From Amycolatopsis granulosa (GTDB lineage Bacteria > Actinomycetota > Actinomycetes > Mycobacteriales > Pseudonocardiaceae): a stretch of 64,000 nucleotides of DNA. The notes below the pieces were generated by a model that was not told the DNA's origin, ran no database searches, and saw only the letters and a list, made by a program, of their open reading frames with translations. The position numbers and the translations under genes are program-made. The stretch spans positions 5,022,001 through 5,086,000 of the forward strand of contig NZ_JAANOV010000001.1 of assembly GCF_011758745.1 (NCBI RefSeq), given 5' to 3'. How positions within the stretch are numbered: position 1 is the first letter of the stretch; the number at the start of each line of letters is the position of its first letter. Of the stretch, positions 1 through 64,000 are shown in pieces.

Positions 1-341
1 TCGTGTCGGTGCTGCTCAACGGCCTGGTCAGCGTGGTGGGCGTGCTCGGCGGCTACTTCTTCAACGTCGTCCTGCAGGGCGGCACCCCGGGTGCGTACCT
101 GGCGAGCTTCAACGCGCTGGCGCAGCTGCCCGACCTCTACGTCAGCGAGATCAAGGCCGTGCTGTACGGGTTCGTCGCCGGGGTCGTGGCCGCTTACCGG
201 GGGCTCAACCCGGCCGGCGGGCCGAAGGGTGTCGGCGACGCGGTGAACCAGGCCGTGGTCATCACGTTCCTGCTGCTGTTCCTCATCAACGTCGTGCTGA
301 CCGCCATCTACCTGCGGATCGTTCCGCCGAAGGCGCTGTGA
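1..341 (+). CDS. yrbEA: YrbE-family permease of Mce transporter (5' truncated)
   Basis: This is the C-terminal part of an MlaE/YrbE-type integral membrane permease, the inner-membrane component of an Mce lipid importer. It is cut by the left edge; about 113 codons remain. At least two hydrophobic segments are visible, around the first 25 codons and at the C-terminus. Between them lies the YrbE-like stretch with Ile-Lys-Ala-Val and a Gly-Pro-Lys-Gly-Val-Gly loop. Its stop shares one base with the ATG of the second permease, the usual yrbEA-yrbEB-mceA order. Family membership rests on both sequence and context. Confidence 0.9.
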   Translation, partial: VSVLLNGLVSVVGVLGGYFFNVVLQGGTPGAYLASFNALAQLPDLYVSEIKAVLYGFVAGVVAAYRGLNPAGGPKGVGDAVNQAVVITFLLLFLINVVLTAIYLRIVPPKAL

Positions 342-1204
342 TGACCGCGGAGACACTGGAACCCCGGCCGGGGGTGCCCGACCGGACGCTCGAGATGATC
401 GCGCGGCCCGGCGCGATCCTGGAGGGACTGGGCAGCCAGCTCTCCTTCTACGTCCGCGCGCTGGCATGGGCGCCGCGCACGCTTCGCCGCTACCGCAGGG
501 AAACGCTGCGCCTGCTGACCGAGGTCTGCTTCGGCACCGGCGGCCTCGCGGTGATCGGCGGGACACTCGGCGTGATGATCGGCATGACGCTGTTCACCGG
601 TCTCATCGTCGGCCTGCAGGGGTACGCGGCGCTCAACCAGCTCGGCACGGCCGCGCTCACCGGGTTCATCTCGGCCTACTTCAACACGCGGGAGGTGGCG
701 CCGCTGGCCGCCGGGCTCGCGCTGTCGGCGACCGTGGGCTGCGGCTTCACCGCGCAGCTCGGCGCGATGCGGATCTCCGAGGAGATCGACGCGCTCGAGG
801 TGATGGCGGTGCCCAGCCTGCCCTACCTGGTCACCACCCGGGTGCTGGCCGGGCTGGGCGCGGTGATCCCGCTGTACGCGGTCGGCCTGCTCTCGTCCTA
901 CCTCGCCTCCCGGCAGGTCACGGTGTGGCTCTACGGCCAGTCCGCGGGCACCTACGACCACTACTTCGGGCTGTTCCTGCCGCCCGAGGACGTGCTGTGG
1001 TCGTTCGGCAAGGTGATCGTGTTCAGCGTGCTGGTGATCCTGTCGCACTGCTACTACGGCTTCACCGCGAGCGGCGGCCCGGCCGGTGTCGGCGTGGCCG
1101 TGGGCCGCGCGGTGCGGACGTCGATCGTGCTGATCTCGGTGCTCGACTTCTTCCTCAGCCTGGCCGTGTGGGGCGCGACCACGACGGTGAGGATCGCCGG
1201 ATGA
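341..1204 (+). CDS. yrbEB: YrbE-family permease of Mce transporter, second subunit
   Basis: 287-residue integral membrane permease of the MlaE/YrbE family. It should pair with the upstream permease to form the channel through which Mce proteins deliver lipid or sterol substrates. Several hydrophobic helices and the conserved core around Glu-Ile-Asp-Ala-Leu-Glu-Val-Met (about residues 147-154) match the family. I chose ATG 341 because it overlaps the previous stop as TGATG. The GTG one codon earlier is possible but less likely. No ATPase (Mkl type) for the system lies in the window; in actinomycetes it is usually encoded elsewhere. Confidence 0.93.
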   Translation: MTAETLEPRPGVPDRTLEMIARPGAILEGLGSQLSFYVRALAWAPRTLRRYRRETLRLLTEVCFGTGGLAVIGGTLGVMIGMTLFTGLIVGLQGYAALNQLGTAALTGFISAYFNTREVAPLAAGLALSATVGCGFTAQLGAMRISEEIDALEVMAVPSLPYLVTTRVLAGLGAVIPLYAVGLLSSYLASRQVTVWLYGQSAGTYDHYFGLFLPPEDVLWSFGKVIVFSVLVILSHCYYGFTASGGPAGVGVAVGRAVRTSIVLISVLDFFLSLAVWGATTTVRIAG

Positions 1205-2523
1205 GACGGGCGGTGCTGCTACGGCGGCTGGGGTACCAGGTGCTCGGCCTGGTGTTCCTCGTCGTGTGCGGGCTGTTCTTCGCCACCACCATCGCCGCCT
1301 ACCACCAGGAGTTCACGCCGGTCGCCCTGGTGCGGCTGGAGACCGACCACATCGGCAACCAGCTGCGGAAGGGTTCCGACGTCAAGATCCGCGGCGTCGT
1401 GGTGGGCGAGGTGCGCGCCGTCGAGGCGTTCGGCGACCACGCGGCGCTCCAGCTCGCGCTCGACCCGGCCCAGCTGGACGTGATCCCGGCCAACGTGTCG
1501 GCGCGGCTGCTGCCCAAGACCCTGTTCGGTGAGCGTTACGTGGCCCTGCAGATCCCGCCCGGCCCGGTGCCGCGGCACCTCGCGGCCGGTGACGTCATCC
1601 CGCAGGACCGCAGCAGCTCCGCCATCGAGCTGGAACAGGTGCTGGACAACGTCATGCCGCTGCTGCAGGCCGTCCAGCCGCAGAAGCTGGCGAGCACCCT
1701 CGGCGCGGTCTCCACCGCGCTCGACGGCCGGGGCGGGCAGCTCGGCGCCACGCTGGTGCACCTGTCCGAGTACCTGGGCGGGCTGAACCCGTCGCTGCCG
1801 GACATCAAGGCCGACATCACCGGGCTGGCCAACGTGGCCGACACCTACAACCGGGCCGCGCCGGACCTCCTGCAGGCGCTGGCCGACCTGACCACGACCA
1901 CGAAGACCCTGGTGGACGAACAGCAGACGCTGGCCCAGGTGTGGGCGACGGTGACCACCGCGAGCGACGACCTGGACGGCTTCCTGCGCGTCAACCAGGC
2001 AAACCTGATCCGTCTCACCGTCACCTCACAGTCCACTCTGGACGTTCTGGCCAAGTACGCGCCGGAGTACCCGTGCCTGCTCCAGCAGCTCGCCGACGCG
2101 GTGCCGCGCGCGTACCAGGCGTTCGGGTACGGCACCGACCGGATGAACCACGTGACCATCCGGTTCGTCGCCGACCGCACCAAGTACGAGCCGGGCCGGG
2201 ACGAGCCGGCCTACCTCGACAAGCGCGGCCCGCGCTGTTACCCGATGGTGCTGCCGCCCGGCCGGTGGCCGCAGTACCCGCCCGGCGGCCCGGTCCAGGA
2301 CGGGTCCACCCACCCGCCGGCCGGTCCCGGCGCGAGCGTGCCCTTGCCCAGCAACGGGATCATCGCGAGCGGCTCGTCCACCACCTCCTCGATCGCCAAC
2401 TCGGCGGCCGAGCAGGACCTGATCGCGGCGCTCGTGTCCCCGGCCGCGCCGCAGGACGTGCCGGGCTGGGCGAGCCTGCTCGCCGGACCGCTCTACCGCG
2501 GGGCGGAGGTGGAGGTCCGGTGA
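1201..2523 (+). CDS. mceA: MceA-type substrate-binding protein
   Basis: 440-residue Mce-family protein, first of six consecutive paralogues. It has an N-terminal hydrophobic anchor (about residues 8-30), then an MlaD/Mce domain (about 38-115) with the Gly-Ser-Asp-Val-Lys-Ile-Arg-Gly-Val pattern. A long helical part and a Pro/Ser-rich C-terminus with several Cys residues follow. In mycobacteria six Mce chains form a hetero-hexameric tunnel across the periplasm. The start overlaps the permease stop (ATGA), which implies coupled translation. The transported substrate cannot be read from sequence. Confidence 0.93.
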   Translation: MRRAVLLRRLGYQVLGLVFLVVCGLFFATTIAAYHQEFTPVALVRLETDHIGNQLRKGSDVKIRGVVVGEVRAVEAFGDHAALQLALDPAQLDVIPANVSARLLPKTLFGERYVALQIPPGPVPRHLAAGDVIPQDRSSSAIELEQVLDNVMPLLQAVQPQKLASTLGAVSTALDGRGGQLGATLVHLSEYLGGLNPSLPDIKADITGLANVADTYNRAAPDLLQALADLTTTTKTLVDEQQTLAQVWATVTTASDDLDGFLRVNQANLIRLTVTSQSTLDVLAKYAPEYPCLLQQLADAVPRAYQAFGYGTDRMNHVTIRFVADRTKYEPGRDEPAYLDKRGPRCYPMVLPPGRWPQYPPGGPVQDGSTHPPAGPGASVPLPSNGIIASGSSTTSSIANSAAEQDLIAALVSPAAPQDVPGWASLLAGPLYRGAEVEVR

Positions 2524-3557
2524 GGGGGTTCCTTCCGGCGCTGATCAAGATCAGCGTGTTCGCGGCCGTGACGGTCCTGCTCACCGGGATCCTCGGCGCG
2601 ACCATCGCGAACACGAACTTCGGCGTCACCGACACCTACACCGCCCGGTTCACCGACGCCTCCGGGCTGCACGAGGGTGACGACGTGCGGATCGCCGGCG
2701 TCAAGGTCGGGCAGGTCGACGGCATCACGGTCACCCAGGACGGCGACACCAGCTACGCCGACGCGCACTTCACCGTGCAGTCGGCCTACCGGCTGCCCGG
2801 CGCGGTGACCGCCACGGTGAAGTACCGCAACCTGGTCGGCCAGCGGTACCTGTCGCTGGGCACCACCGTCCCGGGCGAGGACCAGCTGCCCGCCGGCGGC
2901 ATGATCCCGCCCGAGCGCACCCAGCCCGCGCTGAACCTCACCGTGCTGTTCAACGGGTTCAAACCGCTGTTCGCCGCGCTGGACCCGCAGCAGGTCAACC
3001 AGCTCTCCTACGAGATCATCCAGGTGTTCCAGGGTGAGGGCGGCACCATCGAAAGCCTGCTGTCGCACACCGCCTCGCTCACCCGCACCATCGCCGGGCG
3101 CGACCAGGTGATCGGCCAGGTCATCGGGAACCTCAACACCGTGCTCACCACGGTCAACGACCACGGCCCGCAGCTGTCCGAGCTGATCAGCCAGACCCAG
3201 CAGCTGGTGTCCGGCCTGGCCGCGCAGCGCGACCCGATCGGGGACGCGGTGGCGGCGCTGGGCGAGCTCACCGACGCCACCGCCGGCCTGCTCGCCGACG
3301 CGCGCCCACCGGTGCAGCAGGACATCGCCGCGCTCGGCACGCTGTCCGGCACGCTCGCCGATTCCGGGCAGCTGATCGACGAGCTGCTCAAGAAGCTGCC
3401 CGGCAACCTGGAGAAGTTCACCCGGACCCTGAGCTACGGCGGCTGGTACAACTACTACCTCTGCAACTTGACCGGGACCATCGGCATCACCTCGCTGAAC
3501 ATCACGCTGCCGATGCTCCCCCTCCCGGCGACCGAGCTTCCGGGCAGGTGCCGGTGA
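2520..3557 (+). CDS. mceB: MceB-type substrate-binding protein
   Basis: 345-residue Mce-family protein with an N-terminal membrane segment (about residues 7-28), an MlaD domain with Gly-Asp-Asp-Val-Arg-Ile-Ala-Gly-Val-Lys-Val-Gly (about 54-65), a helical middle, and a short Cys-bearing C-terminus. It begins with GTG overlapping the mceA stop as GTGA. It is the second subunit of the Mce hexamer. Function is inferred from family and gene order only. Confidence 0.93.
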   Translation: MRGFLPALIKISVFAAVTVLLTGILGATIANTNFGVTDTYTARFTDASGLHEGDDVRIAGVKVGQVDGITVTQDGDTSYADAHFTVQSAYRLPGAVTATVKYRNLVGQRYLSLGTTVPGEDQLPAGGMIPPERTQPALNLTVLFNGFKPLFAALDPQQVNQLSYEIIQVFQGEGGTIESLLSHTASLTRTIAGRDQVIGQVIGNLNTVLTTVNDHGPQLSELISQTQQLVSGLAAQRDPIGDAVAALGELTDATAGLLADARPPVQQDIAALGTLSGTLADSGQLIDELLKKLPGNLEKFTRTLSYGGWYNYYLCNLTGTIGITSLNITLPMLPLPATELPGRCR

Positions 3558-4588
3558 TGAAGCCGCTCAAGGACCGCAACCAGGCCGCCGTCGGCGCGGT
3601 GACGCTGGTGCTCGTCGTCCTGGTGACACTGGTGTCCTACTTCTCCGACCAGCTGCCGCTGCTCGGCACCGGGACCACCTACCAGGCGTACTTCGCCGAG
3701 TCCGCGGGGCTCGCCCCGGACAACGAGGTCCAGGTGGCCGGGGTGAAGGTCGGCAAGGTCACCGGTGTGTCGCTGGCCGGGAAGCAGGTGCTGGTCAGGT
3801 TCACGGTGGAGCGCACCAGGGTCGGCGACGCGTCCACCGCCTCCATCGAGATCAAGACGTTGCTGGGGGAGAAGTACCTGGCGCTGAAACCCCGGGGCCG
3901 CGGCGCGCAGGACCCGGCCGAGCCGATCCCGGTCGAGCGGACCACCACGCCGTTCCAGCTGCAGGACGCGTTCCAGCAGCTGACCGCCACCGTGGGCGAG
4001 ATCGACACCACACAGCTCGCGCGCAGCTTCGAGGCGGTCGCCGATGCGCTCAAGGACACCCCCCAACCGCTGCGGGACACGCTGTCCGGCCTGTCCGCGC
4101 TGTCGCGCACGGTGTCCGCACGCGACCAGGAGCTCGCGAACCTGCTCGCCGGCACCCGCCAGGTGTCGCAGACACTCGCCGGCCGCAACGCGCAGCTCAC
4201 CGCGATCATCACCGACGGCAACCTGCTGCTCGGCGAGCTCCAGCGGCGCCGCGACGCGATCAAGGCGCTGCTCACCGGCACGCAGCAGCTCGCGGCCCAG
4301 CTGTCCGGCCTGGTCGCCGACAACCGGGCGCGGCTGCGGCCGACGCTGGACCGGCTCGGCGAGGTCACCACGATCCTGCAGAACAACCAGGACAACCTGA
4401 ACCGCAGCCTGGCGCTGCTCGCGCCGTTCACCCGCGTCGGCGCGAACGCGACCGGCAACGGGCGCTGGTTCGAGGGCTACATCTGCGGCCTGCTGCCACC
4501 GGTGATCAAGGCCGGCGGGCTGTCGGTCAACCCGGAGGGCTGCACGCCGCCGCTGTCGGCGCCGGACCAGGGAGTGGGGGGCCGATGA
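3557..4588 (+). CDS. mceC: MceC-type substrate-binding protein
   Basis: 343-residue Mce-family protein. The membrane anchor lies at about residues 11-32, followed by the MlaD domain with Asp-Asn-Glu-Val-Gln-Val-Ala-Gly-Val-Lys-Val-Gly, and a long predicted helical/coiled region rich in Gln and Leu. ATG 3557 overlaps the mceB stop as TGATG, so I prefer it to the GTG three codons upstream. Two Cys residues near the C-terminus resemble those of neighbouring Mce subunits. Confidence 0.92.
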   Translation: MKPLKDRNQAAVGAVTLVLVVLVTLVSYFSDQLPLLGTGTTYQAYFAESAGLAPDNEVQVAGVKVGKVTGVSLAGKQVLVRFTVERTRVGDASTASIEIKTLLGEKYLALKPRGRGAQDPAEPIPVERTTTPFQLQDAFQQLTATVGEIDTTQLARSFEAVADALKDTPQPLRDTLSGLSALSRTVSARDQELANLLAGTRQVSQTLAGRNAQLTAIITDGNLLLGELQRRRDAIKALLTGTQQLAAQLSGLVADNRARLRPTLDRLGEVTTILQNNQDNLNRSLALLAPFTRVGANATGNGRWFEGYICGLLPPVIKAGGLSVNPEGCTPPLSAPDQGVGGR

Positions 4589-5772
4589 CGCTGGACAGCC
4601 ACGCCGCACGTGGTGCCTACCGCTGGGTCGCGGCCGGGTGCGTGGCCGCGCTGCTGGTGACCGCCGGGCTGTACCTGGCGCTGCGGGACACCGGCGGCAC
4701 CCGCATCTCCGCGTTGTTCGACAAGACCGTCGGGCTCTACGCCGGATCGTCGGTGCGCGTGCTCGGCGTGCCGGTCGGTGAGATCACCGGGGTCACGCCG
4801 GAAGGCGCAGTCGTGCGGGTCGACATGCGGATCGACGGGGACGTGCGGATCCCGGCCGGTGCGGGTGCCGTCGTCGTCGCGCCCAGCCTGGTCAGCGACC
4901 GGTACGTGCAGCTCACCCCGGCCTACGACAGCGGAGCGGTGATGGCGCCGGGCACCGTGATCCCGCAGGACCACACCGCGACGCCGATGGAGCTGGACGA
5001 CCTCTACGGCACCCTGGACAAGCTGTCCACCGGCCTCGGCCCGGACGGAGCCAACGCGCACGGCGCGCTGGCCAACCTGCTGAACACCGCGGCCGCCAAC
5101 CTCGACGGCAACGGCCTGAACCTGAACAGCACCGTCACCGAGCTGGCGAACCTCTCGCGCACGCTGGACGACTCCAAGGACGACCTGTTCGCCACCGTGC
5201 GCAACCTCCAGTCGTTCACCACCACGCTCGCCGGCAGCGACGCGCAGCTCGACGAGTTCTACCGGCGGCTCGGCGACGTCACCGGTTTCCTCGCCGCCGA
5301 CTCCGGCGACGTCAGCGCCGCGCTCGCCGCGCTCGGCTCCTCGCTGGGGGACGTGCAGAGCTTCGTCGCCGAGAACAAGGACCTGCTGACGTCCAATGTG
5401 GACAAGCTGGCGAGCATCACGCAGGTGCTGGTGGACCAGCGGGCGGCACTGGCCGAAGTGCTCGACGTCGGCCCGACCGGCATGACCAACTTCATCAACT
5501 CCTACGACGCGGCCTCCGGCAGCATCGCCATCCGCTACAACGCCAACGAGTTCACCAATCCGCTGATCACCACGCTGTGCCGGCTGATCAAGGCATCCAC
5601 CCCGGTCGGGCTGCCGACCACGGTGAGCGACGTGTGCCAGGCGATCGCGCCGGTGGTGGAGGGCATCGCGAAGGTGCCGTCGATCCCGCAGCTGCTCGCC
5701 GACATCGGCAGCGGCAAGCTGCCGCCGCTGCCTCTGCTGCCGCTGGTCGACATCCCGGAGGCCGGCCGATGA
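4585..5772 (+). CDS. mceD: MceD-type substrate-binding protein
   Basis: 395-residue Mce-family protein: an N-terminal hydrophobic anchor (about residues 15-35), then an MlaD domain with the Gly-Ser-Ser-Val-Arg-Val-Leu-Gly-Val-Pro-Val-Gly pattern, and a helical tail ending in a Pro/Leu-rich stretch. The ATG overlaps the mceC stop (ATGA). It is the fourth of the six Mce subunits in this operon. Confidence 0.93.
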   Translation: MTLDSHAARGAYRWVAAGCVAALLVTAGLYLALRDTGGTRISALFDKTVGLYAGSSVRVLGVPVGEITGVTPEGAVVRVDMRIDGDVRIPAGAGAVVVAPSLVSDRYVQLTPAYDSGAVMAPGTVIPQDHTATPMELDDLYGTLDKLSTGLGPDGANAHGALANLLNTAAANLDGNGLNLNSTVTELANLSRTLDDSKDDLFATVRNLQSFTTTLAGSDAQLDEFYRRLGDVTGFLAADSGDVSAALAALGSSLGDVQSFVAENKDLLTSNVDKLASITQVLVDQRAALAEVLDVGPTGMTNFINSYDAASGSIAIRYNANEFTNPLITTLCRLIKASTPVGLPTTVSDVCQAIAPVVEGIAKVPSIPQLLADIGSGKLPPLPLLPLVDIPEAGR

Positions 5773-6956
5773 AACGGCTCACCGGGCTGCTCGCCGGGGT
5801 GCTGCTGCTCGTGGCCGGCTGCGGGCCGGCCGGGTTCTCCGGGCTGTACCACACGCCGCTGCCGGGCGGCGCGGACCTCGGCGACCACCCGTACCGGATC
5901 ACCGCCCGGTTCACCGACGTGCTCGACCTGGTGCCGCAGGCCGCGGTGAAGGTCAACGACGTACCGATCGGCCGGGTCGACGTGATCGAGCTGGCGCCGG
6001 ACACCAGGTCGGCGGTCGTCACCATGAGCCTCAACGGCGACGTGCGGATGCCGGAGAACTCCTTCGCCCAGCTGCGCCAGTCCAGCCTGCTGGGCGAGAA
6101 GTTCGTCGAGCTCGCCGAACCGGCCGGGCAGCCGGCCGCCGGGCCGCTGCGCGAGGGCTCGGTGATCCCGCTGGACCGCACCAACCGCAACCCGGAGGTC
6201 GAAGAGGTCCTCGGCGCGTTGTCGCTGCTGCTCAACGGTGGCGGGATCAACCAGCTGGCGGACATCACGCGGGAGCTCAACCACGCGCTCACCGGCAACG
6301 AGGCGGAGATCCGGGCGCTGCTGGCACGGGTGGACGAGATCGCGACCGAGCTGGACGGGCAGAAGTCGGAGATCATCCGCGCCATCGACGGGCTCAACCG
6401 GCTGTCCGGCACGCTCGTCGCGCAGACCGCGAACCTCACCACGGCGCTGACCGATCTGGCGCCCGGCATGGCCGTGGTGACCCGGCAGCGGGACCAGCTC
6501 GTCGGAATGCTGCAGTCGCTCGACCGGCTGTCCGGGGTGGCGGTGGACACGATCAACGCCAGCCGCGAGTCGCTCGTGGCGGACCTGCGAGCGCTCGCGC
6601 CCACACTGTCCAAACTGGCCGAAGCGGGCACGAACCTGCCGGAGGCCCTGAAGATCCTGCCGACCTACCCGCTGCCGGACGTCGCCGGGGACGTGGTCAA
6701 GGGTGACTACGCGAACGTCTCCGCGCGCCTGGACCTCAACCTGGACGCGATCTTCGAAAACATCGCGAACTCCGGGCACCTCCCGGTCATCCAGCTGCCC
6801 AAGAACACCGGGAGCATCCCGTCGTCATCGGCCGCGGCGCCGCCACTGCCGATCCCGCCGCCGGCCGCGCAGGCGGCCCCGTCCGAGCAGCAGCAGGCCG
6901 GCCTGCTGACCGGGCTCGGCGGCCTGCTCGGCACCCTGCTGGGAGGCACGCCGTGA
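5769..6956 (+). CDS. mceE: MceE-type lipoprotein
   Basis: 395-residue Mce-family lipoprotein. Residues 1-18 form a signal peptide ending in a lipobox (Leu-Val-Ala-Gly-Cys), so Cys18 is the likely lipidated residue. This is typical of the fifth gene of mce operons (LprK type). The MlaD domain follows at about residues 45-125. The C-terminus is rich in Pro, Ala and Gln. ATG 5769 overlaps the mceD stop (ATGA). Confidence 0.94.
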   Translation: MKRLTGLLAGVLLLVAGCGPAGFSGLYHTPLPGGADLGDHPYRITARFTDVLDLVPQAAVKVNDVPIGRVDVIELAPDTRSAVVTMSLNGDVRMPENSFAQLRQSSLLGEKFVELAEPAGQPAAGPLREGSVIPLDRTNRNPEVEEVLGALSLLLNGGGINQLADITRELNHALTGNEAEIRALLARVDEIATELDGQKSEIIRAIDGLNRLSGTLVAQTANLTTALTDLAPGMAVVTRQRDQLVGMLQSLDRLSGVAVDTINASRESLVADLRALAPTLSKLAEAGTNLPEALKILPTYPLPDVAGDVVKGDYANVSARLDLNLDAIFENIANSGHLPVIQLPKNTGSIPSSSAAAPPLPIPPPAAQAAPSEQQQAGLLTGLGGLLGTLLGGTP

Positions 6957-8188
6957 TCACCCGCAAGCACCGGATCCAGCTGATGGCGTTCCTGCTGATC
7001 GCGCTCGCCTCGGTCGGCTACGCCGGCGGCCAGTACGCGGGCCTGGACCGGCTGTTCGGCACCAGCGGCTACCGGGTGACCGCGAACCTGACCGAGTCCG
7101 GCGGCATCTTCGCCGGCGCCGAGGTCACCTACCGCGGTGTCGCGGTCGGCCGGGTGAGCACGCTGCACCTGACCGACGAGGGGGTCGCCGTCGACCTGGA
7201 CATCACCTCCGGTGACAAGATCCCGTCGGACACCCGGGCCGTGGTCGCGACGCGGTCGGCGGTGGGGGAGCAGTACGTCGACCTGCGTCCCCAGCACCAG
7301 GACGGGCCGTACCTCGCGGACGGGTCGGTGATCACCAGCGACCGCACCGCGATCCCGGTGTCGCCGGACACCGTGCTGGCCGACCTGGACCGCCTGGTGT
7401 CCAGTGTGGACACGCGGTCGCTGCGGACGGTGGTGGACGAGACCTACGACGCGTTCGCCGGCAGCGGCCCCGACCTGCAGCAGCTGCTCGACACCGCGAA
7501 CTCCGTCACCGCCGCCGCGACGGAGAACCTGCCGCAGACCACGAGGCTGCTCGCCGACGGGCGGGTCGTCCTGGACACGCAGCAGCGGCAGGCCGGCACC
7601 ATCACCGCGATGGCGGCCGGGCTGCGCACCATCGCCGACCGGCTCAAGGGCGCCGACCCCGACCTGCGCAAGGTCATCGAGACCACGCCCGGGCTCGCGC
7701 GGGACCTGGACACGATCCTCGCGACCTCCGGTACCGACCTCGGGGTCCTGGTCGCCAACCTGCTCACCACCGCGCAGATCACCTCGGTGCGCACCGACGC
7801 GATCGAGGAGCTGCTGGTCGCCTACCCGGTGATCTCCGCGTTCACGAGGTCGGTGTGGTCCAACGGTGAGGGCCACCTCGGGCTCGTGCTGAACTTCTTC
7901 GACCCGCACTCGTGCACCAAGGGCTACGAGACCACCCGGGAACGCCCGGCCAGCGACACCACCGACGTCCCGGCCAACACGCAGGCGTACTGCGCCGAGC
8001 CGCCGGGCAGCCCGACCGGGGTGCGCGGCGCGCAGAACGCGCCGTACGCGGGCAGGCCGGTGAACCCGGCCACGGCGTCGCACCCGGCGCCGGCGGCGCC
8101 CGCGCAGGGGACGCGGCTGCCCGGCGTGCTGGGGCTGGCCGCGGGGACCGCGAGCACGCTCGGGCAACTGCTGGGGCTGCCGGGATGA
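6953..8188 (+). CDS. mceF: MceF-type substrate-binding protein
   Basis: 411-residue Mce-family protein starting with GTG that overlaps the mceE stop. It has an N-terminal membrane segment (about residues 9-27), the MlaD domain (about 38-120) and a helical region. The low-complexity tail is rich in Ala/Pro/Gly. It is the last of the six Mce chains and is followed directly by two Mce-associated membrane proteins. Confidence 0.93.
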   Translation: MITRKHRIQLMAFLLIALASVGYAGGQYAGLDRLFGTSGYRVTANLTESGGIFAGAEVTYRGVAVGRVSTLHLTDEGVAVDLDITSGDKIPSDTRAVVATRSAVGEQYVDLRPQHQDGPYLADGSVITSDRTAIPVSPDTVLADLDRLVSSVDTRSLRTVVDETYDAFAGSGPDLQQLLDTANSVTAAATENLPQTTRLLADGRVVLDTQQRQAGTITAMAAGLRTIADRLKGADPDLRKVIETTPGLARDLDTILATSGTDLGVLVANLLTTAQITSVRTDAIEELLVAYPVISAFTRSVWSNGEGHLGLVLNFFDPHSCTKGYETTRERPASDTTDVPANTQAYCAEPPGSPTGVRGAQNAPYAGRPVNPATASHPAPAAPAQGTRLPGVLGLAAGTASTLGQLLGLPG

Positions 8189-8679
8189 GCCGGATCCCGC
8201 GCGTGCTGGGCGCACTGGCGGTGGTCGCGGTGCTGGCGGTGCTGGCCGCGGCGTGGTCCGGGTGGAGCTGGTGGCGCGCCGCATCCGACGACGGAGCGGT
8301 GCGGGCACGCGACCGGGACACGGTGGCCGCCGCCGCGGGTGACGCGCTGGTGGCGCTCAACACGATCGACTACCGGGACGCCGACGCCGCGTTCGACCGG
8401 TGGATCGCGGTGACGAGCGGTCAGCTGGGCACCTCGCTCAGCGGTGACCGGCAGGCGCAGGTGGCGCGGGCGACGGCGGCGAAACTGGTCGCGACCGCGT
8501 CGCTGCGGCAGATCGCGGTGACGCAGCTGGCCGGCGATTCGGCACGGGTGATCGCGGTGCTGGACGTCTCGATCGCCGCGAACGGCGCCGCGCCGCAGCC
8601 GGGCCGCAGCCGTCTGACGGCGGACGTGGCGCGAGCCGGCGGGACGTGGCGCATCACCTCGGTGCAGGCGGCCGGATGA
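8185..8679 (+). CDS. Mce-associated membrane protein (Mas type)
   Basis: 164-residue protein with one N-terminal membrane helix (about residues 8-28), a Trp-rich juxtamembrane segment and an extracytoplasmic alpha/beta domain resembling mycobacterial Mce-associated (Mas/Mam) proteins. The ATG overlaps the mceF stop. Such proteins are thought to stabilise Mce complexes. The assignment rests on size, topology and position in the operon. Confidence 0.8.
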   Translation: MSRIPRVLGALAVVAVLAVLAAAWSGWSWWRAASDDGAVRARDRDTVAAAAGDALVALNTIDYRDADAAFDRWIAVTSGQLGTSLSGDRQAQVARATAAKLVATASLRQIAVTQLAGDSARVIAVLDVSIAANGAAPQPGRSRLTADVARAGGTWRITSVQAAG

Positions 8680-9176
8680 GGCCACGGGTCGCGACCTGGG
8701 TGTCGGTGCTCACCGCGGTGATCGTGCTGGCCGGCGGGTTCGCCGGGTGGGCCGCCGTGCAGGCCGGCCGGTGGCACCCGGCGAACCAGGCGCTGGCGGA
8801 TACCACCGCCACCGGTGAGGTGGCGGAGCAGATCAGCGCCGCGCTGAAGGCGGTGTTCTCCTACGACTACGGCAACCTGGCCCGCACGGAGCGCGCCGCG
8901 GCCGCGGTCCTGGTGGACGGGGCGGTGGCCCAGTACCGGGACACGTTCGCCGCCGCCGGGCAGCAGGCGTCCGCGCAGAAGCTCATCCGCACCACCACGG
9001 TGTCCGCGCTGGGGGTGCAGGACCTGCGCGGGGACACCGCCCGGGTGCTGGCGTTCCTGGACCAGCAGACCCTGGCCACGACGACCGGGCAGCAGACGTC
9101 CTCCTCGGCCGCGGTGTCGGTGACGGCCCGGAGGGTGGACGGCGCGTGGAAGATCGCCGCGCTCGACCCGCAGTAA
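8676..9176 (+). CDS. Mce-associated membrane protein, second copy
   Basis: 166-residue paralogue-like partner of the preceding gene: one N-terminal membrane helix (about residues 7-27) and a small extracytoplasmic domain ending in a Trp-Lys-Ile motif. The ATG overlaps the preceding stop. It closes the mce operon and is convergent with the fadD gene only eight bases away, with no room for a hairpin terminator. Confidence 0.8.
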   Translation: MRPRVATWVSVLTAVIVLAGGFAGWAAVQAGRWHPANQALADTTATGEVAEQISAALKAVFSYDYGNLARTERAAAAVLVDGAVAQYRDTFAAAGQQASAQKLIRTTTVSALGVQDLRGDTARVLAFLDQQTLATTTGQQTSSSAAVSVTARRVDGAWKIAALDPQ

Positions 9177-9184
9177 CGGCGCGG

Positions 9185-10981
9185 CTACTTCTGGTACAGG
9201 CCCTCGATGAACCCGGCGTAGTTCTTCGTCACCACGTTGCGCTTGAGCTTCAGGCTCGGCGTGATCTCGCCGCCCGCCTCGCTGAAGTCCTTGTCCAGGA
9301 TGACGAACTTCTTGATCGCCTCGGCGTGTGAGACCTGCTTGTTCGCCTCGTCCACCGCGCCCTGCACGGCGGCGAGCAGGTCCGGGTCCTGCGCCAGGTC
9401 CGCGACCGTGGCGCCGGCCGGCTTGCCGTTCTGCTGCTTCCAGGACGGGAAGAACTCCTCGTCGATCGTCACCAGCGCGGCGATGAACGGGCGCTGGTCG
9501 CCGACCACCATGGCCTGGCTGATCAGCGGGTGGGCGCGCATGGTGTCCTCGAGGCCGGACGGCGCGACGTTCTTGCCGCCCGCCGTCACGATGATCTCCT
9601 TCTTGCGCCCGGTGATCCGCAGGAACCCGTCGCGGTCGAGCTCGCCGAGGTCGCCGGTGTGGAACCAGCCGTCCTCCAGCGCCTCCTTCGTCGCGGTCTC
9701 GTTGTTGAAGTAGGCGCCGAACACCACGTCACCCTTGAGCAGCACCTCGCCGTCGTCGGCGATGCGCACCGAGGTGCCGGCCACCGGGCGGCCCACCGTG
9801 CCGACCCGGAACGCGTCCTGGGTGTTGACGTTGGCCGCCGCGGAGGTTTCGGTCAGCCCGTACCCCTCGAACACCGGCACGCCGATGCCGCGGAAGAAGT
9901 GCGCCAGCCGCGCGCCCAGCGGCGCCCCGCCGGACACCGCGGCGATGCACCGGCCGCCCAGCGCGGCCCGCAGCTTGCCGTAGACCAGCTTGTCGAACAG
10001 GAAGTGCTGCGCCTTCAGCGCCAGGCCCGTACCGCCGGAATCCTGCGCCTCGCTGTAGGACACGGCGACCTGCTCGGCCGCGTCGAAGATCTTGCCCTTG
10101 CCCTCGGAGTGCGCTTTCTGCTTCGCGCCGTTGTAGACCTTCTCGAACACGCGCGGCACGGCCACCACGAACGTCGGCCGGAACGTGCCGAGGTCGGCGA
10201 CCAGGTTCTTCACGTCCGGGGTGTGCCCGAGCGTGACGCGCGCGGTGAACGCGGTGACCGCGATCGCCCTGGCCAGCACGTGCGCCAGCGGCAGGAAGCA
10301 CAGCAGCGAGTTGCCCTGCTCCATCAGCTGCGGGAACGCGTTGATGTCGGCGCGGATCTCGGCGAGCAGGTTGCGGTGGGTCAGCTCGACGCCCTTGGGG
10401 CGGCCGGTGGTGCCGGAGGTGTACACGATGGTGGCCAGATCGCCGGCCCGCACCGCGCGGCGCCGGTCGTGCACGGTGTCGTCGGCCACCTCGGCGCCCA
10501 GCGTGGTCAGCTCGTCCACGGCGGGACGGCCGGCCTCGATCTGCCAGGTGTAGCGCAGCTCCGGCAGCCGGTCGCGGACCTCGTCGACGGCGGCCAGGTG
10601 CTCGCCGGTTTCCACGAACACACCCTTGGCGCCGGAGTCGGACAGGATCCAGGCGACCTGCTCCGGCGAGGACGTGTCGTAGATCGGCACGGTCACCGCG
10701 CCCGCCGCCCAGATCGCGAAGTCGATCAGCGTCCACTCGTAGCGGGTCTTGGACATCAGCCCGACCCGGTCACCGCGCTCGATCCCAGCCTCGACCAGGC
10801 CCTTCGCCACCCCGATGACCTGCGCGGCGAACTCGCGGGCGGTGATGTCCAGCCACGAGCCGTCCACCTGACGCCGGAAGCTGATCACGTCGGGGAAGCG
10901 CTCGGCGTTCGCCCACACGATGTCGGCGAGGTTCTCGTCGTCGGCAACCGGCTGCACTGCCGGGGCGCTGTACTCGCGCAC
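9185..10981 (-). CDS. fadD: Long-chain fatty acid-CoA ligase (FadD15 type)
   Basis: 598-residue AMP-forming acyl-CoA synthetase that activates fatty acids with ATP and CoA. Visible motifs are the P-loop Tyr-Thr-Ser-Gly-Thr-Thr-Gly-Arg-Pro-Lys-Gly (about residue 190), Tyr-Gly-Leu-Thr-Glu-Thr, the Gly-Trp-Phe-His-Thr-Gly-Asp hinge region, and the C-terminal Gly-Arg-Lys-Lys-Glu-Ile with Gly-Gly-Lys-Asn. The GTG start is preceded by a strong GGAGGT site. It starts the block that resembles Rv2187-Rv2183c of Mycobacterium, so I assign it to that conserved block rather than to the convergent mce operon. Confidence 0.95.
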   Translation of the reverse strand: MREYSAPAVQPVADDENLADIVWANAERFPDVISFRRQVDGSWLDITAREFAAQVIGVAKGLVEAGIERGDRVGLMSKTRYEWTLIDFAIWAAGAVTVPIYDTSSPEQVAWILSDSGAKGVFVETGEHLAAVDEVRDRLPELRYTWQIEAGRPAVDELTTLGAEVADDTVHDRRRAVRAGDLATIVYTSGTTGRPKGVELTHRNLLAEIRADINAFPQLMEQGNSLLCFLPLAHVLARAIAVTAFTARVTLGHTPDVKNLVADLGTFRPTFVVAVPRVFEKVYNGAKQKAHSEGKGKIFDAAEQVAVSYSEAQDSGGTGLALKAQHFLFDKLVYGKLRAALGGRCIAAVSGGAPLGARLAHFFRGIGVPVFEGYGLTETSAAANVNTQDAFRVGTVGRPVAGTSVRIADDGEVLLKGDVVFGAYFNNETATKEALEDGWFHTGDLGELDRDGFLRITGRKKEIIVTAGGKNVAPSGLEDTMRAHPLISQAMVVGDQRPFIAALVTIDEEFFPSWKQQNGKPAGATVADLAQDPDLLAAVQGAVDEANKQVSHAEAIKKFVILDKDFSEAGGEITPSLKLKRNVVTKNYAGFIEGLYQK

Positions 10982-11021
10982 GGTGGACCTCCGTGGTTCA
11001 AGGGTGTTACTCGCCAGTCAC

Positions 11022-11051
11022 AACTTAGCGTCGGTGACACCTTACGACCAA
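11022..11051 (-). promoter_or_regulatory. Candidate promoter of the fadD gene
   Basis: On the minus strand a TTGGTC -35 (11051-11046) and a TAAGTT -10 (11027-11022) are separated by 18 bases. The leader then runs about 35 bases to the GGAGGT ribosome site and GTG start. Matches are moderate; a mapped 5' end is needed. Confidence 0.45.
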
Positions 11052-11095
11052 GGGGGCGGGCCACCGGCACCTCGGGGCGTGACATCCTGCTGGGC

Positions 11096-11506
11096 GTGAG
11101 CACGCTCAACGGTGCGCCGCCTGGCATCGACGTCGTCGACGAGACCTTCCTCGCGGTACCGCCCGGCACGGTGGCCGCGGTGTTCGCCGACCCCAGGGCG
11201 TGGCGGCGGTACTGGCCGGACCTGGTGCTGGAGGTCTACACCGACCGCGGCGACGAGGGCCTGCGCTGGACCGTGCGGGGTGCCCTGGTCGGCACCATGG
11301 AGGTCTGGCTCGAGGGCGCGCTCGACGGCACCCTGCTGCACTACTTCCTCCGGGCCAGTCCGCAGGTGCCGATGAACCCGCGGCAGCTGCGCCGCGAGTT
11401 CGACCGGCGTGCCCGCGCGGCGAAGGCCGTGGCGCTGGGACTGAAGGAGATCCTGGAGGACGGCCGGGAGCCCGGTGTCCCCCCGGCGGGTTCTCCGCGT
11501 CGCTAA
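11096..11506 (+). CDS. SRPBCC/polyketide cyclase-like protein
   Basis: 136-residue protein with the START/SRPBCC layout: an N-terminal strand, a Val-Phe-Ala-Asp-Pro helix, a Trp-rich middle and a long C-terminal helix (about residues 90-120). It probably binds a hydrophobic ligand; no catalytic residue is obvious. It lies between the fadD15-type gene and the phosphoesterase, the position held by Rv2186c in the mycobacterial order as I recall it. The GTG start is the likeliest of several because it fits the fold; no clear ribosome site is seen. Confidence 0.75.
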   Translation: MSTLNGAPPGIDVVDETFLAVPPGTVAAVFADPRAWRRYWPDLVLEVYTDRGDEGLRWTVRGALVGTMEVWLEGALDGTLLHYFLRASPQVPMNPRQLRREFDRRARAAKAVALGLKEILEDGREPGVPPAGSPRR

Positions 11507-11509
11507 ACT
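11504..11509 (+). promoter_or_regulatory. TAAACT -10 box, possible leaderless promoter
   Basis: TAAACT sits eight bases before ATG 11518 and includes the stop codon of the preceding gene. The spacing would place the 5' end at or next to the start codon of the phosphoesterase. No convincing -35 is seen. Confidence 0.35.
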
Positions 11510-11517
11510 GGGGGATC

Positions 11518-12309
11518 ATGCGGGTTCACGTCGTGTCGGACGTCCACGGCAACACCGAGGCCCTGGCACGGGCCGGGGAGGGCGCCGACGCGCTGATCGT
11601 CCTCGGCGACCTGCTGGATTTCGTCGACTACCACCAGCACGACCAGGGGATCCTCGGCACGCTGTTCGGCGCGGAGAAGGTCGCCACGTTCGCCCGCCTG
11701 CGGCGCGAGGGCACCCGCGAGGAGTCGATCGCCTTCTCCCGCTCGTTGTGGTCCAGCCTGGACGACCCGGCCGCGGCGGTCGCGGAGGCCGTCCGCGAGC
11801 AGTACGCCGAGCTGTTCGCGGCGATGACCACGCCGACGTACGCGATCGCCGGCAACGTGGACACGCCCGACCTGTGGCCGGAGTTCGCCGGGGACGAGGT
11901 GCGGCTGGTGGACGGCGAGGTCGTCGAGATCGGCGGCCTGCGGTTCGGCTTCACCGGCGGCGTGGTGCTGCCGCCGGGCGCGACGATCCGCCGGTCCAAC
12001 CCGGTGTGGCGGCCCTACCTGCGCACACAGGAGGAGTTCGACGAGGCCGTCGGCAAGCTCGCCGACATCGACGTGCTCTGCACCCACCAGCCGCCGGCGC
12101 TGCCGGAGCTGACCTACGACGTGGTGGCCCGGCGGCACGAGCTGGGCTCGTCGGCGCTGCGCGGGTTGATCTACGCCGAACAGCCGCGGTGGTCGCTGTT
12201 CGGGCACGTGCACCAGCCGCTGTCGGCGCGGCTGCGGGTGGGCCGCACCGAGTGCCGCAACGTCGGCCACTTCAAGGTCACCGGACGGCCCTGGGTGCTG
12301 CGGTGGTGA
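11518..12309 (+). CDS. Metallophosphoesterase
   Basis: 263-residue calcineurin-like phosphoesterase. Metal-binding motifs appear in order: Asp-Val-His-Gly-Asn (residues 8-12), Gly-Asp-Leu-Leu-Asp, Gly-Asn-Val-Asp, Thr-His-Gln-Pro-Pro and Gly-His-Val-His. These form the usual dimetal site (Asp, His, Asp, Asn, His, His). The substrate is unknown. ATG 11518 is directly preceded by the TAAACT box, so the mRNA may be leaderless. The gene sits between two SRPBCC genes. Confidence 0.88.
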   Translation: MRVHVVSDVHGNTEALARAGEGADALIVLGDLLDFVDYHQHDQGILGTLFGAEKVATFARLRREGTREESIAFSRSLWSSLDDPAAAVAEAVREQYAELFAAMTTPTYAIAGNVDTPDLWPEFAGDEVRLVDGEVVEIGGLRFGFTGGVVLPPGATIRRSNPVWRPYLRTQEEFDEAVGKLADIDVLCTHQPPALPELTYDVVARRHELGSSALRGLIYAEQPRWSLFGHVHQPLSARLRVGRTECRNVGHFKVTGRPWVLRW

Positions 12310-12348
12310 CTGCGGTGCGAACCGGGCGCAGGCGGTAACCTCTCCGCC

Positions 12349-12792
12349 ATGGCCGAGCAGTCCACGCAGTCCATCGAGGTCGAGGCGCCGCCGGAGAAGG
12401 TCATGGCGGTGATCGCGGACTTCGGGTCCTACCCGGAATGGGCCAAGCAGGTGCGGGAGACCGAGGTGCTCGCCACCGACGACGCCGGCCGCGCCAAGCA
12501 GGTCAAGCTGACGCTGGACGCCGGCCCGATCAAGGACGTCTACACCCTGGAATACGACTGGGCCGCCGACGGTAGCTCGGTGAGCTGGCACCTGGTGCGC
12601 GGGCAGATGCAAAAGGCGCAGGACGGCCGCTACGAGCTGGTGCCGGCCGGGGAGGGCCGCACCCGGGTCACCTACACGCTGTCGGTGGAGCTGGTGCTGC
12701 CGATGATCGGGCTGCTGCGCCGCAAGGCGGAGAAGATGGTGATGGACACCGCGCTCAAGGAGCTCAAGCGCCGGGTGGAGGACCTCGCCTGA
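12349..12792 (+). CDS. SRPBCC family protein (Rv2185c-like)
   Basis: 147-residue SRPBCC/cyclase-fold protein with the START-like pattern: Pro-Pro-Glu-Lys-Val-Met near residue 16, Tyr-Pro-Glu-Trp near 29, and a long C-terminal helix ending in a Leu-Lys-Arg-Arg-Val-Glu-Asp motif. It probably binds a lipid or polyketide. Just upstream of the ArsA-like ATPase, it matches the Rv2185c-Rv2184c neighbour pair of Mycobacterium from memory. A TAACCT box at 12336-12341 lies seven bases before the ATG, suggesting a leaderless mRNA. Confidence 0.85.
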   Translation: MAEQSTQSIEVEAPPEKVMAVIADFGSYPEWAKQVRETEVLATDDAGRAKQVKLTLDAGPIKDVYTLEYDWAADGSSVSWHLVRGQMQKAQDGRYELVPAGEGRTRVTYTLSVELVLPMIGLLRRKAEKMVMDTALKELKRRVEDLA

Positions 12793-12806
12793 GGGCGGGG
12801 CGGCGC

Positions 12807-13949
12807 ATGACGCGGCTGCTGCTGTTCACCGGCAAGGGAGGCGTCGGCAAGACGACGCTCGCCGCGGCGACCGCCGCGGGTCTCGCCGCACGCGGGTACA
12901 AGACCCTGGTGGTGTCCACCGACCCGGCGCATTCGCTCGGTGACGCGTTCGGTGTCCCGCTCGGCGCGGAACCGTCCGAGGTGGACACCCGGTTGCACGG
13001 CGCGCAGGTGGATTCGCGCGGGCTGGCCGACGACATCTGGCAGGACCTGCGCGGCCGGCTCAAGGGCGCGCTCGCCGGGGCCGGGGTGGACGCGCTGGAC
13101 GCCGAGGAGCTGAGCGTGCTGCCCGGCGTGGACGAGCTGCTCGCGCTGACCGAGGTGCAGCGGCTGGCCGAGGCCGGCCGCTGGGACGTGGTGGTGGTCG
13201 ACTGCGGCCCGACCGCGGAGACCCTGCGGCTGCTCGCGCTTCCCGAAGCGGTTTCCGGGTACCTGGACAAGGTGTTCGGCTGGCAGCTCACGCTCAGCGG
13301 GTCGCGCGGGCTCGCCCGGTCGGTGCGTGACCTCGCCGCGCACGTGGCCTCGCTGCGGGATCTGCTGACCGATCCCGCCGTCACGACCGTGCGGCTGGTG
13401 CTGACGCCGGAGCGGGTCGTGGTGGCCGAGGCGCGGCGCACCCTCAGTTCGCTGGCGCTGCGCGGCATCCGGGTCGACGGGCTGATCGTGAACCGGCTGG
13501 TGCCGGCGCCCGGGGTGTGGCGCGGCCCGGCGGCGTCCTGGATGCGCACCCGCCGCCGCCAGCAGGACCAGGTGCTCGCCGAGCTGAGCGGGGAGCCGGC
13601 GTGCGTGGAGCACCGCGCGGCCGAACCGGTCGGGTTGCCCGCGCTGCGCGAGATCGCCGGTGAGCTCTACGGCGAGCGGGACCCGTTGGCGGGCCGGGGT
13701 GAAGAGACCGCGCCGCTGCTGCAGGTGACCGAAGTGGACGGTGGGTACCGGTTGCGGCTGGCGCTGCCGCTGAACCGTGACGCGCGGCTCGACCTGGCCC
13801 GGGTGGACGACGACCTGGCCGTCACGGTGGACGGGTTCCGCCGCCTGGTGGCGCTGCCGGAGGCGTTGCGCCCGTGCCGGATCACCGGGGCGGAGTCGGG
13901 CGCGGACGGGCTCGTCGTCTGGCTGGCCGCGCCTGGGGAGGACGCATGA
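12807..13949 (+). CDS. ArsA/Get3-family ATPase (Rv2184c-like)
   Basis: 380-residue P-loop ATPase of the ArsA/Get3 class. The deviant Walker A Gly-Lys-Gly-Gly-Val-Gly-Lys-Thr-Thr lies at residues 9-17, Asp-Pro-Ala-His-Ser-Leu follows at about 40, and the switch Asp-Cys-Gly-Pro-Thr-Ala-Glu-Thr-Leu-Arg at about 132. There is one ATPase domain only and no arsenic-resistance genes nearby, so an arsenite pump role is unlikely. The cellular role is unknown. The stop overlaps the next start (ATGA). Confidence 0.9.
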   Translation: MTRLLLFTGKGGVGKTTLAAATAAGLAARGYKTLVVSTDPAHSLGDAFGVPLGAEPSEVDTRLHGAQVDSRGLADDIWQDLRGRLKGALAGAGVDALDAEELSVLPGVDELLALTEVQRLAEAGRWDVVVVDCGPTAETLRLLALPEAVSGYLDKVFGWQLTLSGSRGLARSVRDLAAHVASLRDLLTDPAVTTVRLVLTPERVVVAEARRTLSSLALRGIRVDGLIVNRLVPAPGVWRGPAASWMRTRRRQQDQVLAELSGEPACVEHRAAEPVGLPALREIAGELYGERDPLAGRGEETAPLLQVTEVDGGYRLRLALPLNRDARLDLARVDDDLAVTVDGFRRLVALPEALRPCRITGAESGADGLVVWLAAPGEDA

Positions 13950-14329
13950 CGACCGGTGAGGGGGCGGCCGCGGCGAGCCTGGCGGAGGAGATCCGGCTGC
14001 TCGTCGAGATGGTCGTCGAGCGCGCGGCGCCCTGGCTGGACGGGGTGGTCGCCGCCGGGCACGGCGAGCCGGGGACGCCGGTGGAGGGCACCGACTGCGG
14101 CTGGTGCCCGCTGTGCGCCGTGGTCGCCGTCGTGCGCGGGGAGAAGCCCGAGTTCGCGGCCCGCGTGCTGGAGCAGGCGGCGCAGCTGATCGCGCTGCTG
14201 CGCGCCGTGCTGGCCGACCGGTGGGAGCCGCAGGAGGGCGTGCACATGCCCGGGTTCCAGCCTCCCCCGCGGCCCCGGCCGGAGTCCGGCCGGGTGCAGC
14301 GCATCCCGGTGCAGTGGCGGGAGAGCTAG
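13946..14329 (+). CDS. Small conserved protein (Rv2183c-like)
   Basis: 127-residue protein translated in overlap with the ArsA-like gene (ATGA) and sharing its last base with the kinase start. An acidic helical N-terminus is followed by a short Cys-Gly-Trp-Cys-Pro-Leu-Cys cluster (about residues 52-58), a possible metal or redox site. A second helix and a Pro/Arg-rich tail follow. I do not recognise a named function. Its place next to the ArsA-like ATPase matches Rv2183c. Confidence 0.78.
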   Translation: MTTGEGAAAASLAEEIRLLVEMVVERAAPWLDGVVAAGHGEPGTPVEGTDCGWCPLCAVVAVVRGEKPEFAARVLEQAAQLIALLRAVLADRWEPQEGVHMPGFQPPPRPRPESGRVQRIPVQWRES

Positions 14330-15297
14330 TGCTTTCGATCGGTCTGGATGTCGGCGGCACGAGCGTGCGGGCCGGGGTGGTGGACGAGCACGGCTCGCTC
14401 CTGGATACCGCGCGGACTGGCACGCCGGGCACGGAGCCCGCGCTGGAGGACGCGATCGCCGCGGTGATCGAAGAGCTGCGCAACCGGCACGACGGTGCCG
14501 GTGGAGCCGGTGAGGTCGGCGCCGTGGGGCTCGCGGTCGCCGGGTTCGTCGCCGACGACCGCCGCACGGTGATGTTCGCGCCGCACCTGGCGTGGCGGCA
14601 CGCCCCGGTGGCGGACCGGATCGCCAAGCGCGTCGGTTTGCCGGTCACGCTCGAGCACGACGCCAATGCCGCCGCCGTGGGGGAGCACCGGTTCGGCGCC
14701 GCCCGCGGTGCGCACGTGGCTGTGCTGGTGGCGATCGGCACCGGTATCGGCGCGGGCCTGCTGCTGGAGGGCCGGCTGTACCGCGGCGCGCACGGGGTCG
14801 CGCCCGAACTGGGGCACCTCACCGTGGTGCCGGACGGACGGGCCTGCCCGTGCGGCAAGTACGGCTGCTGGGAGCGTTATTGCAGCGGGACGGCGCTGGC
14901 GGCGACGGCGATCGAGCTGCTCGCCCGCTACCCGGGGAGCTCGACGATCCTGGCCCGGGACATCGCCGCGGACCCCGGTGCGCTCACCGGGCGGCGGGTG
15001 GCCGGCGCGGCGCGCGACGGCGACCCGATCGCGCAGCGCGCGGTGGCCGAGCTGGCGAAGTGGCTCGGCGAGGGCCTCGCGCTGGTGGCGGACGTGTTCG
15101 ACCCGGAGATCGTGGTGATCGGGGGCGGGGTGTCGGAGTCGGCACCGTTGTTCCTCGACGAGGCGCGCGAGCACTACGCGGCCGCGATCACCGGCGGCAG
15201 GCACCGGCCGCTCGCGCGGATCCGCACCGCGCAGCTGGGCGACGATGCCGCCCTGGTCGGGGCCGCCGCACTCGCGCTCGAGGCGCGGGCGGTGTGA
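14329..15297 (+). CDS. glk: ROK-family glucokinase
   Basis: 322-residue ROK sugar kinase that phosphorylates glucose with ATP. The N-terminal phosphate motif is Asp-Val-Gly-Gly-Thr-Ser (residues 7-12). The sugar-binding Glu-His-Asp-Ala-Asn-Ala is at about 105, and the zinc motif Cys-Pro-Cys-Gly-Lys-Tyr-Gly-Cys-Trp-Glu is intact (about residues 170-179). A C-terminal Gly-Gly-Gly motif is also present. The GTG start overlaps the previous TAG by one base, so it is part of the same operon. In Streptomyces the ROK glucokinase gene glkA lies in a similar neighbourhood, as I recall. Confidence 0.93.
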   Translation: MLSIGLDVGGTSVRAGVVDEHGSLLDTARTGTPGTEPALEDAIAAVIEELRNRHDGAGGAGEVGAVGLAVAGFVADDRRTVMFAPHLAWRHAPVADRIAKRVGLPVTLEHDANAAAVGEHRFGAARGAHVAVLVAIGTGIGAGLLLEGRLYRGAHGVAPELGHLTVVPDGRACPCGKYGCWERYCSGTALAATAIELLARYPGSSTILARDIAADPGALTGRRVAGAARDGDPIAQRAVAELAKWLGEGLALVADVFDPEIVVIGGGVSESAPLFLDEAREHYAAAITGGRHRPLARIRTAQLGDDAALVGAAALALEARAV

Positions 15298-15319
15298 TGA
15301 GGTGTGCCAAGCTGGACAG

Positions 15320-16189
15320 ATGACCCCGGATGACGGCGACGGCTTCGTGTACTGCGAACTCGGCCATCGGCATTGGGGCATCCACGGCGCCGCCGGTTTG
15401 CTGCTGACCGACCCCGAGCGGGGAGTGCTGTTGCAGCACCGGGCGTGGTGGACGCACCACGGCGAGACGTGGGCGCTGCCCGGCGGCGCGCGGCGCGGCC
15501 ACGAGACGGCGCGCGAGGCGGCGACGCGGGAGGCCGGGGAGGAGGCCGCGGTGCCGGCTGCCGCGGTGCGGCCCACGGCCGAGTCGGTGGTGGACCACGG
15601 CGGCTGGAGCTACACGACGGTGCTCGCGTGCACCCGGCACCCGGTGCGGGAGCGGGTGGTCAGCGAGGAGAGCGCCGAGCTGCGGTGGGTGCCGCCGGAG
15701 GAGGTCGGTTCCTACCCGTTGCACGCGGACTTCGCGACCGCGTGGCCGGCGCTGCACGCGCAGCTGGGCCGCGAGCTGGTGCTGGTCGTGGACGCGGCGA
15801 ACGTGGTCGGGTCGCGGCCGGACGGGTGGTGGCGGGACCGGGCCGGTGCCGCGGAACGGTTGCGGGACCGGTTGTCCGGGCTGGTGCACGACGGTGTGCG
15901 CAGCACCGACGTCGGCCTGGGCGGCGCGGAGTGGTCGTGGTGGCCACGGGTGCAGATGGTCGTCGAGGGGCAGGCGCGGGACGTGCCGCCGGCCGATGAC
16001 GTCGAGGTGATCGCGGCGGTGCGTGACGGTGACGCGCAGATCGTGGAGAGCGTGCGCAAGGCGCGGGACGCCCGCCCGCGCGATCACGTCGTGGTGGTCA
16101 CCGCGGACCGGGAGCTGCGGGCGCGGGTCGAGGCCGAGGGTGCCGGCGTGCTGGGCCCGGCGGCGCTGCTGAACCTGGTCGCGGACTAG
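15320..16189 (+). CDS. Nudix hydrolase fused to NYN/PIN-like domain
   Basis: 289-residue two-domain protein. Residues about 20-140 form a Nudix domain. The full Nudix box is present: Gly-Gly-Ala-Arg-Arg-Gly-His-Glu, then Arg-Glu-Ala-Gly-Glu-Glu, with all catalytic Glu residues. Residues about 155-289 look like a NYN/PIN-type nuclease fold: Leu-Val-Val-Asp-Ala-Ala-Asn-Val-Val-Gly at the start and Val-Val-Thr-Ala-Asp-Arg-Glu near the end. The Nudix part should hydrolyse a nucleoside diphosphate derivative; the second part may cut RNA. The substrate is unknown. Confidence 0.82.
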   Translation: MTPDDGDGFVYCELGHRHWGIHGAAGLLLTDPERGVLLQHRAWWTHHGETWALPGGARRGHETAREAATREAGEEAAVPAAAVRPTAESVVDHGGWSYTTVLACTRHPVRERVVSEESAELRWVPPEEVGSYPLHADFATAWPALHAQLGRELVLVVDAANVVGSRPDGWWRDRAGAAERLRDRLSGLVHDGVRSTDVGLGGAEWSWWPRVQMVVEGQARDVPPADDVEVIAAVRDGDAQIVESVRKARDARPRDHVVVVTADRELRARVEAEGAGVLGPAALLNLVAD

Positions 16190-16238
16190 GACCGGTTCCG
16201 GCCGGCCCGGGCGGGCGAACCGGCGGCAGAAAAAAGAC

Positions 16239-16248
16239 CGACCGGTCG
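16239..16248. promoter_or_regulatory. Candidate TetR operator (10-bp palindrome)
   Basis: A perfect palindrome cgaccggtcg flanked by A- and T-rich bases lies just upstream of a TATGCT -10 box (16259-16264) in front of the TetR gene. A repressor bound here would block its own promoter. The assignment is inferred from position. Confidence 0.5.
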
Positions 16249-16271
16249 CTTTTATGTGTATGCTGGCCGTC

Positions 16272-16913
16272 GTGGTGGAGAAGCGGCGGGACGCCCGGCT
16301 CGAACGGGGGCGGCGGACCCGGGAGACGGTGCTCGACGCGGCGGTCGCGCTGGCGTCGGTGTACGGCCTGGAAGGGCTGACGTTCGGCCGGCTCGCCGAG
16401 CACCTGGGCACGAGCAAGTCCGGGCTGTTCGCGCACTGGAAGGACAAGGAGCACCTGCAGCTCGACGCGATCGACCGGGCGCGTGCGCAGTGGACGGACC
16501 GCGTGATGGCGCCCGCGCTGCGCGCTCCGGCCGGGGTGCGCCGCGTCCTCGCGCTGCACGAGGCGCGCATGGCCTTCTACGCCGAGGGCGTGCTCCCCGG
16601 CGGCTGCTTCTTCCTGGCCGCGCAGACCGACTTCGACGACCGGCCCGGGGTGGTCCGGGAGAAGACGGCGCAGTCGTTGCACGACTGGCTGGGCTTCGTC
16701 CGGTCCGTGGTCGAGGAGGCGATCGCGCTCGGTGAACTGCCCGGCGGCACCGACGCGGGCCAGCTCGCCTACGAGATCGACGCGCTGGGCGAGTCCGCGG
16801 TGATCCATTCGCGGTTCGTCGGCCCGGACACCACTTTTCCGCGCGCCCGCCGCGCCGTCCTGGACCGGCTGCGTGCCCTGGCCGTCCAGCCCGATCTGCT
16901 ACCGGAGGAATGA
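16272..16913 (+). CDS. TetR/AcrR-family transcriptional regulator
   Basis: 213-residue TetR regulator. The N-terminal helix-turn-helix spans about residues 20-60 (Leu-Thr-Phe-Gly-Arg-Leu-Ala-Glu-His-Leu and Ser-Lys-Ser-Gly-Leu-Phe-Ala-His-Trp). The C-terminal part resembles the TetR_C ligand domain of YjdC-like regulators. I chose GTG 16272 because a TATGCT box ends seven bases upstream, giving a leaderless mRNA. ATG 16254 in the same frame is possible but lies beside the operator. It is co-transcribed with the next small gene, which it may control. Confidence 0.88.
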   Translation: MVEKRRDARLERGRRTRETVLDAAVALASVYGLEGLTFGRLAEHLGTSKSGLFAHWKDKEHLQLDAIDRARAQWTDRVMAPALRAPAGVRRVLALHEARMAFYAEGVLPGGCFFLAAQTDFDDRPGVVREKTAQSLHDWLGFVRSVVEEAIALGELPGGTDAGQLAYEIDALGESAVIHSRFVGPDTTFPRARRAVLDRLRALAVQPDLLPEE

Positions 16914-16916
16914 ACA

Positions 16917-17300
16917 GTGCTGAGAACTTCGTGGGTCGCCGGACCGGCCGAGGCCACCGGGCCGGTGCTCGTCAGCGTCACCGACTACACCTCGGACCGG
17001 CTGTGGGACATGCCGGGGATCTACCGCGCGGGCCGCCGGCTGGCCCGGCACTGGCCCGGCCTGGACGGTGCCGTCGGGCACTGGCTGTGGGCCGAGCCGC
17101 TGCAACGCCGGTCCGGGTCGGTCTCGGTGTGGCGGAGCAAGCAGGCCATGCGGGGGTTCGTCGGCCTGCCCGAGCACGTGCGGATCATGCGCACCTACCG
17201 CGACCGCGGCAGCATCCGGACCGCCACCTGGACCGCCGAGGACCCGGACCTGCGGACGGTGTGGGCGCAGGCCGCCGAGTTCCTCCGGCAGCCCGCCTGA
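16917..17300 (+). CDS. Putative monooxygenase-like small protein (dimeric barrel type)
   Basis: 127-residue protein starting with GTG four bases after the TetR gene and preceded by a GGAGGAA ribosome site. The pattern Val-Ser-Val-Trp-Arg-Ser followed by a helix with Phe-Val and His-Val-Arg-Ile-Met-Arg resembles small alpha/beta-barrel proteins of the antibiotic biosynthesis monooxygenase or DUF3291 kind. No cofactor site is evident. The family call is tentative; the coupling to TetR is clear. Confidence 0.65.
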   Translation: MLRTSWVAGPAEATGPVLVSVTDYTSDRLWDMPGIYRAGRRLARHWPGLDGAVGHWLWAEPLQRRSGSVSVWRSKQAMRGFVGLPEHVRIMRTYRDRGSIRTATWTAEDPDLRTVWAQAAEFLRQPA

Positions 17301-17313
17301 CCGGATTGCGCGC

Positions 17314-17910
17314 TCAGCCCAGGGCCGCGGTCAGCTGGTCCACCCCGGCGGCCATCAGGACGGCGAGATCCGCCCGGGGATCGCGCAGCCACTGCTCGTA
17401 CGCGGCCAGTGCGATCCCGAGCGCGGTGTAGGCGACGGTCTGCGGGGCGAGCGCCGAGGCGGGCACGCCGAGCCGTCCCGCGACGAACTCCGCGATCACC
17501 TGCCGCCAGTCGGCGTAGCGCAGGGTCGAGTGCGCCTGGAGCGCCGGGGTGGTGAGGATCAGCTCCATCCGCTGCCGGTGCCACACCGCTTCGGCGGGGT
17601 CGACGCGGTTGAAGCGGACCAGCGCGTCCCGCAGCACGTCGGGCAGCGGGAGGTCCGGCGGGTAGGCGGCGAGCCGTCGGCGCATCCTGTCCAGCTGGCC
17701 GTCGAAGTCGCCCCACGCGATGTCGTTCTTCGACGGGAAGTAGCGGAAGAACGTGCGCCGCCCGATGCCGGCGGCCTTCGCGATGTCGTCGATCGTGGTG
17801 CGGTCGAAGCCGCGGCTGGCGAACAACGCGAACGCCGCGTGCTCGACCTCCGCCCGCGAGGTGATCGGCTTGCGCCCCGCGCGGGGCGCCGGATCCGCCT
17901 TTTCGGTCAT
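17314..17910 (-). CDS. mftR: MftR, TetR-type mycofactocin regulator
   Basis: 198-residue TetR regulator divergent from mftA. The helix-turn-helix reads Thr-Thr-Ile-Asp-Asp-Ile-Ala-Lys-Ala-Ala-Gly-Ile-Gly-Arg-Arg-Thr-Phe-Phe-Arg-Tyr-Phe, followed by Pro-Ser-Lys-Asn-Asp, typical of mycofactocin-associated MftR. I chose ATG 17910. The GTG at 17928 would have its start codon inside the inverted repeat that looks like the operator. In Mycobacterium smegmatis MftR represses the mft genes and responds to acyl-CoA, as I recall. Confidence 0.9.
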   Translation of the reverse strand: MTEKADPAPRAGRKPITSRAEVEHAAFALFASRGFDRTTIDDIAKAAGIGRRTFFRYFPSKNDIAWGDFDGQLDRMRRRLAAYPPDLPLPDVLRDALVRFNRVDPAEAVWHRQRMELILTTPALQAHSTLRYADWRQVIAEFVAGRLGVPASALAPQTVAYTALGIALAAYEQWLRDPRADLAVLMAAGVDQLTAALG

Positions 17911-17915
17911 CCCTC

Positions 17916-17944
17916 TTCCATTCGGCACTCGGTGCCATTATTGT
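17916..17944 (+). promoter_or_regulatory. Candidate mft promoter with operator in the spacer
   Basis: A TATTGT -10 (17939-17944) with a weak TTCCAT -35 (17916-17921) directs transcription toward mftA, with a leader of about 45 bases. The inverted repeat ggcac-tcg-gtgcc (17924-17936) fills the spacer, a classic place for a repressor. MftR binding here is inferred. Confidence 0.45.
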
Positions 17945-17995
17945 CCGGGAAGCGCGGCCGCACCGCAGCGGCCGGATCGCCGAAGGGAGCATCGC

Positions 17996-18100
17996 ATGTC
18001 CGACGCCGAGAACGCCGCCCCCGCCGTGGAGGACACGCTCGTCGAGGAGGACCTGCTGGTCGAAGAGGTCTCCATCGACGGCATGTGCGGCGTCTACTGA
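17996..18100 (+). CDS. mftA: MftA, mycofactocin precursor peptide
   Basis: 34-residue precursor ending in Ile-Asp-Gly-Met-Cys-Gly-Val-Tyr, the near-invariant MftA core. MftC decarboxylates and cross-links the terminal Val-Tyr, and the modified dipeptide becomes the redox cofactor mycofactocin. The leader part is acidic (several Glu-Glu pairs) and includes the region bound by MftB. A GGGAG ribosome site precedes the ATG by six bases. It is the first gene of the operon. Confidence 0.97.
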   Translation: MSDAENAAPAVEDTLVEEDLLVEEVSIDGMCGVY

Positions 18101-18105
18101 CCGGC

Positions 18106-18369
18106 GTGTTCGATCCGGACCGCGCCTACCGGTGCTCCCCGCGGGTCGCCTTGCGGCCGGAACCCTTCGGGGCGCTCGCCTACGACTTCGGCACCCGGAG
18201 GCTGTCGTTCCTGAAGACGAAGATCCTGGTCGAGGTGGTGCGCACGCTCGGGGACCAGCCCGACGTGCACACCACGCTCGACGCCGCCGGCGTCCCCGCC
18301 GACCAGCGCCCGGCCTACCTCGCGGCGCTGGCGGGACTGGCCGACAACGGCACGATCGAACCGCGCTGA
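18106..18369 (+). CDS. mftB: MftB, precursor-binding chaperone (RRE)
   Basis: 87-residue RiPP-recognition protein that binds the MftA leader and presents it to MftC. It starts with GTG five bases after the mftA stop. The family pattern Tyr-Arg-Cys-Ser-Pro-Arg-Val-Ala-Leu-Arg-Pro-Glu-Pro-Phe-Gly-Ala-Leu-Ala-Tyr is visible at residues about 8-26. Leu-Ser-Phe-Leu-Lys, conserved in MftB, follows. Confidence 0.94.
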   Translation: MFDPDRAYRCSPRVALRPEPFGALAYDFGTRRLSFLKTKILVEVVRTLGDQPDVHTTLDAAGVPADQRPAYLAALAGLADNGTIEPR

Positions 18370-18390
18370 ACCCACCACGAAGGGCGTGCG

Positions 18391-19602
18391 ATGAAGCTCG
18401 TCGAACACTTCAAGCAGGGGCTCACCTCGCCCATCTGCCTGACCTGGGAACTGACCTACGCCTGCAACCTCTCGTGCGTGCACTGCCTGTCCTCGTCGGG
18501 CCGCCGTGACCCGCGGGAGCTGAGCACGGCGGAGTGCAAGGCCGTCATCGACGAGCTGCAGCGCATGCAGGTCTTCTACGTCAACATCGGCGGTGGCGAG
18601 CCGACCGTGCGCGCCGACTTCTGGGAGCTCGTCGAGTACGCGGTGGACCACCAGGTGGGCGTCAAGTTCTCCACCAACGGCGTGAAGCTCACCCCCGAGC
18701 GGGCCCGCTGGCTGGCCGCCAGCGACTACGTGGACGTGCAGATCTCCCTCGACGGCGCCACCGCCGAGGTCAACGACCACGTGCGGGGGCCCGGTTCCTA
18801 CGACACCGCGATCCGGGCGATGCGGAACCTGAGCGACGCCGGTTTCCGCGACTTCAAGCTGTCGGTGGTGATGACCCGCCACAACGTCGGGCAGCTCGAC
18901 GAGTTCAAGGCCATCGCCGACCGCTACGGCGCCCAGTTGCGCATCACGCGGCTGCGCCCGTCCGGCCGCGGCGCCGACACCTGGGACGAGCTCCACCCGA
19001 CCGCCGGGCAGCAGCGGCAGCTCTACGACTGGCTGGTCGCGCACGGCGAGCAGGTCCTCACCGGCGACTCGTTCTTCCACCTCAACGCGCTCGGCTCGGA
19101 CCCGCTGCCCGGTCTCAACCTGTGCGGCGCGGGCCGCGTGGTGTGCCTGATCGACCCGGTCGGCGACGTCTACGCCTGCCCGTTCGCGATCCACGAGGAG
19201 TTCCTGGCCGGCAACGTCCGCGACGCGGGCGGGTTCGCCGGCGTGTGGCGCACCTCGGAGCTGTTCGAGCGCCTGCGTGGTCCGCAGACCGGCGGTGCGT
19301 GCACGTCGTGTTCCGCCTACGACTCCTGCCAGGGCGGGTGCATGGCGGCGAAGTTCTTCACCGGCCTGCCGCTGGACGGGCCGGACCCCGAATGCGTCAA
19401 GGGCCGGGGTGAACTGGCGCTGGCCACCGTGGGCACGCCCGCCCCGCGCTCGCACATCGACCACTCGCACTCCACGACCCGCAAGAGCCGCCGGAGCAGC
19501 AAGGTGTCGGTCAGCATCGGGTTCGGGCCGCCCGAGGGCGGCACGCGGCCGGACCGGGCCTGCGACACCAGCCCGCTCGCGGGGTTCCAGCCGGCGCGAT
19601 GA
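18391..19602 (+). CDS. mftC: MftC, radical SAM mycofactocin maturase
   Basis: 403-residue radical SAM/SPASM enzyme. The cluster motif Cys-Asn-Leu-Ser-Cys-Val-His-Cys lies at about residues 29-36, Gly-Gly-Gly-Glu-Pro follows, and the C-terminal SPASM domain carries about seven Cys residues (about residues 250-345). It performs the oxidative decarboxylation of the terminal Tyr of MftA and then C-C bond formation with Val. A basic, low-complexity tail of about 55 residues follows the SPASM domain. Its stop overlaps the next start (ATGA). Confidence 0.97.
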   Translation: MKLVEHFKQGLTSPICLTWELTYACNLSCVHCLSSSGRRDPRELSTAECKAVIDELQRMQVFYVNIGGGEPTVRADFWELVEYAVDHQVGVKFSTNGVKLTPERARWLAASDYVDVQISLDGATAEVNDHVRGPGSYDTAIRAMRNLSDAGFRDFKLSVVMTRHNVGQLDEFKAIADRYGAQLRITRLRPSGRGADTWDELHPTAGQQRQLYDWLVAHGEQVLTGDSFFHLNALGSDPLPGLNLCGAGRVVCLIDPVGDVYACPFAIHEEFLAGNVRDAGGFAGVWRTSELFERLRGPQTGGACTSCSAYDSCQGGCMAAKFFTGLPLDGPDPECVKGRGELALATVGTPAPRSHIDHSHSTTRKSRRSSKVSVSIGFGPPEGGTRPDRACDTSPLAGFQPAR

Positions 19603-21422
19603 CCGGGCTGACCGGCCCCGTCCGGGTCGGCGGCCGCACCGCCCCGAGCCGGGTCCTCTTCGGCCCGCACGAAACCAACCTGGCCCGCGGCCGGGCGCTC
19701 GCGGACCGGCACGTCGCCTATTACCGGCGGCGCGCCGAGGGTGGCGCCGGGATCGTGGTCACCGAGACCGCCGGCGTGCACGACTCGGACTGGCCCTGCG
19801 AACGCGCACCGCTGGCCGCGGCGTGCGGGCCGGGCTGGCGGTCCGTTGTGGACGCTTGCCGTCCGCACGGGACGTTGGTGGTGGCCTCGCTGGGGCACGC
19901 CGGTGGGCAGGGGAGTTCGGCCTACCACCAGTCGGCGCTGTGGGCGCCGTCGCGGGTGCCGGACCCGGTGAGCCGTGAACTGCCGATGGAGATGGAGGAG
20001 CCGGAGATCACCACGCTGATCGCAGGGTTCCGCGACTCCGCGGCGCTGGCCGCCGAATCCGGAGTGGACGGTGTGGAGATCGACGCCGGGCAGTACTCGC
20101 TGGTGCGGCAGTTCTGTTCCGGCCTGACCAACCACCGGCGCGACGCCTACGGCGACCGCGGACGGCTGCTGCGGGAGGTGCTGGCCGCGGTCCGGGCGGC
20201 CATCGGTGACCGGATCCTCGGGCTGCGCCTGGCGTGCGACGAAGGCGCCCCGTGGGCGGGGATCACCCCGGAACAGGCGGCCGCGCTCGTGCACGACGTG
20301 GCCGGTCTGCTGGACTACCTGGTGCCGGTGCGGGGTTCGGCGTTCGCGGACTCCCGCCCGGATCTGCGGACCGAGCCGGGCTTCAACGCCGGGCTGTGCC
20401 GGAGTCTGGCCGGGTCGGTGACGACGGTGCTGCAGGGCAGTGTGGTCGACCCGGCCCGCGCGGAGCAGGCCCTGGAGTACGCCGGGCTGGTCGAGATGAC
20501 CCGCGCGCTGATCGCCGATCCGGACCTGGTCCGGCAGGTCCGGATCGGCCGCACGCCCCGGCCGTGCGTGCTGTGCAACCAGATGTGCCGGGTGCGGGAT
20601 CCGCGCAACCCGGTCGTCAGCTGCATCGGCGAGCCGCGCAGCGGGCACGAGACGGAGGATCCCCTGGGCGGGCCGGGATCCGGTGCCGTGCTGGTGGCCG
20701 GCGGGGGGCCGGCCGGGCTGGAGGCCGCACGCGTGCTCGCGCTGCGCGGGTTCGATGTGGAGCTGACCGAGCGGGACGACCGGCTCGGCGGCATGGTCCG
20801 GATCGCCGCGCGGGTCGCCGGACGGGAGCGGCTCGGGCGGCTGGTGGACTGGCTGGAGGCCGAGGTCCGGCGGCTGGGCGTGCGGGTCTCGACCGGGGTG
20901 GAGACCCGCGAGCCGGACGGGCGGCCGGTGATCGTCGCGACCGGCAGTACCGCCGGTCCCCGGGACTACGCCGTCGAGGGCGGTGCGGTGCTCGACGTGG
21001 TGACCGTGCTGGCCGGTGCGGCCCTGCCGGACGGGCCGGTCGTGGTGCACGACCCGGTCGGCGACTGGGTCGGCGCCGGGGTCGCGGAGCTGCTGGCGGG
21101 CCGCCGTGCGGTGGCGATCGTCAGCCCGGACCCGGTGATCGCTGCCCGGACGGGCGACCTCGCCGGCGTCAACACCCGGCTGCAGCGGGCCGGGGTGACG
21201 CTGGTGAAGCGGTCCCGCCCGCGGGTGGTGCGGCGGGACCACGTGGTGGCGGAGGACGTGCACACCGGGGCGGTGCGGGAGCTGCCGTGCGCGGTGCTGG
21301 TCCACTGTGGACACCGGTGGCCGGATCCGGCGTTGCCCGGTGTCGCGGTCGGGGACGCGGTGGCGCCGCGGACGATCCACGAGGCCGTCCTGGAGGGCAG
21401 GCGCGCGGCGGTGGCGCTGTGA
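19599..21422 (+). CDS. Mycofactocin-system FadH/OYE-like flavoprotein 1
   Basis: 607-residue three-part oxidoreductase: an N-terminal FMN TIM barrel (about residues 1-320), a 4Fe-4S motif Cys-Val-Leu-Cys-Asn-Gln-Met-Cys with a fourth Cys 12 residues later, then an FAD/NAD(P)-binding part starting at Gly-Gly-Gly-Pro-Ala-Gly. This is the layout of 2,4-dienoyl-CoA reductase. At the position of its catalytic Tyr the sequence Val-Glu-Ile-Asp-Ala-Gly-Gln-Tyr-Ser-Leu-Val-Arg-Gln-Phe has Ser when aligned from the Val-Glu-Ile to the Phe. It overlaps mftC and the next gene. It belongs to a mycofactocin-associated subgroup of unknown substrate. Confidence 0.9.
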   Translation: MTGLTGPVRVGGRTAPSRVLFGPHETNLARGRALADRHVAYYRRRAEGGAGIVVTETAGVHDSDWPCERAPLAAACGPGWRSVVDACRPHGTLVVASLGHAGGQGSSAYHQSALWAPSRVPDPVSRELPMEMEEPEITTLIAGFRDSAALAAESGVDGVEIDAGQYSLVRQFCSGLTNHRRDAYGDRGRLLREVLAAVRAAIGDRILGLRLACDEGAPWAGITPEQAAALVHDVAGLLDYLVPVRGSAFADSRPDLRTEPGFNAGLCRSLAGSVTTVLQGSVVDPARAEQALEYAGLVEMTRALIADPDLVRQVRIGRTPRPCVLCNQMCRVRDPRNPVVSCIGEPRSGHETEDPLGGPGSGAVLVAGGGPAGLEAARVLALRGFDVELTERDDRLGGMVRIAARVAGRERLGRLVDWLEAEVRRLGVRVSTGVETREPDGRPVIVATGSTAGPRDYAVEGGAVLDVVTVLAGAALPDGPVVVHDPVGDWVGAGVAELLAGRRAVAIVSPDPVIAARTGDLAGVNTRLQRAGVTLVKRSRPRVVRRDHVVAEDVHTGAVRELPCAVLVHCGHRWPDPALPGVAVGDAVAPRTIHEAVLEGRRAAVAL

Positions 21423-23350
21423 GCCTGCTGTTCGAACCGCTGCGGCTGGGGCCGGTCGAGGTGCGCAACCGGATCGTGTTCGCCGCGCACCTGACCAACT
21501 ACGCGGCCGGCAACCTGCCCACCGAGCAGCACGCCGCGTACTACGCCGCCCGGGCCGCCGGCGGTGCCGGCCTGATCATCTCCGAGGAGCACGTCGTGCA
21601 CCCCTCGGACTGGCCCTACGAGAAGGTGATCCACGGCTACCGGCCCGAGGTCGTGCCCGGCTACCGGCGGATCACCGGCGCGGTGCACGCGCACGGCGTG
21701 CCGATCTTCGCGCAGCTCAACCACAACGGCGGTCAGGCGTGGTCGCGGTACTCGCGCCGCGTGGTGTGGGCGCCCTCGCCGGTGCCGGATCCGCTGTTCC
21801 GGGAGGTGCCCAAGGCGATGTCGCGCGCGGAGATCGCCGAGGTCGTCGCCGGGTACGGCCGGGTCGCGCGGCACTGCGCCGAGGGTGGGTTCGACGGGGT
21901 GGAGATCCAGTGCTCGCAGTCCTCGCTCGTGCGCGGGTTCCTGGCGCCCGCGACCAACCTGCGGACCGACGACTACGGCGGGCCGCTCGTGAACCGCGCC
22001 CGGATCCTGCGGGAGATCATCGGCACCGTGCGCGCGGCGATCGGGCCGTCGCGGGCGCTGGGCGTGCGGCTCTCCGGTGACGACCTGGTCGAGGGCGGTG
22101 TCACGCTCGGCGAGGCGGTCGAGGTGGCGCGGATGATCGCGCCCGGCGTGGACTACCTGAACACCTCCATCGGCGTCGCGACCGCGACGTTGTACCTGGT
22201 CGAACCGTCGATGGCGGTGCCGCGCGGGTATGCGCTGCCGGTGGCCGGGGCGTTCCGGCGGGCGGTGTCGCTGCCGGTGGTCGGCATCGGGCGGATCAAG
22301 GACCCGGCGGAGGCCGAACACGCACTCGCGGAGGGCCTGTGCGACCTGGTCGGGGTGGTGCGCGGGCAGATCGCGGACCCGGCGTTCGCCGCCAGGGCCC
22401 GCGCGGGCCAGGCGGTGCGGACCTGCCTGTCGTGCAACCAGGAGTGCGCGGGCCGGGTGGGGCTGAACCGGTGGCTGGGCTGCGTGGCGAACCCGCGCGC
22501 CGGGCGGGAGGCGGTGCCGTTGCCCGCGCCGGGACCGCGGCCGAAGCGGGTGCTGGTCGTGGGCGGCGGCCCGGCGGGCCTGCGGGCGGCGGCCACGGCC
22601 GCGCAGCGGGGGCACCAGGTCACGCTGTACGAACGGGCGGCGTCGGCCGGCGGGCAGATCGCGCTGGCGGCCACGGCGCCCGGCCGGGCCGAGCTGGGGG
22701 ACCTGGTGCGCGACCTGACGCGGGAGTGCCGGGCGGAGGGTGCGGACCTGCGGACCGGGGTGGCGGTGACCGCGTCCCGGCTGCTGGCGGAGGCGCCGGA
22801 CGCGGTCGTGCTGGCGACCGGCGCCCGCCCGGTGGTGCCGGAGTGGGCGGCGGGGCTGCCGCGGGTGGTGCACGCGCGGGACGTGCTGGGCGGGGTGTCG
22901 CCCTCGGGCTCGGTGGTGGTGATCGACGAGACCGGTTTCCACCCCGCGACCTCGGTGGCGGAGCTGCTGGCGCGGCGCGGGTGCCGGGTGACGCTGTCGA
23001 CGCCGGGGATGGTCGTGGGACAGGATCTGGGGATCACACTGGACCGGGAGCTGTTCGCGCGGCGGGCGCACGCGCTCGGGGTGACCGAGTCGACGGACGA
23101 AATGGTGCTCGGTGCCGCGGCGGCGGAGGATGGGGGCGTGGTGTTGCGGGTGCTCAGGCACACGACCGGCGAGGTCCGGCAGGTCCACCGCGACTGGGTG
23201 GTGTGCGCGACGCACCAGGCACCGGAGGATTCGCTGTGGCACGCGCTGCGCGACGCGCCCTTCCCGGTCCTGCGGGCGGGTGATTGCCTGGCCCCGCGGC
23301 GCGCGCACGCCGCGGTGGTGGAGGGACACCGGGCGGGGGTGTCGTTGTGA
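21419..23350 (+). CDS. Mycofactocin-system FadH/OYE-like flavoprotein 2
   Basis: 643-residue paralogue of the preceding gene: FMN barrel (about 1-325), Cys-Leu-Ser-Cys-Asn-Gln-Glu-Cys cluster with a fourth Cys downstream, and a dinucleotide-binding part starting at Gly-Gly-Gly-Pro-Ala-Gly. The segment Val-Glu-Ile-Gln-Cys-Ser-Gln-Ser-Ser-Leu-Val-Arg also has Ser in place of the catalytic Tyr of dienoyl-CoA reductase. The GTG start overlaps the upstream stop. The two genes probably arose by tandem duplication and may act together. Confidence 0.9.
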   Translation: MSLLFEPLRLGPVEVRNRIVFAAHLTNYAAGNLPTEQHAAYYAARAAGGAGLIISEEHVVHPSDWPYEKVIHGYRPEVVPGYRRITGAVHAHGVPIFAQLNHNGGQAWSRYSRRVVWAPSPVPDPLFREVPKAMSRAEIAEVVAGYGRVARHCAEGGFDGVEIQCSQSSLVRGFLAPATNLRTDDYGGPLVNRARILREIIGTVRAAIGPSRALGVRLSGDDLVEGGVTLGEAVEVARMIAPGVDYLNTSIGVATATLYLVEPSMAVPRGYALPVAGAFRRAVSLPVVGIGRIKDPAEAEHALAEGLCDLVGVVRGQIADPAFAARARAGQAVRTCLSCNQECAGRVGLNRWLGCVANPRAGREAVPLPAPGPRPKRVLVVGGGPAGLRAAATAAQRGHQVTLYERAASAGGQIALAATAPGRAELGDLVRDLTRECRAEGADLRTGVAVTASRLLAEAPDAVVLATGARPVVPEWAAGLPRVVHARDVLGGVSPSGSVVVIDETGFHPATSVAELLARRGCRVTLSTPGMVVGQDLGITLDRELFARRAHALGVTESTDEMVLGAAAAEDGGVVLRVLRHTTGEVRQVHRDWVVCATHQAPEDSLWHALRDAPFPVLRAGDCLAPRRAHAAVVEGHRAGVSL

Positions 23351-24144
23351 GCGATCAGGTTGCCGGGCGGGTGGCCGTGGTGACCGGGGCGGCCCGGGGC
23401 ATCGGCGCGGCCGTCGTGCACCGGCTCGCGGACGAGGGCTGGCGGGTGGTCGCCGTGGACATCGCGGCGGACCTGCCGGGCCTGGACTACCCGCTCGGGC
23501 GACGCGAGCAGCTCGCCGGGATCGCCGCGAAGTGGCCCGGACAGGTGATCGACGTCGTCGCCGACGTGCGCGACCAGGGGGCGCTCGACGAGGCCGTCCG
23601 CGTCGCCGAGCGCGAGTTCGGCGGGCTGGACGCGGCCGTCGCCGCCGCCGCGGTGATGGCCGGCGGGCGGCCGCTGTGGGAAACGACCGATGCCGAATGG
23701 GAATCGCTGTTCGGTGCCGGGGTGGACGGCGTCTTCCACCTCGCCCGCGCGGCCGTGCCGGCCCTGCTGCGCCGCCCCCAGCCGCGCAGCGGGCGCTTCG
23801 TCGCGCTGGCCTCCGCCGCGGCCCACACCGGGTTGTGGCGGCTGGCCGGCTACAACGCGGCCAAGCACGCCGTCACCGGGCTGGTCCGCGGTCTCGCCAC
23901 GGACCTGCGCGGCACCGGCGTCACCGCGACGGCGGTGTCGCCCGGATCGACCCGCACCCCGATGCTCGCGGCCACCGCCGCGTTGTACGAGCTGGACGAC
24001 GTCGAGGAGTTCGCCCGGCACCAGCTCGCCGAGCGGCTGCTCGAACCCGGGGAGGTGGCGGCCGCGGTGTGCTGGCTGTGCGGGCCCGACGCGAGCGCGA
24101 TCACCGGCACGGTGGTGCACGCGGACGGGGGGTTCACCGCATGA
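23347..24144 (+). CDS. Mycofactocin-coupled short-chain dehydrogenase
   Basis: 265-residue SDR enzyme with the cofactor motif Thr-Gly-Ala-Ala-Arg-Gly-Ile-Gly (about residues 13-20) and the catalytic Tyr-Asn-Ala-Ala-Lys. An insertion of about 25 residues after the second strand (Pro-Gly-Leu-Asp-Tyr to Arg-Arg-Glu-Gln-Leu) resembles mycofactocin-dependent SDRs, which hold NAD tightly and pass electrons to mycofactocin. It starts with GTG overlapping the second flavoprotein. The substrate is unknown. Confidence 0.9.
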   Translation: MSDQVAGRVAVVTGAARGIGAAVVHRLADEGWRVVAVDIAADLPGLDYPLGRREQLAGIAAKWPGQVIDVVADVRDQGALDEAVRVAEREFGGLDAAVAAAAVMAGGRPLWETTDAEWESLFGAGVDGVFHLARAAVPALLRRPQPRSGRFVALASAAAHTGLWRLAGYNAAKHAVTGLVRGLATDLRGTGVTATAVSPGSTRTPMLAATAALYELDDVEEFARHQLAERLLEPGEVAAAVCWLCGPDASAITGTVVHADGGFTA

Positions 24145-25553
24145 CGGTGCTGCGCGTGGATCCCTCGACGAAGGTGGTCGCCGGGGGCCGGGTGCTCGTC
24201 GGCGGTGCGCCGCTGCGGGTCATCACCCTGTCCGCCACGGGCGCCCGGCTGTACGCCGCGTGGGCGGCCGGCGCCGAGGTCGGCGACAAGCCCCACCACC
24301 GGCGGCTCGCCGGGAAACTCGTCCTCGCCGGCCTGGTCCACCCCGGCTACCCCGAGGCCACGCTGACCCCGCGGGACGTCACCGCCGTCGTGCCCGTGCG
24401 CGACCACGCCGACCGGCTCGCCGCGCTCCTGCCGTGCCTGGCCGGGCTCCGCGAGACCCTGGTGATCGACGACGGGTCGGCCGTGCCGGTCCCGCACGCC
24501 GTCGACCGCCACCCGGTGCCGCGCGGCCCCGCCGCGGCCCGCAACACCGGCTGGCGCAAGGTCACCACCGAGCTGGTCGCCTTCCTCGACGCCGACACCC
24601 GGCCCCGGCCGGGCTGGCTCCCGCCGTTGCTCGCGCAGTTCGAGGACCCCGCGGTGGTGGCCGTCGCGCCGCGGGTGCGCAGCACGCCGGGCGACGGGGC
24701 GCTGGCCCGCTACGAACGCGACGGGTCCGCTTTGGACATGGGTCCCGTCCCGGCGCAGGTGCGCCCGCGCGGGCGCATCACCTACCTGCCCACGGCCGCG
24801 CTCGTCGTCCGCACCTCGGCGTTGCGGGCGATCCACGGGTTCGACGAGGACCTGCGCTTCGGCGAGGACGTCGACCTGATCTGGCGGCTGGTGGACGCGG
24901 GCGGATCGGTGCGGTACGAACCGCGGTCGGAGGTGGCGCACGAGCCCCGCACCACCTGGCGGGCCTGGCTGGGGCAGCGCTACAGCTACGGCACCTCGGC
25001 CGCTCCGCTGGCGCGCCGGCACGGCCGGCGAGCGCTCGCCCCGGTCCGGGTGTCCGGCTGGACGGCCCTGGCCTGGCTCGCGCTCGCCACCGGCCGCCCG
25101 ACGGCCGCGGTGGCGATCGCACTCGGCACCGCGGCCCTGTTGCCGCGCAAGCTGGCACCCCTCGGCGTGCCGGCGCGCGAGGCGCTGGGCATCGCCCTGC
25201 GCGGGCACCTCGCGGCCGGGCGCTTCCTCGGCGGTGCGCTCACCGGCGCGTGGGGTCCCGCGGCGGTCCCGCTGCTCGCGTTGTCCCGCCGCGGCCGCCG
25301 CGTCCTCGCGCTGGCCTACGCGCGGCATCTGCTGGACTGGGTGCGCACCCGGCCGGACCTCGACCCGCCCCGCTGGCTGCTGGCGCGCGCCGCCGCCGAC
25401 CTCGCCTACGGCGCCGGGGTGTGGCGCGGGTGCCTGCGCGAGGGCGAACCGGGCCCGCTCGTCCCCGACCTGTCGAACTGGCCGGCCCGCCGGCCGCAGC
25501 GTTCCGCCGCGGTTCCGCCGCGCGGTGCCGCGCCGAACGGGATCCAACCGTGA
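24141..25553 (+). CDS. mftF: MftF, mycofactocin glycosyltransferase
   Basis: 470-residue family-2 glycosyltransferase that adds glucose units to the mycofactocin core. A short N-terminal domain (about 1-85) resembles a PqqD-like/RRE part. The GT2 motifs follow: Val-Ile-Asp-Asp-Gly-Ser, Leu-Asp-Ala-Asp-Thr and Gly-Glu-Asp-Val-Asp-Leu-Ile-Trp-Arg. Hydrophobic segments lie at about residues 310-400. The C-terminus is Pro/Arg-rich. Here mftF precedes mftE, the reverse of the order I recall for mycobacteria. It overlaps its neighbours on both sides. Confidence 0.94.
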   Translation: MTVLRVDPSTKVVAGGRVLVGGAPLRVITLSATGARLYAAWAAGAEVGDKPHHRRLAGKLVLAGLVHPGYPEATLTPRDVTAVVPVRDHADRLAALLPCLAGLRETLVIDDGSAVPVPHAVDRHPVPRGPAAARNTGWRKVTTELVAFLDADTRPRPGWLPPLLAQFEDPAVVAVAPRVRSTPGDGALARYERDGSALDMGPVPAQVRPRGRITYLPTAALVVRTSALRAIHGFDEDLRFGEDVDLIWRLVDAGGSVRYEPRSEVAHEPRTTWRAWLGQRYSYGTSAAPLARRHGRRALAPVRVSGWTALAWLALATGRPTAAVAIALGTAALLPRKLAPLGVPAREALGIALRGHLAAGRFLGGALTGAWGPAAVPLLALSRRGRRVLALAYARHLLDWVRTRPDLDPPRWLLARAAADLAYGAGVWRGCLREGEPGPLVPDLSNWPARRPQRSAAVPPRGAAPNGIQP

Positions 25554-26263
25554 ACCTGGCCGACCTCGCCTGGCCCGAACTGGGGGAGCGCCGTCTCCTG
25601 GTGGTACCGCTGGGCGCCACCGAGCAGCACGGCCCGCACCTGCCGTACACGGTGGACACCGAGATCGCGGTCGAGCTGTGCCGGCGCCTCGGCCGGGTGC
25701 GGCCGGAGATCGTCGTGGCACCCGCGCTGCCGTTCGGATCCAGCGGGGAACACGCGGGTTTTGCGGGCACGCTGTCGATCGGCCAGGAAGCCACCGAACT
25801 CGTCCTGGTCGAGCTGGTGCGCTCCGCGGACGCCTTCGCCGGGGTGCTCCTGGTGTCCGCGCACGGCGGCAACGCGATGCCGGTGCGCCGCGCGGTGCGG
25901 ACACTGCGGGCCGAGGGGCGGAACGTGCGCGCCTGGTCGCCGGACGGCCCCGCCGGTGACACCCACGCCGGGCGGCTGGAGACGTCGGTGATGCTGGCGG
26001 TGCGGCCGGAAGCCGTGCGCATAAACCGTTTCCAGGCCGGGGTGACGCGTCCGCTGTCCGAGCTGATCGGGCGGTTGCGCGGCGAAGGCGTGCGCGGGGT
26101 GAGTCCGAACGGGGTGCTCGGCGACCCCGCCGGGGCGAGCGCGGAAGCGGGGCGCGCCACCCTCGACCGATGGACGGACGGTCTACTTGACGCTGCCGCG
26201 GCGCTGGCCGGAGATGGCATGATAGAGCCGTCGGTGGATGAGACCCCTGTCACAAAGAGGTGA
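25550..26263 (+). CDS. mftE: MftE, creatininase-family peptidase
   Basis: 237-residue creatininase-family metallopeptidase that releases the modified Val-Tyr dipeptide from MftA. The metal-binding motifs Glu-Gln-His-Gly (about residues 25-28), a downstream Asp, and His-Gly-Gly-Asn at about 102-105 are intact. The distal Glu occurs in the Leu-Glu-Thr segment. GTG 25550 overlaps the mftF stop. Confidence 0.95.
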   Translation: MNLADLAWPELGERRLLVVPLGATEQHGPHLPYTVDTEIAVELCRRLGRVRPEIVVAPALPFGSSGEHAGFAGTLSIGQEATELVLVELVRSADAFAGVLLVSAHGGNAMPVRRAVRTLRAEGRNVRAWSPDGPAGDTHAGRLETSVMLAVRPEAVRINRFQAGVTRPLSELIGRLRGEGVRGVSPNGVLGDPAGASAEAGRATLDRWTDGLLDAAAALAGDGMIEPSVDETPVTKR

Positions 26264-26268
26264 TCGGT

Positions 26269-27384
26269 GTGAAGACCAAAGCCGCAGTCCTGCACTCCGC
26301 GGGCAAGCCGTTCGAGATCGAGGAACTCGAGCTCGACGGGCCGCGTGCGGGCGAGGTTCTGATCAAGTACACGGCCGCCGGGCTGTGCCACTCGGACCTG
26401 CACCTGATCGACAACGACCTCGTGCCGCGGTTCCCGATCGTGGGCGGGCACGAGGGCGCCGGCATCATCGAGGACGTCGGCCCGGGCGTGACCAAGGTCC
26501 AGCCGGGCGACCACGTCGTGTGCTCGTTCATCCCGAACTGCGGCCACTGCCGCTACTGCGCCACCGGCCGGTCCAACCTGTGCGACATGGGAGCCACCAT
26601 CCTCAACGGGAACCTGCCCGACGGCTCGTTCCGCTTCCACCGCGGCGGCACCGACTACGGCGGCATGTGCATGCTGGGCACGTTCAGCGAGCGCGCGACG
26701 ATCTCGCAGCACTCCGTGGTCAAGGTGGACGACTGGCTGCCGCTGGAGACCGCGGTGCTGGTGGGCTGCGGGGTGCCGACCGGCTGGGCGTCGGCGAACT
26801 ACGCCGGCGGTGTCCGGGCCGGGGACACGTGTGTGGTCTACGGCATCGGCGGGATCGGCATCAACGCGGTGCAGGGCGCGGCGCACGCCGGCGCCGCCAA
26901 CGTGATCGCGGTGGACCCGGTGGAGTTCAAGCGCGAGAAGGCGCTCGAACTCGGCGCCACGCACGCCTTCGCCGATGCCGCCGAGGCCGCCGAGAAGGTG
27001 ACGGAGCTGACCTGGGGCCAGATGGCCGACCAGGCGCTGATCACCGTCGGGACGGTGGACGAGCAGGTCGTCACCGACGCGTTCAACGTGATCGGCAAGG
27101 GCGGCACGGTCGTGATCACCGGCCTGGCCAACCCGGAGAAGCTGACGGTGCACCTGTCCGGCGGCGTGATGACGTTGTTCGAGAAGACGGTCAAGGGCAC
27201 GCTGTTCGGGTCGGCCAACCCGCAGTACGACATCCTGCGGCTGCTGCGCCTGTACCAGGCGGGGCACCTGAAGCTGGACGAGCTGGTGACGAAGCGCTAC
27301 ACCCTGGACGAGGTCAACGAGGGCTACCAGGACCTGCGCGACGGGAAGAACATCCGCGGCGTGATCATGCACGCGGCGGACTGA
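26269..27384 (+). CDS. NDMA-dependent (mycofactocin-associated) alcohol dehydrogenase
   Basis: 371-residue zinc-type medium-chain alcohol dehydrogenase. Visible are Cys-His-Ser-Asp (catalytic Zn), Gly-His-Glu-Gly-Ala-Gly and the Cys-Gly-His-Cys-Arg-Tyr-Cys structural-zinc group. The Gly-Ile-Gly-Gly-Ile-Gly dinucleotide motif follows. It resembles nicotinoprotein alcohol dehydrogenases that keep NAD bound and use NDMA in vitro or mycofactocin in vivo. I chose GTG 26269 because AGAGG lies at good spacing; GTG 26260 would overlap mftE. It is the last gene before a strong hairpin, so it is likely co-expressed with the cofactor genes. Confidence 0.93.
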   Translation: MKTKAAVLHSAGKPFEIEELELDGPRAGEVLIKYTAAGLCHSDLHLIDNDLVPRFPIVGGHEGAGIIEDVGPGVTKVQPGDHVVCSFIPNCGHCRYCATGRSNLCDMGATILNGNLPDGSFRFHRGGTDYGGMCMLGTFSERATISQHSVVKVDDWLPLETAVLVGCGVPTGWASANYAGGVRAGDTCVVYGIGGIGINAVQGAAHAGAANVIAVDPVEFKREKALELGATHAFADAAEAAEKVTELTWGQMADQALITVGTVDEQVVTDAFNVIGKGGTVVITGLANPEKLTVHLSGGVMTLFEKTVKGTLFGSANPQYDILRLLRLYQAGHLKLDELVTKRYTLDEVNEGYQDLRDGKNIRGVIMHAAD

Positions 27385-27390
27385 GGACGC

Positions 27391-27437
27391 GACAGCGGTG
27401 CGGGCGGAGGCCGGCGGTCTCCGCCCGCACCGCTGTC
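27391..27437 (+). terminator. Strong hairpin ending the mft operon
   Basis: A 19-base-pair perfect stem (arms 27391-27409 and 27419-27437) with a nine-base loop begins seven bases after the dehydrogenase stop. There is no T run, which is common for actinobacterial terminators. The stem is the longest I found in the window. Confidence 0.8.
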
Positions 27438-27487
27438 CCGGGATGGGCCGTTCGGCCGAGCGCTGATACGACGTTCGGCTGTGTCCA

Positions 27488-27527
27488 CGTCACAGTTGTG
27501 TGGCACCCGGCTGTCATCCCGTCACAG
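27488..27527. repeat. Two CGTCACAG direct repeats, 32 bases apart
   Basis: CGTCACAG occurs at 27488-27495 and 27520-27527, three helical turns apart. The pair lies about 65-100 bases upstream of the predicted start of the hydroxylase operon mRNA. This suits an activator site, perhaps for the PucR-type protein downstream. Inference only. Confidence 0.35.
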
Positions 27528-27553
27528 AGATGCGCGGGCACGGCTACTCATCG

Positions 27554-27583
27554 TTGACCCTGCCGGACCCCGATTCCTATCGT
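27554..27583 (+). promoter_or_regulatory. Promoter of the molybdenum hydroxylase operon
   Basis: TTGACC (27554-27559) and TATCGT (27578-27583) are separated by 18 bases. The predicted start near 27590 leaves a leader of about 30 bases before ATG 27620 with a GGAAGG ribosome site. This is one of the best housekeeping-type promoter matches in the window. Confidence 0.55.
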
Positions 27584-27619
27584 GACCGCGATCAACGTGG
27601 ATCTCGGAAGGACTTCTCG

Positions 27620-29944
27620 ATGGCGCATCAACGGCGATCGCCCGCGCCCGGTGACGGGGCCCCGGCCCTGGAACGGCGCCGGTTCCTCGGTTATCTCCTC
27701 GCCGCGCCCACCCTGGCGGTCGCGGCGAAGCTCGGCGGTGATCTCGCCGCCCCCGCACCGGCCGGCGCCGCGATCCCCACCCTCCCCGGCCCGGCCGACG
27801 TCCTGGACCTCGGTGACGCCCTCACGCTCGCCGCGATGCCGACCTCCGGCCTCATCGCGATCCAGGTCAACCGCGACGACACCGTCTCGTTCGCCGTGCC
27901 GCGCGCGGAGGTCGGCCAGGGCATCACCACCACGGTCGCCATGCTCATCGCCGAGGAGATGGACCTGCCGCTGAGCAAGGTCGGCGTCAACCTCGCCGAC
28001 GCCCGCCCGGAGCTGGTGTTCAACCAGCTCACCGGCGGGTCGAACTCGGTGCGCTCGCTGTACCAGCCGGTGCGCACCGCGGCGGCGATCGCCCGCGCCC
28101 GCCTGCTGGCCACCGCGGCCGCGCAGTGGAAGGTCGACGCCGCCACGCTCACCGCCCGCGACGGCGTCATCCGCTCCGCCTCCGGGCGGACCGCCACGTA
28201 CGGGTCCCTGGCCGAGGCCGCCGCCGCCGCGCGCACCGAGGAGGTCTCCGCCACGCTCAAGAAGACCTCCGAGTTCCGCATCATCGGCACACCCACCACC
28301 CGCATCGACGCGCTCGACGCGGTCACCGGGCGCAAGCGCTTCACGATGGACCTCCAGGTCCCGGGCGCGAAGCCGACCATGGTCTGCCGGCCGCCGACGA
28401 TCAACGGCACCGTGCGCTCGGTCGCCAACCTCGCCGAGGTCAAGGCGATGCCCGGCGTCACCGACGTCGTCACCGTCTCCAGCGGCGTCGCCGTGCGGGC
28501 GGACACGTTCGGCCAGTGCATCGACGCGGTCCGCGCGCTGAAGGTGGACTGGGGACCGGGCACAGTGGACGGTGAGTCGGACGCGACCGTCGAGGCGAAG
28601 CTGCGTGCCGCCGCGCTGCCGCTGGCCGTGCCGCCGGTGCTGACGCAGTCGATCGACGCCGAGTTCGTGTTCGCCTTCGCCAGCAACAGCGCGCTGGAGA
28701 CCAACTGCGCGATCGCCGACGTGCGGGCCGACCGGGCCGAGATCTGGTCCGGCCTCAAGTCGCCGATCGTGACGCAGGAGAAGGTCGCCGCGATGCTCGG
28801 CCTGCCGATCCCGGCGGTCAAGGTGCACGTCGTCACCGGCGGCGGTTCGTTCGGGCGCAAGCTGTTCGGCGACGCGGCGCTGGAGGCCGCGGAGATCTCG
28901 AAGAAGATGGGCAAGCCGGTCAAGCTCATGTGGCACCGCGCCGACGACGCCCGCCACGGGCGCACCCACCCGATGTGCCTGTCCCGCGTGCGGGTCAACC
29001 ACGCGCTGGGCAACGTGGTCAGCTACGAGCAGCGGCACACCAGCGTCACCACCGACTTCGGCCACGGCCTCGGCGAGATCCTCACCGCCGTCGCGGCGAA
29101 GCTGCCCGTCGGTGACATCGGGTTCTCCCAGACGGTGTTCATGCTGTCCACCTCGATGCCCTACAACTTCGGCGCCACCACGCAGTTGCTCAACGAGGTG
29201 CCGCTGAAGTTCCACACCGCCAGCATGCGCAACGTGTACTCGCCGAACGTGGTGTGCGCGCGTGAGCTGATCGTCGACCAGCTCGCCGCGAAGATGGGCC
29301 AGGACCCGTTGACGTTCCGGCGGAACTTCCTCAAGGACGACCGCATCCGCAAGGTCCTCGACAAGGTCGCCGAGGTCGGCAACTGGGGCCGGAAGATGCC
29401 CGCCGGCACCGCCCAGGGCATCGCGCTGCACCACGAGTACAAGAGCGTCAGCGCGGTCCTGATGGAGATCGACTGCCGGCCGGAGACGGTCAACCGCAAG
29501 GTCCGCAACGGCGTCGCCGGGCCGCGCGTCACCAAGGCGGTCGCGGTCGTGGACGCCGGCCTGCCGATCAACCCGAAGGGCCTGGAGGCGCAGACGATCG
29601 GCTGCGTCAACGACGGCATCGCGCTCGCGCTCACCTCGAGCCTGCACATCGACAAGGGCCTGCCGCTGGAAGCGAGCTGGGACAACTACTTCTACACCCG
29701 GCAGTGGAACACGCCGCCGGAGATCGAGGTCGTGGTCCTGCCCGCCACCACCGGTGAGCCCGGCGGCGCGGGTGAGCTCGCGGTCGCCAGCTCGTTCGCC
29801 GCGGCGGCCTGCGCCTACGGCCGGGCGGTGGGGAAGATGCCGACGCGCTTCCCGATCAACCACGGCACGCTGAGCTTCGAGCCGAAGCCGAAGGTGCCGC
29901 CGGTGCCCGAATCGCCGGTCGACGGCCTGGCCCACACCTTCTGA
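27620..29944 (+). CDS. Molybdenum hydroxylase large subunit (isoquinoline 1-oxidoreductase IorB-like)
   Basis: 774-residue xanthine-oxidase-family molybdopterin subunit. The N-terminus has a twin-arginine signal (Arg-Arg-Arg-Phe-Leu-Gly near residue 20) followed by a hydrophobic stretch and Ala-Gly-Ala-Ala, so it is probably exported folded by Tat. The body shows Gly-Gly-Gly-Ser-Phe-Gly-Arg-Lys (about 410) and a C-terminal Gly-Glu-Pro-Gly-Gly-Ala-Gly-Glu with the likely catalytic Glu. IorB-type enzymes oxidise N-heterocycles or aldehydes. The ATG has a GGAAGG site. The small subunit follows. Confidence 0.9.
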   Translation: MAHQRRSPAPGDGAPALERRRFLGYLLAAPTLAVAAKLGGDLAAPAPAGAAIPTLPGPADVLDLGDALTLAAMPTSGLIAIQVNRDDTVSFAVPRAEVGQGITTTVAMLIAEEMDLPLSKVGVNLADARPELVFNQLTGGSNSVRSLYQPVRTAAAIARARLLATAAAQWKVDAATLTARDGVIRSASGRTATYGSLAEAAAAARTEEVSATLKKTSEFRIIGTPTTRIDALDAVTGRKRFTMDLQVPGAKPTMVCRPPTINGTVRSVANLAEVKAMPGVTDVVTVSSGVAVRADTFGQCIDAVRALKVDWGPGTVDGESDATVEAKLRAAALPLAVPPVLTQSIDAEFVFAFASNSALETNCAIADVRADRAEIWSGLKSPIVTQEKVAAMLGLPIPAVKVHVVTGGGSFGRKLFGDAALEAAEISKKMGKPVKLMWHRADDARHGRTHPMCLSRVRVNHALGNVVSYEQRHTSVTTDFGHGLGEILTAVAAKLPVGDIGFSQTVFMLSTSMPYNFGATTQLLNEVPLKFHTASMRNVYSPNVVCARELIVDQLAAKMGQDPLTFRRNFLKDDRIRKVLDKVAEVGNWGRKMPAGTAQGIALHHEYKSVSAVLMEIDCRPETVNRKVRNGVAGPRVTKAVAVVDAGLPINPKGLEAQTIGCVNDGIALALTSSLHIDKGLPLEASWDNYFYTRQWNTPPEIEVVVLPATTGEPGGAGELAVASSFAAAACAYGRAVGKMPTRFPINHGTLSFEPKPKVPPVPESPVDGLAHTF

Positions 29945-29954
29945 GGAGACTTCG

Positions 29955-30434
29955 TTGTCCCAACACACTTTCACGGTCAACGGCAAGCGGGTCACGGTCG
30001 ACGCCGACGACAAGGTCCGGTTGCTGTGGGTGCTGCGTGACCTGCTCGGCATCACCGGTCCGAAGTACGGCTGCGGTATCAACGTGTGCAAGGCGTGCAC
30101 GAGCCACATCAACGGCAAGGCGTTCAACCCGTGCTCGGTGCCGGTGTCGGCGATCGGGCCGGACGACGAGATCACCACCATCGAAGGGCTGGCCGACCCG
30201 GAGACCGGCGAACTGCACCCCATGCAGCAGGCGTGGCTCGACCGGGACGTCGCGCAGTGCGGCTACTGCCAGCCCGGTCAGATCATGGCGGCCATCGCGA
30301 AGGTCAAGCAGGCCCGCGCGGAGGGGCGCGAGATCAGCGACGCCGACTTCGACGAGATCCGCAACATCTGCCGTTGCGGCACCTACTCGCGCATCCGGGA
30401 GGCGGTGCGGACCGCAGCGGCCGAGATGAGGTGA
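29955..30434 (+). CDS. 2Fe-2S subunit of molybdenum hydroxylase (IorA-like)
   Basis: 159-residue iron-sulfur subunit with two 2Fe-2S clusters. The plant-type set is Cys-Gly-Ile-Asn-Val-Cys-Lys-Ala-Cys plus a later Cys; the second set is Cys-Gly-Tyr-Cys and Cys-Arg-Cys. It passes electrons from the molybdenum site. A TTG start is preceded by GAGGAG. No FAD subunit or cytochrome gene is adjacent, so the final acceptor is not visible here. The large subunit comes first, the reverse of the iorA-iorB order. Confidence 0.9.
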   Translation: MSQHTFTVNGKRVTVDADDKVRLLWVLRDLLGITGPKYGCGINVCKACTSHINGKAFNPCSVPVSAIGPDDEITTIEGLADPETGELHPMQQAWLDRDVAQCGYCQPGQIMAAIAKVKQARAEGREISDADFDEIRNICRCGTYSRIREAVRTAAAEMR

Positions 30435-30453
30435 CCGTCCGCGATTGCGACGA

Positions 30454-30489
30454 CAAAGCCCCGCATTTTTCCGCAGATGCGGGGCTTTG
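30454..30489 (+). terminator. Hairpin terminator after the hydroxylase operon
   Basis: A 13-base-pair stem (arms at 30454-30466 and 30477-30489) with a loop of about ten bases lies 20 bases after the small-subunit stop. It separates the operon from the PucR gene, and argues against starts of that gene inside the hairpin. Confidence 0.8.
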
Positions 30490-30567
30490 CGCTGCGGTTA
30501 CGCACAGTTGGACACTTTCGTGTTAGATGTCCACTCGCGAGCCCTCGACGAGGAGGACGGACATCTC

Positions 30568-31779
30568 ATGAGGTACACGGGCGCCGACCCCGCGGTGGCC
30601 GGCCTGGCCGGCCGCGCCCTGACGCGGTTGCCGGAGATGACCAAGGCGACCTACGAGCAGATCCTCGCGGAGATGACGGTCTACCGCGAGCAGCGGTTCG
30701 TCTCCCACGACGAGTTGTTCGCCTCCTGCCGCGACAACCTCCAGTTCCTGGTCCGCGCCCTGTCCGAGTCCGGCGCACCCGATCTGTCCCAGGCGCGCGC
30801 GACCGGCCGCGACCGGGCGCTGGCGGGCGCCCCGCTGCCGGAGTTGCTGCGGGCGTTCCGGATCGGGTTCACCGAGGTGTGGCAGTGCTTCGTCGAGCTG
30901 ACCACGCCCGCGCAGGACGTCGCCACGCTGGTTACGGCGACCACCGCCATCTGGGACCTGATGGACGACTACACCGAGGACCTGACCTCGACCTACCGGG
31001 CGACCATGGCCGAGATCAGCCGGACCCGGCAGAACCGCAGGCTGGCGCTGGTGGAGGCGCTGTTCGCCGGGGGCAGCGCCACCGAGGGCACGCTGTGGGA
31101 CATCGCGCGGATGCTCGACCTGCCCCTGGAGGGCACGTTCGTCGTGGTCGCGGCGGAGGCCCCCGGGCTGGGCCAGGAGGCGTTGCCCCTGATCGAGGCC
31201 CGGTTGCGGGAACGGCACCACGCCTCGGCCTGGCGGCTCACGCCCGAGCTGCAGATCGGGGTGGTGTCGGTGCGTGACGCGGACGGGGTGCTGGAACTGC
31301 TGCGGGACAACCCGCGTGCGCGGGTCGGGGTCAGCCCGGTGTTCGCCGGCCTCGGCGACACGGCCAGGGCGCTGCACCTGGCGCGCGTGGCGATGAACAG
31401 CCTGCCGCCCGGGACGAAGGGCGTCGCGCGGTTCCAGGAGTCACCACTGGCCGGGCTCGTCGCGAGCGATCCGGAGGCGTCCGCGCAACTGGCCGGTCAG
31501 GTGCTGCGGCCGATCCTGGAGCTGCCCGGCGAGGAGGGCAACGTGCTGCTGCTGACGCTGCGCGCCTGGTTCGACTGCGGCGGCTCCACGAAGCAGATCG
31601 CCGAGCGCGTCTACTGCCACCCGAACACGGTGCGGCACCGGGTGAAACGGATCAGCGACGTGCTCGGCCGGTCGCTGACCGACCCGGCGGACATCGCGGA
31701 GCTGGGCGCGGCGCTGCGGGCGTTGTCCATGTACGGTGACCGCGCCCGCAGAGCCGTGCGTACCGGGCACCGGACCTAG
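30568..31779 (+). CDS. PucR-type transcriptional regulator (CdaR/PucR family)
   Basis: 403-residue regulator. The N-terminal region (about 1-160) resembles the RsbT-antagonist-like N-terminal domain of such regulators. The middle is a GGDEF-like degenerate domain. The C-terminus has the PucR helix-turn-helix (about residues 335-385: Thr-Lys-Gln-Ile-Ala-Glu-Arg and Asn-Thr-Val-Arg-His-Arg-Val). I chose ATG 30568, preceded by AGGAGGA; an upstream start would lie in the terminator. It may regulate the hydroxylase operon, or the CGTCACAG repeats. This is inferred from closeness. Confidence 0.88.
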   Translation: MRYTGADPAVAGLAGRALTRLPEMTKATYEQILAEMTVYREQRFVSHDELFASCRDNLQFLVRALSESGAPDLSQARATGRDRALAGAPLPELLRAFRIGFTEVWQCFVELTTPAQDVATLVTATTAIWDLMDDYTEDLTSTYRATMAEISRTRQNRRLALVEALFAGGSATEGTLWDIARMLDLPLEGTFVVVAAEAPGLGQEALPLIEARLRERHHASAWRLTPELQIGVVSVRDADGVLELLRDNPRARVGVSPVFAGLGDTARALHLARVAMNSLPPGTKGVARFQESPLAGLVASDPEASAQLAGQVLRPILELPGEEGNVLLLTLRAWFDCGGSTKQIAERVYCHPNTVRHRVKRISDVLGRSLTDPADIAELGAALRALSMYGDRARRAVRTGHRT

Positions 31780-32033
31780 TCGAGCTTCTTGCCGGTGGCC
31801 TTGGTGAAAGCGCGTGCACCGGCGCGGTCGACCGCCGCCTTGACGCCGCCGAAGATCGCACCCTGCAGCACCGCCGCGGTGATCACCTCGCGGGTGGAGT
31901 AGTCCGACGACGTGGCCTCCGGTGCCTCGTCCTCCCCGGTCGCGGCCCGCCACGCCTGCTTGAACAGCCTGCCGGCCAGGATCCCGCCCAGCGCGCTCAC
32001 GGCCAGGCTCAGCGGCTTGTACAGCAGTTTCAT
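31776..32033 (-). CDS. DUF4235 membrane protein
   Basis: 85-residue protein of the actinobacterial DUF4235 family. There is an N-terminal hydrophobic segment (about residues 8-22), then Arg-Leu-Phe-Lys-Gln-Ala-Trp and Glu-Val-Ile-Thr-Ala-Ala-Val-Leu-Gln-Gly-Ala-Ile-Phe-Gly, with a basic C-terminus. Function is unknown. AGAGG precedes the ATG. A stress-sigma-like promoter lies upstream. Its stop overlaps the PucR gene end by four bases. Confidence 0.85.
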   Translation of the reverse strand: MKLLYKPLSLAVSALGGILAGRLFKQAWRAATGEDEAPEATSSDYSTREVITAAVLQGAIFGGVKAAVDRAGARAFTKATGKKLD

Positions 32034-32074
32034 CCCGTCACCTCTCCACAGTGGACCCCGCTCCACCGGCCCGG

Positions 32075-32101
32075 GTACCCACGGTCGCCGCCGGTGACAC
32101 C
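32075..32101 (-). promoter_or_regulatory. Candidate SigF/SigB-type promoter of DUF4235 gene
   Basis: On the minus strand GGTGTC (32101-32096) is 15 bases from GGGTAC (32080-32075). The -10 fits the GGGTA(C/T) of stress sigma factors well; the -35 is less close to GTTT. Confidence 0.4.
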
Positions 32102-32171
32102 CCGGCCCGTTGTGCGGGGTCGTGGCAAGGGCGTACCTTGGCGCGATACTTCGCCGGGAGGGTGGGGGCTC

Positions 32172-32534
32172 GTGGTCAGGGGCAAGGTCGTCCGGTTCGA
32201 CGAGATGCGCGGGTACGGGTTCGTGTCGCCGGAAGGAGGTGGTGAGGACGTCTTCATGCACGTCAACGATCTCGACGTGGACAAGCGGCTGATCACGCCC
32301 GGAGTGGTCGTGGAGTTCACGGTTTCCGACGGCGAGCGCGGCCGCAAGGCGTCCGACATCCGGCTGGTCGGCCGGCCCGGCGGGGGCGAGCACCCGCCCC
32401 CGGCGCACGACTTCCGCGAGGAGCTGACCGAAGCGCTGCTCGCCGGCGTGCCGACGCTCACCGCCGAGCAGGTGCTGCGGGTCCGCCGGGTCGTCCTCGA
32501 CCTCGTCCGTGACCACGGCCGGCTCGGCGGGTAG
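32172..32534 (+). CDS. Cold-shock-domain protein with C-terminal extension
   Basis: 120-residue protein. The N-terminal cold-shock domain (about 1-65) has RNP1-like Gly-Tyr-Gly-Phe-Val and RNP2-like Asp-Val-Phe-Met-His-Val, so it should bind single-stranded RNA or DNA. An acidic helical extension of about 50 residues follows, with Leu-Thr-Glu-Ala-Leu and Val-Leu-Asp-Leu-Val segments. This extension is not in classic CspA-type proteins (about 67 residues). GTG 32172 follows a GGGAGGG-like site. The role of the extension is unknown. Confidence 0.85.
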   Translation: MVRGKVVRFDEMRGYGFVSPEGGGEDVFMHVNDLDVDKRLITPGVVVEFTVSDGERGRKASDIRLVGRPGGGEHPPPAHDFREELTEALLAGVPTLTAEQVLRVRRVVLDLVRDHGRLGG

Positions 32535-32536
32535 AT

Positions 32537-32561
32537 GTTTCACCCCCCGGGCCGCGGGCAC
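32537..32561 (+). promoter_or_regulatory. Candidate SigF/SigB-type promoter of Zn-dehydrogenase gene
   Basis: GTTT (32537-32540) and GGGCAC (32556-32561) are 15 bases apart, matching GTTT-N15-GGGTAC with one change. The ATG is at 32572. Confidence 0.5.
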
Positions 32562-32571
32562 ACGGACGGGC

Positions 32572-33762
32572 ATGAAGGCTGTTACCTGGCACGGCAAGCG
32601 TGACGTCCGCGTGGACGACGTCCCGGACCCGCGGATCGAGGAGCCCACGGACGCGATCGTCCGCGTCACCTCGACCGGTATCTGCGGCTCCGACCTGCAC
32701 CTGTACGAGGTGCTCGGCCCGTTCCTGGAGGCCGGGGACATCCTCGGTCACGAGCCGATGGGCGTCGTGGAGGAGGTCGGCTCCGGCGTGCCGAACCTCC
32801 GGCCCGGCGACCGGGTCGTGGTGCCGTTCAACATCTCCTGCGGCCACTGCTTCATGTGCGATCAGGGACTCCAGTCGCAGTGCGAGACCACCCAGGTGAC
32901 CGACAAGGGCAAGGGAGCCGCCCTGTTCGGCTACACCAAGCTCTACGGGCAGGTGCCCGGCGGGCAGGCCGAGTACCTGCGGGTCCCGCAGGCCCAGTAC
33001 GGCCCGGTCAAGGTGCCCGAGGGCCCGCCGGACGACCGGTTCGTCTACCTCTCCGACGTCGTGCCCACCGCGTGGCAGGCCGTCGAGTACGCCGGTGTCC
33101 CCGAGGGCGGCAGCGTCACGGTGTTCGGGCTCGGCCCCATCGGTCAGATGTGCTGCCGCATCGCCGCGCACCGCGGCGCCGGCACGGTGATCGGCGTCGA
33201 CCTCGTGCCCGAGCGGCTGGCGCTGGCCGAACGCCACGGTGTCACCACCATCGACGCACGCGCGGAGAAGGACGTGCCGGGCGCGGTGCGGGAGATGACC
33301 GCGGGCCGCGGCTCCGACTCGGTGATCGACGCGGTCGGCATGGAGGCCCACGGCGCACCACTGGGCAAGCTCGCCCACCAGATGGTCGGGCTGCTGCCGG
33401 ACCAGGTCGCCGCGCCGCTGATGGAGAAGGGCGGCGTGGACCGGCTCGCGGTGCTGCACCAGGCCATCGCCACGGTGCGCCGCGGCGGCACGATCTCATT
33501 GTCCGGCGTCTACGGCGGCATGCTCGACCCGCTGCCGATGATGGACATGTTCGACAAGCAGATCCAGTTGCGGATGGGCCAGGCCAACGTGCGGCGCTGG
33601 ATGGACGACGTGCTGCCGCTGGTGTCCGGCGACGGGGACCCGCTGGGCGTCGAGGGCTTCGCGACGCACCGGCTGCCCCTGTCGGACGCGCCGCACGCCT
33701 ACCGGATGTTCCAGCAGAAGCAGGACGGCGCGATCAAGATCCTCCTGGAGCCGTCCGCGTGA
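32572..33762 (+). CDS. Zinc-dependent alcohol dehydrogenase (formaldehyde-dehydrogenase-like)
   Basis: 396-residue medium-chain dehydrogenase of the glutathione-independent formaldehyde dehydrogenase/threonine-dehydrogenase-like group. It shows Cys-Gly-Ser-Asp-Leu-His (catalytic Zn), Gly-His-Glu-Pro-Met-Gly and Cys-Gly-His-Cys-Phe-Met-Cys. The Rossmann motif is Gly-Leu-Gly-Pro-Ile-Gly. An extended substrate lobe contains Gln-Met-Val-Gly-Leu-Leu-Pro. The substrate is unknown. A hairpin follows the stop. The promoter suggests stress-phase expression. Confidence 0.9.
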   Translation: MKAVTWHGKRDVRVDDVPDPRIEEPTDAIVRVTSTGICGSDLHLYEVLGPFLEAGDILGHEPMGVVEEVGSGVPNLRPGDRVVVPFNISCGHCFMCDQGLQSQCETTQVTDKGKGAALFGYTKLYGQVPGGQAEYLRVPQAQYGPVKVPEGPPDDRFVYLSDVVPTAWQAVEYAGVPEGGSVTVFGLGPIGQMCCRIAAHRGAGTVIGVDLVPERLALAERHGVTTIDARAEKDVPGAVREMTAGRGSDSVIDAVGMEAHGAPLGKLAHQMVGLLPDQVAAPLMEKGGVDRLAVLHQAIATVRRGGTISLSGVYGGMLDPLPMMDMFDKQIQLRMGQANVRRWMDDVLPLVSGDGDPLGVEGFATHRLPLSDAPHAYRMFQQKQDGAIKILLEPSA

Positions 33763-33772
33763 TCGGCCGGGT

Positions 33773-33799
33773 CCGGGGCGGCCGGCCATCCTGCCCCGG
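33773..33799 (+). terminator. Weak hairpin after the Zn-dehydrogenase gene
   Basis: A seven-base-pair stem (ccggggc/gccccgg) with a 13-base loop begins 11 bases after the stop. It lacks a T run, and its role as terminator is uncertain. Confidence 0.45.
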
Positions 33800-33808
33800 T
33801 TCCGGAAC

Positions 33809-33834
33809 GGTTGCCGGTACCGGCGGACGTGTAA
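33809..33834 (+). promoter_or_regulatory. Candidate SigF/SigB-type promoter of SRPBCC gene
   Basis: GGTTG (33809-33813), a 15-base spacer and GTGTAA (33829-33834) resemble GTTT-N15-GGGTAA. It lies 54 bases before ATG 33889. Confidence 0.45.
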
Positions 33835-33888
33835 CCGGCGAGCCGCGAGGTACCCGGACAGCGACCCGGTGAAAGGAGAAATGCCGAC

Positions 33889-34353
33889 ATGAGCACGATC
33901 ACCGAATCCGTCGACGTGGACGTCGACGTGCACACCGCCTACAACCAGTGGACCCAGTTCGAGTCCTTCCCGGAGTTCATGGAGGGTGTCGAGCAGATCC
34001 GGCAGATCGACGACACGCACACGCACTGGGTGACCAAGATCGGTGGGGTGACGCGCGAGTTCGACGCCACCATCACCGAGCAGCACCCGGACGAGCGGGT
34101 GGCGTGGCGGGCCGACTCCGGCCCGAGCCACGCCGGGGTCATCACCTTCCACCGCCTGGGGGACAACCAGACCCGCGTGACCGCGCAAATGGACATCGAC
34201 CCGGACGGGTTCGTCGAGAAGGCGGCCGACAAGCTGGGCATCCTGGACCGCCGGGTGCACGGGGACATGGAGCGGTTCAAGGCGTTCATCGAAAAGCGTG
34301 GCGGTCAGGAGACCGGCGCGTGGCGGGGTGACGTGGACCGCCCGGGCAGCTGA
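33889..34353 (+). CDS. SRPBCC (cyclase/dehydrase) family protein
   Basis: 154-residue SRPBCC protein with the pattern Phe-Glu-Ser-Phe-Pro-Glu-Phe-Met-Glu-Gly-Val near residue 25, typical of Streptomyces cyclase/dehydrase-like stress proteins. The C-terminal helix includes Asp-Arg-Arg-Val-His-Gly-Asp-Met-Glu-Arg-Phe-Lys. It probably binds a small hydrophobic ligand or lipid; no reaction is known. A strong AAAGGAGA site precedes the ATG. The stop overlaps the udgX start (TGATG). Confidence 0.88.
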   Translation: MSTITESVDVDVDVHTAYNQWTQFESFPEFMEGVEQIRQIDDTHTHWVTKIGGVTREFDATITEQHPDERVAWRADSGPSHAGVITFHRLGDNQTRVTAQMDIDPDGFVEKAADKLGILDRRVHGDMERFKAFIEKRGGQETGAWRGDVDRPGS

Positions 34354-34994
34354 TGGCCACGAGTACCCGGCGCGACGCCGCCGAGTTCGTGCCGGACAGC
34401 CGCTCGCTGGACCGGCTCCGCTCGGCGGCGCTGCGGTGCCAGGGTTGCGACCTCCACCGGGACGCGACGCAGACCGTGTTCGGGGACGGCCCGGCGCCGG
34501 CGAAGGTGCTGATGCTCGGGGAACAGCCGGGGGACAAGGAGGACGTCGCGGGGGAGCCCTTCGTCGGCCCCGCGGGCCGGCTGCTGGACCGCGCGCTCGA
34601 CGAGGCCGGCGTCGACCGCTCGCAGGTGTACGTGACCAACGCGGTGAAGCACTTCAAGTTCGTCCGCGGCGAGCGGGGCAAGCAGCGGATCCACAAGAAG
34701 CCGTCCCGCGGGGAGATCGTCGCGTGCCGGCCGTGGCTGGTGGCCGAGCTCGAGGCCGTGCAGCCGGCGGTGGTGGTTCTGCTCGGGGCCACCGCCGCGT
34801 CGTCGCTGATGGGGCCGTCGTTCCGGGTGACCGCTCATCGGGGTGAGCTGCTGCCCGCGCCGGAGGAGTTCGGCGGCCGGCCGGAGCGGGTCCTGGCCAC
34901 CGTGCACCCGTCCTCGGTGCTGCGGGCACCGGACCGCGACGAGGCCTACGCCGCGCTGGTGGCCGACCTGCGCTCGGTACCCGAGATGATGTAA
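34353..34994 (+). CDS. udgX: UdgX, uracil-DNA glycosylase superfamily (covalent uracil binder)
   Basis: 213-residue family-4-like uracil-DNA glycosylase of the UdgX branch. It has the Gly-Glu-Gln-Pro-Gly-Asp-Lys-Glu-Asp motif (about residue 53) in place of the Gly-Glu-Ala-Pro-Gly of family 4. It also has a Lys-Gln-Arg-Ile-His loop, whose His forms a covalent bond with DNA at the uracil site in mycobacterial UdgX. Cys residues for a 4Fe-4S cluster are visible (Cys-Gln-Gly-Cys near residue 30, others later). It is co-translated with the SRPBCC gene. Confidence 0.93.
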   Translation: MATSTRRDAAEFVPDSRSLDRLRSAALRCQGCDLHRDATQTVFGDGPAPAKVLMLGEQPGDKEDVAGEPFVGPAGRLLDRALDEAGVDRSQVYVTNAVKHFKFVRGERGKQRIHKKPSRGEIVACRPWLVAELEAVQPAVVVLLGATAASSLMGPSFRVTAHRGELLPAPEEFGGRPERVLATVHPSSVLRAPDRDEAYAALVADLRSVPEMM

Positions 34995-35046
34995 CCCCCG
35001 CCGCTGGGCGCCGGGACGGGCCGGGGCCGTCGGGGCGTGAACTGGA

Positions 35047-35077
35047 GGAGCCCCTCGCCGGGAGGGCGAGGGGCTCC
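35047..35077. terminator. Bidirectional hairpin between udgX and hemerythrin gene
   Basis: A 13-base-pair perfect stem with a five-base loop lies between the convergent udgX and hemerythrin-like genes. It has no T run. It could stop transcription from both sides. Confidence 0.75.
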
Positions 35078-35103
35078 GGAAACGGCGCGGGGCTGCGTGC
35101 GGT

Positions 35104-35667
35104 TCAGGTGTTGCGCTTGGAGAGCCGGTCGCGGAGCTTGTCGATCAGGCCGGCGCCCGGGTCGAGGATCATGTTCAGCGGCGGGCGGTCCGGGGCGCTG
35201 GGGTGCGGGCGGGTCGGTGCCATCTTCTTCGCCCGCTCCACCTTGTCGCCCAGGTCCTGCAGTTCCTCGGCCGAGCAGGCGGCCTGGAGCTTGGGCAGCA
35301 GGTCCTGCTCCTCGTCCTCGATGTGGTGCCGGATGTCCTGCATGAGCTGCCGCATCAGCTCGTCGAAGCGCGGGTCGGTCGCCGGCACCTCCTCGAGCTG
35401 CTTCATGACCTCCTCGGCCTCGGCGTGCTCCTCCAGTTCGTGGTCGGCGAGCTGGTCGCCGTTCTCCAGGTACTTGCGGGCCGCCGGGTACATGAACTGC
35501 TCCTCGGCGACCGAGTGCCGCACGAGCTCGGCGATCACGTGGTCGGCGAGGTCGCGGCGGTGCTCGGGGGTGCCGGTGCCCGCCTCCAGCTCGGTGAAGA
35601 CGCGCTCGACGTGCCGGTGGTCGGAGATGATCACCGAGATCAGGTCCGGTTTGTCCGTGGCGGTCAT
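35104..35667 (-). CDS. Hemerythrin-like HHE domain protein
   Basis: 187-residue protein with an HHE domain (about residues 10-150). Metal-binding His and Glu residues occur in Asp-His-Arg-His-Val-Glu, His-Ser-Val-Ala-Glu-Glu-Gln-Phe-Met-Tyr-Pro, Asp-His-Glu-Leu-Glu-Glu-His and Arg-His-His-Ile-Glu-Asp-Glu-Glu-Gln-Asp. Such proteins bind a diiron centre and act in oxygen, peroxide or nitric oxide stress. The C-terminus is basic and Pro-rich. A good stress-sigma-like promoter lies 43 bases upstream. Confidence 0.9.
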   Translation of the reverse strand: MTATDKPDLISVIISDHRHVERVFTELEAGTGTPEHRRDLADHVIAELVRHSVAEEQFMYPAARKYLENGDQLADHELEEHAEAEEVMKQLEEVPATDPRFDELMRQLMQDIRHHIEDEEQDLLPKLQAACSAEELQDLGDKVERAKKMAPTRPHPSAPDRPPLNMILDPGAGLIDKLRDRLSKRNT

Positions 35668-35709
35668 CGTGGCTCCGTTTCGGTCCGTTCGAAGATTCCA
35701 CTCGAACCG

Positions 35710-35734
35710 GTACCCACCCGATCCGGGGCTAACC
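35710..35734 (-). promoter_or_regulatory. Candidate SigF/SigB-type promoter of hemerythrin gene
   Basis: On the minus strand GGTT (35734-35731) is 15 bases from GGGTAC (35715-35710), a strong -10 match. The promoter abuts the P450 stop codon. Confidence 0.5.
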
Positions 35735-37012
35735 TCACGGGTGAGCCGTCAGGCGCAAGGAAAAGTTGTCGAAGGTCGCCGGCAGCGGACGGCCGGGCAC
35801 GGGTTTCGGTGCGGAGTCCACTGTGTAGTCCCGGTCCCTGATCATCGTCGCGAGCACGGCCGATGTCGTGAACAGCACCAGGTTCTTCGCCGGGCACTCG
35901 CCCGGGCCGGCGCTGAACGGCACCAGTGACGGTTCCCGCTGCGCCCGCCCGTCCAGCCAGATCTCCGGCGTGAAACGGTGCGCGTAGGGCAACCGGGACT
36001 CGTCGCGGTGGAACAGCGGCGCGAAAATCAGCAGACCGGTGCCGGCGGGCACCCGGTGCCCGTCCCAGTCCAGCTCCTCGGTCGTGTCCCGCAGGATCGC
36101 CGGCGTCGTCGGCCACAGCCGCACCGTGTCCAGCACGCACGCTCGCAGGTAACCCCGCGCCGCTCCGGAGGCGAGGTCCTGGCGGGCCTGCTGCCGTTGC
36201 GCGGGATGCGTGGCCAGCAGGGCCAGTGTCCGGAACGTCACCATCCCGGCCGCGTCGAACGCGAACAGCCAGTGCGCGACCTGGCTCGCCGCCTCGTCGT
36301 CGGCGGCCGACGCCCCGGCCAGGCTGTCCCCGTCCGCGTGCGCCAGCAGCGCGCGCACCCGGCCGAGGAACTCGTCCCGCAGCCGGCGCCGCCGCGGCAG
36401 CAGGTAGGACCAGTTCGCCGCCACCCGCAACCGTTCCAGCAGGTCCGTGGTCACCTGGTCGTCGCGTGCGTGGTCGCCGAACACGATCCGGCGCACCAGC
36501 CGCCACCACACCGGGGCGAACGTGTCCCAGTCCAGTGGTCCGGGCCCCAGCGCGCCGAACTCGCCGGCGACCTTCGCCTCCACCGCCGGCGCCAGGTGGT
36601 GCACCGGACGGCCGGTCTCCAGGGCGCGTTCGTTCCACTCCCGGCGCCGTGCGCGGTCCGGCTCGCCGGAGATCAGCACGCCGTGCGGCTGGAACTGCGA
36701 CAGCGCCGCGCGTTTCTCCAGGTTCGCCGGGGTGAACGGCTCGGGCGACCGGGCGAGCACGCGCCCCACGTCGTCGGCGGACAGCACCAGGGCGAACGAC
36801 CGGCCGGGCACCGCCAGGCGCAACAGCCCGGGGCCGTGTCGCGCCCGCAGCTTCCGCAGGGTGCGCACGGCGGAGGCGTCGGCCTGGACCCGCTCCAGTG
36901 CGGTCATCACGCGGGGGCGGCGTTTGATCACCCCGCCGGCCAGCGCCGGGCCGACGACACCGGTGAGCACCCGCACCGTCTCGGGCACCGAGGCCGCCGG
37001 CAGCCCGCTCAC
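35735..37012 (-). CDS. Cytochrome P450 with altered motifs
   Basis: 425-residue P450. The haem-binding loop Phe-Ser-Ala-Gly-Pro-Gly-Glu-Cys-Pro-Ala is present with the Cys ligand; the usual Gly after Cys-Xaa is Ala. The K-helix motif Glu-Xaa-Xaa-Arg reads Asp-Thr-Val-Arg. The I-helix reads Ala-Ala-Gly-Met-Val-Thr-Phe, without the usual acidic residue before Thr. It probably hydroxylates a substrate, but these changes may alter oxygen activation. The GTG start overlaps the esterase stop (GTGA), so it is the last gene of an operon. Confidence 0.9.
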   Translation of the reverse strand: MSGLPAASVPETVRVLTGVVGPALAGGVIKRRPRVMTALERVQADASAVRTLRKLRARHGPGLLRLAVPGRSFALVLSADDVGRVLARSPEPFTPANLEKRAALSQFQPHGVLISGEPDRARRREWNERALETGRPVHHLAPAVEAKVAGEFGALGPGPLDWDTFAPVWWRLVRRIVFGDHARDDQVTTDLLERLRVAANWSYLLPRRRRLRDEFLGRVRALLAHADGDSLAGASAADDEAASQVAHWLFAFDAAGMVTFRTLALLATHPAQRQQARQDLASGAARGYLRACVLDTVRLWPTTPAILRDTTEELDWDGHRVPAGTGLLIFAPLFHRDESRLPYAHRFTPEIWLDGRAQREPSLVPFSAGPGECPAKNLVLFTTSAVLATMIRDRDYTVDSAPKPVPGRPLPATFDNFSLRLTAHP

Positions 37013-37911
37013 CGCGTCACCAGCTCCGCGATCCGGGCCAGGGCGTGTTTCGCTTCCGGGATGTTCGCGATCATCCACGCGTGGAACATCCCGCCGTACT
37101 CCCAGTACTCCAGTGGCACGCCCTGCGCGGCCGCCTTGTGGTACAGGTTGCGCGCGTCGGCGAGCAGCACATCCCGGGTGCCGATGAAGCAGCTCAGCGC
37201 ACCCAGGCCGCGCAGATCGCCGTGCAGGGGGCTGACGAGCTCGCTGGCCGGGTCCAGCGCGCCGGCGTAGAGGCGGCCTGCCTCCCGCAGCCCGGTGATG
37301 CCCAGGTACGGGTCGTGCCGGTCGTACCCGGGCTGTGCCGGGTCGGTCATCGTGATGTCCAGCCACGGCGAGAGAAGGACGATCTCCTTCGGCTGCGGCC
37401 GCCCCTCGTCGCGCAGCGCCCGGGCGAGCGTCAGGGAGAGGCCACCGCCGGCCGAGTCGCCCATCAGGATCTGCTCCCCGGGCGCCACGCCGCCCAGCAC
37501 TTCCTTGTAGGTGGCCTGGATCATCGACAGCGTCTCGTCGTAATGGCTGCCGGGCGCCAGCGGGTACAGCGGTGCGGTGACGGTGCAGCCGGTTCGCCCG
37601 ATCAGCCGGGCGAAGAACTTCCAGTGGTCGCCCTGGATCTGGTGGACGTACGCCCCGCCGTGGAAGTACAGGACGTGCCGCGGGGCGGCGTTCGCCCTGG
37701 GCCGCAGCGTGTACACCGGATGCCCGTGCACCTCGGTGCGGTCGATGTCGAGCTGGTCGCGCACCGCGGGCGGGGGCACCGCGTTCTCCCGCTGCTGCCG
37801 TGGTCCCATGCTCTTGCGCAGGGCGTCCACATCGGTGAACGTGCGTTTGCGCCCGGTGAGCAGCATCTGGGCGATCAGCAGTTTGGCGTGCAGGCTGGTC
37901 TTCCCGATCAC
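37009..37911 (-). CDS. Alpha/beta hydrolase (hormone-sensitive-lipase type esterase)
   Basis: 300-residue esterase with the oxyanion motif His-Gly-Gly-Ala-Tyr (about residues 84-88), the nucleophile Gly-Asp-Ser-Ala-Gly-Gly and a C-terminal His in Met-Phe-His-Ala-Trp. It should hydrolyse short or bulky carboxylic esters. GTG 37911 lies ten bases after a GGGTAA box. It is coupled to the P450, which suggests a common substrate. Confidence 0.9.
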   Translation of the reverse strand: MIGKTSLHAKLLIAQMLLTGRKRTFTDVDALRKSMGPRQQRENAVPPPAVRDQLDIDRTEVHGHPVYTLRPRANAAPRHVLYFHGGAYVHQIQGDHWKFFARLIGRTGCTVTAPLYPLAPGSHYDETLSMIQATYKEVLGGVAPGEQILMGDSAGGGLSLTLARALRDEGRPQPKEIVLLSPWLDITMTDPAQPGYDRHDPYLGITGLREAGRLYAGALDPASELVSPLHGDLRGLGALSCFIGTRDVLLADARNLYHKAAAQGVPLEYWEYGGMFHAWMIANIPEAKHALARIAELVTR

Positions 37912-37920
37912 CGGTGGCGG

Positions 37921-37945
37921 TTACCCTGCTCCGCGGCGGCGAAAC
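37921..37945 (-). promoter_or_regulatory. SigF/SigB-type promoter of esterase-P450 pair
   Basis: On the minus strand GTTT (37945-37942), a 15-base spacer and GGGTAA (37926-37921) match the stress-sigma consensus exactly. The predicted start lies only a few bases before GTG 37911, so the mRNA may be leaderless. One of the strongest matches in the window. Confidence 0.65.
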
Positions 37946-39970
37946 TCAGACCAGATCGCGCGGGAACCGGCGCTGCCAGTTGCGGGAGAACACCCGTTGC
38001 GCACCCTCGTACCCGTCGAGCGTCGCGTGCAGCACGAACTCGGTGGGCGTGCAGGACAACACGGTGTGCGTCTCCGTGCGGGCCTCCCAGTCGCCGCGCG
38101 CGAACGTCATGCTCCACTTCGTCTCGCCGCGCACCGAGGCGAAATCGTCGGCGACCGAGCTGTAGCGCTCGTAGGCGCGGCGGGACACCTCGAGGTCGAT
38201 GTCGTCCAGCCGCACGGTGCCCGAGTCCTTGACGATCTCCAGGGCGGAACGGTAGTCGACCAGGTCACGCGACACCGTCCACCGCTGTTCCCCGGGCCGC
38301 AGCACGGTCGAGGTCATCGGCGGCGAGCCCTCCGGCTCGCCGAACACCGGGCCGGTCACCTCGTCGGACTCCCGGATCGGCCGGACCGGCAGCGTCAGGC
38401 TGCTGCCCTCCGGGTGGACGGTCAGCCGGGCCGGTTCCGGCGCCGGCCACGCCAGCGGCCAGTACGAAGTGGACAGGGACAGGCGGATCCGGTGCCCTGG
38501 CGGGAAAGCCTGCGCGACCCCGTTGAGCTCGAGCTCGACCTGGTAGCGCTTGCCGGGTTCGAGCGGCTGGGGGTCGTGGTGGCTGTCCCGGTGGGTGAGG
38601 TTGAGCATCCCGTAGGTCACGCGGGTGGCGCGCCCGTCCGGGTGCACATCGGACAACCGGGCCGCGACCATCGCCACGGGTTTGTCCACCGACAGCTCCA
38701 GCCGGACCTTCGGCGCGCCGAGGATCTCACACGTCTCGGTCAGTTCGTCGCCGTCGAACACCAGCGACCCGCCGTCCTCCTCGCGCTGGTCGTAGGGCAG
38801 GTCCGGCGGTGCGTTGTAGGAGGCCCACTTGCCCGCGAACTGGCCGACCGACAACGGGGACTCCACCGGCAGCGGGGTATCCGCCACCTCCTCGCCGCGG
38901 CGCGCGATGCGGTGCGGCGCCAGGGGGTAGGTGCGCCAGTCGATGTGCGGCGAGGGCCACTGCGGCTCACCGACCCACCGGCCGGGACGCTCCTGGTAGG
39001 ACGTGGAGGGCGGCACGCTGTCCTGCATCCAGGTCAGCAGCATCGGCCCGTCCATCGCGCCGTTGTCGCGGTCCTTGAGCCAGTGGTCCCACCAGCGCAC
39101 GACCTCCTGCAGGTACCCGATCGCCGGGCCGGGCTCGCCCAGGTGCGGGTACTTGTGCGACCACGGGCCGATCAGGCCCTTGCGCGGCACGGACAGGTTC
39201 GCCAGCAGCCGGGTGACCGCGTTGGAGTAGCCGTCCGCCCAGCCGCTGGAGGCCAGCACCGGCACCTGGACGTCGCTGTAGCTTTCGCACACCGAGGCGT
39301 GGCACCAGTACTCGTCGCGGCGCTGGTGCTCCAGCCAGGTGTCCACCCACGGCCCGACGCCCTCGATCCGCTCGCGCCACATGTCGCGCCAGCGCTCACC
39401 GACCAGGGCCGGGTCCGGCGGCAGCGTGCTGTAGGCGAACATCGTGCCGGCCTCACCGAGGTTGTCCGACAGCATGCAGCCGCCCATGTAGTGGAAGTCG
39501 TCGGAGTAGCGGTCGTCGGTGAACGAGGAGATGACGATGGCCCGCAGGCTCGGCGGTTTCCGCGCCGCCACCTGCAACGCGGCGAACGCGCCCCACGAGA
39601 TACCCATCATGCCGGTGCGGCCGTCGCACCACGGCTGCGCCGCGATCCAGGCCAGCACGTCCTCGGCGTCGCGCTGCTCCTGCTCGACGTACTCGTCGGT
39701 CAGGACACCCTCCGACTCGCCGGTGCCCCGCAGATCCACCCGGACGCACGCGTAGCCGTGCCCGGCCAGGTAGGGGTGGTGCACCGAGTCCCGGACCGCG
39801 GTGAGGTCCCGCTTGCGGTACGGGATGTACTCGCAGATCCCGGGGACGGGTTCGCCGTCGGAGGACACCGGCCGCCAGATCTTCGCGGCCAGCCGCGTGC
39901 CGTCCGACACCGGTATCCAGACGTGTTCTTCCGCAGTGATCTCGTACGGCAGGGAGCGGACCTCCCGCAT
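37946..39970 (-). CDS. CocE/NonD-family alpha/beta hydrolase
   Basis: 674-residue protein of the X-Pro dipeptidyl-peptidase/cocaine-esterase family. The nucleophile elbow is Gly-Ile-Ser-Trp-Gly (about residue 145), with the oxyanion Tyr in Tyr-Ile-Pro-Tyr-Arg. A beta-sandwich C-terminal domain (about 430-600) contains the Gly-His-Arg-Ile-Arg motif. Enzymes of this family act as esterases, acyl-peptidases or acyltransferases. It follows the ATP-grasp gene by six bases and is likely in the same operon. Confidence 0.88.
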   Translation of the reverse strand: MREVRSLPYEITAEEHVWIPVSDGTRLAAKIWRPVSSDGEPVPGICEYIPYRKRDLTAVRDSVHHPYLAGHGYACVRVDLRGTGESEGVLTDEYVEQEQRDAEDVLAWIAAQPWCDGRTGMMGISWGAFAALQVAARKPPSLRAIVISSFTDDRYSDDFHYMGGCMLSDNLGEAGTMFAYSTLPPDPALVGERWRDMWRERIEGVGPWVDTWLEHQRRDEYWCHASVCESYSDVQVPVLASSGWADGYSNAVTRLLANLSVPRKGLIGPWSHKYPHLGEPGPAIGYLQEVVRWWDHWLKDRDNGAMDGPMLLTWMQDSVPPSTSYQERPGRWVGEPQWPSPHIDWRTYPLAPHRIARRGEEVADTPLPVESPLSVGQFAGKWASYNAPPDLPYDQREEDGGSLVFDGDELTETCEILGAPKVRLELSVDKPVAMVAARLSDVHPDGRATRVTYGMLNLTHRDSHHDPQPLEPGKRYQVELELNGVAQAFPPGHRIRLSLSTSYWPLAWPAPEPARLTVHPEGSSLTLPVRPIRESDEVTGPVFGEPEGSPPMTSTVLRPGEQRWTVSRDLVDYRSALEIVKDSGTVRLDDIDLEVSRRAYERYSSVADDFASVRGETKWSMTFARGDWEARTETHTVLSCTPTEFVLHATLDGYEGAQRVFSRNWQRRFPRDLV

Positions 39971-39976
39971 GGCCGA

Positions 39977-41260
39977 TCAGACCTCCTCGAACTCGAAGTG
40001 CAGCGAGTCGATGGTGCGCTGGTACTTGTCCTTGAGCTCTTCCTCGCTGTCGGCGCCGACGTAGACGAAGGCCAGTTCGTAGCTGTAGCTGTCCTGGGCG
40101 TCCATCTCGGACAGACGTTGTCCCTCGGCCGGCACGATGTCCACCTCGACACCGGGGATCTCGGCCCGCAGCCGCTCCAGTTCGGCGGCGGTGGGGACGC
40201 GCTTGACGATGCCGTCCTCGAACCGGCGGTGGTACCACTTCGCCGCGATCCGGTACTCGCCGCGGCCGCGCGGCATCCGCGGGCGGCGGCCCAGGCCGAG
40301 CTCGATCATGTTGTAGTGGTCGGGCACGCCGTCGACGTTCTCGAACATCTCCGCGTGCGACTGCGAGTGCCGCGGGTTGATCTCCAGCAGCTTCACCTCA
40401 CCGGTCTCCGGCCGGCAGAAGAACTCGATGGAGAACGTGGAGTTGTTCAGGCCGATCTGCTCGATGACCTTCGTCGACACGTCGCGCATCTTCTGCACGA
40501 CCGGTTCGGGCAGCTGCGACGGGTACTGGTGGCGCAGGAACGACGAGCTGTCCGGGTAGTTCAGCGAGTCCAGCGCACCGTAGACGACGACTTCGCCGTC
40601 GTACACGAAACCCTCGGTGGCCGCCTGCTGACCGGTCATCTCCTCCTCGGCCAGCGCGGCGAGCGCGCCCGCCTCGGCCACCTCGGCCGGGATGTCCACA
40701 TCGGTCACCTGGTCCAGGATGTACTGGAACGGCTTGCCGACGCGGCCGATCCCGGCGCGGATCTCCCGCACGGCCTCGGCGAAGTCCTGTTCGTCCTTGA
40801 CGTGGAAGGCCAGTTCGGACGAGAACGACTTGACCGGCTTGAGCCACATCGGGAACGACAAACCCGCCGGTGGCTCCGGGTCGCCGTCGAGGTCGACGAG
40901 CGCGAACTTCGGGTGCGCGTCGGTGACCTTCTGCTGCTCCAGGCGGCTCCAGTACTTGTGCTCGCACTTGAGCACGCCTTCCAGGTTCGGCGTCGGCAGG
41001 CCGTAGCGGCGGCCGAGGATGGGCACCATGGTGGTCACCGGGAAGTCCCAGTAGCCGACGATGGCGCCGATCTTCCCGTCGAAGGCGTCCAGTTCCGCCA
41101 CGGCCCGGTCGATCAGGCCGGCGATGTCGATGTCGCCTTCCTGCACGTCGGCCTGCGACAGCAGCGCGTGGTAACGGTAGTCCTCCGCTCCGGGCACCCG
41201 CCGCAGGGTGCGCATGTTCGCGTCGTCGAGTCCCAGCACGAAAATGTCGGTTCCACTCAC
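39977..41260 (-). CDS. ATP-grasp carboxylate-amine/thiol ligase
   Basis: 427-residue ATP-grasp protein of the biotin-carboxylase-like group. Visible are Pro-Met-Trp-Leu-Lys-Pro-Val-Lys (about 155-162, ATP-binding Lys), the Gln-Tyr-Ile-Leu-Asp-Gln segment and Glu-Ile-Asn-Pro-Arg (metal and nucleotide binding). It should activate a carboxylate as acyl phosphate and join it to an amine or thiol; the substrates are unknown. The GTG at 41260 is the best start. It leads the ATP-grasp/CocE/esterase/P450 run. Confidence 0.88.
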   Translation of the reverse strand: MSGTDIFVLGLDDANMRTLRRVPGAEDYRYHALLSQADVQEGDIDIAGLIDRAVAELDAFDGKIGAIVGYWDFPVTTMVPILGRRYGLPTPNLEGVLKCEHKYWSRLEQQKVTDAHPKFALVDLDGDPEPPAGLSFPMWLKPVKSFSSELAFHVKDEQDFAEAVREIRAGIGRVGKPFQYILDQVTDVDIPAEVAEAGALAALAEEEMTGQQAATEGFVYDGEVVVYGALDSLNYPDSSSFLRHQYPSQLPEPVVQKMRDVSTKVIEQIGLNNSTFSIEFFCRPETGEVKLLEINPRHSQSHAEMFENVDGVPDHYNMIELGLGRRPRMPRGRGEYRIAAKWYHRRFEDGIVKRVPTAAELERLRAEIPGVEVDIVPAEGQRLSEMDAQDSYSYELAFVYVGADSEEELKDKYQRTIDSLHFEFEEV

Positions 41261-41308
41261 CCCGAGTTGATCCCCGTTGCCGCCCAACGGTAAACACCGG
41301 CGGGTGAT

Positions 41309-41314
41309 GGGTAA
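41309..41314 (+). promoter_or_regulatory. GGGTAA stress-type -10 between divergent genes
   Basis: GGGTAA lies in the space between the ATP-grasp gene (minus) and the FAD-Rieske gene (plus). A weak GGTAA is 15 bases upstream. It is 173 bases before ATG 41487, so the link to that gene is uncertain. On the minus strand GGTTAC-N15-GTTTAC could serve the ATP-grasp gene. Confidence 0.3.
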
Positions 41315-41486
41315 CCTCGGCCACGTGCCCGATTTCGCCCGCGTACCGGCGGAAACGCGGTCCGGGGCGGACACCGGAACCGGTGCCAGGACGGGCGGTG
41401 CGGCACGGTGACGACGAGGACAACCGTGACGACCGGCACAAGGATGAGCGGGCGGCGGATGTGCGGCCGGCGGCTCAGCGGGTCCG

Positions 41487-43028
41487 ATGACGTGGCGCGA
41501 TGCGTTTCGGGCCCGGCTCGCCAGGGCAATCTGGGCCGTGACCATTGAGCTGCCCGCACCGCGTTCGCTGTGGGTGCAGACCGCTCCGGCGCCGGACCGG
41601 GCCGGGCGGGAACTGCCCGCCGAGGCCGACGTGGTGGTCATCGGTGCCGGGATCGCCGGGCTGACCACCGCCTTCGGCCTGGCGCGGGCCGGGAAGTCCG
41701 TGCTGGTGCTCGATGCGGCGGAGGTGGCCTCCGGCGTCTCCGGTCACACCACGGCCAAGCTCACCGCCCAGCACGCCCTCAAGTACGCCGCGCTGGCCTC
41801 CCGCAAGGGCGCGGAGGCCGCCGCGCAGTACGGGCGCGCCCAGCTGGACGCGGTCGAGTGGGTGGCGGCCACCGCGAGCGAACTGGGCATCGAGTGCGGG
41901 TTGACCCGCCGGGACAGCTTCGTCTACTCGACCGACGCCGCCCAGCTCGGCCGGTTGCGGGAGGAGGCCGATGCCGCGGCCGGGGCCGGCCTGCCCGCGG
42001 ACTTCACCGAGCACGTCGACCTGCCGATCGCCACGGTCGGTGCGGTGCGGTTCGCCGACCAGGCCCAGTTCCACCCGCGCCGCTGGCTGCTCGGCCTGGC
42101 CGAGCACGTCGAGCGGCTCGGCGGGCGGATCGTCGAGCGCGTGCGGGCACGCGGGCTCGACGAGCGGCCCTCGCCCACCGTGCACACCGACCGCGGCCGC
42201 GTCCGGGCCCGCGACGTCGTGGTGACCACCCACTACCCGGTCTTCGACCGCGGCCTGTACTGGGCGCGCCTGGACATCACCCGCGATCTCGTCGTCGCGG
42301 GGGAGGGGCAGGCACCGCCGGGGATGTACCTGGACGCGGTCACGCACCGGTCGGTCCGCGGCCACACCGAGGGCGACCGCCACTACGTGATCGTCGGCGG
42401 GGAGCACTACCGCACGGGCGAGCCGGTCGACGTCGAGGCCCGCTACCAGCGGCTCGCCGGGGCCGCCACGACGTTCGGCGTCACCGGGGTGACGCACCGC
42501 TGGTCGGCGCACGACATGAGCACACTGGACGACGTGCCCTACGTCGGCCGCTACCACCCGGCCACGGCGCACGTGTGGGTGGCCACCGGCTTCGGCCAGT
42601 GGGGGATGTCCGGCGGCACCGCCGCCGGGCTCCTGCTCACGGAACTGATCAGCGGCGCCGGTCACCCCGCCGCCGGCCTGTTCGACCCCAACCGCTTCGA
42701 CCTGCGGTCCTCGATCACCCTCGCCGAGGACGGCGTCAAGGTCGGCAGGCACTACGTCACCGGCTACACCCGCGCGCTGACCGCCACACCGGCCGAGCTC
42801 GCTCCGGGCACCGCGCAGGTGGTGCGCCGGGGCACCGATCTCGTCGCCTCCTACCGGGGTGCGGACGGGCGGCTGCGGGAGGTCAGCGCCCGCTGCACGC
42901 ACCTGGGGTGCGTGGTCGCGTTCAACAACGCCGAGAAGACCTGGGACTGCGCATGCCACGGATCGCGATTCGCCACGGACGGCTCGGTGATCCAGGGCCC
43001 GGCGACCCGGCCCCTGCCGCCGGCCTGA
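41487..43028 (+). CDS. FAD-dependent oxidoreductase with C-terminal Rieske domain
   Basis: 513-residue two-domain protein. The N-terminal FAD part (about 40-395) starts with Gly-Ala-Gly-Ile-Ala-Gly and resembles glycine/D-amino-acid oxidases. The C-terminal Rieske domain (about 420-513) has Cys-Thr-His-Leu-Gly-Cys and Cys-Ala-Cys-His-Gly-Ser. This fusion could pass electrons from FAD to a 2Fe-2S centre. The substrate is unknown. Its end overlaps the next gene by 76 bases. Confidence 0.9.
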   Translation: MTWRDAFRARLARAIWAVTIELPAPRSLWVQTAPAPDRAGRELPAEADVVVIGAGIAGLTTAFGLARAGKSVLVLDAAEVASGVSGHTTAKLTAQHALKYAALASRKGAEAAAQYGRAQLDAVEWVAATASELGIECGLTRRDSFVYSTDAAQLGRLREEADAAAGAGLPADFTEHVDLPIATVGAVRFADQAQFHPRRWLLGLAEHVERLGGRIVERVRARGLDERPSPTVHTDRGRVRARDVVVTTHYPVFDRGLYWARLDITRDLVVAGEGQAPPGMYLDAVTHRSVRGHTEGDRHYVIVGGEHYRTGEPVDVEARYQRLAGAATTFGVTGVTHRWSAHDMSTLDDVPYVGRYHPATAHVWVATGFGQWGMSGGTAAGLLLTELISGAGHPAAGLFDPNRFDLRSSITLAEDGVKVGRHYVTGYTRALTATPAELAPGTAQVVRRGTDLVASYRGADGRLREVSARCTHLGCVVAFNNAEKTWDCACHGSRFATDGSVIQGPATRPLPPA

Positions 43029-44098
43029 CCGTCGGCGTCGAGGAGGAGTTCCTGCTGCTCGACCCGGGCACCGGGGCGACCCTCCCGCGTGCCGCGGCGA
43101 TCCTCGCCGCCGACCCGCCGCTGCCGCCCGGCGCCCGGTTGCACCGCGAACTGCGGCCCACCCAGGTGGAGGCCTCGACGGGGGTGTGCACCGAGGCGCG
43201 GCAGGTGCGCGAGCAGCTCGCCGGCAACCGCGCGGCGCTCGCCGACGTGGCCCGGGTGCACGGTGCGGTCATCGCCTCGTGCGGCACCCCGGTCCTGTCC
43301 GGACCGTCCACCTCGGACGGCCAGGACGGCCGGTTCGGCGACATCGACCGGATCTACCGGGGTGTGGTCGGCGACTACGAGGCGTGCGGGTGCCACGTGC
43401 ACGTCGGCGTGCCGGATCCGGAGACGGCGGTCGGGGTGATGAACCACCTGCGCCCGTGGTTGCCGTCCCTGCTGGCCCTGTCGGTGAACTCGCCGTTCGA
43501 CCGCGGCCGGGACACCGGCTACGGCAGCTGGCGGATGGTGCAGCAGTCCCGGTTCCCCGGTGCCGGGATCCCGCCGTACTTCCCGGACCTCGAGTCCTAC
43601 CGGGCCGAGGTCGGGCGGCTGGTGGCGTGTGGTGCGCTGGTGGACGAGTCGATGACGTTCTGGCTCGTCCGGCCGTCCACGGCGTTCCCCACCGTGGAGT
43701 TCCGCGTCGCCGACGCGCTGTCCACTGTGGACGATGCAGTGCTGCAGACGGTGCTGTCCAGGGCGCTGGTGCGCCGTGCGCTGCACGACGTGGCCGACGG
43801 GACCGCGCCACCGGAGTTCTCCGGCCAGGTGGGTGCGGCCGCGCTGTGGGCCGCCGCGCGGGACGGGATCGACGGCGAGGGCGTGCACCCGCTGCGGGTC
43901 CGGCGGGTGCCGGCCTGGCAGCTCGTCGAGGAGCTGGTCCGGCACGTCGCGCCCGCCCTGGACGAGACCGGGGACCGCGACCTGGTGGCGGCGGGGCTGG
44001 CACGGCTGCGTCACGACGGCAGCGGCGCGCGCCGCCAGCGCAAGGCGGCCGCGGCCGGCCTGCCCGCGCTCCTCGCCACGATCACCCACCAGGGTTGA
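42953..44098 (+). CDS. Glutamate-cysteine ligase-like carboxylate-amine ligase (GCS2/YbdK)
   Basis: 381-residue GCS2-family ligase with Val-Gly-Val-Glu-Glu-Glu-Phe near residue 27 and Gly-Cys-His-Val-His-Val-Gly-Val. These are typical of YbdK-type weak glutamate-cysteine ligases. It should form gamma-glutamyl or similar bonds with ATP. No ATG, GTG or TTG lies between 42953 and the conserved core, so ATG 42953, inside the FAD-Rieske gene, is the only normal start. This implies coupled translation with a 76-base overlap. Confidence 0.87.
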   Translation: MPRIAIRHGRLGDPGPGDPAPAAGLTVGVEEEFLLLDPGTGATLPRAAAILAADPPLPPGARLHRELRPTQVEASTGVCTEARQVREQLAGNRAALADVARVHGAVIASCGTPVLSGPSTSDGQDGRFGDIDRIYRGVVGDYEACGCHVHVGVPDPETAVGVMNHLRPWLPSLLALSVNSPFDRGRDTGYGSWRMVQQSRFPGAGIPPYFPDLESYRAEVGRLVACGALVDESMTFWLVRPSTAFPTVEFRVADALSTVDDAVLQTVLSRALVRRALHDVADGTAPPEFSGQVGAAALWAAARDGIDGEGVHPLRVRRVPAWQLVEELVRHVAPALDETGDRDLVAAGLARLRHDGSGARRQRKAAAAGLPALLATITHQG

Positions 44099-44118
44099 CA
44101 CCCGGCCATCGGGGGTAA
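44093..44118 (+). promoter_or_regulatory. SigF/SigB-type promoter of the diiron protein gene
   Basis: GGTTG (44093-44097), a 15-base spacer and GGGTAA (44113-44118) match the stress-sigma pattern. The GTG start follows nine bases later. Confidence 0.6.
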
Positions 44119-44127
44119 CCAGCGTCC

Positions 44128-45126
44128 GTGACGACCGCCATGACGCTTTCGGCTGCCCTCCCGGCGGCCCGGGGACCGCTGTCCGAAGCCGTGATCGAGG
44201 CGCTGGGCCGCGACGAGCGCGGGGAGTTCCCGGAGCTGCCGGCGACCGCGGCCGCCGACCCGTTCGGCGAGGACCTGCAGCTGGCCCTGCACGTCTGCTA
44301 CGAGCTGCACTACCAGGGCTTCACCGGGGTCGACCCGGACTGGGAGTGGGACCCCGACCTGCTGCGGCTGCGTGCCGCGATGGAGCGGGTCTTCCTGGCC
44401 GGCCTACGGGCCGGCACGGCGGGCGGTGACGACGTCGAGGAGGAACTGGCGCCCCTGCTGGTGGAACCGGTGCACGGCACCGGCATGTCCCACTTCCTGG
44501 CGACGGAGGGCACCTGGGAGCAGATCCGGGAGTATTTCGCGTTGCGTTCGGTCTACCACCACAAGGAGGCCGACCCGCACGCGTGGGTCATCCCGCGGTT
44601 GCGCGGCAAACCGAAGGCGGCCCTGGTGGCCGTGGAGTTCGACGAGTACGGCGGCGGCCGCCCCGGCCAGGTGCACGCCCAGCTCTACGCCGATCTGCTC
44701 GACGGCGCCGGGATGAACTCGGACTACCTGCACTACCTCGACCACGCCCCGGCCTGCATGCTGGCGGTGGTCAACATGATGTCGTTGTTCGGCCTGCACC
44801 GCCGCTTCCGCGCGGCGCTGGCCGGGCACTTCGCCGCCGCCGAGATCACCACCGCGCCGAGCGCGCAGCGCCTGGAGAAGGCGTTGCGGCGGCTGGGCGC
44901 CGACGAGCGGTGCCGCTACTTCTACACCGAGCACATCGAGGCCGACGCGGTGCACGAGCAGGTCATGCGCCGGGACGTGCTCGGCGGGCTGCTGGAGACC
45001 GAGCCGGAGCTCGCCGGGGACATCGTGTTCGGCATCCAGGCCACCGACCTGGTGGAACAGCGCTTCGCCGACCACGTGCTGGGCGCGTGGCGCTCGGGCC
45101 GCAGCGCGATGCGCGAACCGCTGTAG
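44128..45126 (+). CDS. Haem-oxygenase-like iron-containing redox protein (HDO type)
   Basis: 332-residue helical protein of the iron-containing redox family with a haem-oxygenase-like fold. The pattern Glu-Xaa9-His (Glu-Tyr-Gly to Gln-Val-His, about residues 175-185) and a later Glu-His-Ile-Glu-Ala-Asp-Ala-Val-His segment fit the carboxylate/His ligands of HDO enzymes such as UndA and SznF. It may use two irons to activate oxygen. No substrate is known. Start GTG 44128 follows a stress-type promoter. Confidence 0.82.
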   Translation: MTTAMTLSAALPAARGPLSEAVIEALGRDERGEFPELPATAAADPFGEDLQLALHVCYELHYQGFTGVDPDWEWDPDLLRLRAAMERVFLAGLRAGTAGGDDVEEELAPLLVEPVHGTGMSHFLATEGTWEQIREYFALRSVYHHKEADPHAWVIPRLRGKPKAALVAVEFDEYGGGRPGQVHAQLYADLLDGAGMNSDYLHYLDHAPACMLAVVNMMSLFGLHRRFRAALAGHFAAAEITTAPSAQRLEKALRRLGADERCRYFYTEHIEADAVHEQVMRRDVLGGLLETEPELAGDIVFGIQATDLVEQRFADHVLGAWRSGRSAMREPL

Positions 45127-45153
45127 CGGACGCTGGGCGCGCAGGCGCGACGG

Positions 45154-45183
45154 GTGACGTGGGACATTGACCAACAGTATGCT
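45154..45183 (+). promoter_or_regulatory. Candidate promoter of the secreted protein gene
   Basis: GTGACG (45154-45159) and TATGCT (45178-45183), spacer 18. It predicts a start near 45190, which excludes start codons upstream of that point. Confidence 0.4.
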
Positions 45184-45214
45184 TTGGTTGTCCGATGTTC
45201 ACTTGATGGAACGG

Positions 45215-45655
45215 ATGTGCCAGATGCGCAGAATCAAGCAGTGGGCGGGGCTTGCCCTTGCCGTTGGGGGCCTGCTCGCCGGGTCGGTCGCCGTGAGCGT
45301 CCCGGCCGAGGCGGAGTCGGTGCCGTCACCGGCCGAGGCGTGCGGCAACGACTACTACGAGATCGACCACCACGACCTGGGCAGCATCGCGACGGTTCAC
45401 CTGCTGTACAACGGGACCACCGACTGCGTGGTGACGACCAAGAAGGTCAACCGGGGAACCCCCACCTACGCGCTCGCCGCGGTCGCCAGGGCGCAACCCG
45501 ACGGCACAACCGACGAATGGATCCAGGACTACGGCAAGCGCGCCTACTACGCCGGTCCGGTGAGGGTGAACGCCTCGCACACGTGCATCGTCTGGTCCGG
45601 CGGGGCAGACGCACCCTGGCACCTGTGGCAGTCCAAGCCCTCGCACTGCAAGTGA
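45215..45655 (+). CDS. Secreted protein resembling spore-associated protein A
   Basis: 146-residue exported protein. A signal peptide covers about residues 1-32 (basic start, hydrophobic Leu/Ala/Gly core, Ala-Glu-Ala cleavage area). The mature part has four Cys, Leu-Tyr-Asn, Cys-Val-Val-Thr and Tyr-Tyr-Ala-Gly-Pro-Val, which resemble Streptomyces spore-associated protein A. The start could also be ATG 45206 or 45224. The biochemical role is unknown. Confidence 0.72.
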   Translation: MCQMRRIKQWAGLALAVGGLLAGSVAVSVPAEAESVPSPAEACGNDYYEIDHHDLGSIATVHLLYNGTTDCVVTTKKVNRGTPTYALAAVARAQPDGTTDEWIQDYGKRAYYAGPVRVNASHTCIVWSGGADAPWHLWQSKPSHCK

Positions 45656-45690
45656 TGCCGCCGAGGTGAGCTGATCGAGGAGGCGGCTCC

Positions 45691-45710
45691 ATGATCACCT
45701 CGGTGATCAT
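45691..45710. repeat. Near-perfect palindrome with TGATCA-containing arms
   Basis: Nine-base arms (atgatcacc/ggtgatcat) flank a two-base centre between the secreted protein gene and the convergent CDGSH gene. The short loop suggests a protein-binding site more than a terminator. Confidence 0.4.
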
Positions 45711-45724
45711 GTGAGCCGTCGGCC

Positions 45725-45931
45725 TCACTCGTTGCGCACCCGCTTGCGGTGGCTGGTGTCGCAGAAGGGGTACCGCTTGCTGCGGCGGCAGGCGCACAGC
45801 GCGACCAGGAAGCGGTCCGAGCGGGCCACCGTGCCGTCCGGCAGCTCCAGCTCGACCGGGCCCTCCACCAGCACGGGGCCGCCCTCGACGAGCGTCACCT
45901 TGCGTGGTTCAGCGTTCCGTCCGGTCGGCAC
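45725..45931 (-). CDS. CDGSH iron-sulfur domain protein
   Basis: 68-residue protein with Cys-Ala-Cys-Arg-Arg-Ser and Pro-Phe-Cys-Asp-Thr-Ser-His, the ligands of a CDGSH 2Fe-2S cluster (three Cys and one His). Asp-Thr-Ser-His replaces Asp-Gly-Ser-His. It should carry a redox-active labile cluster. Its start lies 23 bases inside the end of the methyltransferase gene, so it is translationally coupled as the last gene of a four-gene operon. Confidence 0.88.
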   Translation of the reverse strand: MPTGRNAEPRKVTLVEGGPVLVEGPVELELPDGTVARSDRFLVALCACRRSKRYPFCDTSHRKRVRNE

Positions 45932-46565
45932 GGATCACCACCAGTTCCTCGTGCCGTTGTCCCGGCGCGATGAGGCCGGAGCGTTCCAGGAAGCCGACGC
46001 GGCTGCGCAGCACCGGGCCGAACGGCTCGATCGCCCGCGCGACCACCGACGTCTTCAGGCCGTGGTCCCGCAGCATCTCCATCGTCTGCCGGATGCCGCA
46101 CAGTGACGAGTGGACGACCAGCATGGTCCCGCCGGGGGTGAGCAGGTCGCGGGCCTTGTCGCACAGGCAGTCCAGGTGCTTGCGACCGTCGGCGCCGGCG
46201 TCCCAGGCCAGTGCCGCCCCGTCCGGGTCCTCGGCCGACTCGCACGGCACGTACGGCGGGTTGGCCAGGACCACGTCGAACGGTGCGCCCTCGATGGAAC
46301 CGGACAGGTCACCGTGCCGGACCTCCACGGGAAGCCCCCGCACGCGGGTGTTGAACCGGGCGCTCAGCACGGCGGGCAGGTACCGGTCCACCGCGGTGAC
46401 GCTCGCGGCGCCGTGGCGGACCGCGGCGATCGCCAGCGCGCCGGTGCCGGTGCACACCTCGAGCACCCGCGCACCGGCCGGGAGGCGGGCCTCCCGCATC
46501 GCGCGCATCAGCAGCCAGGTGTCCGCCTGCGGGCGGTACACCCCGGGGAGTCTCAGCAGTTTCAC
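45909..46565 (-). CDS. SAM-dependent methyltransferase (HemK/PrmC-like)
   Basis: 218-residue class I methyltransferase. The SAM motif Glu-Val-Cys-Thr-Gly-Thr-Gly-Ala-Leu lies at about 34-42 and the Asn-Pro-Pro-Tyr catalytic motif at about 102. The Asn-Pro-Pro-Tyr signature is used by enzymes that modify amide or amino nitrogen. It is shorter than PrmC (about 280), without its N-terminal helical domain, so the target need not be release factor. I chose GTG 46565. Confidence 0.85.
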   Translation of the reverse strand: MKLLRLPGVYRPQADTWLLMRAMREARLPAGARVLEVCTGTGALAIAAVRHGAASVTAVDRYLPAVLSARFNTRVRGLPVEVRHGDLSGSIEGAPFDVVLANPPYVPCESAEDPDGAALAWDAGADGRKHLDCLCDKARDLLTPGGTMLVVHSSLCGIRQTMEMLRDHGLKTSVVARAIEPFGPVLRSRVGFLERSGLIAPGQRHEELVVIRADRTER

Positions 46566-46593
46566 CTGTTGCAGGTACCACCGGGAACGCCGG

Positions 46594-47649
46594 TCAAACG
46601 CCGCCGAGCAGGCGGACGACCGCGCGCTCGAGCACCTCCCGGTCGGTGTCGTCTCGAACGCCGCTCTCCCCGATGCGCCGCAGCGCGCTCCGGATCGTCC
46701 TGCCCTGGCTGTGCGCCTCCACGATCCGGGGGTCCACATAGGACTTGCGGCAGACCGCCGGGGTGTTGCCGAGCTCCTCGGACACCTGGCGCATCACCGC
46801 GGCCTGGGTGCGTTTGAGCCCGCGCTGCGAGCTGACCGGCTCGGCGGCGGCGAACGCGGCGGCGGCGAGCACGGTCGCGTTCCACGTCCGCAGGTCCTTC
46901 ACGGTGAACTCGTCACCGACCATTTCCTTGAAGTGCTCGTTGATCTCGTCGGCGTGCACCTCGTGCCAGCCGTTGGGTGTGCGGTAGACGAACAGCCGGT
47001 CGCTGCCCGACCGCGCCCGGCGCAGCGCCTTGACGGTGGCGGCGAGGTCCCGGTCGATCAGCGTGATGTTGCGTTCGATCCCGCCCTTGGCCGGGTAGCG
47101 GAACGTGAGTTCGTCCCGCTTGACCGTCACGTGCTCGCGCAGCAGGGTGGCCGCGCCGTAGGTGCCGTTGTTCTCGGCGTACTCCTCGCTGCCGACGCGG
47201 AACACGCCGCGGTCGATCATCCGCAGCGCGGCCGCCAGCACGCGGTCGCATCCCAGCCCCGGCTGCACCAGGTCCTCGGCGATCCGCAGGCGCCACTTCG
47301 GCAGGCGGCGGGCCAGTTCCACCACGCGCTCGTGCTTCTCCTCGTCGCGTTCCTGCCGCCAGCGGTCGTGGTAGCGGTACTGCCGGCGCCCGGCGTCGTC
47401 GATGCCCACGGCCTGGATGTGGCCGTTGGGGTAGGGGCAGATCCACACGTCGCGCCACGCGGGTGGCACGGCCAGGCCCTTGATCCGCTGCAGGGTCTCC
47501 TCGTCGCGCAGCGGCTCCCCCTCGGGGGTGAAATACCGGAACCCGCGGCCGCTGCGCTGCCGCCGGATCCCGGGGCGGCCGAGTTTGCTCTTGCGCAGCC
47601 GCTGTGTCGTCCCAGTCGTCGCAGAGGTCACAGTCGTCCCACTCGTCAC
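46594..47649 (-). CDS. DNA topoisomerase IB
   Basis: 351-residue eukaryote/poxvirus-like topoisomerase IB that relaxes supercoiled DNA through a tyrosine-DNA bond. The catalytic core spans about 90-340, with Arg-His type catalytic residues and the Tyr in Lys-Ser-Tyr-Val-Asp-Pro-Arg. The N-terminus (Arg-Gly-Phe-Arg-Tyr) fits bacterial TopIB. It overlaps the DUF2795 gene by four bases (ATGA). Many actinobacteria carry one. Confidence 0.92.
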   Translation of the reverse strand: MTSGTTVTSATTGTTQRLRKSKLGRPGIRRQRSGRGFRYFTPEGEPLRDEETLQRIKGLAVPPAWRDVWICPYPNGHIQAVGIDDAGRRQYRYHDRWRQERDEEKHERVVELARRLPKWRLRIAEDLVQPGLGCDRVLAAALRMIDRGVFRVGSEEYAENNGTYGAATLLREHVTVKRDELTFRYPAKGGIERNITLIDRDLAATVKALRRARSGSDRLFVYRTPNGWHEVHADEINEHFKEMVGDEFTVKDLRTWNATVLAAAAFAAAEPVSSQRGLKRTQAAVMRQVSEELGNTPAVCRKSYVDPRIVEAHSQGRTIRSALRRIGESGVRDDTDREVLERAVVRLLGGV

Positions 47650-47840
47650 GTCATTTCGGAGCAGGCGCTGGTCACGGCGTCGAGGTCAGGGTATGTCGAG
47701 TCCGGGATCGCGCCCAGGTGTCCCAGGACGCTGTCGTCGGCACCGTTGGCCGTGGCCCGGCGGATCAGCTCCGCCCTGCCGCACGGGAAGTCCACATCGG
47801 ACAGCAGCGCGTGCAGCCGGTCGCGATCCGGGATGGTCAT
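47646..47840 (-). CDS. DUF2795 small protein
   Basis: 64-residue protein of the DUF2795 family: Val-Asp-Phe-Pro near residue 16, an Asn-Gly-Ala-Asp-Asp segment and a C-terminal Tyr-Pro-Asp-Leu. Function is unknown. The ATG lies nine bases after a GGGTAA box. It leads the operon with topoisomerase IB, methyltransferase and CDGSH genes. Confidence 0.85.
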   Translation of the reverse strand: MTIPDRDRLHALLSDVDFPCGRAELIRRATANGADDSVLGHLGAIPDSTYPDLDAVTSACSEMT

Positions 47841-47847
47841 GCCCGCC

Positions 47848-47872
47848 GGTTACCCCGCGTCCACCCGGGCAA
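47848..47872 (+). promoter_or_regulatory. Candidate SigF/SigB-type promoter of DUF427 gene
   Basis: GGTT (47848-47851), 15 bases, GGGCAA (47867-47872). It overlaps, base for base, the minus-strand promoter of the DUF2795 operon. ATG 47955 is 83 bases downstream. Confidence 0.4.
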
Positions 47873-47874
47873 AC
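47850..47874 (-). promoter_or_regulatory. SigF/SigB-type promoter of DUF2795-topoisomerase operon
   Basis: On the minus strand GTTT (47874-47871), a 15-base spacer and GGGTAA (47855-47850) match the stress-sigma consensus exactly. Confidence 0.65.
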
Positions 47875-47954
47875 GGGTGACGGTGGCCCGGCACGTGCCG
47901 GTGCGGCACGGGACGACCGGAAATAAGACCGCGGCCGCGGCCGTTGTGACCGGC

Positions 47955-48710
47955 ATGACAACCGATGCTCGTGGCCGGGTCCGGACCGAGCCGGGCACCA
48001 AGCGGGTACGGGCGGTCTTCGGCGGGCAGGTCGTCGCCGACACGCTCCGCCCGCTCCTGGTGTGGGAGGTGCCCTACTACCCGGCCTACTACATCCCGCG
48101 CAAGGACGTGCGGGACGACTACCTGGTCGCCACCGGCGAGACGGCGCATTCGCCGAGCCGGGGCGACGCCGAGGTGCTCACCGTGCGGGTGGGTGATCGC
48201 GAGGCTCCCGCCGCGGCACTGGACTACACCGGCTCGCCGCTGGACGGGCTGGCGGGGCACGTGCGGCTCGACTTCGGCGCGATGGACTCGTGGTTCGAGG
48301 AGGACGAGGAGATCTTCGTGCACCCGCGCGACCCGCACACCCGGGTCGACATCCTCGCCAGTTCCCGGCACGTGCGGATCGAGATCGACGGGGTGACCGT
48401 CGCCGAGTCGCGCAGCCCCCGGTTGCTGTTCGAGACCGGTCTGCCGACCCGGTACTACCTGCCCAAGACCGACGTGCGGCTGGATCTGCTCGAGCCGAGC
48501 GACACCATCACGCGCTGCCCCTACAAGGGCGAGGCCGGGTACTACTCGGTGCGCGTGGGGGACACGCTGCACGAGGACGTGGTCTGGTACTACCGGGCGC
48601 CGCTGCCGGAGAGCCAGAAGGTGCAGGGGCTCGTCGCGTTCTACGACGAGAAGGTGGACGTCTACCTCGACGGTGTCCGGCAGGAGCGGCCCCGGACGAA
48701 GTTCGCCTGA
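47955..48710 (+). CDS. Tandem DUF427 domain protein
   Basis: 251-residue protein with two DUF427 domains (about residues 15-115 and 130-245). Each shows the Arg-Xaa-Tyr-Tyr-(Ile/Leu)-Pro, Val and Trp-Tyr-Tyr segments of this small beta-rich fold. The biochemical role is not established. The start ATG 47955 fits the N-terminus best. A SRPBCC fragment follows at once. Confidence 0.85.
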   Translation: MTTDARGRVRTEPGTKRVRAVFGGQVVADTLRPLLVWEVPYYPAYYIPRKDVRDDYLVATGETAHSPSRGDAEVLTVRVGDREAPAAALDYTGSPLDGLAGHVRLDFGAMDSWFEEDEEIFVHPRDPHTRVDILASSRHVRIEIDGVTVAESRSPRLLFETGLPTRYYLPKTDVRLDLLEPSDTITRCPYKGEAGYYSVRVGDTLHEDVVWYYRAPLPESQKVQGLVAFYDEKVDVYLDGVRQERPRTKFA

Positions 48711-48721
48711 CCGCGGACTTC

Positions 48722-48895
48722 GTGGTGCGCACCGAGCACCGGGTGCAGCCGCTGGCCGGGAGCCGCACCCGCGTGCGCTACCGCACCCTGATCACCGGGC
48801 CGGCCGCCGACGCGGTCGGCCCGGAGCTGGGCCCGGCGATCACCGGCGACTTCCCCGCGGTGCTCGCCGCACTCGTCCGGCGCGCGGAGGGCTGA
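48722..48895 (+). pseudogene. C-terminal remnant of an SRPBCC/cyclase gene
   Basis: About 57 codons resemble only the last part of an SRPBCC protein (Arg-Val-Arg-Tyr-Arg-Thr-Leu-Ile-Thr-Gly-Pro to Ala-Ala-Leu-Val-Arg-Arg-Ala-Glu). The N-terminal two thirds are missing, and the DUF427 gene ends 11 bases earlier. It could still be translated from GTG 48722. The next gene is a MarR regulator, a usual partner of such SRPBCC genes, so I regard this as a broken pair. Confidence 0.6.
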
Positions 48896-48898
48896 GCG

Positions 48899-49332
48899 GT
48901 GCCGCTCGACCCCGACGCGAGCCCGGTTTCCTGCTCTGGCACGTCACGCTGCGGTGGCAGCGGGAGATCACCGCCGCGCTGGCGCCGCTCGGCCTCACGC
49001 ACGTGCAGTTCGTCCTGCTCGCCACCACGTGGTGGATGAACACCCACGGCGAGGTACCCAACCAGCTCACCCTGGCCGGCCGGGCTGGTACCGACGTGAA
49101 GATGGCCTCGCAGGTCCTGCGCAAGCTCGAGGACAAGGACCTGATCCGGCGCGAGGTGGACCGCGCCGACACGCGGGCCAAGCGGCTGCGCACCACCGCA
49201 CGTGGCGCCGAGCTGGCCCGCGAGGCGGTCGAGCGGGTGGAGGGGGTGGACGGGGCGTTCTTCCGGTCCGTGCCCGACACCGGTGCCCTGATCGGGATGC
49301 TGCGCACCCTCGCCGCCGCCGGGCCCGGCTAG
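48899..49332 (+). pseudogene. MarR-family regulator with apparent one-base frameshift
   Basis: From about 48925 the + frame ending at 49332 encodes a MarR-like winged helix (Thr-His-Val-Gln-Phe-Val-Leu-Leu-Ala near the start, Ala-Gly-Arg-Ala-Gly-Thr-Asp-Val-Lys-Met-Ala-Ser recognition region). This frame has no usual start nearby. GTG 48899, with a good GGAGGG site, opens Pro-Leu-Asp-Pro-Asp-Ala-Ser-Pro in another frame. Adding one G at about 48925 would join them. It is either a sequencing error or a real inactivating deletion. Confidence 0.7.
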
Positions 49333-49341
49333 TCTTCGGGC

Positions 49342-50055
49342 ATGTCCGACGAGCGCCTGTACTTCCGCCAGCTGCTGTCCGGCCGCGACTTCGCGGTGGG
49401 CAACCCGGTGGCCAGGCAGATGGCCAACTTCGCCTACCTGATCGGCGACCGGGAGACGCGGGAGGCCGTGATCGTCGACCCGGCCTACGCCGTGGGCGAC
49501 CTGCTGGACGTGCTCGCCGCCGACGACATGCGGCTGGCCGGGGTGCTGGCCACCCACCACCACCCCGACCACGTCGGCGGCACCATGATGGGCTTCACCC
49601 TGGCCGGCCTGCCGGAGCTGCTCGCGCGCGAGAGCGTGCCGGTGCACGTCAACCGCAACGAGACGGACTGGGTCCAGCGGGTCACCGGCGTGTCCGCCAC
49701 CGACCTGACCGGGCACGACCACGACGACGTGGTCGAGGTGGGCGCGATCGCCATCCGGCTGCTGCACACCCCCGGCCACACCCCGGGCAGCCAGTGCTTC
49801 CTGGTCGGCGACCGGCTCGTCGCGGGGGACACGCTGTTCCTCGAGGGGTGTGGCCGTACGGACTTCCCCGGCGGCGACGCCGAGGCGATGTACCACAGCC
49901 TGCGCTGGCTGGCCGGCCTGGCGGGCGACCCGGTGGTCTACCCCGGGCACCAGTACTCGCCCGCCCCGTCGGCGCCGCTGTCGACGGTCAGGGAGAACAA
50001 CTTCGTCTACCGGCCGCGCAACCTCGACGAGTGGAAGACGATGTTCGGCGGTTAG
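49342..50055 (+). CDS. Metallo-beta-lactamase-fold hydrolase (glyoxalase II-like)
   Basis: 237-residue enzyme with Thr-His-His-His-Pro-Asp-His (about residues 71-77), a later His in Pro-Gly-His-Thr-Pro, the bridging Asp in Ala-Gly-Asp-Thr-Leu, and a final Gly-His. These bind two metals, as in glyoxalase II or persulfide dioxygenase. The exact substrate is unknown. TAGTCT (49330-49335) lies six bases before the ATG, so the mRNA may be leaderless. Its stop overlaps the convergent kinase gene. Confidence 0.88.
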   Translation: MSDERLYFRQLLSGRDFAVGNPVARQMANFAYLIGDRETREAVIVDPAYAVGDLLDVLAADDMRLAGVLATHHHPDHVGGTMMGFTLAGLPELLARESVPVHVNRNETDWVQRVTGVSATDLTGHDHDDVVEVGAIAIRLLHTPGHTPGSQCFLVGDRLVAGDTLFLEGCGRTDFPGGDAEAMYHSLRWLAGLAGDPVVYPGHQYSPAPSAPLSTVRENNFVYRPRNLDEWKTMFGG

Positions 50056-51164
50056 AGGAACTCCCGGGCGACCCGCTCGCCGAGCCGGGCCAGCAGCGGA
50101 GCGGGGTCGCTGAGGCAGCGCCGCACGTCGGGCTCGATGTCGGTCAGCGCGTACGCCGCGGTGAAACCCGCCGCCGTCAGCGCGTCCGGTGCCAGCGTGG
50201 TGCGCCCGGCCAGCGCCACCACCGGGATGCCGCGCTCGGCCGCGGCCGCGGCGATGCCGGCCGGGCCCTTGCCGCGCAGGGTCTGCTCGTCCAGCGAACC
50301 CTCGCCGGTGATCACCAGGTCCGCGCCTGGCAGCTTGTCCGCCAGCCCGGTCAGCTCCAGCACCACGTCGATGCCCGGGCGGAAGGACGCGCCGAGCAGC
50401 GCCAGCGCGAACCCGGTGCCCCCGGCCGCCCCGGCACCCGGCACGTTCGCCACGTCGGCGCCGTGCGCCCGCACGACCTCCGCCAGGCGATGCAGCGCGG
50501 ATTCCAGCAGATCGACGTCCTCCGGGGCAGCACCCTTCTGCGGCCCGTACACCGCCGCCGCGCCGTGCTCGCCCAGCAGCGGGTTGTCCACGTCGCTGGC
50601 GACCAGCAGCTCCACGTCCCGCACCCGCGCGTCCAGGCCGTCCAGGTCGACCCGCGCCAGCCGCCGCAGCGCGGCCCCGCCCAGCGGCAGCTCGTCGCCG
50701 TCCTCGTCCAGCAGGCGCGCGCCCAGCGCCCGCAACAGCCCGGTACCGCCGTCGGTGCTCGAACTGCCACCCAGCCCCAGCACCAGCCGGGTCGCGCCGG
50801 CGTCCAGGGCGGCGCGCATCAGCTCGCCGACGCCGAGCGTGGTCGCGGTCAGCGGGGCAGGCTCGTCCAGCAGCGCCAGCCCGGACACCGCCGCCAGCTC
50901 GATCACCGCGGTCCCGCCCCGGCGGGCGTAGCCGGTCCCGACCGGCTCGCCGGCCGGTCCGCTCGCCCGCGCTGGCACGAACTCGAACCCGGCGGCCACG
51001 GCGGCGGCCACCGTCCCGTCGCCGCCGTCGGCGATCGGGCACTCCACCACCTCGGCGTCACCGCGGCCACGGCGGAGCCCGGAAGCGATCGCGGCCGCCA
51101 CCTGGTCGGCGGGCAGGGTGCCCTTGAACTTGTCCGGAGCGACGATCACCCGGGGACGGCTCAC
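50052..51164 (-). CDS. glxK: Glycerate kinase (GlxK type)
   Basis: 370-residue glycerate 2-kinase family enzyme that phosphorylates D-glycerate with ATP. Typical patterns are Ala-Pro-Asp-Lys-Phe-Lys-Gly-Thr (residues 8-15), Pro-Ile-Ala-Asp-Gly-Gly-Asp-Gly-Thr, Gly-Leu-Gly-Gly-Ser-Ser-Ser-Thr-Asp and Thr-Gly-Glu-Gly-Ser-Leu-Asp. The GTG start overlaps the stop of the upstream membrane protein (GTGA). Confidence 0.93.
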   Translation of the reverse strand: MSRPRVIVAPDKFKGTLPADQVAAAIASGLRRGRGDAEVVECPIADGGDGTVAAAVAAGFEFVPARASGPAGEPVGTGYARRGGTAVIELAAVSGLALLDEPAPLTATTLGVGELMRAALDAGATRLVLGLGGSSSTDGGTGLLRALGARLLDEDGDELPLGGAALRRLARVDLDGLDARVRDVELLVASDVDNPLLGEHGAAAVYGPQKGAAPEDVDLLESALHRLAEVVRAHGADVANVPGAGAAGGTGFALALLGASFRPGIDVVLELTGLADKLPGADLVITGEGSLDEQTLRGKGPAGIAAAAAERGIPVVALAGRTTLAPDALTAAGFTAAYALTDIEPDVRRCLSDPAPLLARLGERVAREFL

Positions 51165-51634
51165 ACCTGCGCCCCGTCGCCGTCCGTCGGACCCTGCTTG
51201 ACCCGCAGCAGCAGCAACGCGATCGCGATCGCGACCGCCAGGATGCCCAGCGGTGTCGCGACGGTGGTGCTCACGCCCACCACACCGGGTGCGATCAGCA
51301 ACAACAGTCCGGCCAGGAAGAACAGCAGCACGACGAACGCGCCCTTGCCCGGCCGCGGCAGCGGCGGCGGCTCCGGCGGAACGTAGTGCTCCTCGTCGGA
51401 GGAGCCGGCCGGGTCGTCGCCCAGCACGGTGTCCTCCCAGGGGGTGCCGCCGGTGCGCCAGTTCGCCTCGGCGGCCGGCTTCTCCGGCTCCGCCGGCTTG
51501 TCCGGCTCCGAGCGCGCGGGGGCGCGCTCGGTTTCGACGTCGTCGACCAGGCCGACCCCCTCGGCCCGCAGGTCCGCGACGATCGCCGCGAACGTGGCGT
51601 CGACGTCGTCCGGGTCGGGTACGCGTGAGTTCAT
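51161..51634 (-). CDS. Two-helix membrane protein, function unknown
   Basis: 157-residue protein. The N-terminal 90 residues are acidic and Pro/Glu-rich and probably face the cytoplasm. Two hydrophobic helices at about residues 98-140 follow, then a short tail. No known family is clear. It overlaps both neighbours (ATGA and GTGA), so it is in one operon with the esterase and glycerate kinase. Confidence 0.78.
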   Translation of the reverse strand: MNSRVPDPDDVDATFAAIVADLRAEGVGLVDDVETERAPARSEPDKPAEPEKPAAEANWRTGGTPWEDTVLGDDPAGSSDEEHYVPPEPPPLPRPGKGAFVVLLFFLAGLLLLIAPGVVGVSTTVATPLGILAVAIAIALLLLRVKQGPTDGDGAQV

Positions 51635-52401
51635 CGGGCCCCCACTTGTCCCGGGTCGCGGACCGCTTCCACGAAATCGACACTACGCCGGAAGACGAGT
51701 GGCGCGTCGTGGTCCAGCGTCGCCACGTGAAAACTCTTCTCCAGCACCACTTCCGTCACGTCCCGGCTGCGGACGCCGTCGAGCACGATCCGGGCGTTCT
51801 CCGGCTCCACCACGTGGTCGACGAGCGAGTGCAGCAGCAGAAGCGGCTGCGTCACCTTCGGCAGATCGGCCCGCACGAGCTTCCACAGCCGCGAAAGGCT
51901 CGCCGCCGCCCGCACCGGCACCCGGTCGTAGGCCAGCTCGGTGACGCCCGGCTTGGCGATGTCGTTCGCGACGCCGCGCGACCAGGGCACCACCTTCGAC
52001 AGCACCGGCAACAGCTTGGTGTCCCAGCTCAGCCGGGTCACCGACGGGTTGACCAGCACCAGGCCGGCGACCGCGTCCCCGTGCTGCTGGGCGATCCGCA
52101 GCGCGAGGGTGCCACCCATCGACTGGCCGAACACGAACACCGACGCGCACCGCTCGCGCAGCTCCAGGAACTCGCGCTCGACGGCGCCGTACCACTCGGG
52201 CCAGCCGGTCTTGTTCATCTCCTGCCAGGTCGTACCGTGCCCGGGCAGGCGGGGCAGCCGCACCGTGAAGTCGTGTGCGGCCAGGTGCTCGGCCCAGCCG
52301 CGCAGGCTCTGCGGAGTGCCGGTGAAGCCGTGGCACAGCAACACCCCGACCTCGGCCGAACCGGTGTGCGCGAACGGTTCCGCACCGGCGAGCACAGGCA
52401 T
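51631..52401 (-). CDS. Alpha/beta hydrolase (carboxylesterase/monoacylglycerol lipase type)
   Basis: 256-residue esterase related to Est30 and thermostable monoacylglycerol lipase. It has the oxyanion His-Gly-Phe-Thr-Gly-Thr-Pro (about 24-30), the nucleophile Gly-Gln-Ser-Met-Gly-Gly, and acid/His residues in His-Ser-Leu-Val-Asp-His-Val-Val and Ser-Phe-His-Val-Ala-Thr. ATG 52401 has GGAGG at a distance. It leads the operon with the membrane protein and glycerate kinase. Confidence 0.88.
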   Translation of the reverse strand: MPVLAGAEPFAHTGSAEVGVLLCHGFTGTPQSLRGWAEHLAAHDFTVRLPRLPGHGTTWQEMNKTGWPEWYGAVEREFLELRERCASVFVFGQSMGGTLALRIAQQHGDAVAGLVLVNPSVTRLSWDTKLLPVLSKVVPWSRGVANDIAKPGVTELAYDRVPVRAAASLSRLWKLVRADLPKVTQPLLLLHSLVDHVVEPENARIVLDGVRSRDVTEVVLEKSFHVATLDHDAPLVFRRSVDFVEAVRDPGQVGAR

Positions 52402-52519
52402 GGCATCCGCCCCTTCCTCCCGAACGCGGCCCCATCGTCGCACGCCCGGGCCCGCTCGGGGAGCCGCCCGTGCCCGCCGTCCTCCTGCTGTGACCTCCCG
52501 CCCAGTGCGCAGGCGGCCG

Positions 52520-52548
52520 TTGTGCGGTTGGACGGCGTTTCCTACCCT
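52520..52548 (+). promoter_or_regulatory. Candidate plsC promoter
   Basis: TTGTGC (52520-52525), 17 bases, TACCCT (52543-52548). A GGAGGG ribosome site follows before GTG 52590. Confidence 0.45.
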
Positions 52549-52589
52549 GGACCCGGCAGGGAGTCGGGGCAGGTAGGAGGGCGTGCCGA

Positions 52590-53351
52590 GTGGTGTACCG
52601 GTTGCTGAAGTACGTGCTGCTCGGGCCGTTGCTCAAGCTCCTGTGGCCCACGAAGGTGACCGGGGCGGAGAACGTCCCCGACACCGGCGGCGCCATCCTG
52701 GCCAGCAACCACCTCGCCGTCGCCGACTCGTTCTTCATGCCGCTGCGGGTCAAGCGCCGCGTCACCTTCCCGGCGAAGCAGGAGTACTTCACGGAGAAGG
52801 GGCTCAAGGGCACCCTCAAGAAGTGGTTCTTCACCGGCGCGGGCCAGATCCCGATCGACCGCTCCGGCGGCTCGGCCGCCCAGGCCGCGCTCGACACCGC
52901 GATCCGGCTGCTGCGCGAGGGCAACCTGCTGGGCATCTACCCGGAGGGCACGCGCTCGCCCGACGGCCGCCTGTACAAGGGCAAGACCGGCGTCGCCCGC
53001 GTCGCGCTGGAGGCCGGGGTCCCGGTCATCCCGGTCGCGATGGTCGGCACCGACAAGGTCAACCCGATCGGGTCGAAGATGTGGCGTCCCCGCCGCCTGG
53101 AGATCCGGTTCGGCAGGCCGCTGGACTTCTCGCGGTACGCGGGGCTGTCCGGGGACCGGTTCGTCGAGCGGTCCATCACCGACGAGATCATGTACGCCCT
53201 GATGGAACTGTCCGGCCAGGAGTACGTCGACATCTACGCCGCCAAGGCCAAGGAACTGATGGCTGCGGAGGCCGCCGGGGTGCGCGCCGTGGTGCCCGCG
53301 CAGTCCGGGGCGCCCCAGTCCGACCGGGTACCGGAGACCAGGGCCGGTTGA
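52590..53351 (+). CDS. plsC: 1-acylglycerol-3-phosphate acyltransferase (PlsC; Rv2182c-like)
   Basis: 253-residue acyltransferase that converts lysophosphatidic acid to phosphatidic acid. The catalytic Asn-His-Leu-Ala-Val-Ala-Asp (His-Xaa4-Asp) is at about residues 39-45, and Tyr-Pro-Glu-Gly-Thr-Arg-Ser at about 116. A hydrophobic N-terminus suggests membrane association. This gene resumes the Rv2183c-Rv2178c order on the right side of the accessory region. Confidence 0.92.
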   Translation: MVYRLLKYVLLGPLLKLLWPTKVTGAENVPDTGGAILASNHLAVADSFFMPLRVKRRVTFPAKQEYFTEKGLKGTLKKWFFTGAGQIPIDRSGGSAAQAALDTAIRLLREGNLLGIYPEGTRSPDGRLYKGKTGVARVALEAGVPVIPVAMVGTDKVNPIGSKMWRPRRLEIRFGRPLDFSRYAGLSGDRFVERSITDEIMYALMELSGQEYVDIYAAKAKELMAAEAAGVRAVVPAQSGAPQSDRVPETRAG

Positions 53352-53372
53352 GCGTCTGACTAAGGTGCTCCG

Positions 53373-53873
53373 GTGCGGTTCTTCTACGACACCGAGTTCA
53401 TCGAGGACGGCGTGACGATCGATCTGGTCTCGATCGGTGTCGTGGACGAACGGGGACGCGAGTTCTACGCGGTGTCCACCGACTTCGACCCGGCCAAGGC
53501 CGGCCCCTGGGTGCGGGAGAACGTCCTGCCGAAGCTGCCGTCCCCGGGCGACCAGGCGTGGCGCAGCCGCGCACGGATCCGGGCCGACCTGCTGGAGTTC
53601 TTCGGGCGGCCGCACGGCGGGATCGAGCTGTGGGCCTGGTACGCCGCCTACGACCACGTCGCGCTGGCCCAGCTGTGGGGCACGATGCCCGAACTGCCCC
53701 GCCAGCTGCCCCGCTTCACCCGGGACCTGCGGCAGCGGTGGGAGGACGTCGGCAAACCGAAGCTGCCCCTGCCACCGGCGGACGCGCACGACGCGCTGGC
53801 CGACGCCCGGTTCAACCTGGAGCGGTGGCGGATCATCGACGAGGTGCGGCGGCGCAAGGGTTTCCCGCTCTGA
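53373..53873 (+). CDS. 3'-5' exoribonuclease AS (Rv2179c-like)
   Basis: 166-residue DEDD-type exoribonuclease of the polyadenylate-specific AS group. Asp-Thr-Glu-Phe (residues 6-9) is the first motif, followed by Asp-His-Val and His-Asp-Ala-Leu-Ala-Asp-Ala. These four acids and a His form the metal site. Mycobacterial Rv2179c degrades RNA from the 3' end and has this size. TAAGGT lies six bases before GTG 53373, so the mRNA may be leaderless. Confidence 0.92.
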   Translation: MRFFYDTEFIEDGVTIDLVSIGVVDERGREFYAVSTDFDPAKAGPWVRENVLPKLPSPGDQAWRSRARIRADLLEFFGRPHGGIELWAWYAAYDHVALAQLWGTMPELPRQLPRFTRDLRQRWEDVGKPKLPLPPADAHDALADARFNLERWRIIDEVRRRKGFPL

Positions 53874-53906
53874 GACCGCACGCACCCCGCCGGGGACCCC
53901 GCGGTC
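53874..53906. terminator. Hairpin between exoribonuclease and DAHP synthase genes
   Basis: Arms gaccgc (53874-53879) and gcggtc (53901-53906) enclose an inner CCCC/GGGG stem. It lies between the convergent genes and may act in both directions. Confidence 0.5.
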
Positions 53907-55020
53907 AGCGCCGCGCGGCCACCGCCTCCGCGAGCCGGTCCAGCAGCCCGGCCGTGCTCGGCCAGTCCAGGCAGGCGTCGGTGATGGACTGCCCGTAGGT
54001 CAGGTCCCCGGCGCGCCCCAGCACCAGGTCCTGCCGCCCGGCTTCCAGGAAGCTCTCCAGCATGATCCCGGCGATCCCGCGTTCCCCGGCGGCGATGCGA
54101 TCCGCGATCTCCCCCGCCACCACGCCCTGCCGCACGTGGTCCTTGCCGCTGTTGCCGTGGCTCGCGTCGATGATCACCCGTTCCGGCAGCCCGGCCTTCG
54201 CCTGCCGGGCCAGCGTGCCGGCGACCGTCGCCGCGTCGTAGTTCGGTCCGGCCGAGCCGCCACGCAGGATCACGTGGCAGTCCGGGTTGCCCGCGGTGGT
54301 GAACAGCGCGGCCAGGCCGTCGTCGTTGATCCCGGCGAACACGTGGCTCGCCGCGGCGGCCCGCGTCGCGTCGATCGCCACCTGCACGTCGCCCTCGGTG
54401 GAGTTCTTGATGCCGACCGGCATCGACAGCGCGCTGCACAGCTGCCGGTGCACCTGGCTCGCCGCGGTCCGGGCGCCGATCGAGCCCCAGCTCACCGTGT
54501 CGGCGATGAACTGCGGCGTGATCGGGTCGAGGAACTCGCACCCGACCGGCAGGCCCAGCGCGGAGATGTCGAGCAGCAGTTTGCGCGCCAGGCGCAGCCC
54601 CTTGTTGACCGAGTAGGTGCCGTCCAGGTCCGGGTCGTTGATCAAGCCTTTCCAGCCCAGCGTGGTGCGCGGCTTCTCGAAGTACACGCGCATGATCACG
54701 TGCAGTTCGTCGCGCAGCTCCGTGGTGTGCGCGGCCAGCCGGTGCGCGTAGTCGAGCGCGGCGGCCGGGTCGTGCACCGAGCACGGCCCGACGACGACGA
54801 TCAGCCGGTCGTCCGCGCCGTCGAGGATGTCGACGGTGGCGGCCCGGCCCTGCGCGACCGTCTTGGCGACCGCCGCGTCCACCGGCAGCTCCTGCCGGAG
54901 CAGGGCGGGGGAGATCAGCGGGCTGACGCCGAGCGTGCGCTGGTTGTCGAGGGCCGCGCTGGTGTCCGCGGGGCCTGCGCTGGGCGTCGTTGCGCGGGAG
55001 GTCGTTGCGGGGGGTGTCAT
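53905..55020 (-). CDS. aroG: 3-deoxy-7-phosphoheptulonate synthase, type I (DAHP synthase)
   Basis: 371-residue DAHP synthase that joins phosphoenolpyruvate and erythrose 4-phosphate, the first step to aromatic amino acids. Type I motifs are clear: Gly-Pro-Cys-Ser-Val-His-Asp (about 75), Lys-Pro-Arg-Thr-Thr-Leu-Gly-Trp-Lys-Gly-Leu (about 115) and the Cys-Glu-Phe-Leu-Asp-Pro segment. The first 35 residues are variable. It has a long leader with a small aromatic-rich reading frame, suggesting attenuation. It is the Rv2178c position, where mycobacteria have the unrelated type II enzyme. Confidence 0.95.
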   Translation of the reverse strand: MTPPATTSRATTPSAGPADTSAALDNQRTLGVSPLISPALLRQELPVDAAVAKTVAQGRAATVDILDGADDRLIVVVGPCSVHDPAAALDYAHRLAAHTTELRDELHVIMRVYFEKPRTTLGWKGLINDPDLDGTYSVNKGLRLARKLLLDISALGLPVGCEFLDPITPQFIADTVSWGSIGARTAASQVHRQLCSALSMPVGIKNSTEGDVQVAIDATRAAAASHVFAGINDDGLAALFTTAGNPDCHVILRGGSAGPNYDAATVAGTLARQAKAGLPERVIIDASHGNSGKDHVRQGVVAGEIADRIAAGERGIAGIMLESFLEAGRQDLVLGRAGDLTYGQSITDACLDWPSTAGLLDRLAEAVAARR

Positions 55021-55066
55021 GTGCGGGGGGTGTCCTTTCGGTGCCCGGCCCGCGGGAGTCCCTGAC

Positions 55067-55088
55067 GAGCCGGTCGGTCATCCGGCTC
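55067..55088 (-). promoter_or_regulatory. Hairpin in aroG leader
   Basis: A seven-base-pair stem (gagccgg/ccggctc) with an eight-base loop lies between the leader peptide stop and the aroG start. It may be part of an attenuator or anti-attenuator structure. Competing pairings need computation. Confidence 0.4.
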
Positions 55089-55100
55089 CAGGGTGGAAGG

Positions 55101-55169
55101 TCAGCGCGCAGCGAGGCCGCCGGCTGGCCCACCCAGGGCCGGCCCGCTGAACCAGAAATACCGCTGCAC
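55101..55169 (-). CDS. Aromatic leader peptide upstream of aroG
   Basis: A 22-codon reading frame starting with GTG 55169 and ending in TGA at 55101. Codons 4-7 are Tyr-Phe-Trp-Phe, four aromatic residues in a row; the rest is Gly/Ala/Pro-rich. It lies 80 bases before the DAHP synthase start on the same strand. TAGGGT (55182-55177) ends seven bases before the GTG, so the leader mRNA may be leaderless. Ribosome stalling at these codons when Tyr, Phe or Trp is scarce could raise aroG expression. Such leaders exist in other actinobacteria, but this one is inferred from sequence alone. Confidence 0.7.
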   Translation of the reverse strand: MQRYFWFSGPALGGPAGGLAAR

Positions 55170-55176
55170 GTCGGCC

Positions 55177-55182
55177 ACCCTA
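55177..55182 (-). promoter_or_regulatory. TAGGGT -10 of the aroG leader transcript
   Basis: On the minus strand TAGGGT lies seven bases before GTG 55169. No good -35 at normal spacing is seen. Confidence 0.4.
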
Positions 55183-55196
55183 GCAGCCGACCCGAC

Positions 55197-55214
55197 CCCT
55201 TGACCGATCAAGGG
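55197..55214. repeat. Palindrome between aroG leader and pfk
   Basis: Seven-base arms cccttga/tcaaggg around a four-base centre. It overlaps the TTGACC -35 of the phosphofructokinase gene and lies upstream of the aroG leader. It could bind a regulator acting on both. Confidence 0.4.
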
Positions 55215-55230
55215 TGGCGACCGCTACGCT
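55200..55230 (+). promoter_or_regulatory. Candidate phosphofructokinase promoter
   Basis: TTGACC (55200-55205) and TACGCT (55225-55230) with a 19-base spacer, slightly long. A GGAGG ribosome site follows before ATG 55278. Confidence 0.4.
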
Positions 55231-55277
55231 GGCGGAGGTCAGGTGTGACCAGCACTACTTTTCGGAGGTCTGATCAG

Positions 55278-56303
55278 ATGCGTGTCGGCGTGCTGACCGG
55301 TGGCGGCGACTGCCCCGGGCTCAACGCGGTGATCCGCGCGGTCGTCCGCAAGGGCATCGAGACCCACGGCTGGGAGATCGTGGGCTTCCGCTCCGGCTGG
55401 CGCGGCCCGCTGACCGGGGACAGCCGCCCGCTCGGTCTCGCCGACGTCGAGGAGATCCTCAGCCGCGGCGGCACCATCCTCGGATCCTCGCGCACGAACC
55501 CGTACCGCGAGGAGGGCGGCGTCGAGCGGATCAAGTCCGTGCTGGCCGAGCAGGGCGTGGACGCGCTCGTCGCGATCGGCGGCGAGGACACGCTGGGCGT
55601 GGCGAAGAAGCTCACCGACGACGGCATCGGCGTGGTGGGCGTGCCCAAGACCATCGACAACGACCTCGCCGCCACCGACTACACGTTCGGCTTCGACACC
55701 GCGGTGCACATCGCCACCGAGGCCATCGACCGGCTGCGCACCACCGCCGAGTCGCACTACCGCGCGATGGTCGTCGAGGTCATGGGACGGCACGCGGGCT
55801 GGATCGCGCTGCACGCCGGCCTCGCCGGCGGCGCCAACGTGATCCTCGTGCCGGAGCGGCCGTTCTCCGTCGAGCAGGTCGTCGAGTGGGTCGAGCGGCG
55901 CTTCGAGAAGATGTACGCACCGATCATCGTGGTCGCCGAGGGCGCGGTGCCGGAGGGCGGCGCCGAGGTGCTCAAGACCGGGGCGAAGGACGCGTTCGGG
56001 CACGTCCAGCTCGGTGGGGTGGGCACCTGGCTCGCGGACGAGATCGCGGCCCGCACCGGCAAGGAGTCCCGCGCGGTGGTGCTCGGCCACACCCAGCGCG
56101 GCGGCACCCCGACGGCCTACGACCGGGTGCTCGCCACCCGGTTCGGCCTGCACGCCGTGGACGCGGTCGCCGACGGCGACTTCGGCACGATGGTCGCGTT
56201 GCGCGGCACCGACATCGCGCGGGTCAAGCTCGCCGAGGCGACCGCGGAGCTGAAGACCGTGCCGCCGGAGCGGTACCAGGAGGCCGAGGTCTTCTTCGGC
56301 TGA
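55278..56303 (+). CDS. pfkA: 6-phosphofructokinase, PPi-dependent type by motif
   Basis: 341-residue phosphofructokinase family A enzyme. Nucleotide/phosphate motifs are Gly-Gly-Gly-Asp-Cys-Pro-Gly (residues 8-14) and Gly-Gly-Glu-Asp-Thr (about 95). Pro-Lys-Thr-Ile-Asp-Asn-Asp is the catalytic loop. ATP enzymes have Gly at the positions held here by Asp (Gly-Gly-Glu-Asp) and Lys (Pro-Lys-Thr), whereas PPi enzymes have Asp and Lys. So I predict pyrophosphate as donor, as in Amycolatopsis methanolica. GGAGGTC precedes the ATG at good distance. A strong terminator follows. Confidence 0.93.
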   Translation: MRVGVLTGGGDCPGLNAVIRAVVRKGIETHGWEIVGFRSGWRGPLTGDSRPLGLADVEEILSRGGTILGSSRTNPYREEGGVERIKSVLAEQGVDALVAIGGEDTLGVAKKLTDDGIGVVGVPKTIDNDLAATDYTFGFDTAVHIATEAIDRLRTTAESHYRAMVVEVMGRHAGWIALHAGLAGGANVILVPERPFSVEQVVEWVERRFEKMYAPIIVVAEGAVPEGGAEVLKTGAKDAFGHVQLGGVGTWLADEIAARTGKESRAVVLGHTQRGGTPTAYDRVLATRFGLHAVDAVADGDFGTMVALRGTDIARVKLAEATAELKTVPPERYQEAEVFFG

Positions 56304-56332
56304 TCCAGCGGATCAGCCCGGCATACCGACCT

Positions 56333-56370
56333 GGGGCGCGACGGTTTCCGCCGTCGCGCCCCCGGTTTTT
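56333..56370 (+). terminator. Intrinsic terminator after pfkA
   Basis: A 12-base-pair GC-rich stem (56333-56344 and 56351-56362) with a six-base loop is followed after three bases by a run of five T. The most canonical terminator in the window. Confidence 0.9.
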
Positions 56371-56400
56371 CGCCGCCTCGCCCGCGCCTATCGTGGCGCG

Positions 56401-57069
56401 GTGACGAAGTTCGCCGGATTCGGAGAGCACGCGGTCGAGTTCTACGACGGGCTGAGCGCGGACAACTCGAAGGCGTACTGGGCCGACCACGTCGAGGTCT
56501 ACCGGTCGGACGTGCGCGCCCCGATGGAGGCGCTGATCGCCGAGCTGACGCCCGAGTTCGGTCCCGGCTTCGGCGAGGGCAAGGTGTTCCGCCCCTACCG
56601 CGACGTGCGGTTCGCCCGGGACAAGACCCCGTACAAGACCCATTGCGGCGGCGTGGTCGAGCAGGGCCGTGGCGGCGGCGCGTACTACGTCGAGGTGTCC
56701 TCGGCCGGGTTGCGGGTCGGCGGCGGGTGCTTCCACCTCCAGTCCGACCAGCTGGCCCGCTTCCGGCAGGCGGTCGGCACCGAGATCCACGGCGCCGCGC
56801 TCGCGGGCATCCTCGCCCGCCTGCGCCGGGCCGGCTGGACCGTCACCGGGGACGCGCTGAAGACCAAACCACGCGGCTACCCCGATGACCATCCGCGCCT
56901 CGACCTGCTCAGGCACCGCTCGCTGTACGCCGTCCGCTCCTGGGAACCGGACGACACCCTGCACGAACGCGCCTGCCTGGAGCGGGTGCGCACGGCGTGG
57001 CGGCAGCTGCGGCCGTTCAACGAGTGGGCCCGCGACCACGTCGGGGTGAGCGCGAAGCCGCGTCGCTGA
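56401..57069 (+). CDS. DUF2461 family protein
   Basis: 222-residue protein with the DUF2461 pattern: Phe-Tyr-Asp-Gly-Leu near the N-terminus, Arg-Pro-Tyr-Arg-Asp-Val-Arg-Phe-Ala-Arg-Asp-Lys-Thr-Pro-Tyr-Lys (about 62-77) and a C-terminal Leu-Arg-Pro-Phe-Asn-Glu-Trp. Function is unknown. TATCGT (56389-56394) lies six bases before GTG 56401, so the mRNA may be leaderless. Confidence 0.88.
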   Translation: MTKFAGFGEHAVEFYDGLSADNSKAYWADHVEVYRSDVRAPMEALIAELTPEFGPGFGEGKVFRPYRDVRFARDKTPYKTHCGGVVEQGRGGGAYYVEVSSAGLRVGGGCFHLQSDQLARFRQAVGTEIHGAALAGILARLRRAGWTVTGDALKTKPRGYPDDHPRLDLLRHRSLYAVRSWEPDDTLHERACLERVRTAWRQLRPFNEWARDHVGVSAKPRR

Positions 57070-57226
57070 CCGCGTCACCGCATCGGGTCCCCGCTCCGGA
57101 TCCCCCGAACGAGTTAAATCCGGCCCGGCGCCCCTTGCCGCCCCCTGAGCAGCCGTGATGCCGCTCACTGGTGAACTTTGCTGAACCGTTCGAGAGATCG
57201 GTACAGACGTGCGCGGGGAAAGGGAC

Positions 57227-57232
57227 TACGCT
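57227..57232 (+). promoter_or_regulatory. TACGCT -10 of pyruvate kinase
   Basis: TACGCT is eight bases before GTG 57241. A second possible promoter, TTGCTG-N18-TACAGA, lies upstream (57178-57207). No clear ribosome site is seen at the GTG. Confidence 0.4.
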
Positions 57233-57240
57233 ACGGGGAC

Positions 57241-58665
57241 GTGAGCCGACGCGCGAAGATCGTATGCACGATGGGACCCGCCACCGCGACCGCGGAGAAG
57301 GTGCGCGCCCTAGTCGACGCCGGAATGGACGTGGCGCGCCTGAACTTCAGCCACGGCAGCCACGGCGACCACAAGCAGGTGTACGACCTGATCCGGGAGG
57401 CCGCGGCCGAGAGCGGGCGCGCCGTCGGCGTCCTCGCCGACCTGCAGGGCCCGAAGATCCGGCTCGGCACCTTCGCCGGTGGCCCGGTGGAGTGGCGCAC
57501 CGGGGACGTGGTGCGCATCACCGTGGAGGACGTGGCCGGTACCCACGACCGGGTGTCCACCACCTACCGGGGCCTGGCCAGGGACGCCAAGCCGGGTGAC
57601 CGCCTGCTGGTCGACGACGGCAAGGTGGGCCTGGTGGTCCAGGGTGTCGAGGGGCCGGACGTGGTCTGCGAGGTCACCGAGGGCGGCCCGGTCAGCAACA
57701 ACAAGGGCGTCTCGCTGCCCGGCATGGACGTCTCGGTGCCGGCGCTGTCCGACAAGGACGTCGAGGACCTGGAGTTCGCGCTCGAGCTGGGCGCCGACTT
57801 CATCGCGTTGTCCTTCGTCCGCTCGCCCGCCGACATCGACCTGGTGCACCAGGTGATGGACCGCGTGGGCAAGGGGCGCCGCCCGGTCATCGCGAAACTG
57901 GAGAAGCCCGAGGCGGTCTACAACCTCGAGGCCATCGTGCTGGCCTTCGACGGCGTCATGGTCGCCCGCGGCGACCTGGGCGTCGAGCTCCCCCTGGAGC
58001 AGGTGCCCCTGGTGCAGAAGCGGGCGATCCAGATCGCCCGGGAGAACGCCAAGCCGGTCATCGTGGCGACCCAGATGCTCGACTCGATGATCAACAACTC
58101 GCGGCCGACCCGCGCCGAGGCCTCCGACGTGGCCAACGCGGTGCTCGACGGCGCGGACGCGGTCATGCTCTCCGGCGAGACCAGCGTGGGCCGCTACCCG
58201 ATCGAGACGGTGCAGACCATGTCCCGGATCGTGGAGGCGGTTGAGGCCGACACCCCGGTCGTGCCGCCGCTGTCGCACGTGCCGCGCACCAAGCGGGGCG
58301 TGATCTCCTACGCGGCCAAGGACATCGGCGAGCGGCTCAACGCGAAGGCACTGGTCGCTTTCACCCAGTCCGGTGACACGGTCCGCAGGCTGGCCCGGTT
58401 GCACACGCGGCTGCCGCTGCTGGCGTTCACGCCCGAGGAGAGCGTGCGCAGCCAGCTGTCGCTGACCTGGGGTACCTACACCGAGCTGGTGCCGTCGGTG
58501 GACTCGACCGACCGGATGATCAAGCAGGTGGACCGCGCGATGCTGGAGACCGGCCGCTACCAGCCGGGTGACCTGGTCGTCATCGTGGCCGGCTCGCCGC
58601 CGGGCACCGTCGGTTCGACCAACCTGATCCGGGTGCACAAGCTCGGTGAGGACGACCACGCCTGA
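57241..58665 (+). CDS. pyk: Pyruvate kinase
   Basis: 474-residue pyruvate kinase that makes pyruvate and ATP from phosphoenolpyruvate and ADP. The barrel motifs include Met-Gly-Pro-Ala-Thr (residues 11-15), Arg-Leu-Asn-Phe-Ser-His-Gly, the catalytic Ile-Ala-Lys-Leu-Glu-Lys-Pro-Glu, and Met-Val-Ala-Arg-Gly-Asp-Leu-Gly-Val. The C-terminal domain (about 350-474) is complete. It lies near the PPi-type phosphofructokinase, separated only by DUF2461. The GTG start may be leaderless. Confidence 0.96.
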   Translation: MSRRAKIVCTMGPATATAEKVRALVDAGMDVARLNFSHGSHGDHKQVYDLIREAAAESGRAVGVLADLQGPKIRLGTFAGGPVEWRTGDVVRITVEDVAGTHDRVSTTYRGLARDAKPGDRLLVDDGKVGLVVQGVEGPDVVCEVTEGGPVSNNKGVSLPGMDVSVPALSDKDVEDLEFALELGADFIALSFVRSPADIDLVHQVMDRVGKGRRPVIAKLEKPEAVYNLEAIVLAFDGVMVARGDLGVELPLEQVPLVQKRAIQIARENAKPVIVATQMLDSMINNSRPTRAEASDVANAVLDGADAVMLSGETSVGRYPIETVQTMSRIVEAVEADTPVVPPLSHVPRTKRGVISYAAKDIGERLNAKALVAFTQSGDTVRRLARLHTRLPLLAFTPEESVRSQLSLTWGTYTELVPSVDSTDRMIKQVDRAMLETGRYQPGDLVVIVAGSPPGTVGSTNLIRVHKLGEDDHA

Positions 58666-58701
58666 CACGTCGGTCCCGGCCGCGCCCCGTAGGCTTCCGG
58701 C

Positions 58702-59631
58702 ATGACTGAGCTGGCGCGGGACGCGGCCGCCGGACTGGACGCCCAGGAGGGCGCCGGCGGGCAGGCGGTGCTCGACAACCTCGTCGCGCTGCTGGACCTC
58801 GAGCGCATCGAGGAGGACATCTTCCGCGGGGTCAGCCCGCCGCACTCGCCGGTGCGCGTGTTCGGCGGCCAGGTCGCCGGGCAGGCCCTGGTCGCCGCCG
58901 GGCGGACGGTGCCACCGGAGCGGAAGGTGCACTCGCTGCACGCGTACTTCATCCGCGGCGGCGACCCGCGGGTGCCGATCGTGTACGAGGTCGACCGCAT
59001 CCGGGACGGCCGGTCGTTCACCACCCGCCGGGTGGTGGCGGTCCAGCACGGCAAGGCGATCTTCGCGTTGTCCGCGTCGTTCCAGAAGTCCGAGCCGGGG
59101 CTGGAGCACGCGGCCGCGATGCCGCAGGTGCCGGACCCGGAGTCCCTGCCGACCTACGCCGAGCGGATCCGCGCGGTCCCGCAGGCGCTGCCGGACTTCC
59201 GCGAGCGCCCACGGCCGATCGACATCCGCTACGTCAACGACCCGCCGTGGGTGACGCGGCAGACCGGCGAGCGGCCGGACCGCAACCAGGTGTGGATGCG
59301 CGCGGACGGGGTGCTCCCGGACGATCCGCTGCTGCACGTGTGCGTGCTGACCTACGCCTCGGACATGACGCTGCTGGACTCGCCGCTGGCCCGGCACGGC
59401 GTGTACTGGGACCTGGACCGGGTGCTCGGCGCGAGCCTGGACCACGCGCTGTGGTTCCACCGGCCGTTCCGCGCGGACGAATGGTTCCTCTACGACACCG
59501 AGTCGCCCTCGGCGTCCGGCGGGCGCGGACTGGCGACCGGCCGGTTCTTCAGCCGCGACGGGCAGCTGCTGGCGACCGTGGTGCAGGAGGGTCTGCTGCG
59601 CGTGCTGCCGCCGGACGGCCGGCCGGGCTGA
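58702..59631 (+). CDS. tesB: Acyl-CoA thioesterase II (TesB type)
   Basis: 309-residue double-hotdog thioesterase that hydrolyses acyl-CoA to free acid and CoA. Visible are Phe-Gly-Gly-Gln-Val-Ala-Gly-Gln-Ala (about 53-61), Ser-Leu-His-Ala-Tyr-Phe-Ile-Arg and a C-terminal segment with Asp-His-Ala-Leu-Trp-Phe-His. The catalytic Asp/Thr/Gln triad positions appear present. TAGGCT (58690-58695) is six bases before the ATG, so the mRNA may be leaderless. Confidence 0.93.
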   Translation: MTELARDAAAGLDAQEGAGGQAVLDNLVALLDLERIEEDIFRGVSPPHSPVRVFGGQVAGQALVAAGRTVPPERKVHSLHAYFIRGGDPRVPIVYEVDRIRDGRSFTTRRVVAVQHGKAIFALSASFQKSEPGLEHAAAMPQVPDPESLPTYAERIRAVPQALPDFRERPRPIDIRYVNDPPWVTRQTGERPDRNQVWMRADGVLPDDPLLHVCVLTYASDMTLLDSPLARHGVYWDLDRVLGASLDHALWFHRPFRADEWFLYDTESPSASGGRGLATGRFFSRDGQLLATVVQEGLLRVLPPDGRPG

Positions 59632-59635
59632 CGGG

Positions 59636-60004
59636 TCAGGCCAGCGGGCTCAGCGACCTCGGCGATGCTGCGCGGCGCCGGTGCTTGGTCCGTGGCCGCA
59701 CCACGTCCTCGATCGCCGGCCCCAGGCTGAGCTGCGCCGCGAGGTAGGCCCGGCACGGGGTGCGCCCGCGGCGCCGGAACAACAGCCGCGACACACGGCC
59801 GCGGCACACCGGGCAGTGGCCCCGTGCGTCGGGGGCGTGCGTGGCGAGCGTGGCGCGCAGCGCCTCCACCAGGCGCGGGATCTCCCGGGCGGCGAGCTCG
59901 GCCGCCCCGTCGCGGTCGGCGAGGCCGGCCGACCGGCGGAGATCGTCCAGCCTGCGGTGCACGGACGTCTGGAGTGGACCGACGATGGTGCCACGGTCGA
60001 GCAC
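59636..60004 (-). CDS. Small zinc-motif protein, unknown function
   Basis: 122-residue protein with an Arg-rich centre and a Cys-Pro-Val-Cys motif (about residues 68-71) plus another Cys in Thr-Pro-Cys-Arg-Ala. It could bind zinc. The C-terminus is basic. A strong AGGAGG precedes GTG 60004. I do not recognise a family. It is divergent from the XRE gene and shares its 5' region. Confidence 0.62.
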   Translation of the reverse strand: MLDRGTIVGPLQTSVHRRLDDLRRSAGLADRDGAAELAAREIPRLVEALRATLATHAPDARGHCPVCRGRVSRLLFRRRGRTPCRAYLAAQLSLGPAIEDVVRPRTKHRRRAASPRSLSPLA

Positions 60005-60052
60005 GCCGCCTCCTGGGAGTTGATTTCGCGGAGGCGAGACTACCGGGGCACT

Positions 60053-60065
60053 CTGCAACTTGCAG
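60053..60065. promoter_or_regulatory. CTGCAA-C-TTGCAG palindrome, candidate XRE operator
   Basis: A perfect 13-base palindrome lies between the divergent zinc-motif and XRE genes. Helix-turn-helix regulators with DUF397 partners often control their own promoter. Binding is inferred. Confidence 0.5.
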
Positions 60066-60193
60066 GACGCTGTGGGCGGAAGATACCTCGTCGGGGTGAG
60101 AGAGGCAGGCGGAACATCCCGATCCGGCTGGTTAGATGGAACGCGTTGTCCACGAGCCCGGAGGAACGCGCGGGCCGGAGTGGAGGAGCGCAC

Positions 60194-61045
60194 ATGAGCC
60201 GGGGTCAGGGTCCCACGATCCGCAGACGACGGCTGGCGAGCGAACTGCGCCGGTTGCGGGAGACCGCGGACTTCACCATCGACGAGGTCGCCGAGAAGCT
60301 CGAATGCTCGGCGTCGAAGATCAGCCGCATCGAGACCGGGCACGTCGGGGTGACGCCGCGGGACGCGCGCGACATGCTGGAGTTGTACGGCATCGTCGGC
60401 GACGAGCGGGAAGCGCTCGTGCAGCTCGCCCGCGAGGCCCGCAAACCGGGCTGGTGGCAGGCGTACAAGGAGGTTTTCACCGGCACCTTCGTCGGGCTGG
60501 AGGCCGACGCCAGCTCGCTGCGGGCGTTCCAGGCGCTGCTCGTGCCCGGGCTGCTGCAGACCGAGGCGTACGCGCGCGCCGTCATCCGCGCCATGCGGCC
60601 GGACGCCGACGAGTCCGACATCCAGCGCCGCGTCGCCGCGCGCACCGCGCGCCAGCAGCTGCTGACCGACGAGAACCCGCCGTCGTACTGGGCCGTCATC
60701 GACGAGGCGGTGCTGCACCGCGTGGTCGGCGGCGCGGAGGTGATGGCGCACCAGGCCCACCGGCTGCTGACCGTCGCGCAGCTGCCCCACGTGACGATCC
60801 AGGTGGTCCCGTTCGGCGCCGGCGCCCACCCGGGCATGGAGGGACCGTTCCTCATCCTCGGCTTCCCGGAGCAGGCCGACCCCGACGTGGTGTACCTGGA
60901 CAGCACCTCCGGTGGCTTCTTCCTCGAACTACCCCCCGATGTTCGCCGATACATCCTCATGTTCGATCATCTCCGTGCGGCGGCACTCAAACCGGACGAC
61001 TCGATCGAAGTGATCGCCGCGGCGGTCGAACGCTTTTCCGGATGA
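60194..61045 (+). CDS. XRE/Scr1-type regulator (DUF5753 C-terminal domain)
   Basis: 283-residue regulator. The N-terminal helix-turn-helix (about 8-65) has Phe-Thr-Ile-Asp-Glu-Val-Ala-Glu-Lys-Leu and Ser-Ala-Ser-Lys-Ile-Ser-Arg-Ile-Glu-Thr-Gly. The C-terminal DUF5753 part (about 90-280) contains Leu-Val-Pro-Gly-Leu-Leu-Gln-Thr-Glu and Thr-Ile-Gln-Val-Val-Pro. Streptomyces Scr1-like proteins of this kind pair with a DUF397 protein. A GGAGGAG site precedes the ATG. Confidence 0.92.
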   Translation: MSRGQGPTIRRRRLASELRRLRETADFTIDEVAEKLECSASKISRIETGHVGVTPRDARDMLELYGIVGDEREALVQLAREARKPGWWQAYKEVFTGTFVGLEADASSLRAFQALLVPGLLQTEAYARAVIRAMRPDADESDIQRRVAARTARQQLLTDENPPSYWAVIDEAVLHRVVGGAEVMAHQAHRLLTVAQLPHVTIQVVPFGAGAHPGMEGPFLILGFPEQADPDVVYLDSTSGGFFLELPPDVRRYILMFDHLRAAALKPDDSIEVIAAAVERFSG

Positions 61046-61099
61046 CCGCGGCCGGGGAGTCGCCCGGGTGTTGCCCGGGAAGTGAGGAGCGGGGAGAAC

Positions 61100-61300
61100 A
61101 TGTCCCATGTGGATCCGGGCGCCGTGGTGTGGCGCAAGAGCAGTCACAGCGGCGGCGGGAACGACTGCGTCGAGGTCGCGGTGATCGCCGGGGGCGTCGG
61201 CGTGCGTGACTCCAAGAACCCGGATGCCGGCGAGCTGCACGTGTCCGCCGAGAGCTGGCGCGGCCTGCTCCGCGCGGTGGGTGCGCTCGACCGCGCCTGA
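61100..61300 (+). CDS. DUF397 small protein
   Basis: 66-residue DUF397 protein with Val-Val-Trp-Arg-Lys-Ser-Ser-His-Ser (residues 9-17), Asn-Asp-Cys-Val-Glu-Val and Val-Arg-Asp-Ser-Lys. It follows the XRE regulator as its usual partner; the pair may act as a toxin-antitoxin-like module or in development. GGGGAGA precedes the ATG. A strong hairpin follows. Confidence 0.92.
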   Translation: MSHVDPGAVVWRKSSHSGGGNDCVEVAVIAGGVGVRDSKNPDAGELHVSAESWRGLLRAVGALDRA

Positions 61301-61314
61301 GTGAGCTGACCGGA

Positions 61315-61361
61315 CGACCCCTTACCCCGCCGGGCGGAGGATGCGGCGGGGTAAGGGGTCG
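61315..61361 (+). terminator. Hairpin after the XRE/DUF397 pair
   Basis: A 17-base-pair perfect stem (arms 61315-61331 and 61345-61361) with a 13-base loop starts 14 bases after the DUF397 stop. No T run. Confidence 0.75.
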
Positions 61362-61463
61362 GTTCGCGTCCAGGACGAGGTGATCGTCCGATGCCGGGGG
61401 GCCGCCCTCAGGACGACTCTGAGGTTCGCCAGGGGAATCGACGAACCGGAAGAGGGACTCCCG

Positions 61464-61634
61464 ATGCGCAACGAGTTGATGTTCGACGCGGTGATGGCCG
61501 AGGTCGCCTACCGCCGCGAGCAGCTGGAGAAGGCGGGCCGGCCGGGCGGACGATGGTTCCGGCGCGCCCGGACCCGGGTGCAGGTACCCGAACAGCGCCG
61601 CCCGAGCGCGCTCGAGCTGGCCCGCGCCCGGTAA
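61464..61634 (+). CDS. Small basic helical protein
   Basis: 56-residue protein starting at ATG 61464 after GAAGAGGG. A helical N-terminus (Met-Phe-Asp-Ala-Val-Met-Ala-Glu-Val-Ala-Tyr-Arg-Arg-Glu-Gln-Leu-Glu) is followed by an Arg-rich tail. No family is recognised. Low length limits confidence. Confidence 0.55.
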   Translation: MRNELMFDAVMAEVAYRREQLEKAGRPGGRWFRRARTRVQVPEQRRPSALELARAR

Positions 61635-61701
61635 GGCCCACCGGGGTGGATCACCCGGCGGACCGAAAAGGATACCGGTTCTGTCGGTGGGGTGCGTCAG
61701 A

Positions 61702-64000
61702 ATGATGGTCGTGCCCCGCCTAGGTTCCGGAATCCCACTGGTCGCTCGTGCCGACGAGATGCGGCGGCTGCGCGCTGCCTTCGCCGCCGCCGATCGGGGT
61801 GAGGGCGGCGCGGTCCTCGTGTCCGGTGACGCCGGGGTGGGCAAGACCCGTCTGCTGACCGAGCTGTCCGAGCACGCCGCCTCCCGCGGTGCGCTCGTGC
61901 TCACCGGGCGGTGCCTGGACGTGCGGGAGGGCGGTCTGCCGTACCTGCCGTTCGCCGAGGCGCTGTCCCCGCTGAGCACGGACGAGGATCCGGTGGTGGC
62001 CGAGGCGGTGCGGCTCCGGCCGGCGCTGGCGCGGTTGCTGCCCCAGGGGGCGATGCCGCCGGCGCCGGGTGGCGATTACCTGGTGCCGGACACGTCGGGG
62101 GAGCGGGACGTGCCCTACCGGGTCCGGCAGGAGCAGGACCTCGGGCAGCTCCAGTTGTTCGACGCGGTGTTCGGCGTGCTGACCCAGATCGCCGAGCACC
62201 GGCCCGTCGTGCTGGTGCTGGAGGACCTGCACTGGGCCGACTCCTCCAGCCGGAACCTGCTGTCGTTCCTGCTCAACCGCCTGCGTGTGCATCGGTTGCT
62301 GGTGGTCGGCAGCTACCGGGAGGAGGACGTGCACCGGCGGCACCCGTTGCGGGCGCTGCTGGTCGAGCTGGTCCGCCTGCCCGTGGTGTCGCGGATCGAC
62401 CTGCGGCCGTTCGGCGCCACGGAGGCGCGGGCGTTCGTTGCGGCGCTGGCCGACGGGCCGGTGTCACCCGAGGTGCTGACGGACATCGCGGAGCGGTCGG
62501 AGGGCAACCCGTTCTTCGCCGAGGAGCTGATGGCCGCCGGCCTGGACTGCGAGGACCTGCCCGCCGGGCTGGCGGAGGTGCTGCTGTCGCGCCTGGAACG
62601 GCTCTCGCCGCAGGCGCGGCGCGTGGTGCGCACCGTCTCGGCGGCGGGTGACTCCGTCGCGCACGCCGCGCTGGCCGAGGTCAGCGGGCTGGACGAGCTC
62701 GAGCTGGACGAGGCGCTGCGCGAGGCGGTGCAGCACCACGTCCTGGTCATCGAGCGCGGCGCCTACACGTTCCGGCACGCGTTGCTGCAGGAGGCGGTGT
62801 ACGCGGACCTGTTGCCGGGGGAGCGGGTGCGCCTGCACGCGGCGTACGCCGAGCGCATCCGCCGCATCCCGCAGGGGCGTGGTCACGACGCGAAGCTGGC
62901 GTACCACAGCCTGCGCAGCCGTGACCTGAGGGCGGCGCTGCCGGCGCTGGCACGCGCGGCCGACGAGGCCGAGCGGCTGGGCGCGCCGGGTGCGGCACTG
63001 CGGCACATCGAACAGGCCCTGGAGATCTGGGACGCGGTGCCGGAGGCCGACCGGCCCGCCGACATCACCGAGCTGCGCCTGCTGCAGGAGGCGTCCTACT
63101 TCGCCGGCACGACCGGCGAGCCGGAGCGCGCCATCGCCTACGCCCGCTCATCGGTGCAGGCGCTGGGGCCGGACGTGCCGGCGGAGACGGCGGCCAAGAC
63201 GTGGCGGCGCCTCGCCGAGGCACTGCTCAACGCCGAGGGCACCCTGGACGAGGCGCTCGGTGCGATCAACCGCGCGTGGGACCTGGTCGCCGAGCGCGAG
63301 CCCAGCAAGACCCGCGCGTGGGTGCTGGCCACGCGGGCCTTGATCCTGCGCAGCGCGGGCGAATACGAGGCGGCCAGCTGGAACGCGCACACGGCGGTCG
63401 CCGACGCGCAGGCCGTCGGCACCACCGGCGGGGAGGCCGCCGCCCTGGTCACCCTGGGGGCCCTGGCGGACTGGGCGGGCGAGCCGGTGGAGGCACGCAA
63501 GCGGTTGCGGGAGGCCGAGCGCAAGGCCGTCGACTCCGGTTCGCTGAACGTCGAGCTGCGGGCGATCTGCTACCAGGGGTTCAGCCACGAGGACCTGGGC
63601 GAGTACGCCGAGGCGATGGAGATCTACCAGCGCGGCATCGCGCGGGCCGAGCAGACCGGCCTCACCTGGAGCATCTTCGGACTGGAGATGCGCGCCCGGT
63701 ACGTGATGCTGCGCTACCTCACCGGGGACTGGCCGGAGATGGCGAGCACGGACGCGCCGGCCCGGGGCGTCTCGAGCGTGCTGGCGGCCCGGATGACGTC
63801 GTCGTGGCTGCCGTTCGAGGTCGCGCGCGGCCGGGTGGCGACGGCGGAGAAGCTCCTGGAGGAGCTGCGGCCGCACTGGCGTGCCGAAACGGCGACCGCG
63901 ATCGTGAGCGGCGCGACCGGTGCCGAACTCGCCTACTGGCACGGCGACTACGAGCAGGCGGTGGGTCGGGCCCGGAAGGTCATCGACTTCCTGCTGGCCT
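61702..64000 (+). CDS. Large ATP-binding LuxR-type regulator (LAL), 3' truncated
   Basis: At least 766 residues, open to the right edge. The N-terminal ATPase domain has Walker A Gly-Asp-Ala-Gly-Val-Gly-Lys-Thr (about residues 37-44) and Walker B Val-Leu-Val-Leu-Glu-Asp-Leu-His-Trp-Ala-Asp. Ser-Glu-Gly-Asn-Pro-Phe-Phe-Ala-Glu-Glu follows. A long helical-repeat region (TPR-like, from about residue 430) continues to the edge. A C-terminal LuxR helix-turn-helix is expected outside the window. ATG 61702 is followed by a second ATG and a GTG in frame. Confidence 0.9.
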   Translation, partial: MMVVPRLGSGIPLVARADEMRRLRAAFAAADRGEGGAVLVSGDAGVGKTRLLTELSEHAASRGALVLTGRCLDVREGGLPYLPFAEALSPLSTDEDPVVAEAVRLRPALARLLPQGAMPPAPGGDYLVPDTSGERDVPYRVRQEQDLGQLQLFDAVFGVLTQIAEHRPVVLVLEDLHWADSSSRNLLSFLLNRLRVHRLLVVGSYREEDVHRRHPLRALLVELVRLPVVSRIDLRPFGATEARAFVAALADGPVSPEVLTDIAERSEGNPFFAEELMAAGLDCEDLPAGLAEVLLSRLERLSPQARRVVRTVSAAGDSVAHAALAEVSGLDELELDEALREAVQHHVLVIERGAYTFRHALLQEAVYADLLPGERVRLHAAYAERIRRIPQGRGHDAKLAYHSLRSRDLRAALPALARAADEAERLGAPGAALRHIEQALEIWDAVPEADRPADITELRLLQEASYFAGTTGEPERAIAYARSSVQALGPDVPAETAAKTWRRLAEALLNAEGTLDEALGAINRAWDLVAEREPSKTRAWVLATRALILRSAGEYEAASWNAHTAVADAQAVGTTGGEAAALVTLGALADWAGEPVEARKRLREAERKAVDSGSLNVELRAICYQGFSHEDLGEYAEAMEIYQRGIARAEQTGLTWSIFGLEMRARYVMLRYLTGDWPEMASTDAPARGVSSVLAARMTSSWLPFEVARGRVATAEKLLEELRPHWRAETATAIVSGATGAELAYWHGDYEQAVGRARKVIDFLLA

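Follow-up and report, generated by a model that had tools for sequence, protein, structure and literature searches.

In the 64,000-nucleotide stretch of Amycolatopsis granulosa DNA considered here (the window), a reading frame with codons for tyrosine, phenylalanine and tryptophan precedes aroG, and its features suggest that it very probably belongs to a ribosome-mediated, codon-dependent attenuator that sets the output of DAHP synthase according to the charging of tRNA-Tyr, tRNA-Phe and tRNA-Trp. This reading is carried by a short, conserved frame with codons for the products of the pathway, located upstream of a biosynthetic gene and on the same strand, and by mutually exclusive RNA structures downstream of the sensor codons, in which the covarying helices 1:2 and 3:4 both overlap helix 2:3. 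An earlier note, made from the sequence alone, had proposed a ribosome-mediated attenuator at this site. Our results support the proposal, with the reservation that the window has no intrinsic terminator between the leader and the gene, so that “attenuator” need not mean transcription termination.

The coordinates of the features are compiled in Table 1. The GTG-started frame of 22 codons described in the earlier note, on the strand of aroG and 80 nt upstream of it, was exact to the base: the GTG is at 55169, the TGA at 55103-55101, and the ATG of aroG at 55020. The four consecutive aromatic codons, the TAGGGT box seven bases before the GTG and the hairpin between the leader and aroG (GAGCCGG...CCGGCTC) were likewise found, and the downstream gene does encode a DAHP synthase, as its product matches the 3-deoxy-7-phosphoheptulonate synthase model TIGR00034 (E 5e-145). 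In actinobacteria, a spacing of 6-7 nt between TAnnnT and the start codon characterises leaderless transcripts. The 7 nt that separate the TAGGGT from the GTG therefore make a leaderless transcript probable, with its predicted start at the G of the GTG (55169) and no RNA 5' of the frame.

Table 1. Features of the aroG leader region, in window positions and in the order of transcription.
Feature	Positions	Strand	Description	Basis
-10 promoter hexamer	55177..55182	minus	TAGGGT; last base 7 nt before GTG	
Leader peptide frame	55101..55169	minus	22 codons + TGA, VQRYFWFSGPALGGPAGGLAAR	sequence read, conserved in relatives
Sensor codons	55149..55160	minus	codons 4-7, TAT TTC TGG TTC (Tyr Phe Trp Phe)	composition conserved
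Strand 1	55129..55142	minus	CCGGCCCTGGGTGG; inside the leader, just past the sensor codons	fold and swap test
Strand 2	55082..55096	minus	CCACCCTGGAGCCGG; past the leader stop; partner of strand 1 (1:2) or of strand 3 (2:3)	
Strand 3	55066..55075	minus	GACCGGCTCG; pairs with strand 2 (hairpin 55088-55067) or strand 4	
Strand 4	55045..55052	minus	CGGGCCGG; partner of strand 3; stops 5 nt short of the Shine-Dalgarno motif	covariation
Shine-Dalgarno motif of aroG	55033..55039	minus	GAAAGGA	sequence read
aroG	53905..55020	minus	class I (type I alpha) DAHP synthase, 371 aa	TIGR00034

The gene pfkA is divergent from the aroG leader and runs from 55278. Between the two divergent promoters lies a palindrome, CTTGACCGATCAAG (55199-55212), which relatives retain, exactly or nearly (CTTGATCGGTCAAG and CTTGATCGGTGCAG, aroG strand), and which could be an operator or the -35 region of pfkA. 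The genome also encodes one class II DAHP synthase (L001, G000:C1:4920072), about 155 kb from aroG. Inspection by eye of its upstream region revealed no aromatic run or aromatic leader; a GTG close to the enzyme's start is preceded, at a distance of a few bases, by TATCCT, and this transcript may be leaderless too.

Conservation of the frame and of its aromatic run in relatives, on which the earlier note had made its proposal depend, was found at several phylogenetic depths. All 18 members of the genus having the main aroG possess the leader, and among them the segment from codon 4 to about codon 17 is almost unchanged at the base level, with AroG identity down to about 80%. A class I DAHP synthase is present in 122 of 200 genomes from the family, and the leader was located upstream of 67 of the 70 sampled aroG orthologues, the sample comprising 70 upstream regions that adjoin orthologues of about 67% identity or more. 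The three regions without it come from one genus, g26 (L057, L068 and L070), in which the aromatic run is lost; the downstream hairpin and strand 4 are retained there despite this loss. More distant paralogues of the family mostly lack the leader, which, where checked, occurs in one copy per genome, at aroG. Nearly all family leaders have a TAnnnT 6-7 nt before the RTG; in our reading, L084 fits this spacing with its upstream ATG, and L043 and L053 do so with extended frames.

Divergent leaders also precede the class I DAHP synthase genes of Mycobacterium/Mycolicibacterium (VNIRVCAGYWRFIEAPGGADKAQR), Rhodococcus (MQRAYFWFSRPARGGSVGVTAR), Micromonospora (VTRSYRWFRQPAGGAGDFTVI), Streptomyces sp. 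150FB (MSAVNRWYWRYEPAPGGAGGHVR) and Arthrobacter (MTNRWYAYFSLALEGPASN), likewise those of Gordonia, Dietzia, Williamsia, Tsukamurella, Nocardia, Kribbella, Glycomyces and Isoptericola, and those of many further genomes of the order and class. The upstream regions examined in Nocardiopsis, in two Streptosporangiales MAGs and in the class-level family f31 contained no such leader. When 150 genomes were searched with R1, a covariance model built from the family, each genome that matched gave a single match, and these genomes belong to three families of the order.

The RNA downstream of the sensor codons contains four strands with alternative partners. Strand 1 can either fold back on itself with GGGCCAGCCGG (P1, reaching about 55120) or form a helix with strand 2, whose core GAGCCGG is nearly invariant. 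Owing to the overlap of the strands, helix 1:2 excludes 2:3 and helix 2:3 excludes 3:4, and this predicted exclusive pairing is the classical four-strand attenuator logic. Outside Pseudonocardiaceae, helix 1:2 is long and its two sides change in step, as in GCTGGCTCTGGGTGG/CCACCCAGAGCCAGC (L152), CTGGCTCCGGGTG/CACCCGGAGCCAG (L163) and AGGCTCCGGGA/TCCCGGAGCCT (L154). In a swap test of this helix with 93 sequences, the mean energy was -33.4 kcal/mol with the own partner versus -29.4 kcal/mol with a swapped one (Wilcoxon p 1.5e-8, a value inflated because the sequences are related and their independence is overstated), and the signal comes mostly from outside Pseudonocardiaceae, being not decisive within Pseudonocardiaceae alone. 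For helix 3:4, the own partner beats the swapped one in 34 of 40 cases (p 1.3e-6), and the covariation score was reached by none of 500 shuffles, both figures being subject to the same inflation. Helix 2:3 shows no covariation, for its sequence hardly varies.

Folded alone, the window transcript is not unusually stable (z -1.27), and none of the 4227 Rfam models matched the window or 13 loci. A start-to-stop stem, formed by codons 2-3 with the Arg and stop codons, was also considered; 79-90% of its cells are paired but without covariation, and it is not claimed. In L056 and L058, from genus g16, which includes Amycolatopsis sp. CA-126428, CCTTTCGAAAGG lies over the Shine-Dalgarno motif of aroG, where a local hairpin would hide the motif.

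According to the mechanism that we propose, a leaderless transcript, as the promoter spacing implies, would start at the GTG and be loaded by a 70S ribosome. If any of the aromatic tRNAs were short, the ribosome would stall on codons 4-7, its leading edge covering strand 1; helix 1:2 would then be blocked, 2:3 would pair, strand 4 would be free and the ribosome-binding site of aroG would be open (ON). If all three tRNAs were plentiful, the ribosome would finish the leader and depart, 1:2 could form, and strand 3, now released, would bind strand 4 next to the Shine-Dalgarno motif, so that the translation of aroG would fall (OFF).

The alternative structures, whose computation the earlier note had recommended, were evaluated by equilibrium folding with modelled ribosome footprints. 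A ribosome placed on the sensor codons changed the mean pairing of 1:2 from 0.15 to 0.02, that of 2:3 from 0.79 to 0.89 and that of 3:4 from 0.13 to 0.06, while with a ribosome at the leader stop 3:4 was 0.21. The accessibility of the Shine-Dalgarno motif (n=71) was 0.45 in the free RNA, 0.53 in the stalled state and 0.45 with the ribosome at the stop, and the stalled value exceeded the free one in only 31 of the 71 sequences. The modelled direction of the response thus fits an opening of the aroG ribosome-binding site on starvation, with a small shift in accessibility. In the free RNA of the window, 2:3 dominates in the equilibrium model and the predicted switch is weak; helix 3:4 lies beside the Shine-Dalgarno motif rather than on it. 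Given the small effect on the motif and the dominance of 2:3 in the free RNA, the output step is one that we infer.

No intrinsic terminator, defined as a hairpin followed by a T-run, was found between the leader stop and aroG in the window, and the output in the window's lineage is therefore probably exerted at translation initiation. The same sensing by the ribosome could instead lead to transcription termination, either Rho-dependent or at a GC-rich hairpin without a U-tract, an alternative that we regard as unlikely while giving it more weight than any other. Under a relaxed rule, intrinsic terminators follow strand 2 directly on its 3' side in 32 of the 50 leaders outside the family set versus 6 of the 43 inside it, and PMC11802643 presents the aroR site of C. 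glutamicum as a transcriptional one, both of which agree with termination. The window itself, however, has no T-run in this interval, and the conserved, covarying helix 3:4 adjoins the Shine-Dalgarno motif, which points to translation; moreover, folding two of the terminator-bearing relatives gave no antiterminator, and a stalled ribosome left their terminator intact. In L071, L073, L074 and L084, the loop that joins strands 2 and 3 contains a strong intrinsic terminator, and the rest of the element is kept.

The suggestion that one leader carries codons for all three aromatic amino acids holds at the sequence level well beyond the window: Tyr, Trp and Phe are all represented in the aromatic cluster of 105 of the 115 distinct leader peptides, in an order that varies (YFWF, YWRF, WYAYF, YPWF, WYWF and others). 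The main exception is family f34 (L216-L225, L232 and L235), with Tyr and Phe only (YPYF/YRYF, e.g. VITVRRYPYFAQAPGGAGRVMR). The leaders encode Tyr by TAT in 96 of 108 cases and Phe by TTT in 92 of 129; the corresponding frequencies are 0/51 and 1/74 in eight genes of the window, and 1/84 and 0/118 in 17 actinobacterial aroG bodies. The last Phe codon of the window leader, TTC, is an exception to the preference for TTT. The sensor positions thus mostly hold the rarest synonymous codons, as would be expected for a device tuned to stall; A/U at these positions may instead be due to RNA structure.

Conservation of the leader extends past its aromatic codons, and in 23 distinct YFWF-type leaders, every base of codons 10, 11, 13 and 14 is invariant, while the residues in between differ. 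Such an extension could reflect a nascent chain that arrests the ribosome on sensing a metabolite, with no need for codon-dependent stalling. We consider this very improbable, since 3' of the aromatic run the nucleotides are kept more than the residues (SGPALGGPAG, TKPAPGGHGG, TWPARSGPVG, SRPARGGSVG), and the aromatic codons differ between leaders in order and spacing, as tRNA sensing would lead one to expect. A shade less probable still is that the frame encodes a small protein that acts in trans in its own right: deep conservation would suit this, and trans action of a leader peptide has been reported elsewhere, for peTrpL of Sinorhizobium, but the residues outside the aromatic run drift while the helices are kept, and the frame is confined, where checked, to a single copy per genome at aroG.

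The frequency with which such frames arise by chance was measured on the 64 kb window and the fetched loci with a detector that requires TAnnnT, a spacing of 6-7 nt, an RTG, and an ORF of 10-44 codons with at least three aromatic residues in five. Over both strands of the window there was exactly one match, the aroG leader, and there was none in 285 kb made up of aroG bodies and the sequence downstream of them. Among regions upstream of class I DAHP synthase genes, the detector was positive in 29 of 34 from actinobacteria and in 3 of 45 from outside the actinobacteria. That the frame opened by chance over a structured RNA or a promoter region is scarcely credible: the window has 73% GC, at which stop-free frames are common, and those three controls are positive, but the start is fixed at the -10 box, the aromatic content is conserved in a changing order, and the codons TAT and TTT are rare. 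Two Rhodobacterales loci, L197 and L209 (Pseudogemmobacter and Leisingera), have aromatic-rich short frames, MSHVHATTYAAVWFYYFRSCQRMRAAV and MTRTYAAFWYFFYPRHMADGGVSAF, upstream of a class I DAHP synthase, which apparently represent an independent aromatic leader.

Codon-dependent attenuation by the leader, our preferred reading, has a published counterpart. The Corynebacterium leader mentioned in the earlier note is the aroR attenuator before aroF of C. glutamicum (Neshat et al. 2014, pmid 24910972, cited in PMC11802643, PMC4046766 and PMC7356990). According to these sources, the aroR leader contains Phe-Tyr-Phe (PMC4046766), and Phe limitation, not Tyr availability, affects expression (PMC11802643). 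In both cases a DAHP synthase gene is preceded by a leader containing aromatic codons, and the window element is probably related to aroR; it differs in having Tyr, Phe and Trp codons, in a different run, and no intrinsic terminator. One relative, L274, with a 2.7 Mb genome of the same order and of the same family as the Mycobacterium genomes, has the leader MRNWRFYFEWGSGR, which contains Phe-Tyr-Phe as reported for aroR, and the 1:2 architecture described above (GGGGCTCCGGC:GCCGGAGCCCC); we liken it to aroR by the published description.

The trp and pheA attenuators of enterobacteria operate by alternative folding and by stalling at codons for the product. They differ from the window element in responding to one amino acid each, in having a leader preceded by a Shine-Dalgarno sequence, and in their intrinsic terminator, the feature of a classical transcription attenuator that the window lacks between leader and gene. 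The terminatorless cys leaders and the LEU element of actinobacteria (Seliverstov et al. 2005, PMC1262725), together with the cysteine uORFs of mycobacteria (PMC4633059), belong to other pathways and resemble it in their short, often leaderless, product-rich leader, in having no obvious terminator and in their conserved upstream region. The same 2005 survey of actinobacteria reported neither a conserved structure nor regulation by RNA ahead of Phe or Tyr genes (PMC1262725), and the reannotation of Streptomyces lividans lists eight leaders, none of them an aromatic one before a DAHP synthase (PMC8079986). A study from 2021 includes the uORF candidate uORFC-13-1 before aroF, and thus before a DAHP synthase, in Acholeplasma, which is of another phylum and where the candidate adjoins a terminator stem (PMC8632094). 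In the open-access literature searched, attenuation is therefore known and one example, aroR, is published; what appears new by that measure is the three-amino-acid, terminatorless variant, without an Rfam family.

A broader reading, which we offer tentatively and hold a little below even, is that there is a single, previously undescribed actinobacterial RNA element, whose leaderless frame uses its rarest codons to read all three shikimate-pathway end products, and which in Pseudonocardiaceae and in lineages like Rhodococcus and Nocardia is terminatorless and acts on translation, not on transcription. DAHP synthase catalyses the committed step towards Tyr, Phe and Trp and towards many antibiotics of these bacteria. 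A leader that combines the charging levels of the three tRNAs would serve naturally as a sensor with three inputs, and the fact that its composition is kept while the order changes makes multi-amino-acid attenuation directly testable. Removal of the leader is an obvious route to a higher shikimate flux, and removal of aroR in C. glutamicum has been carried out for this purpose (PMC7356990). The versions with and without terminators form a natural series for the interconversion of transcriptional attenuation and translational control.
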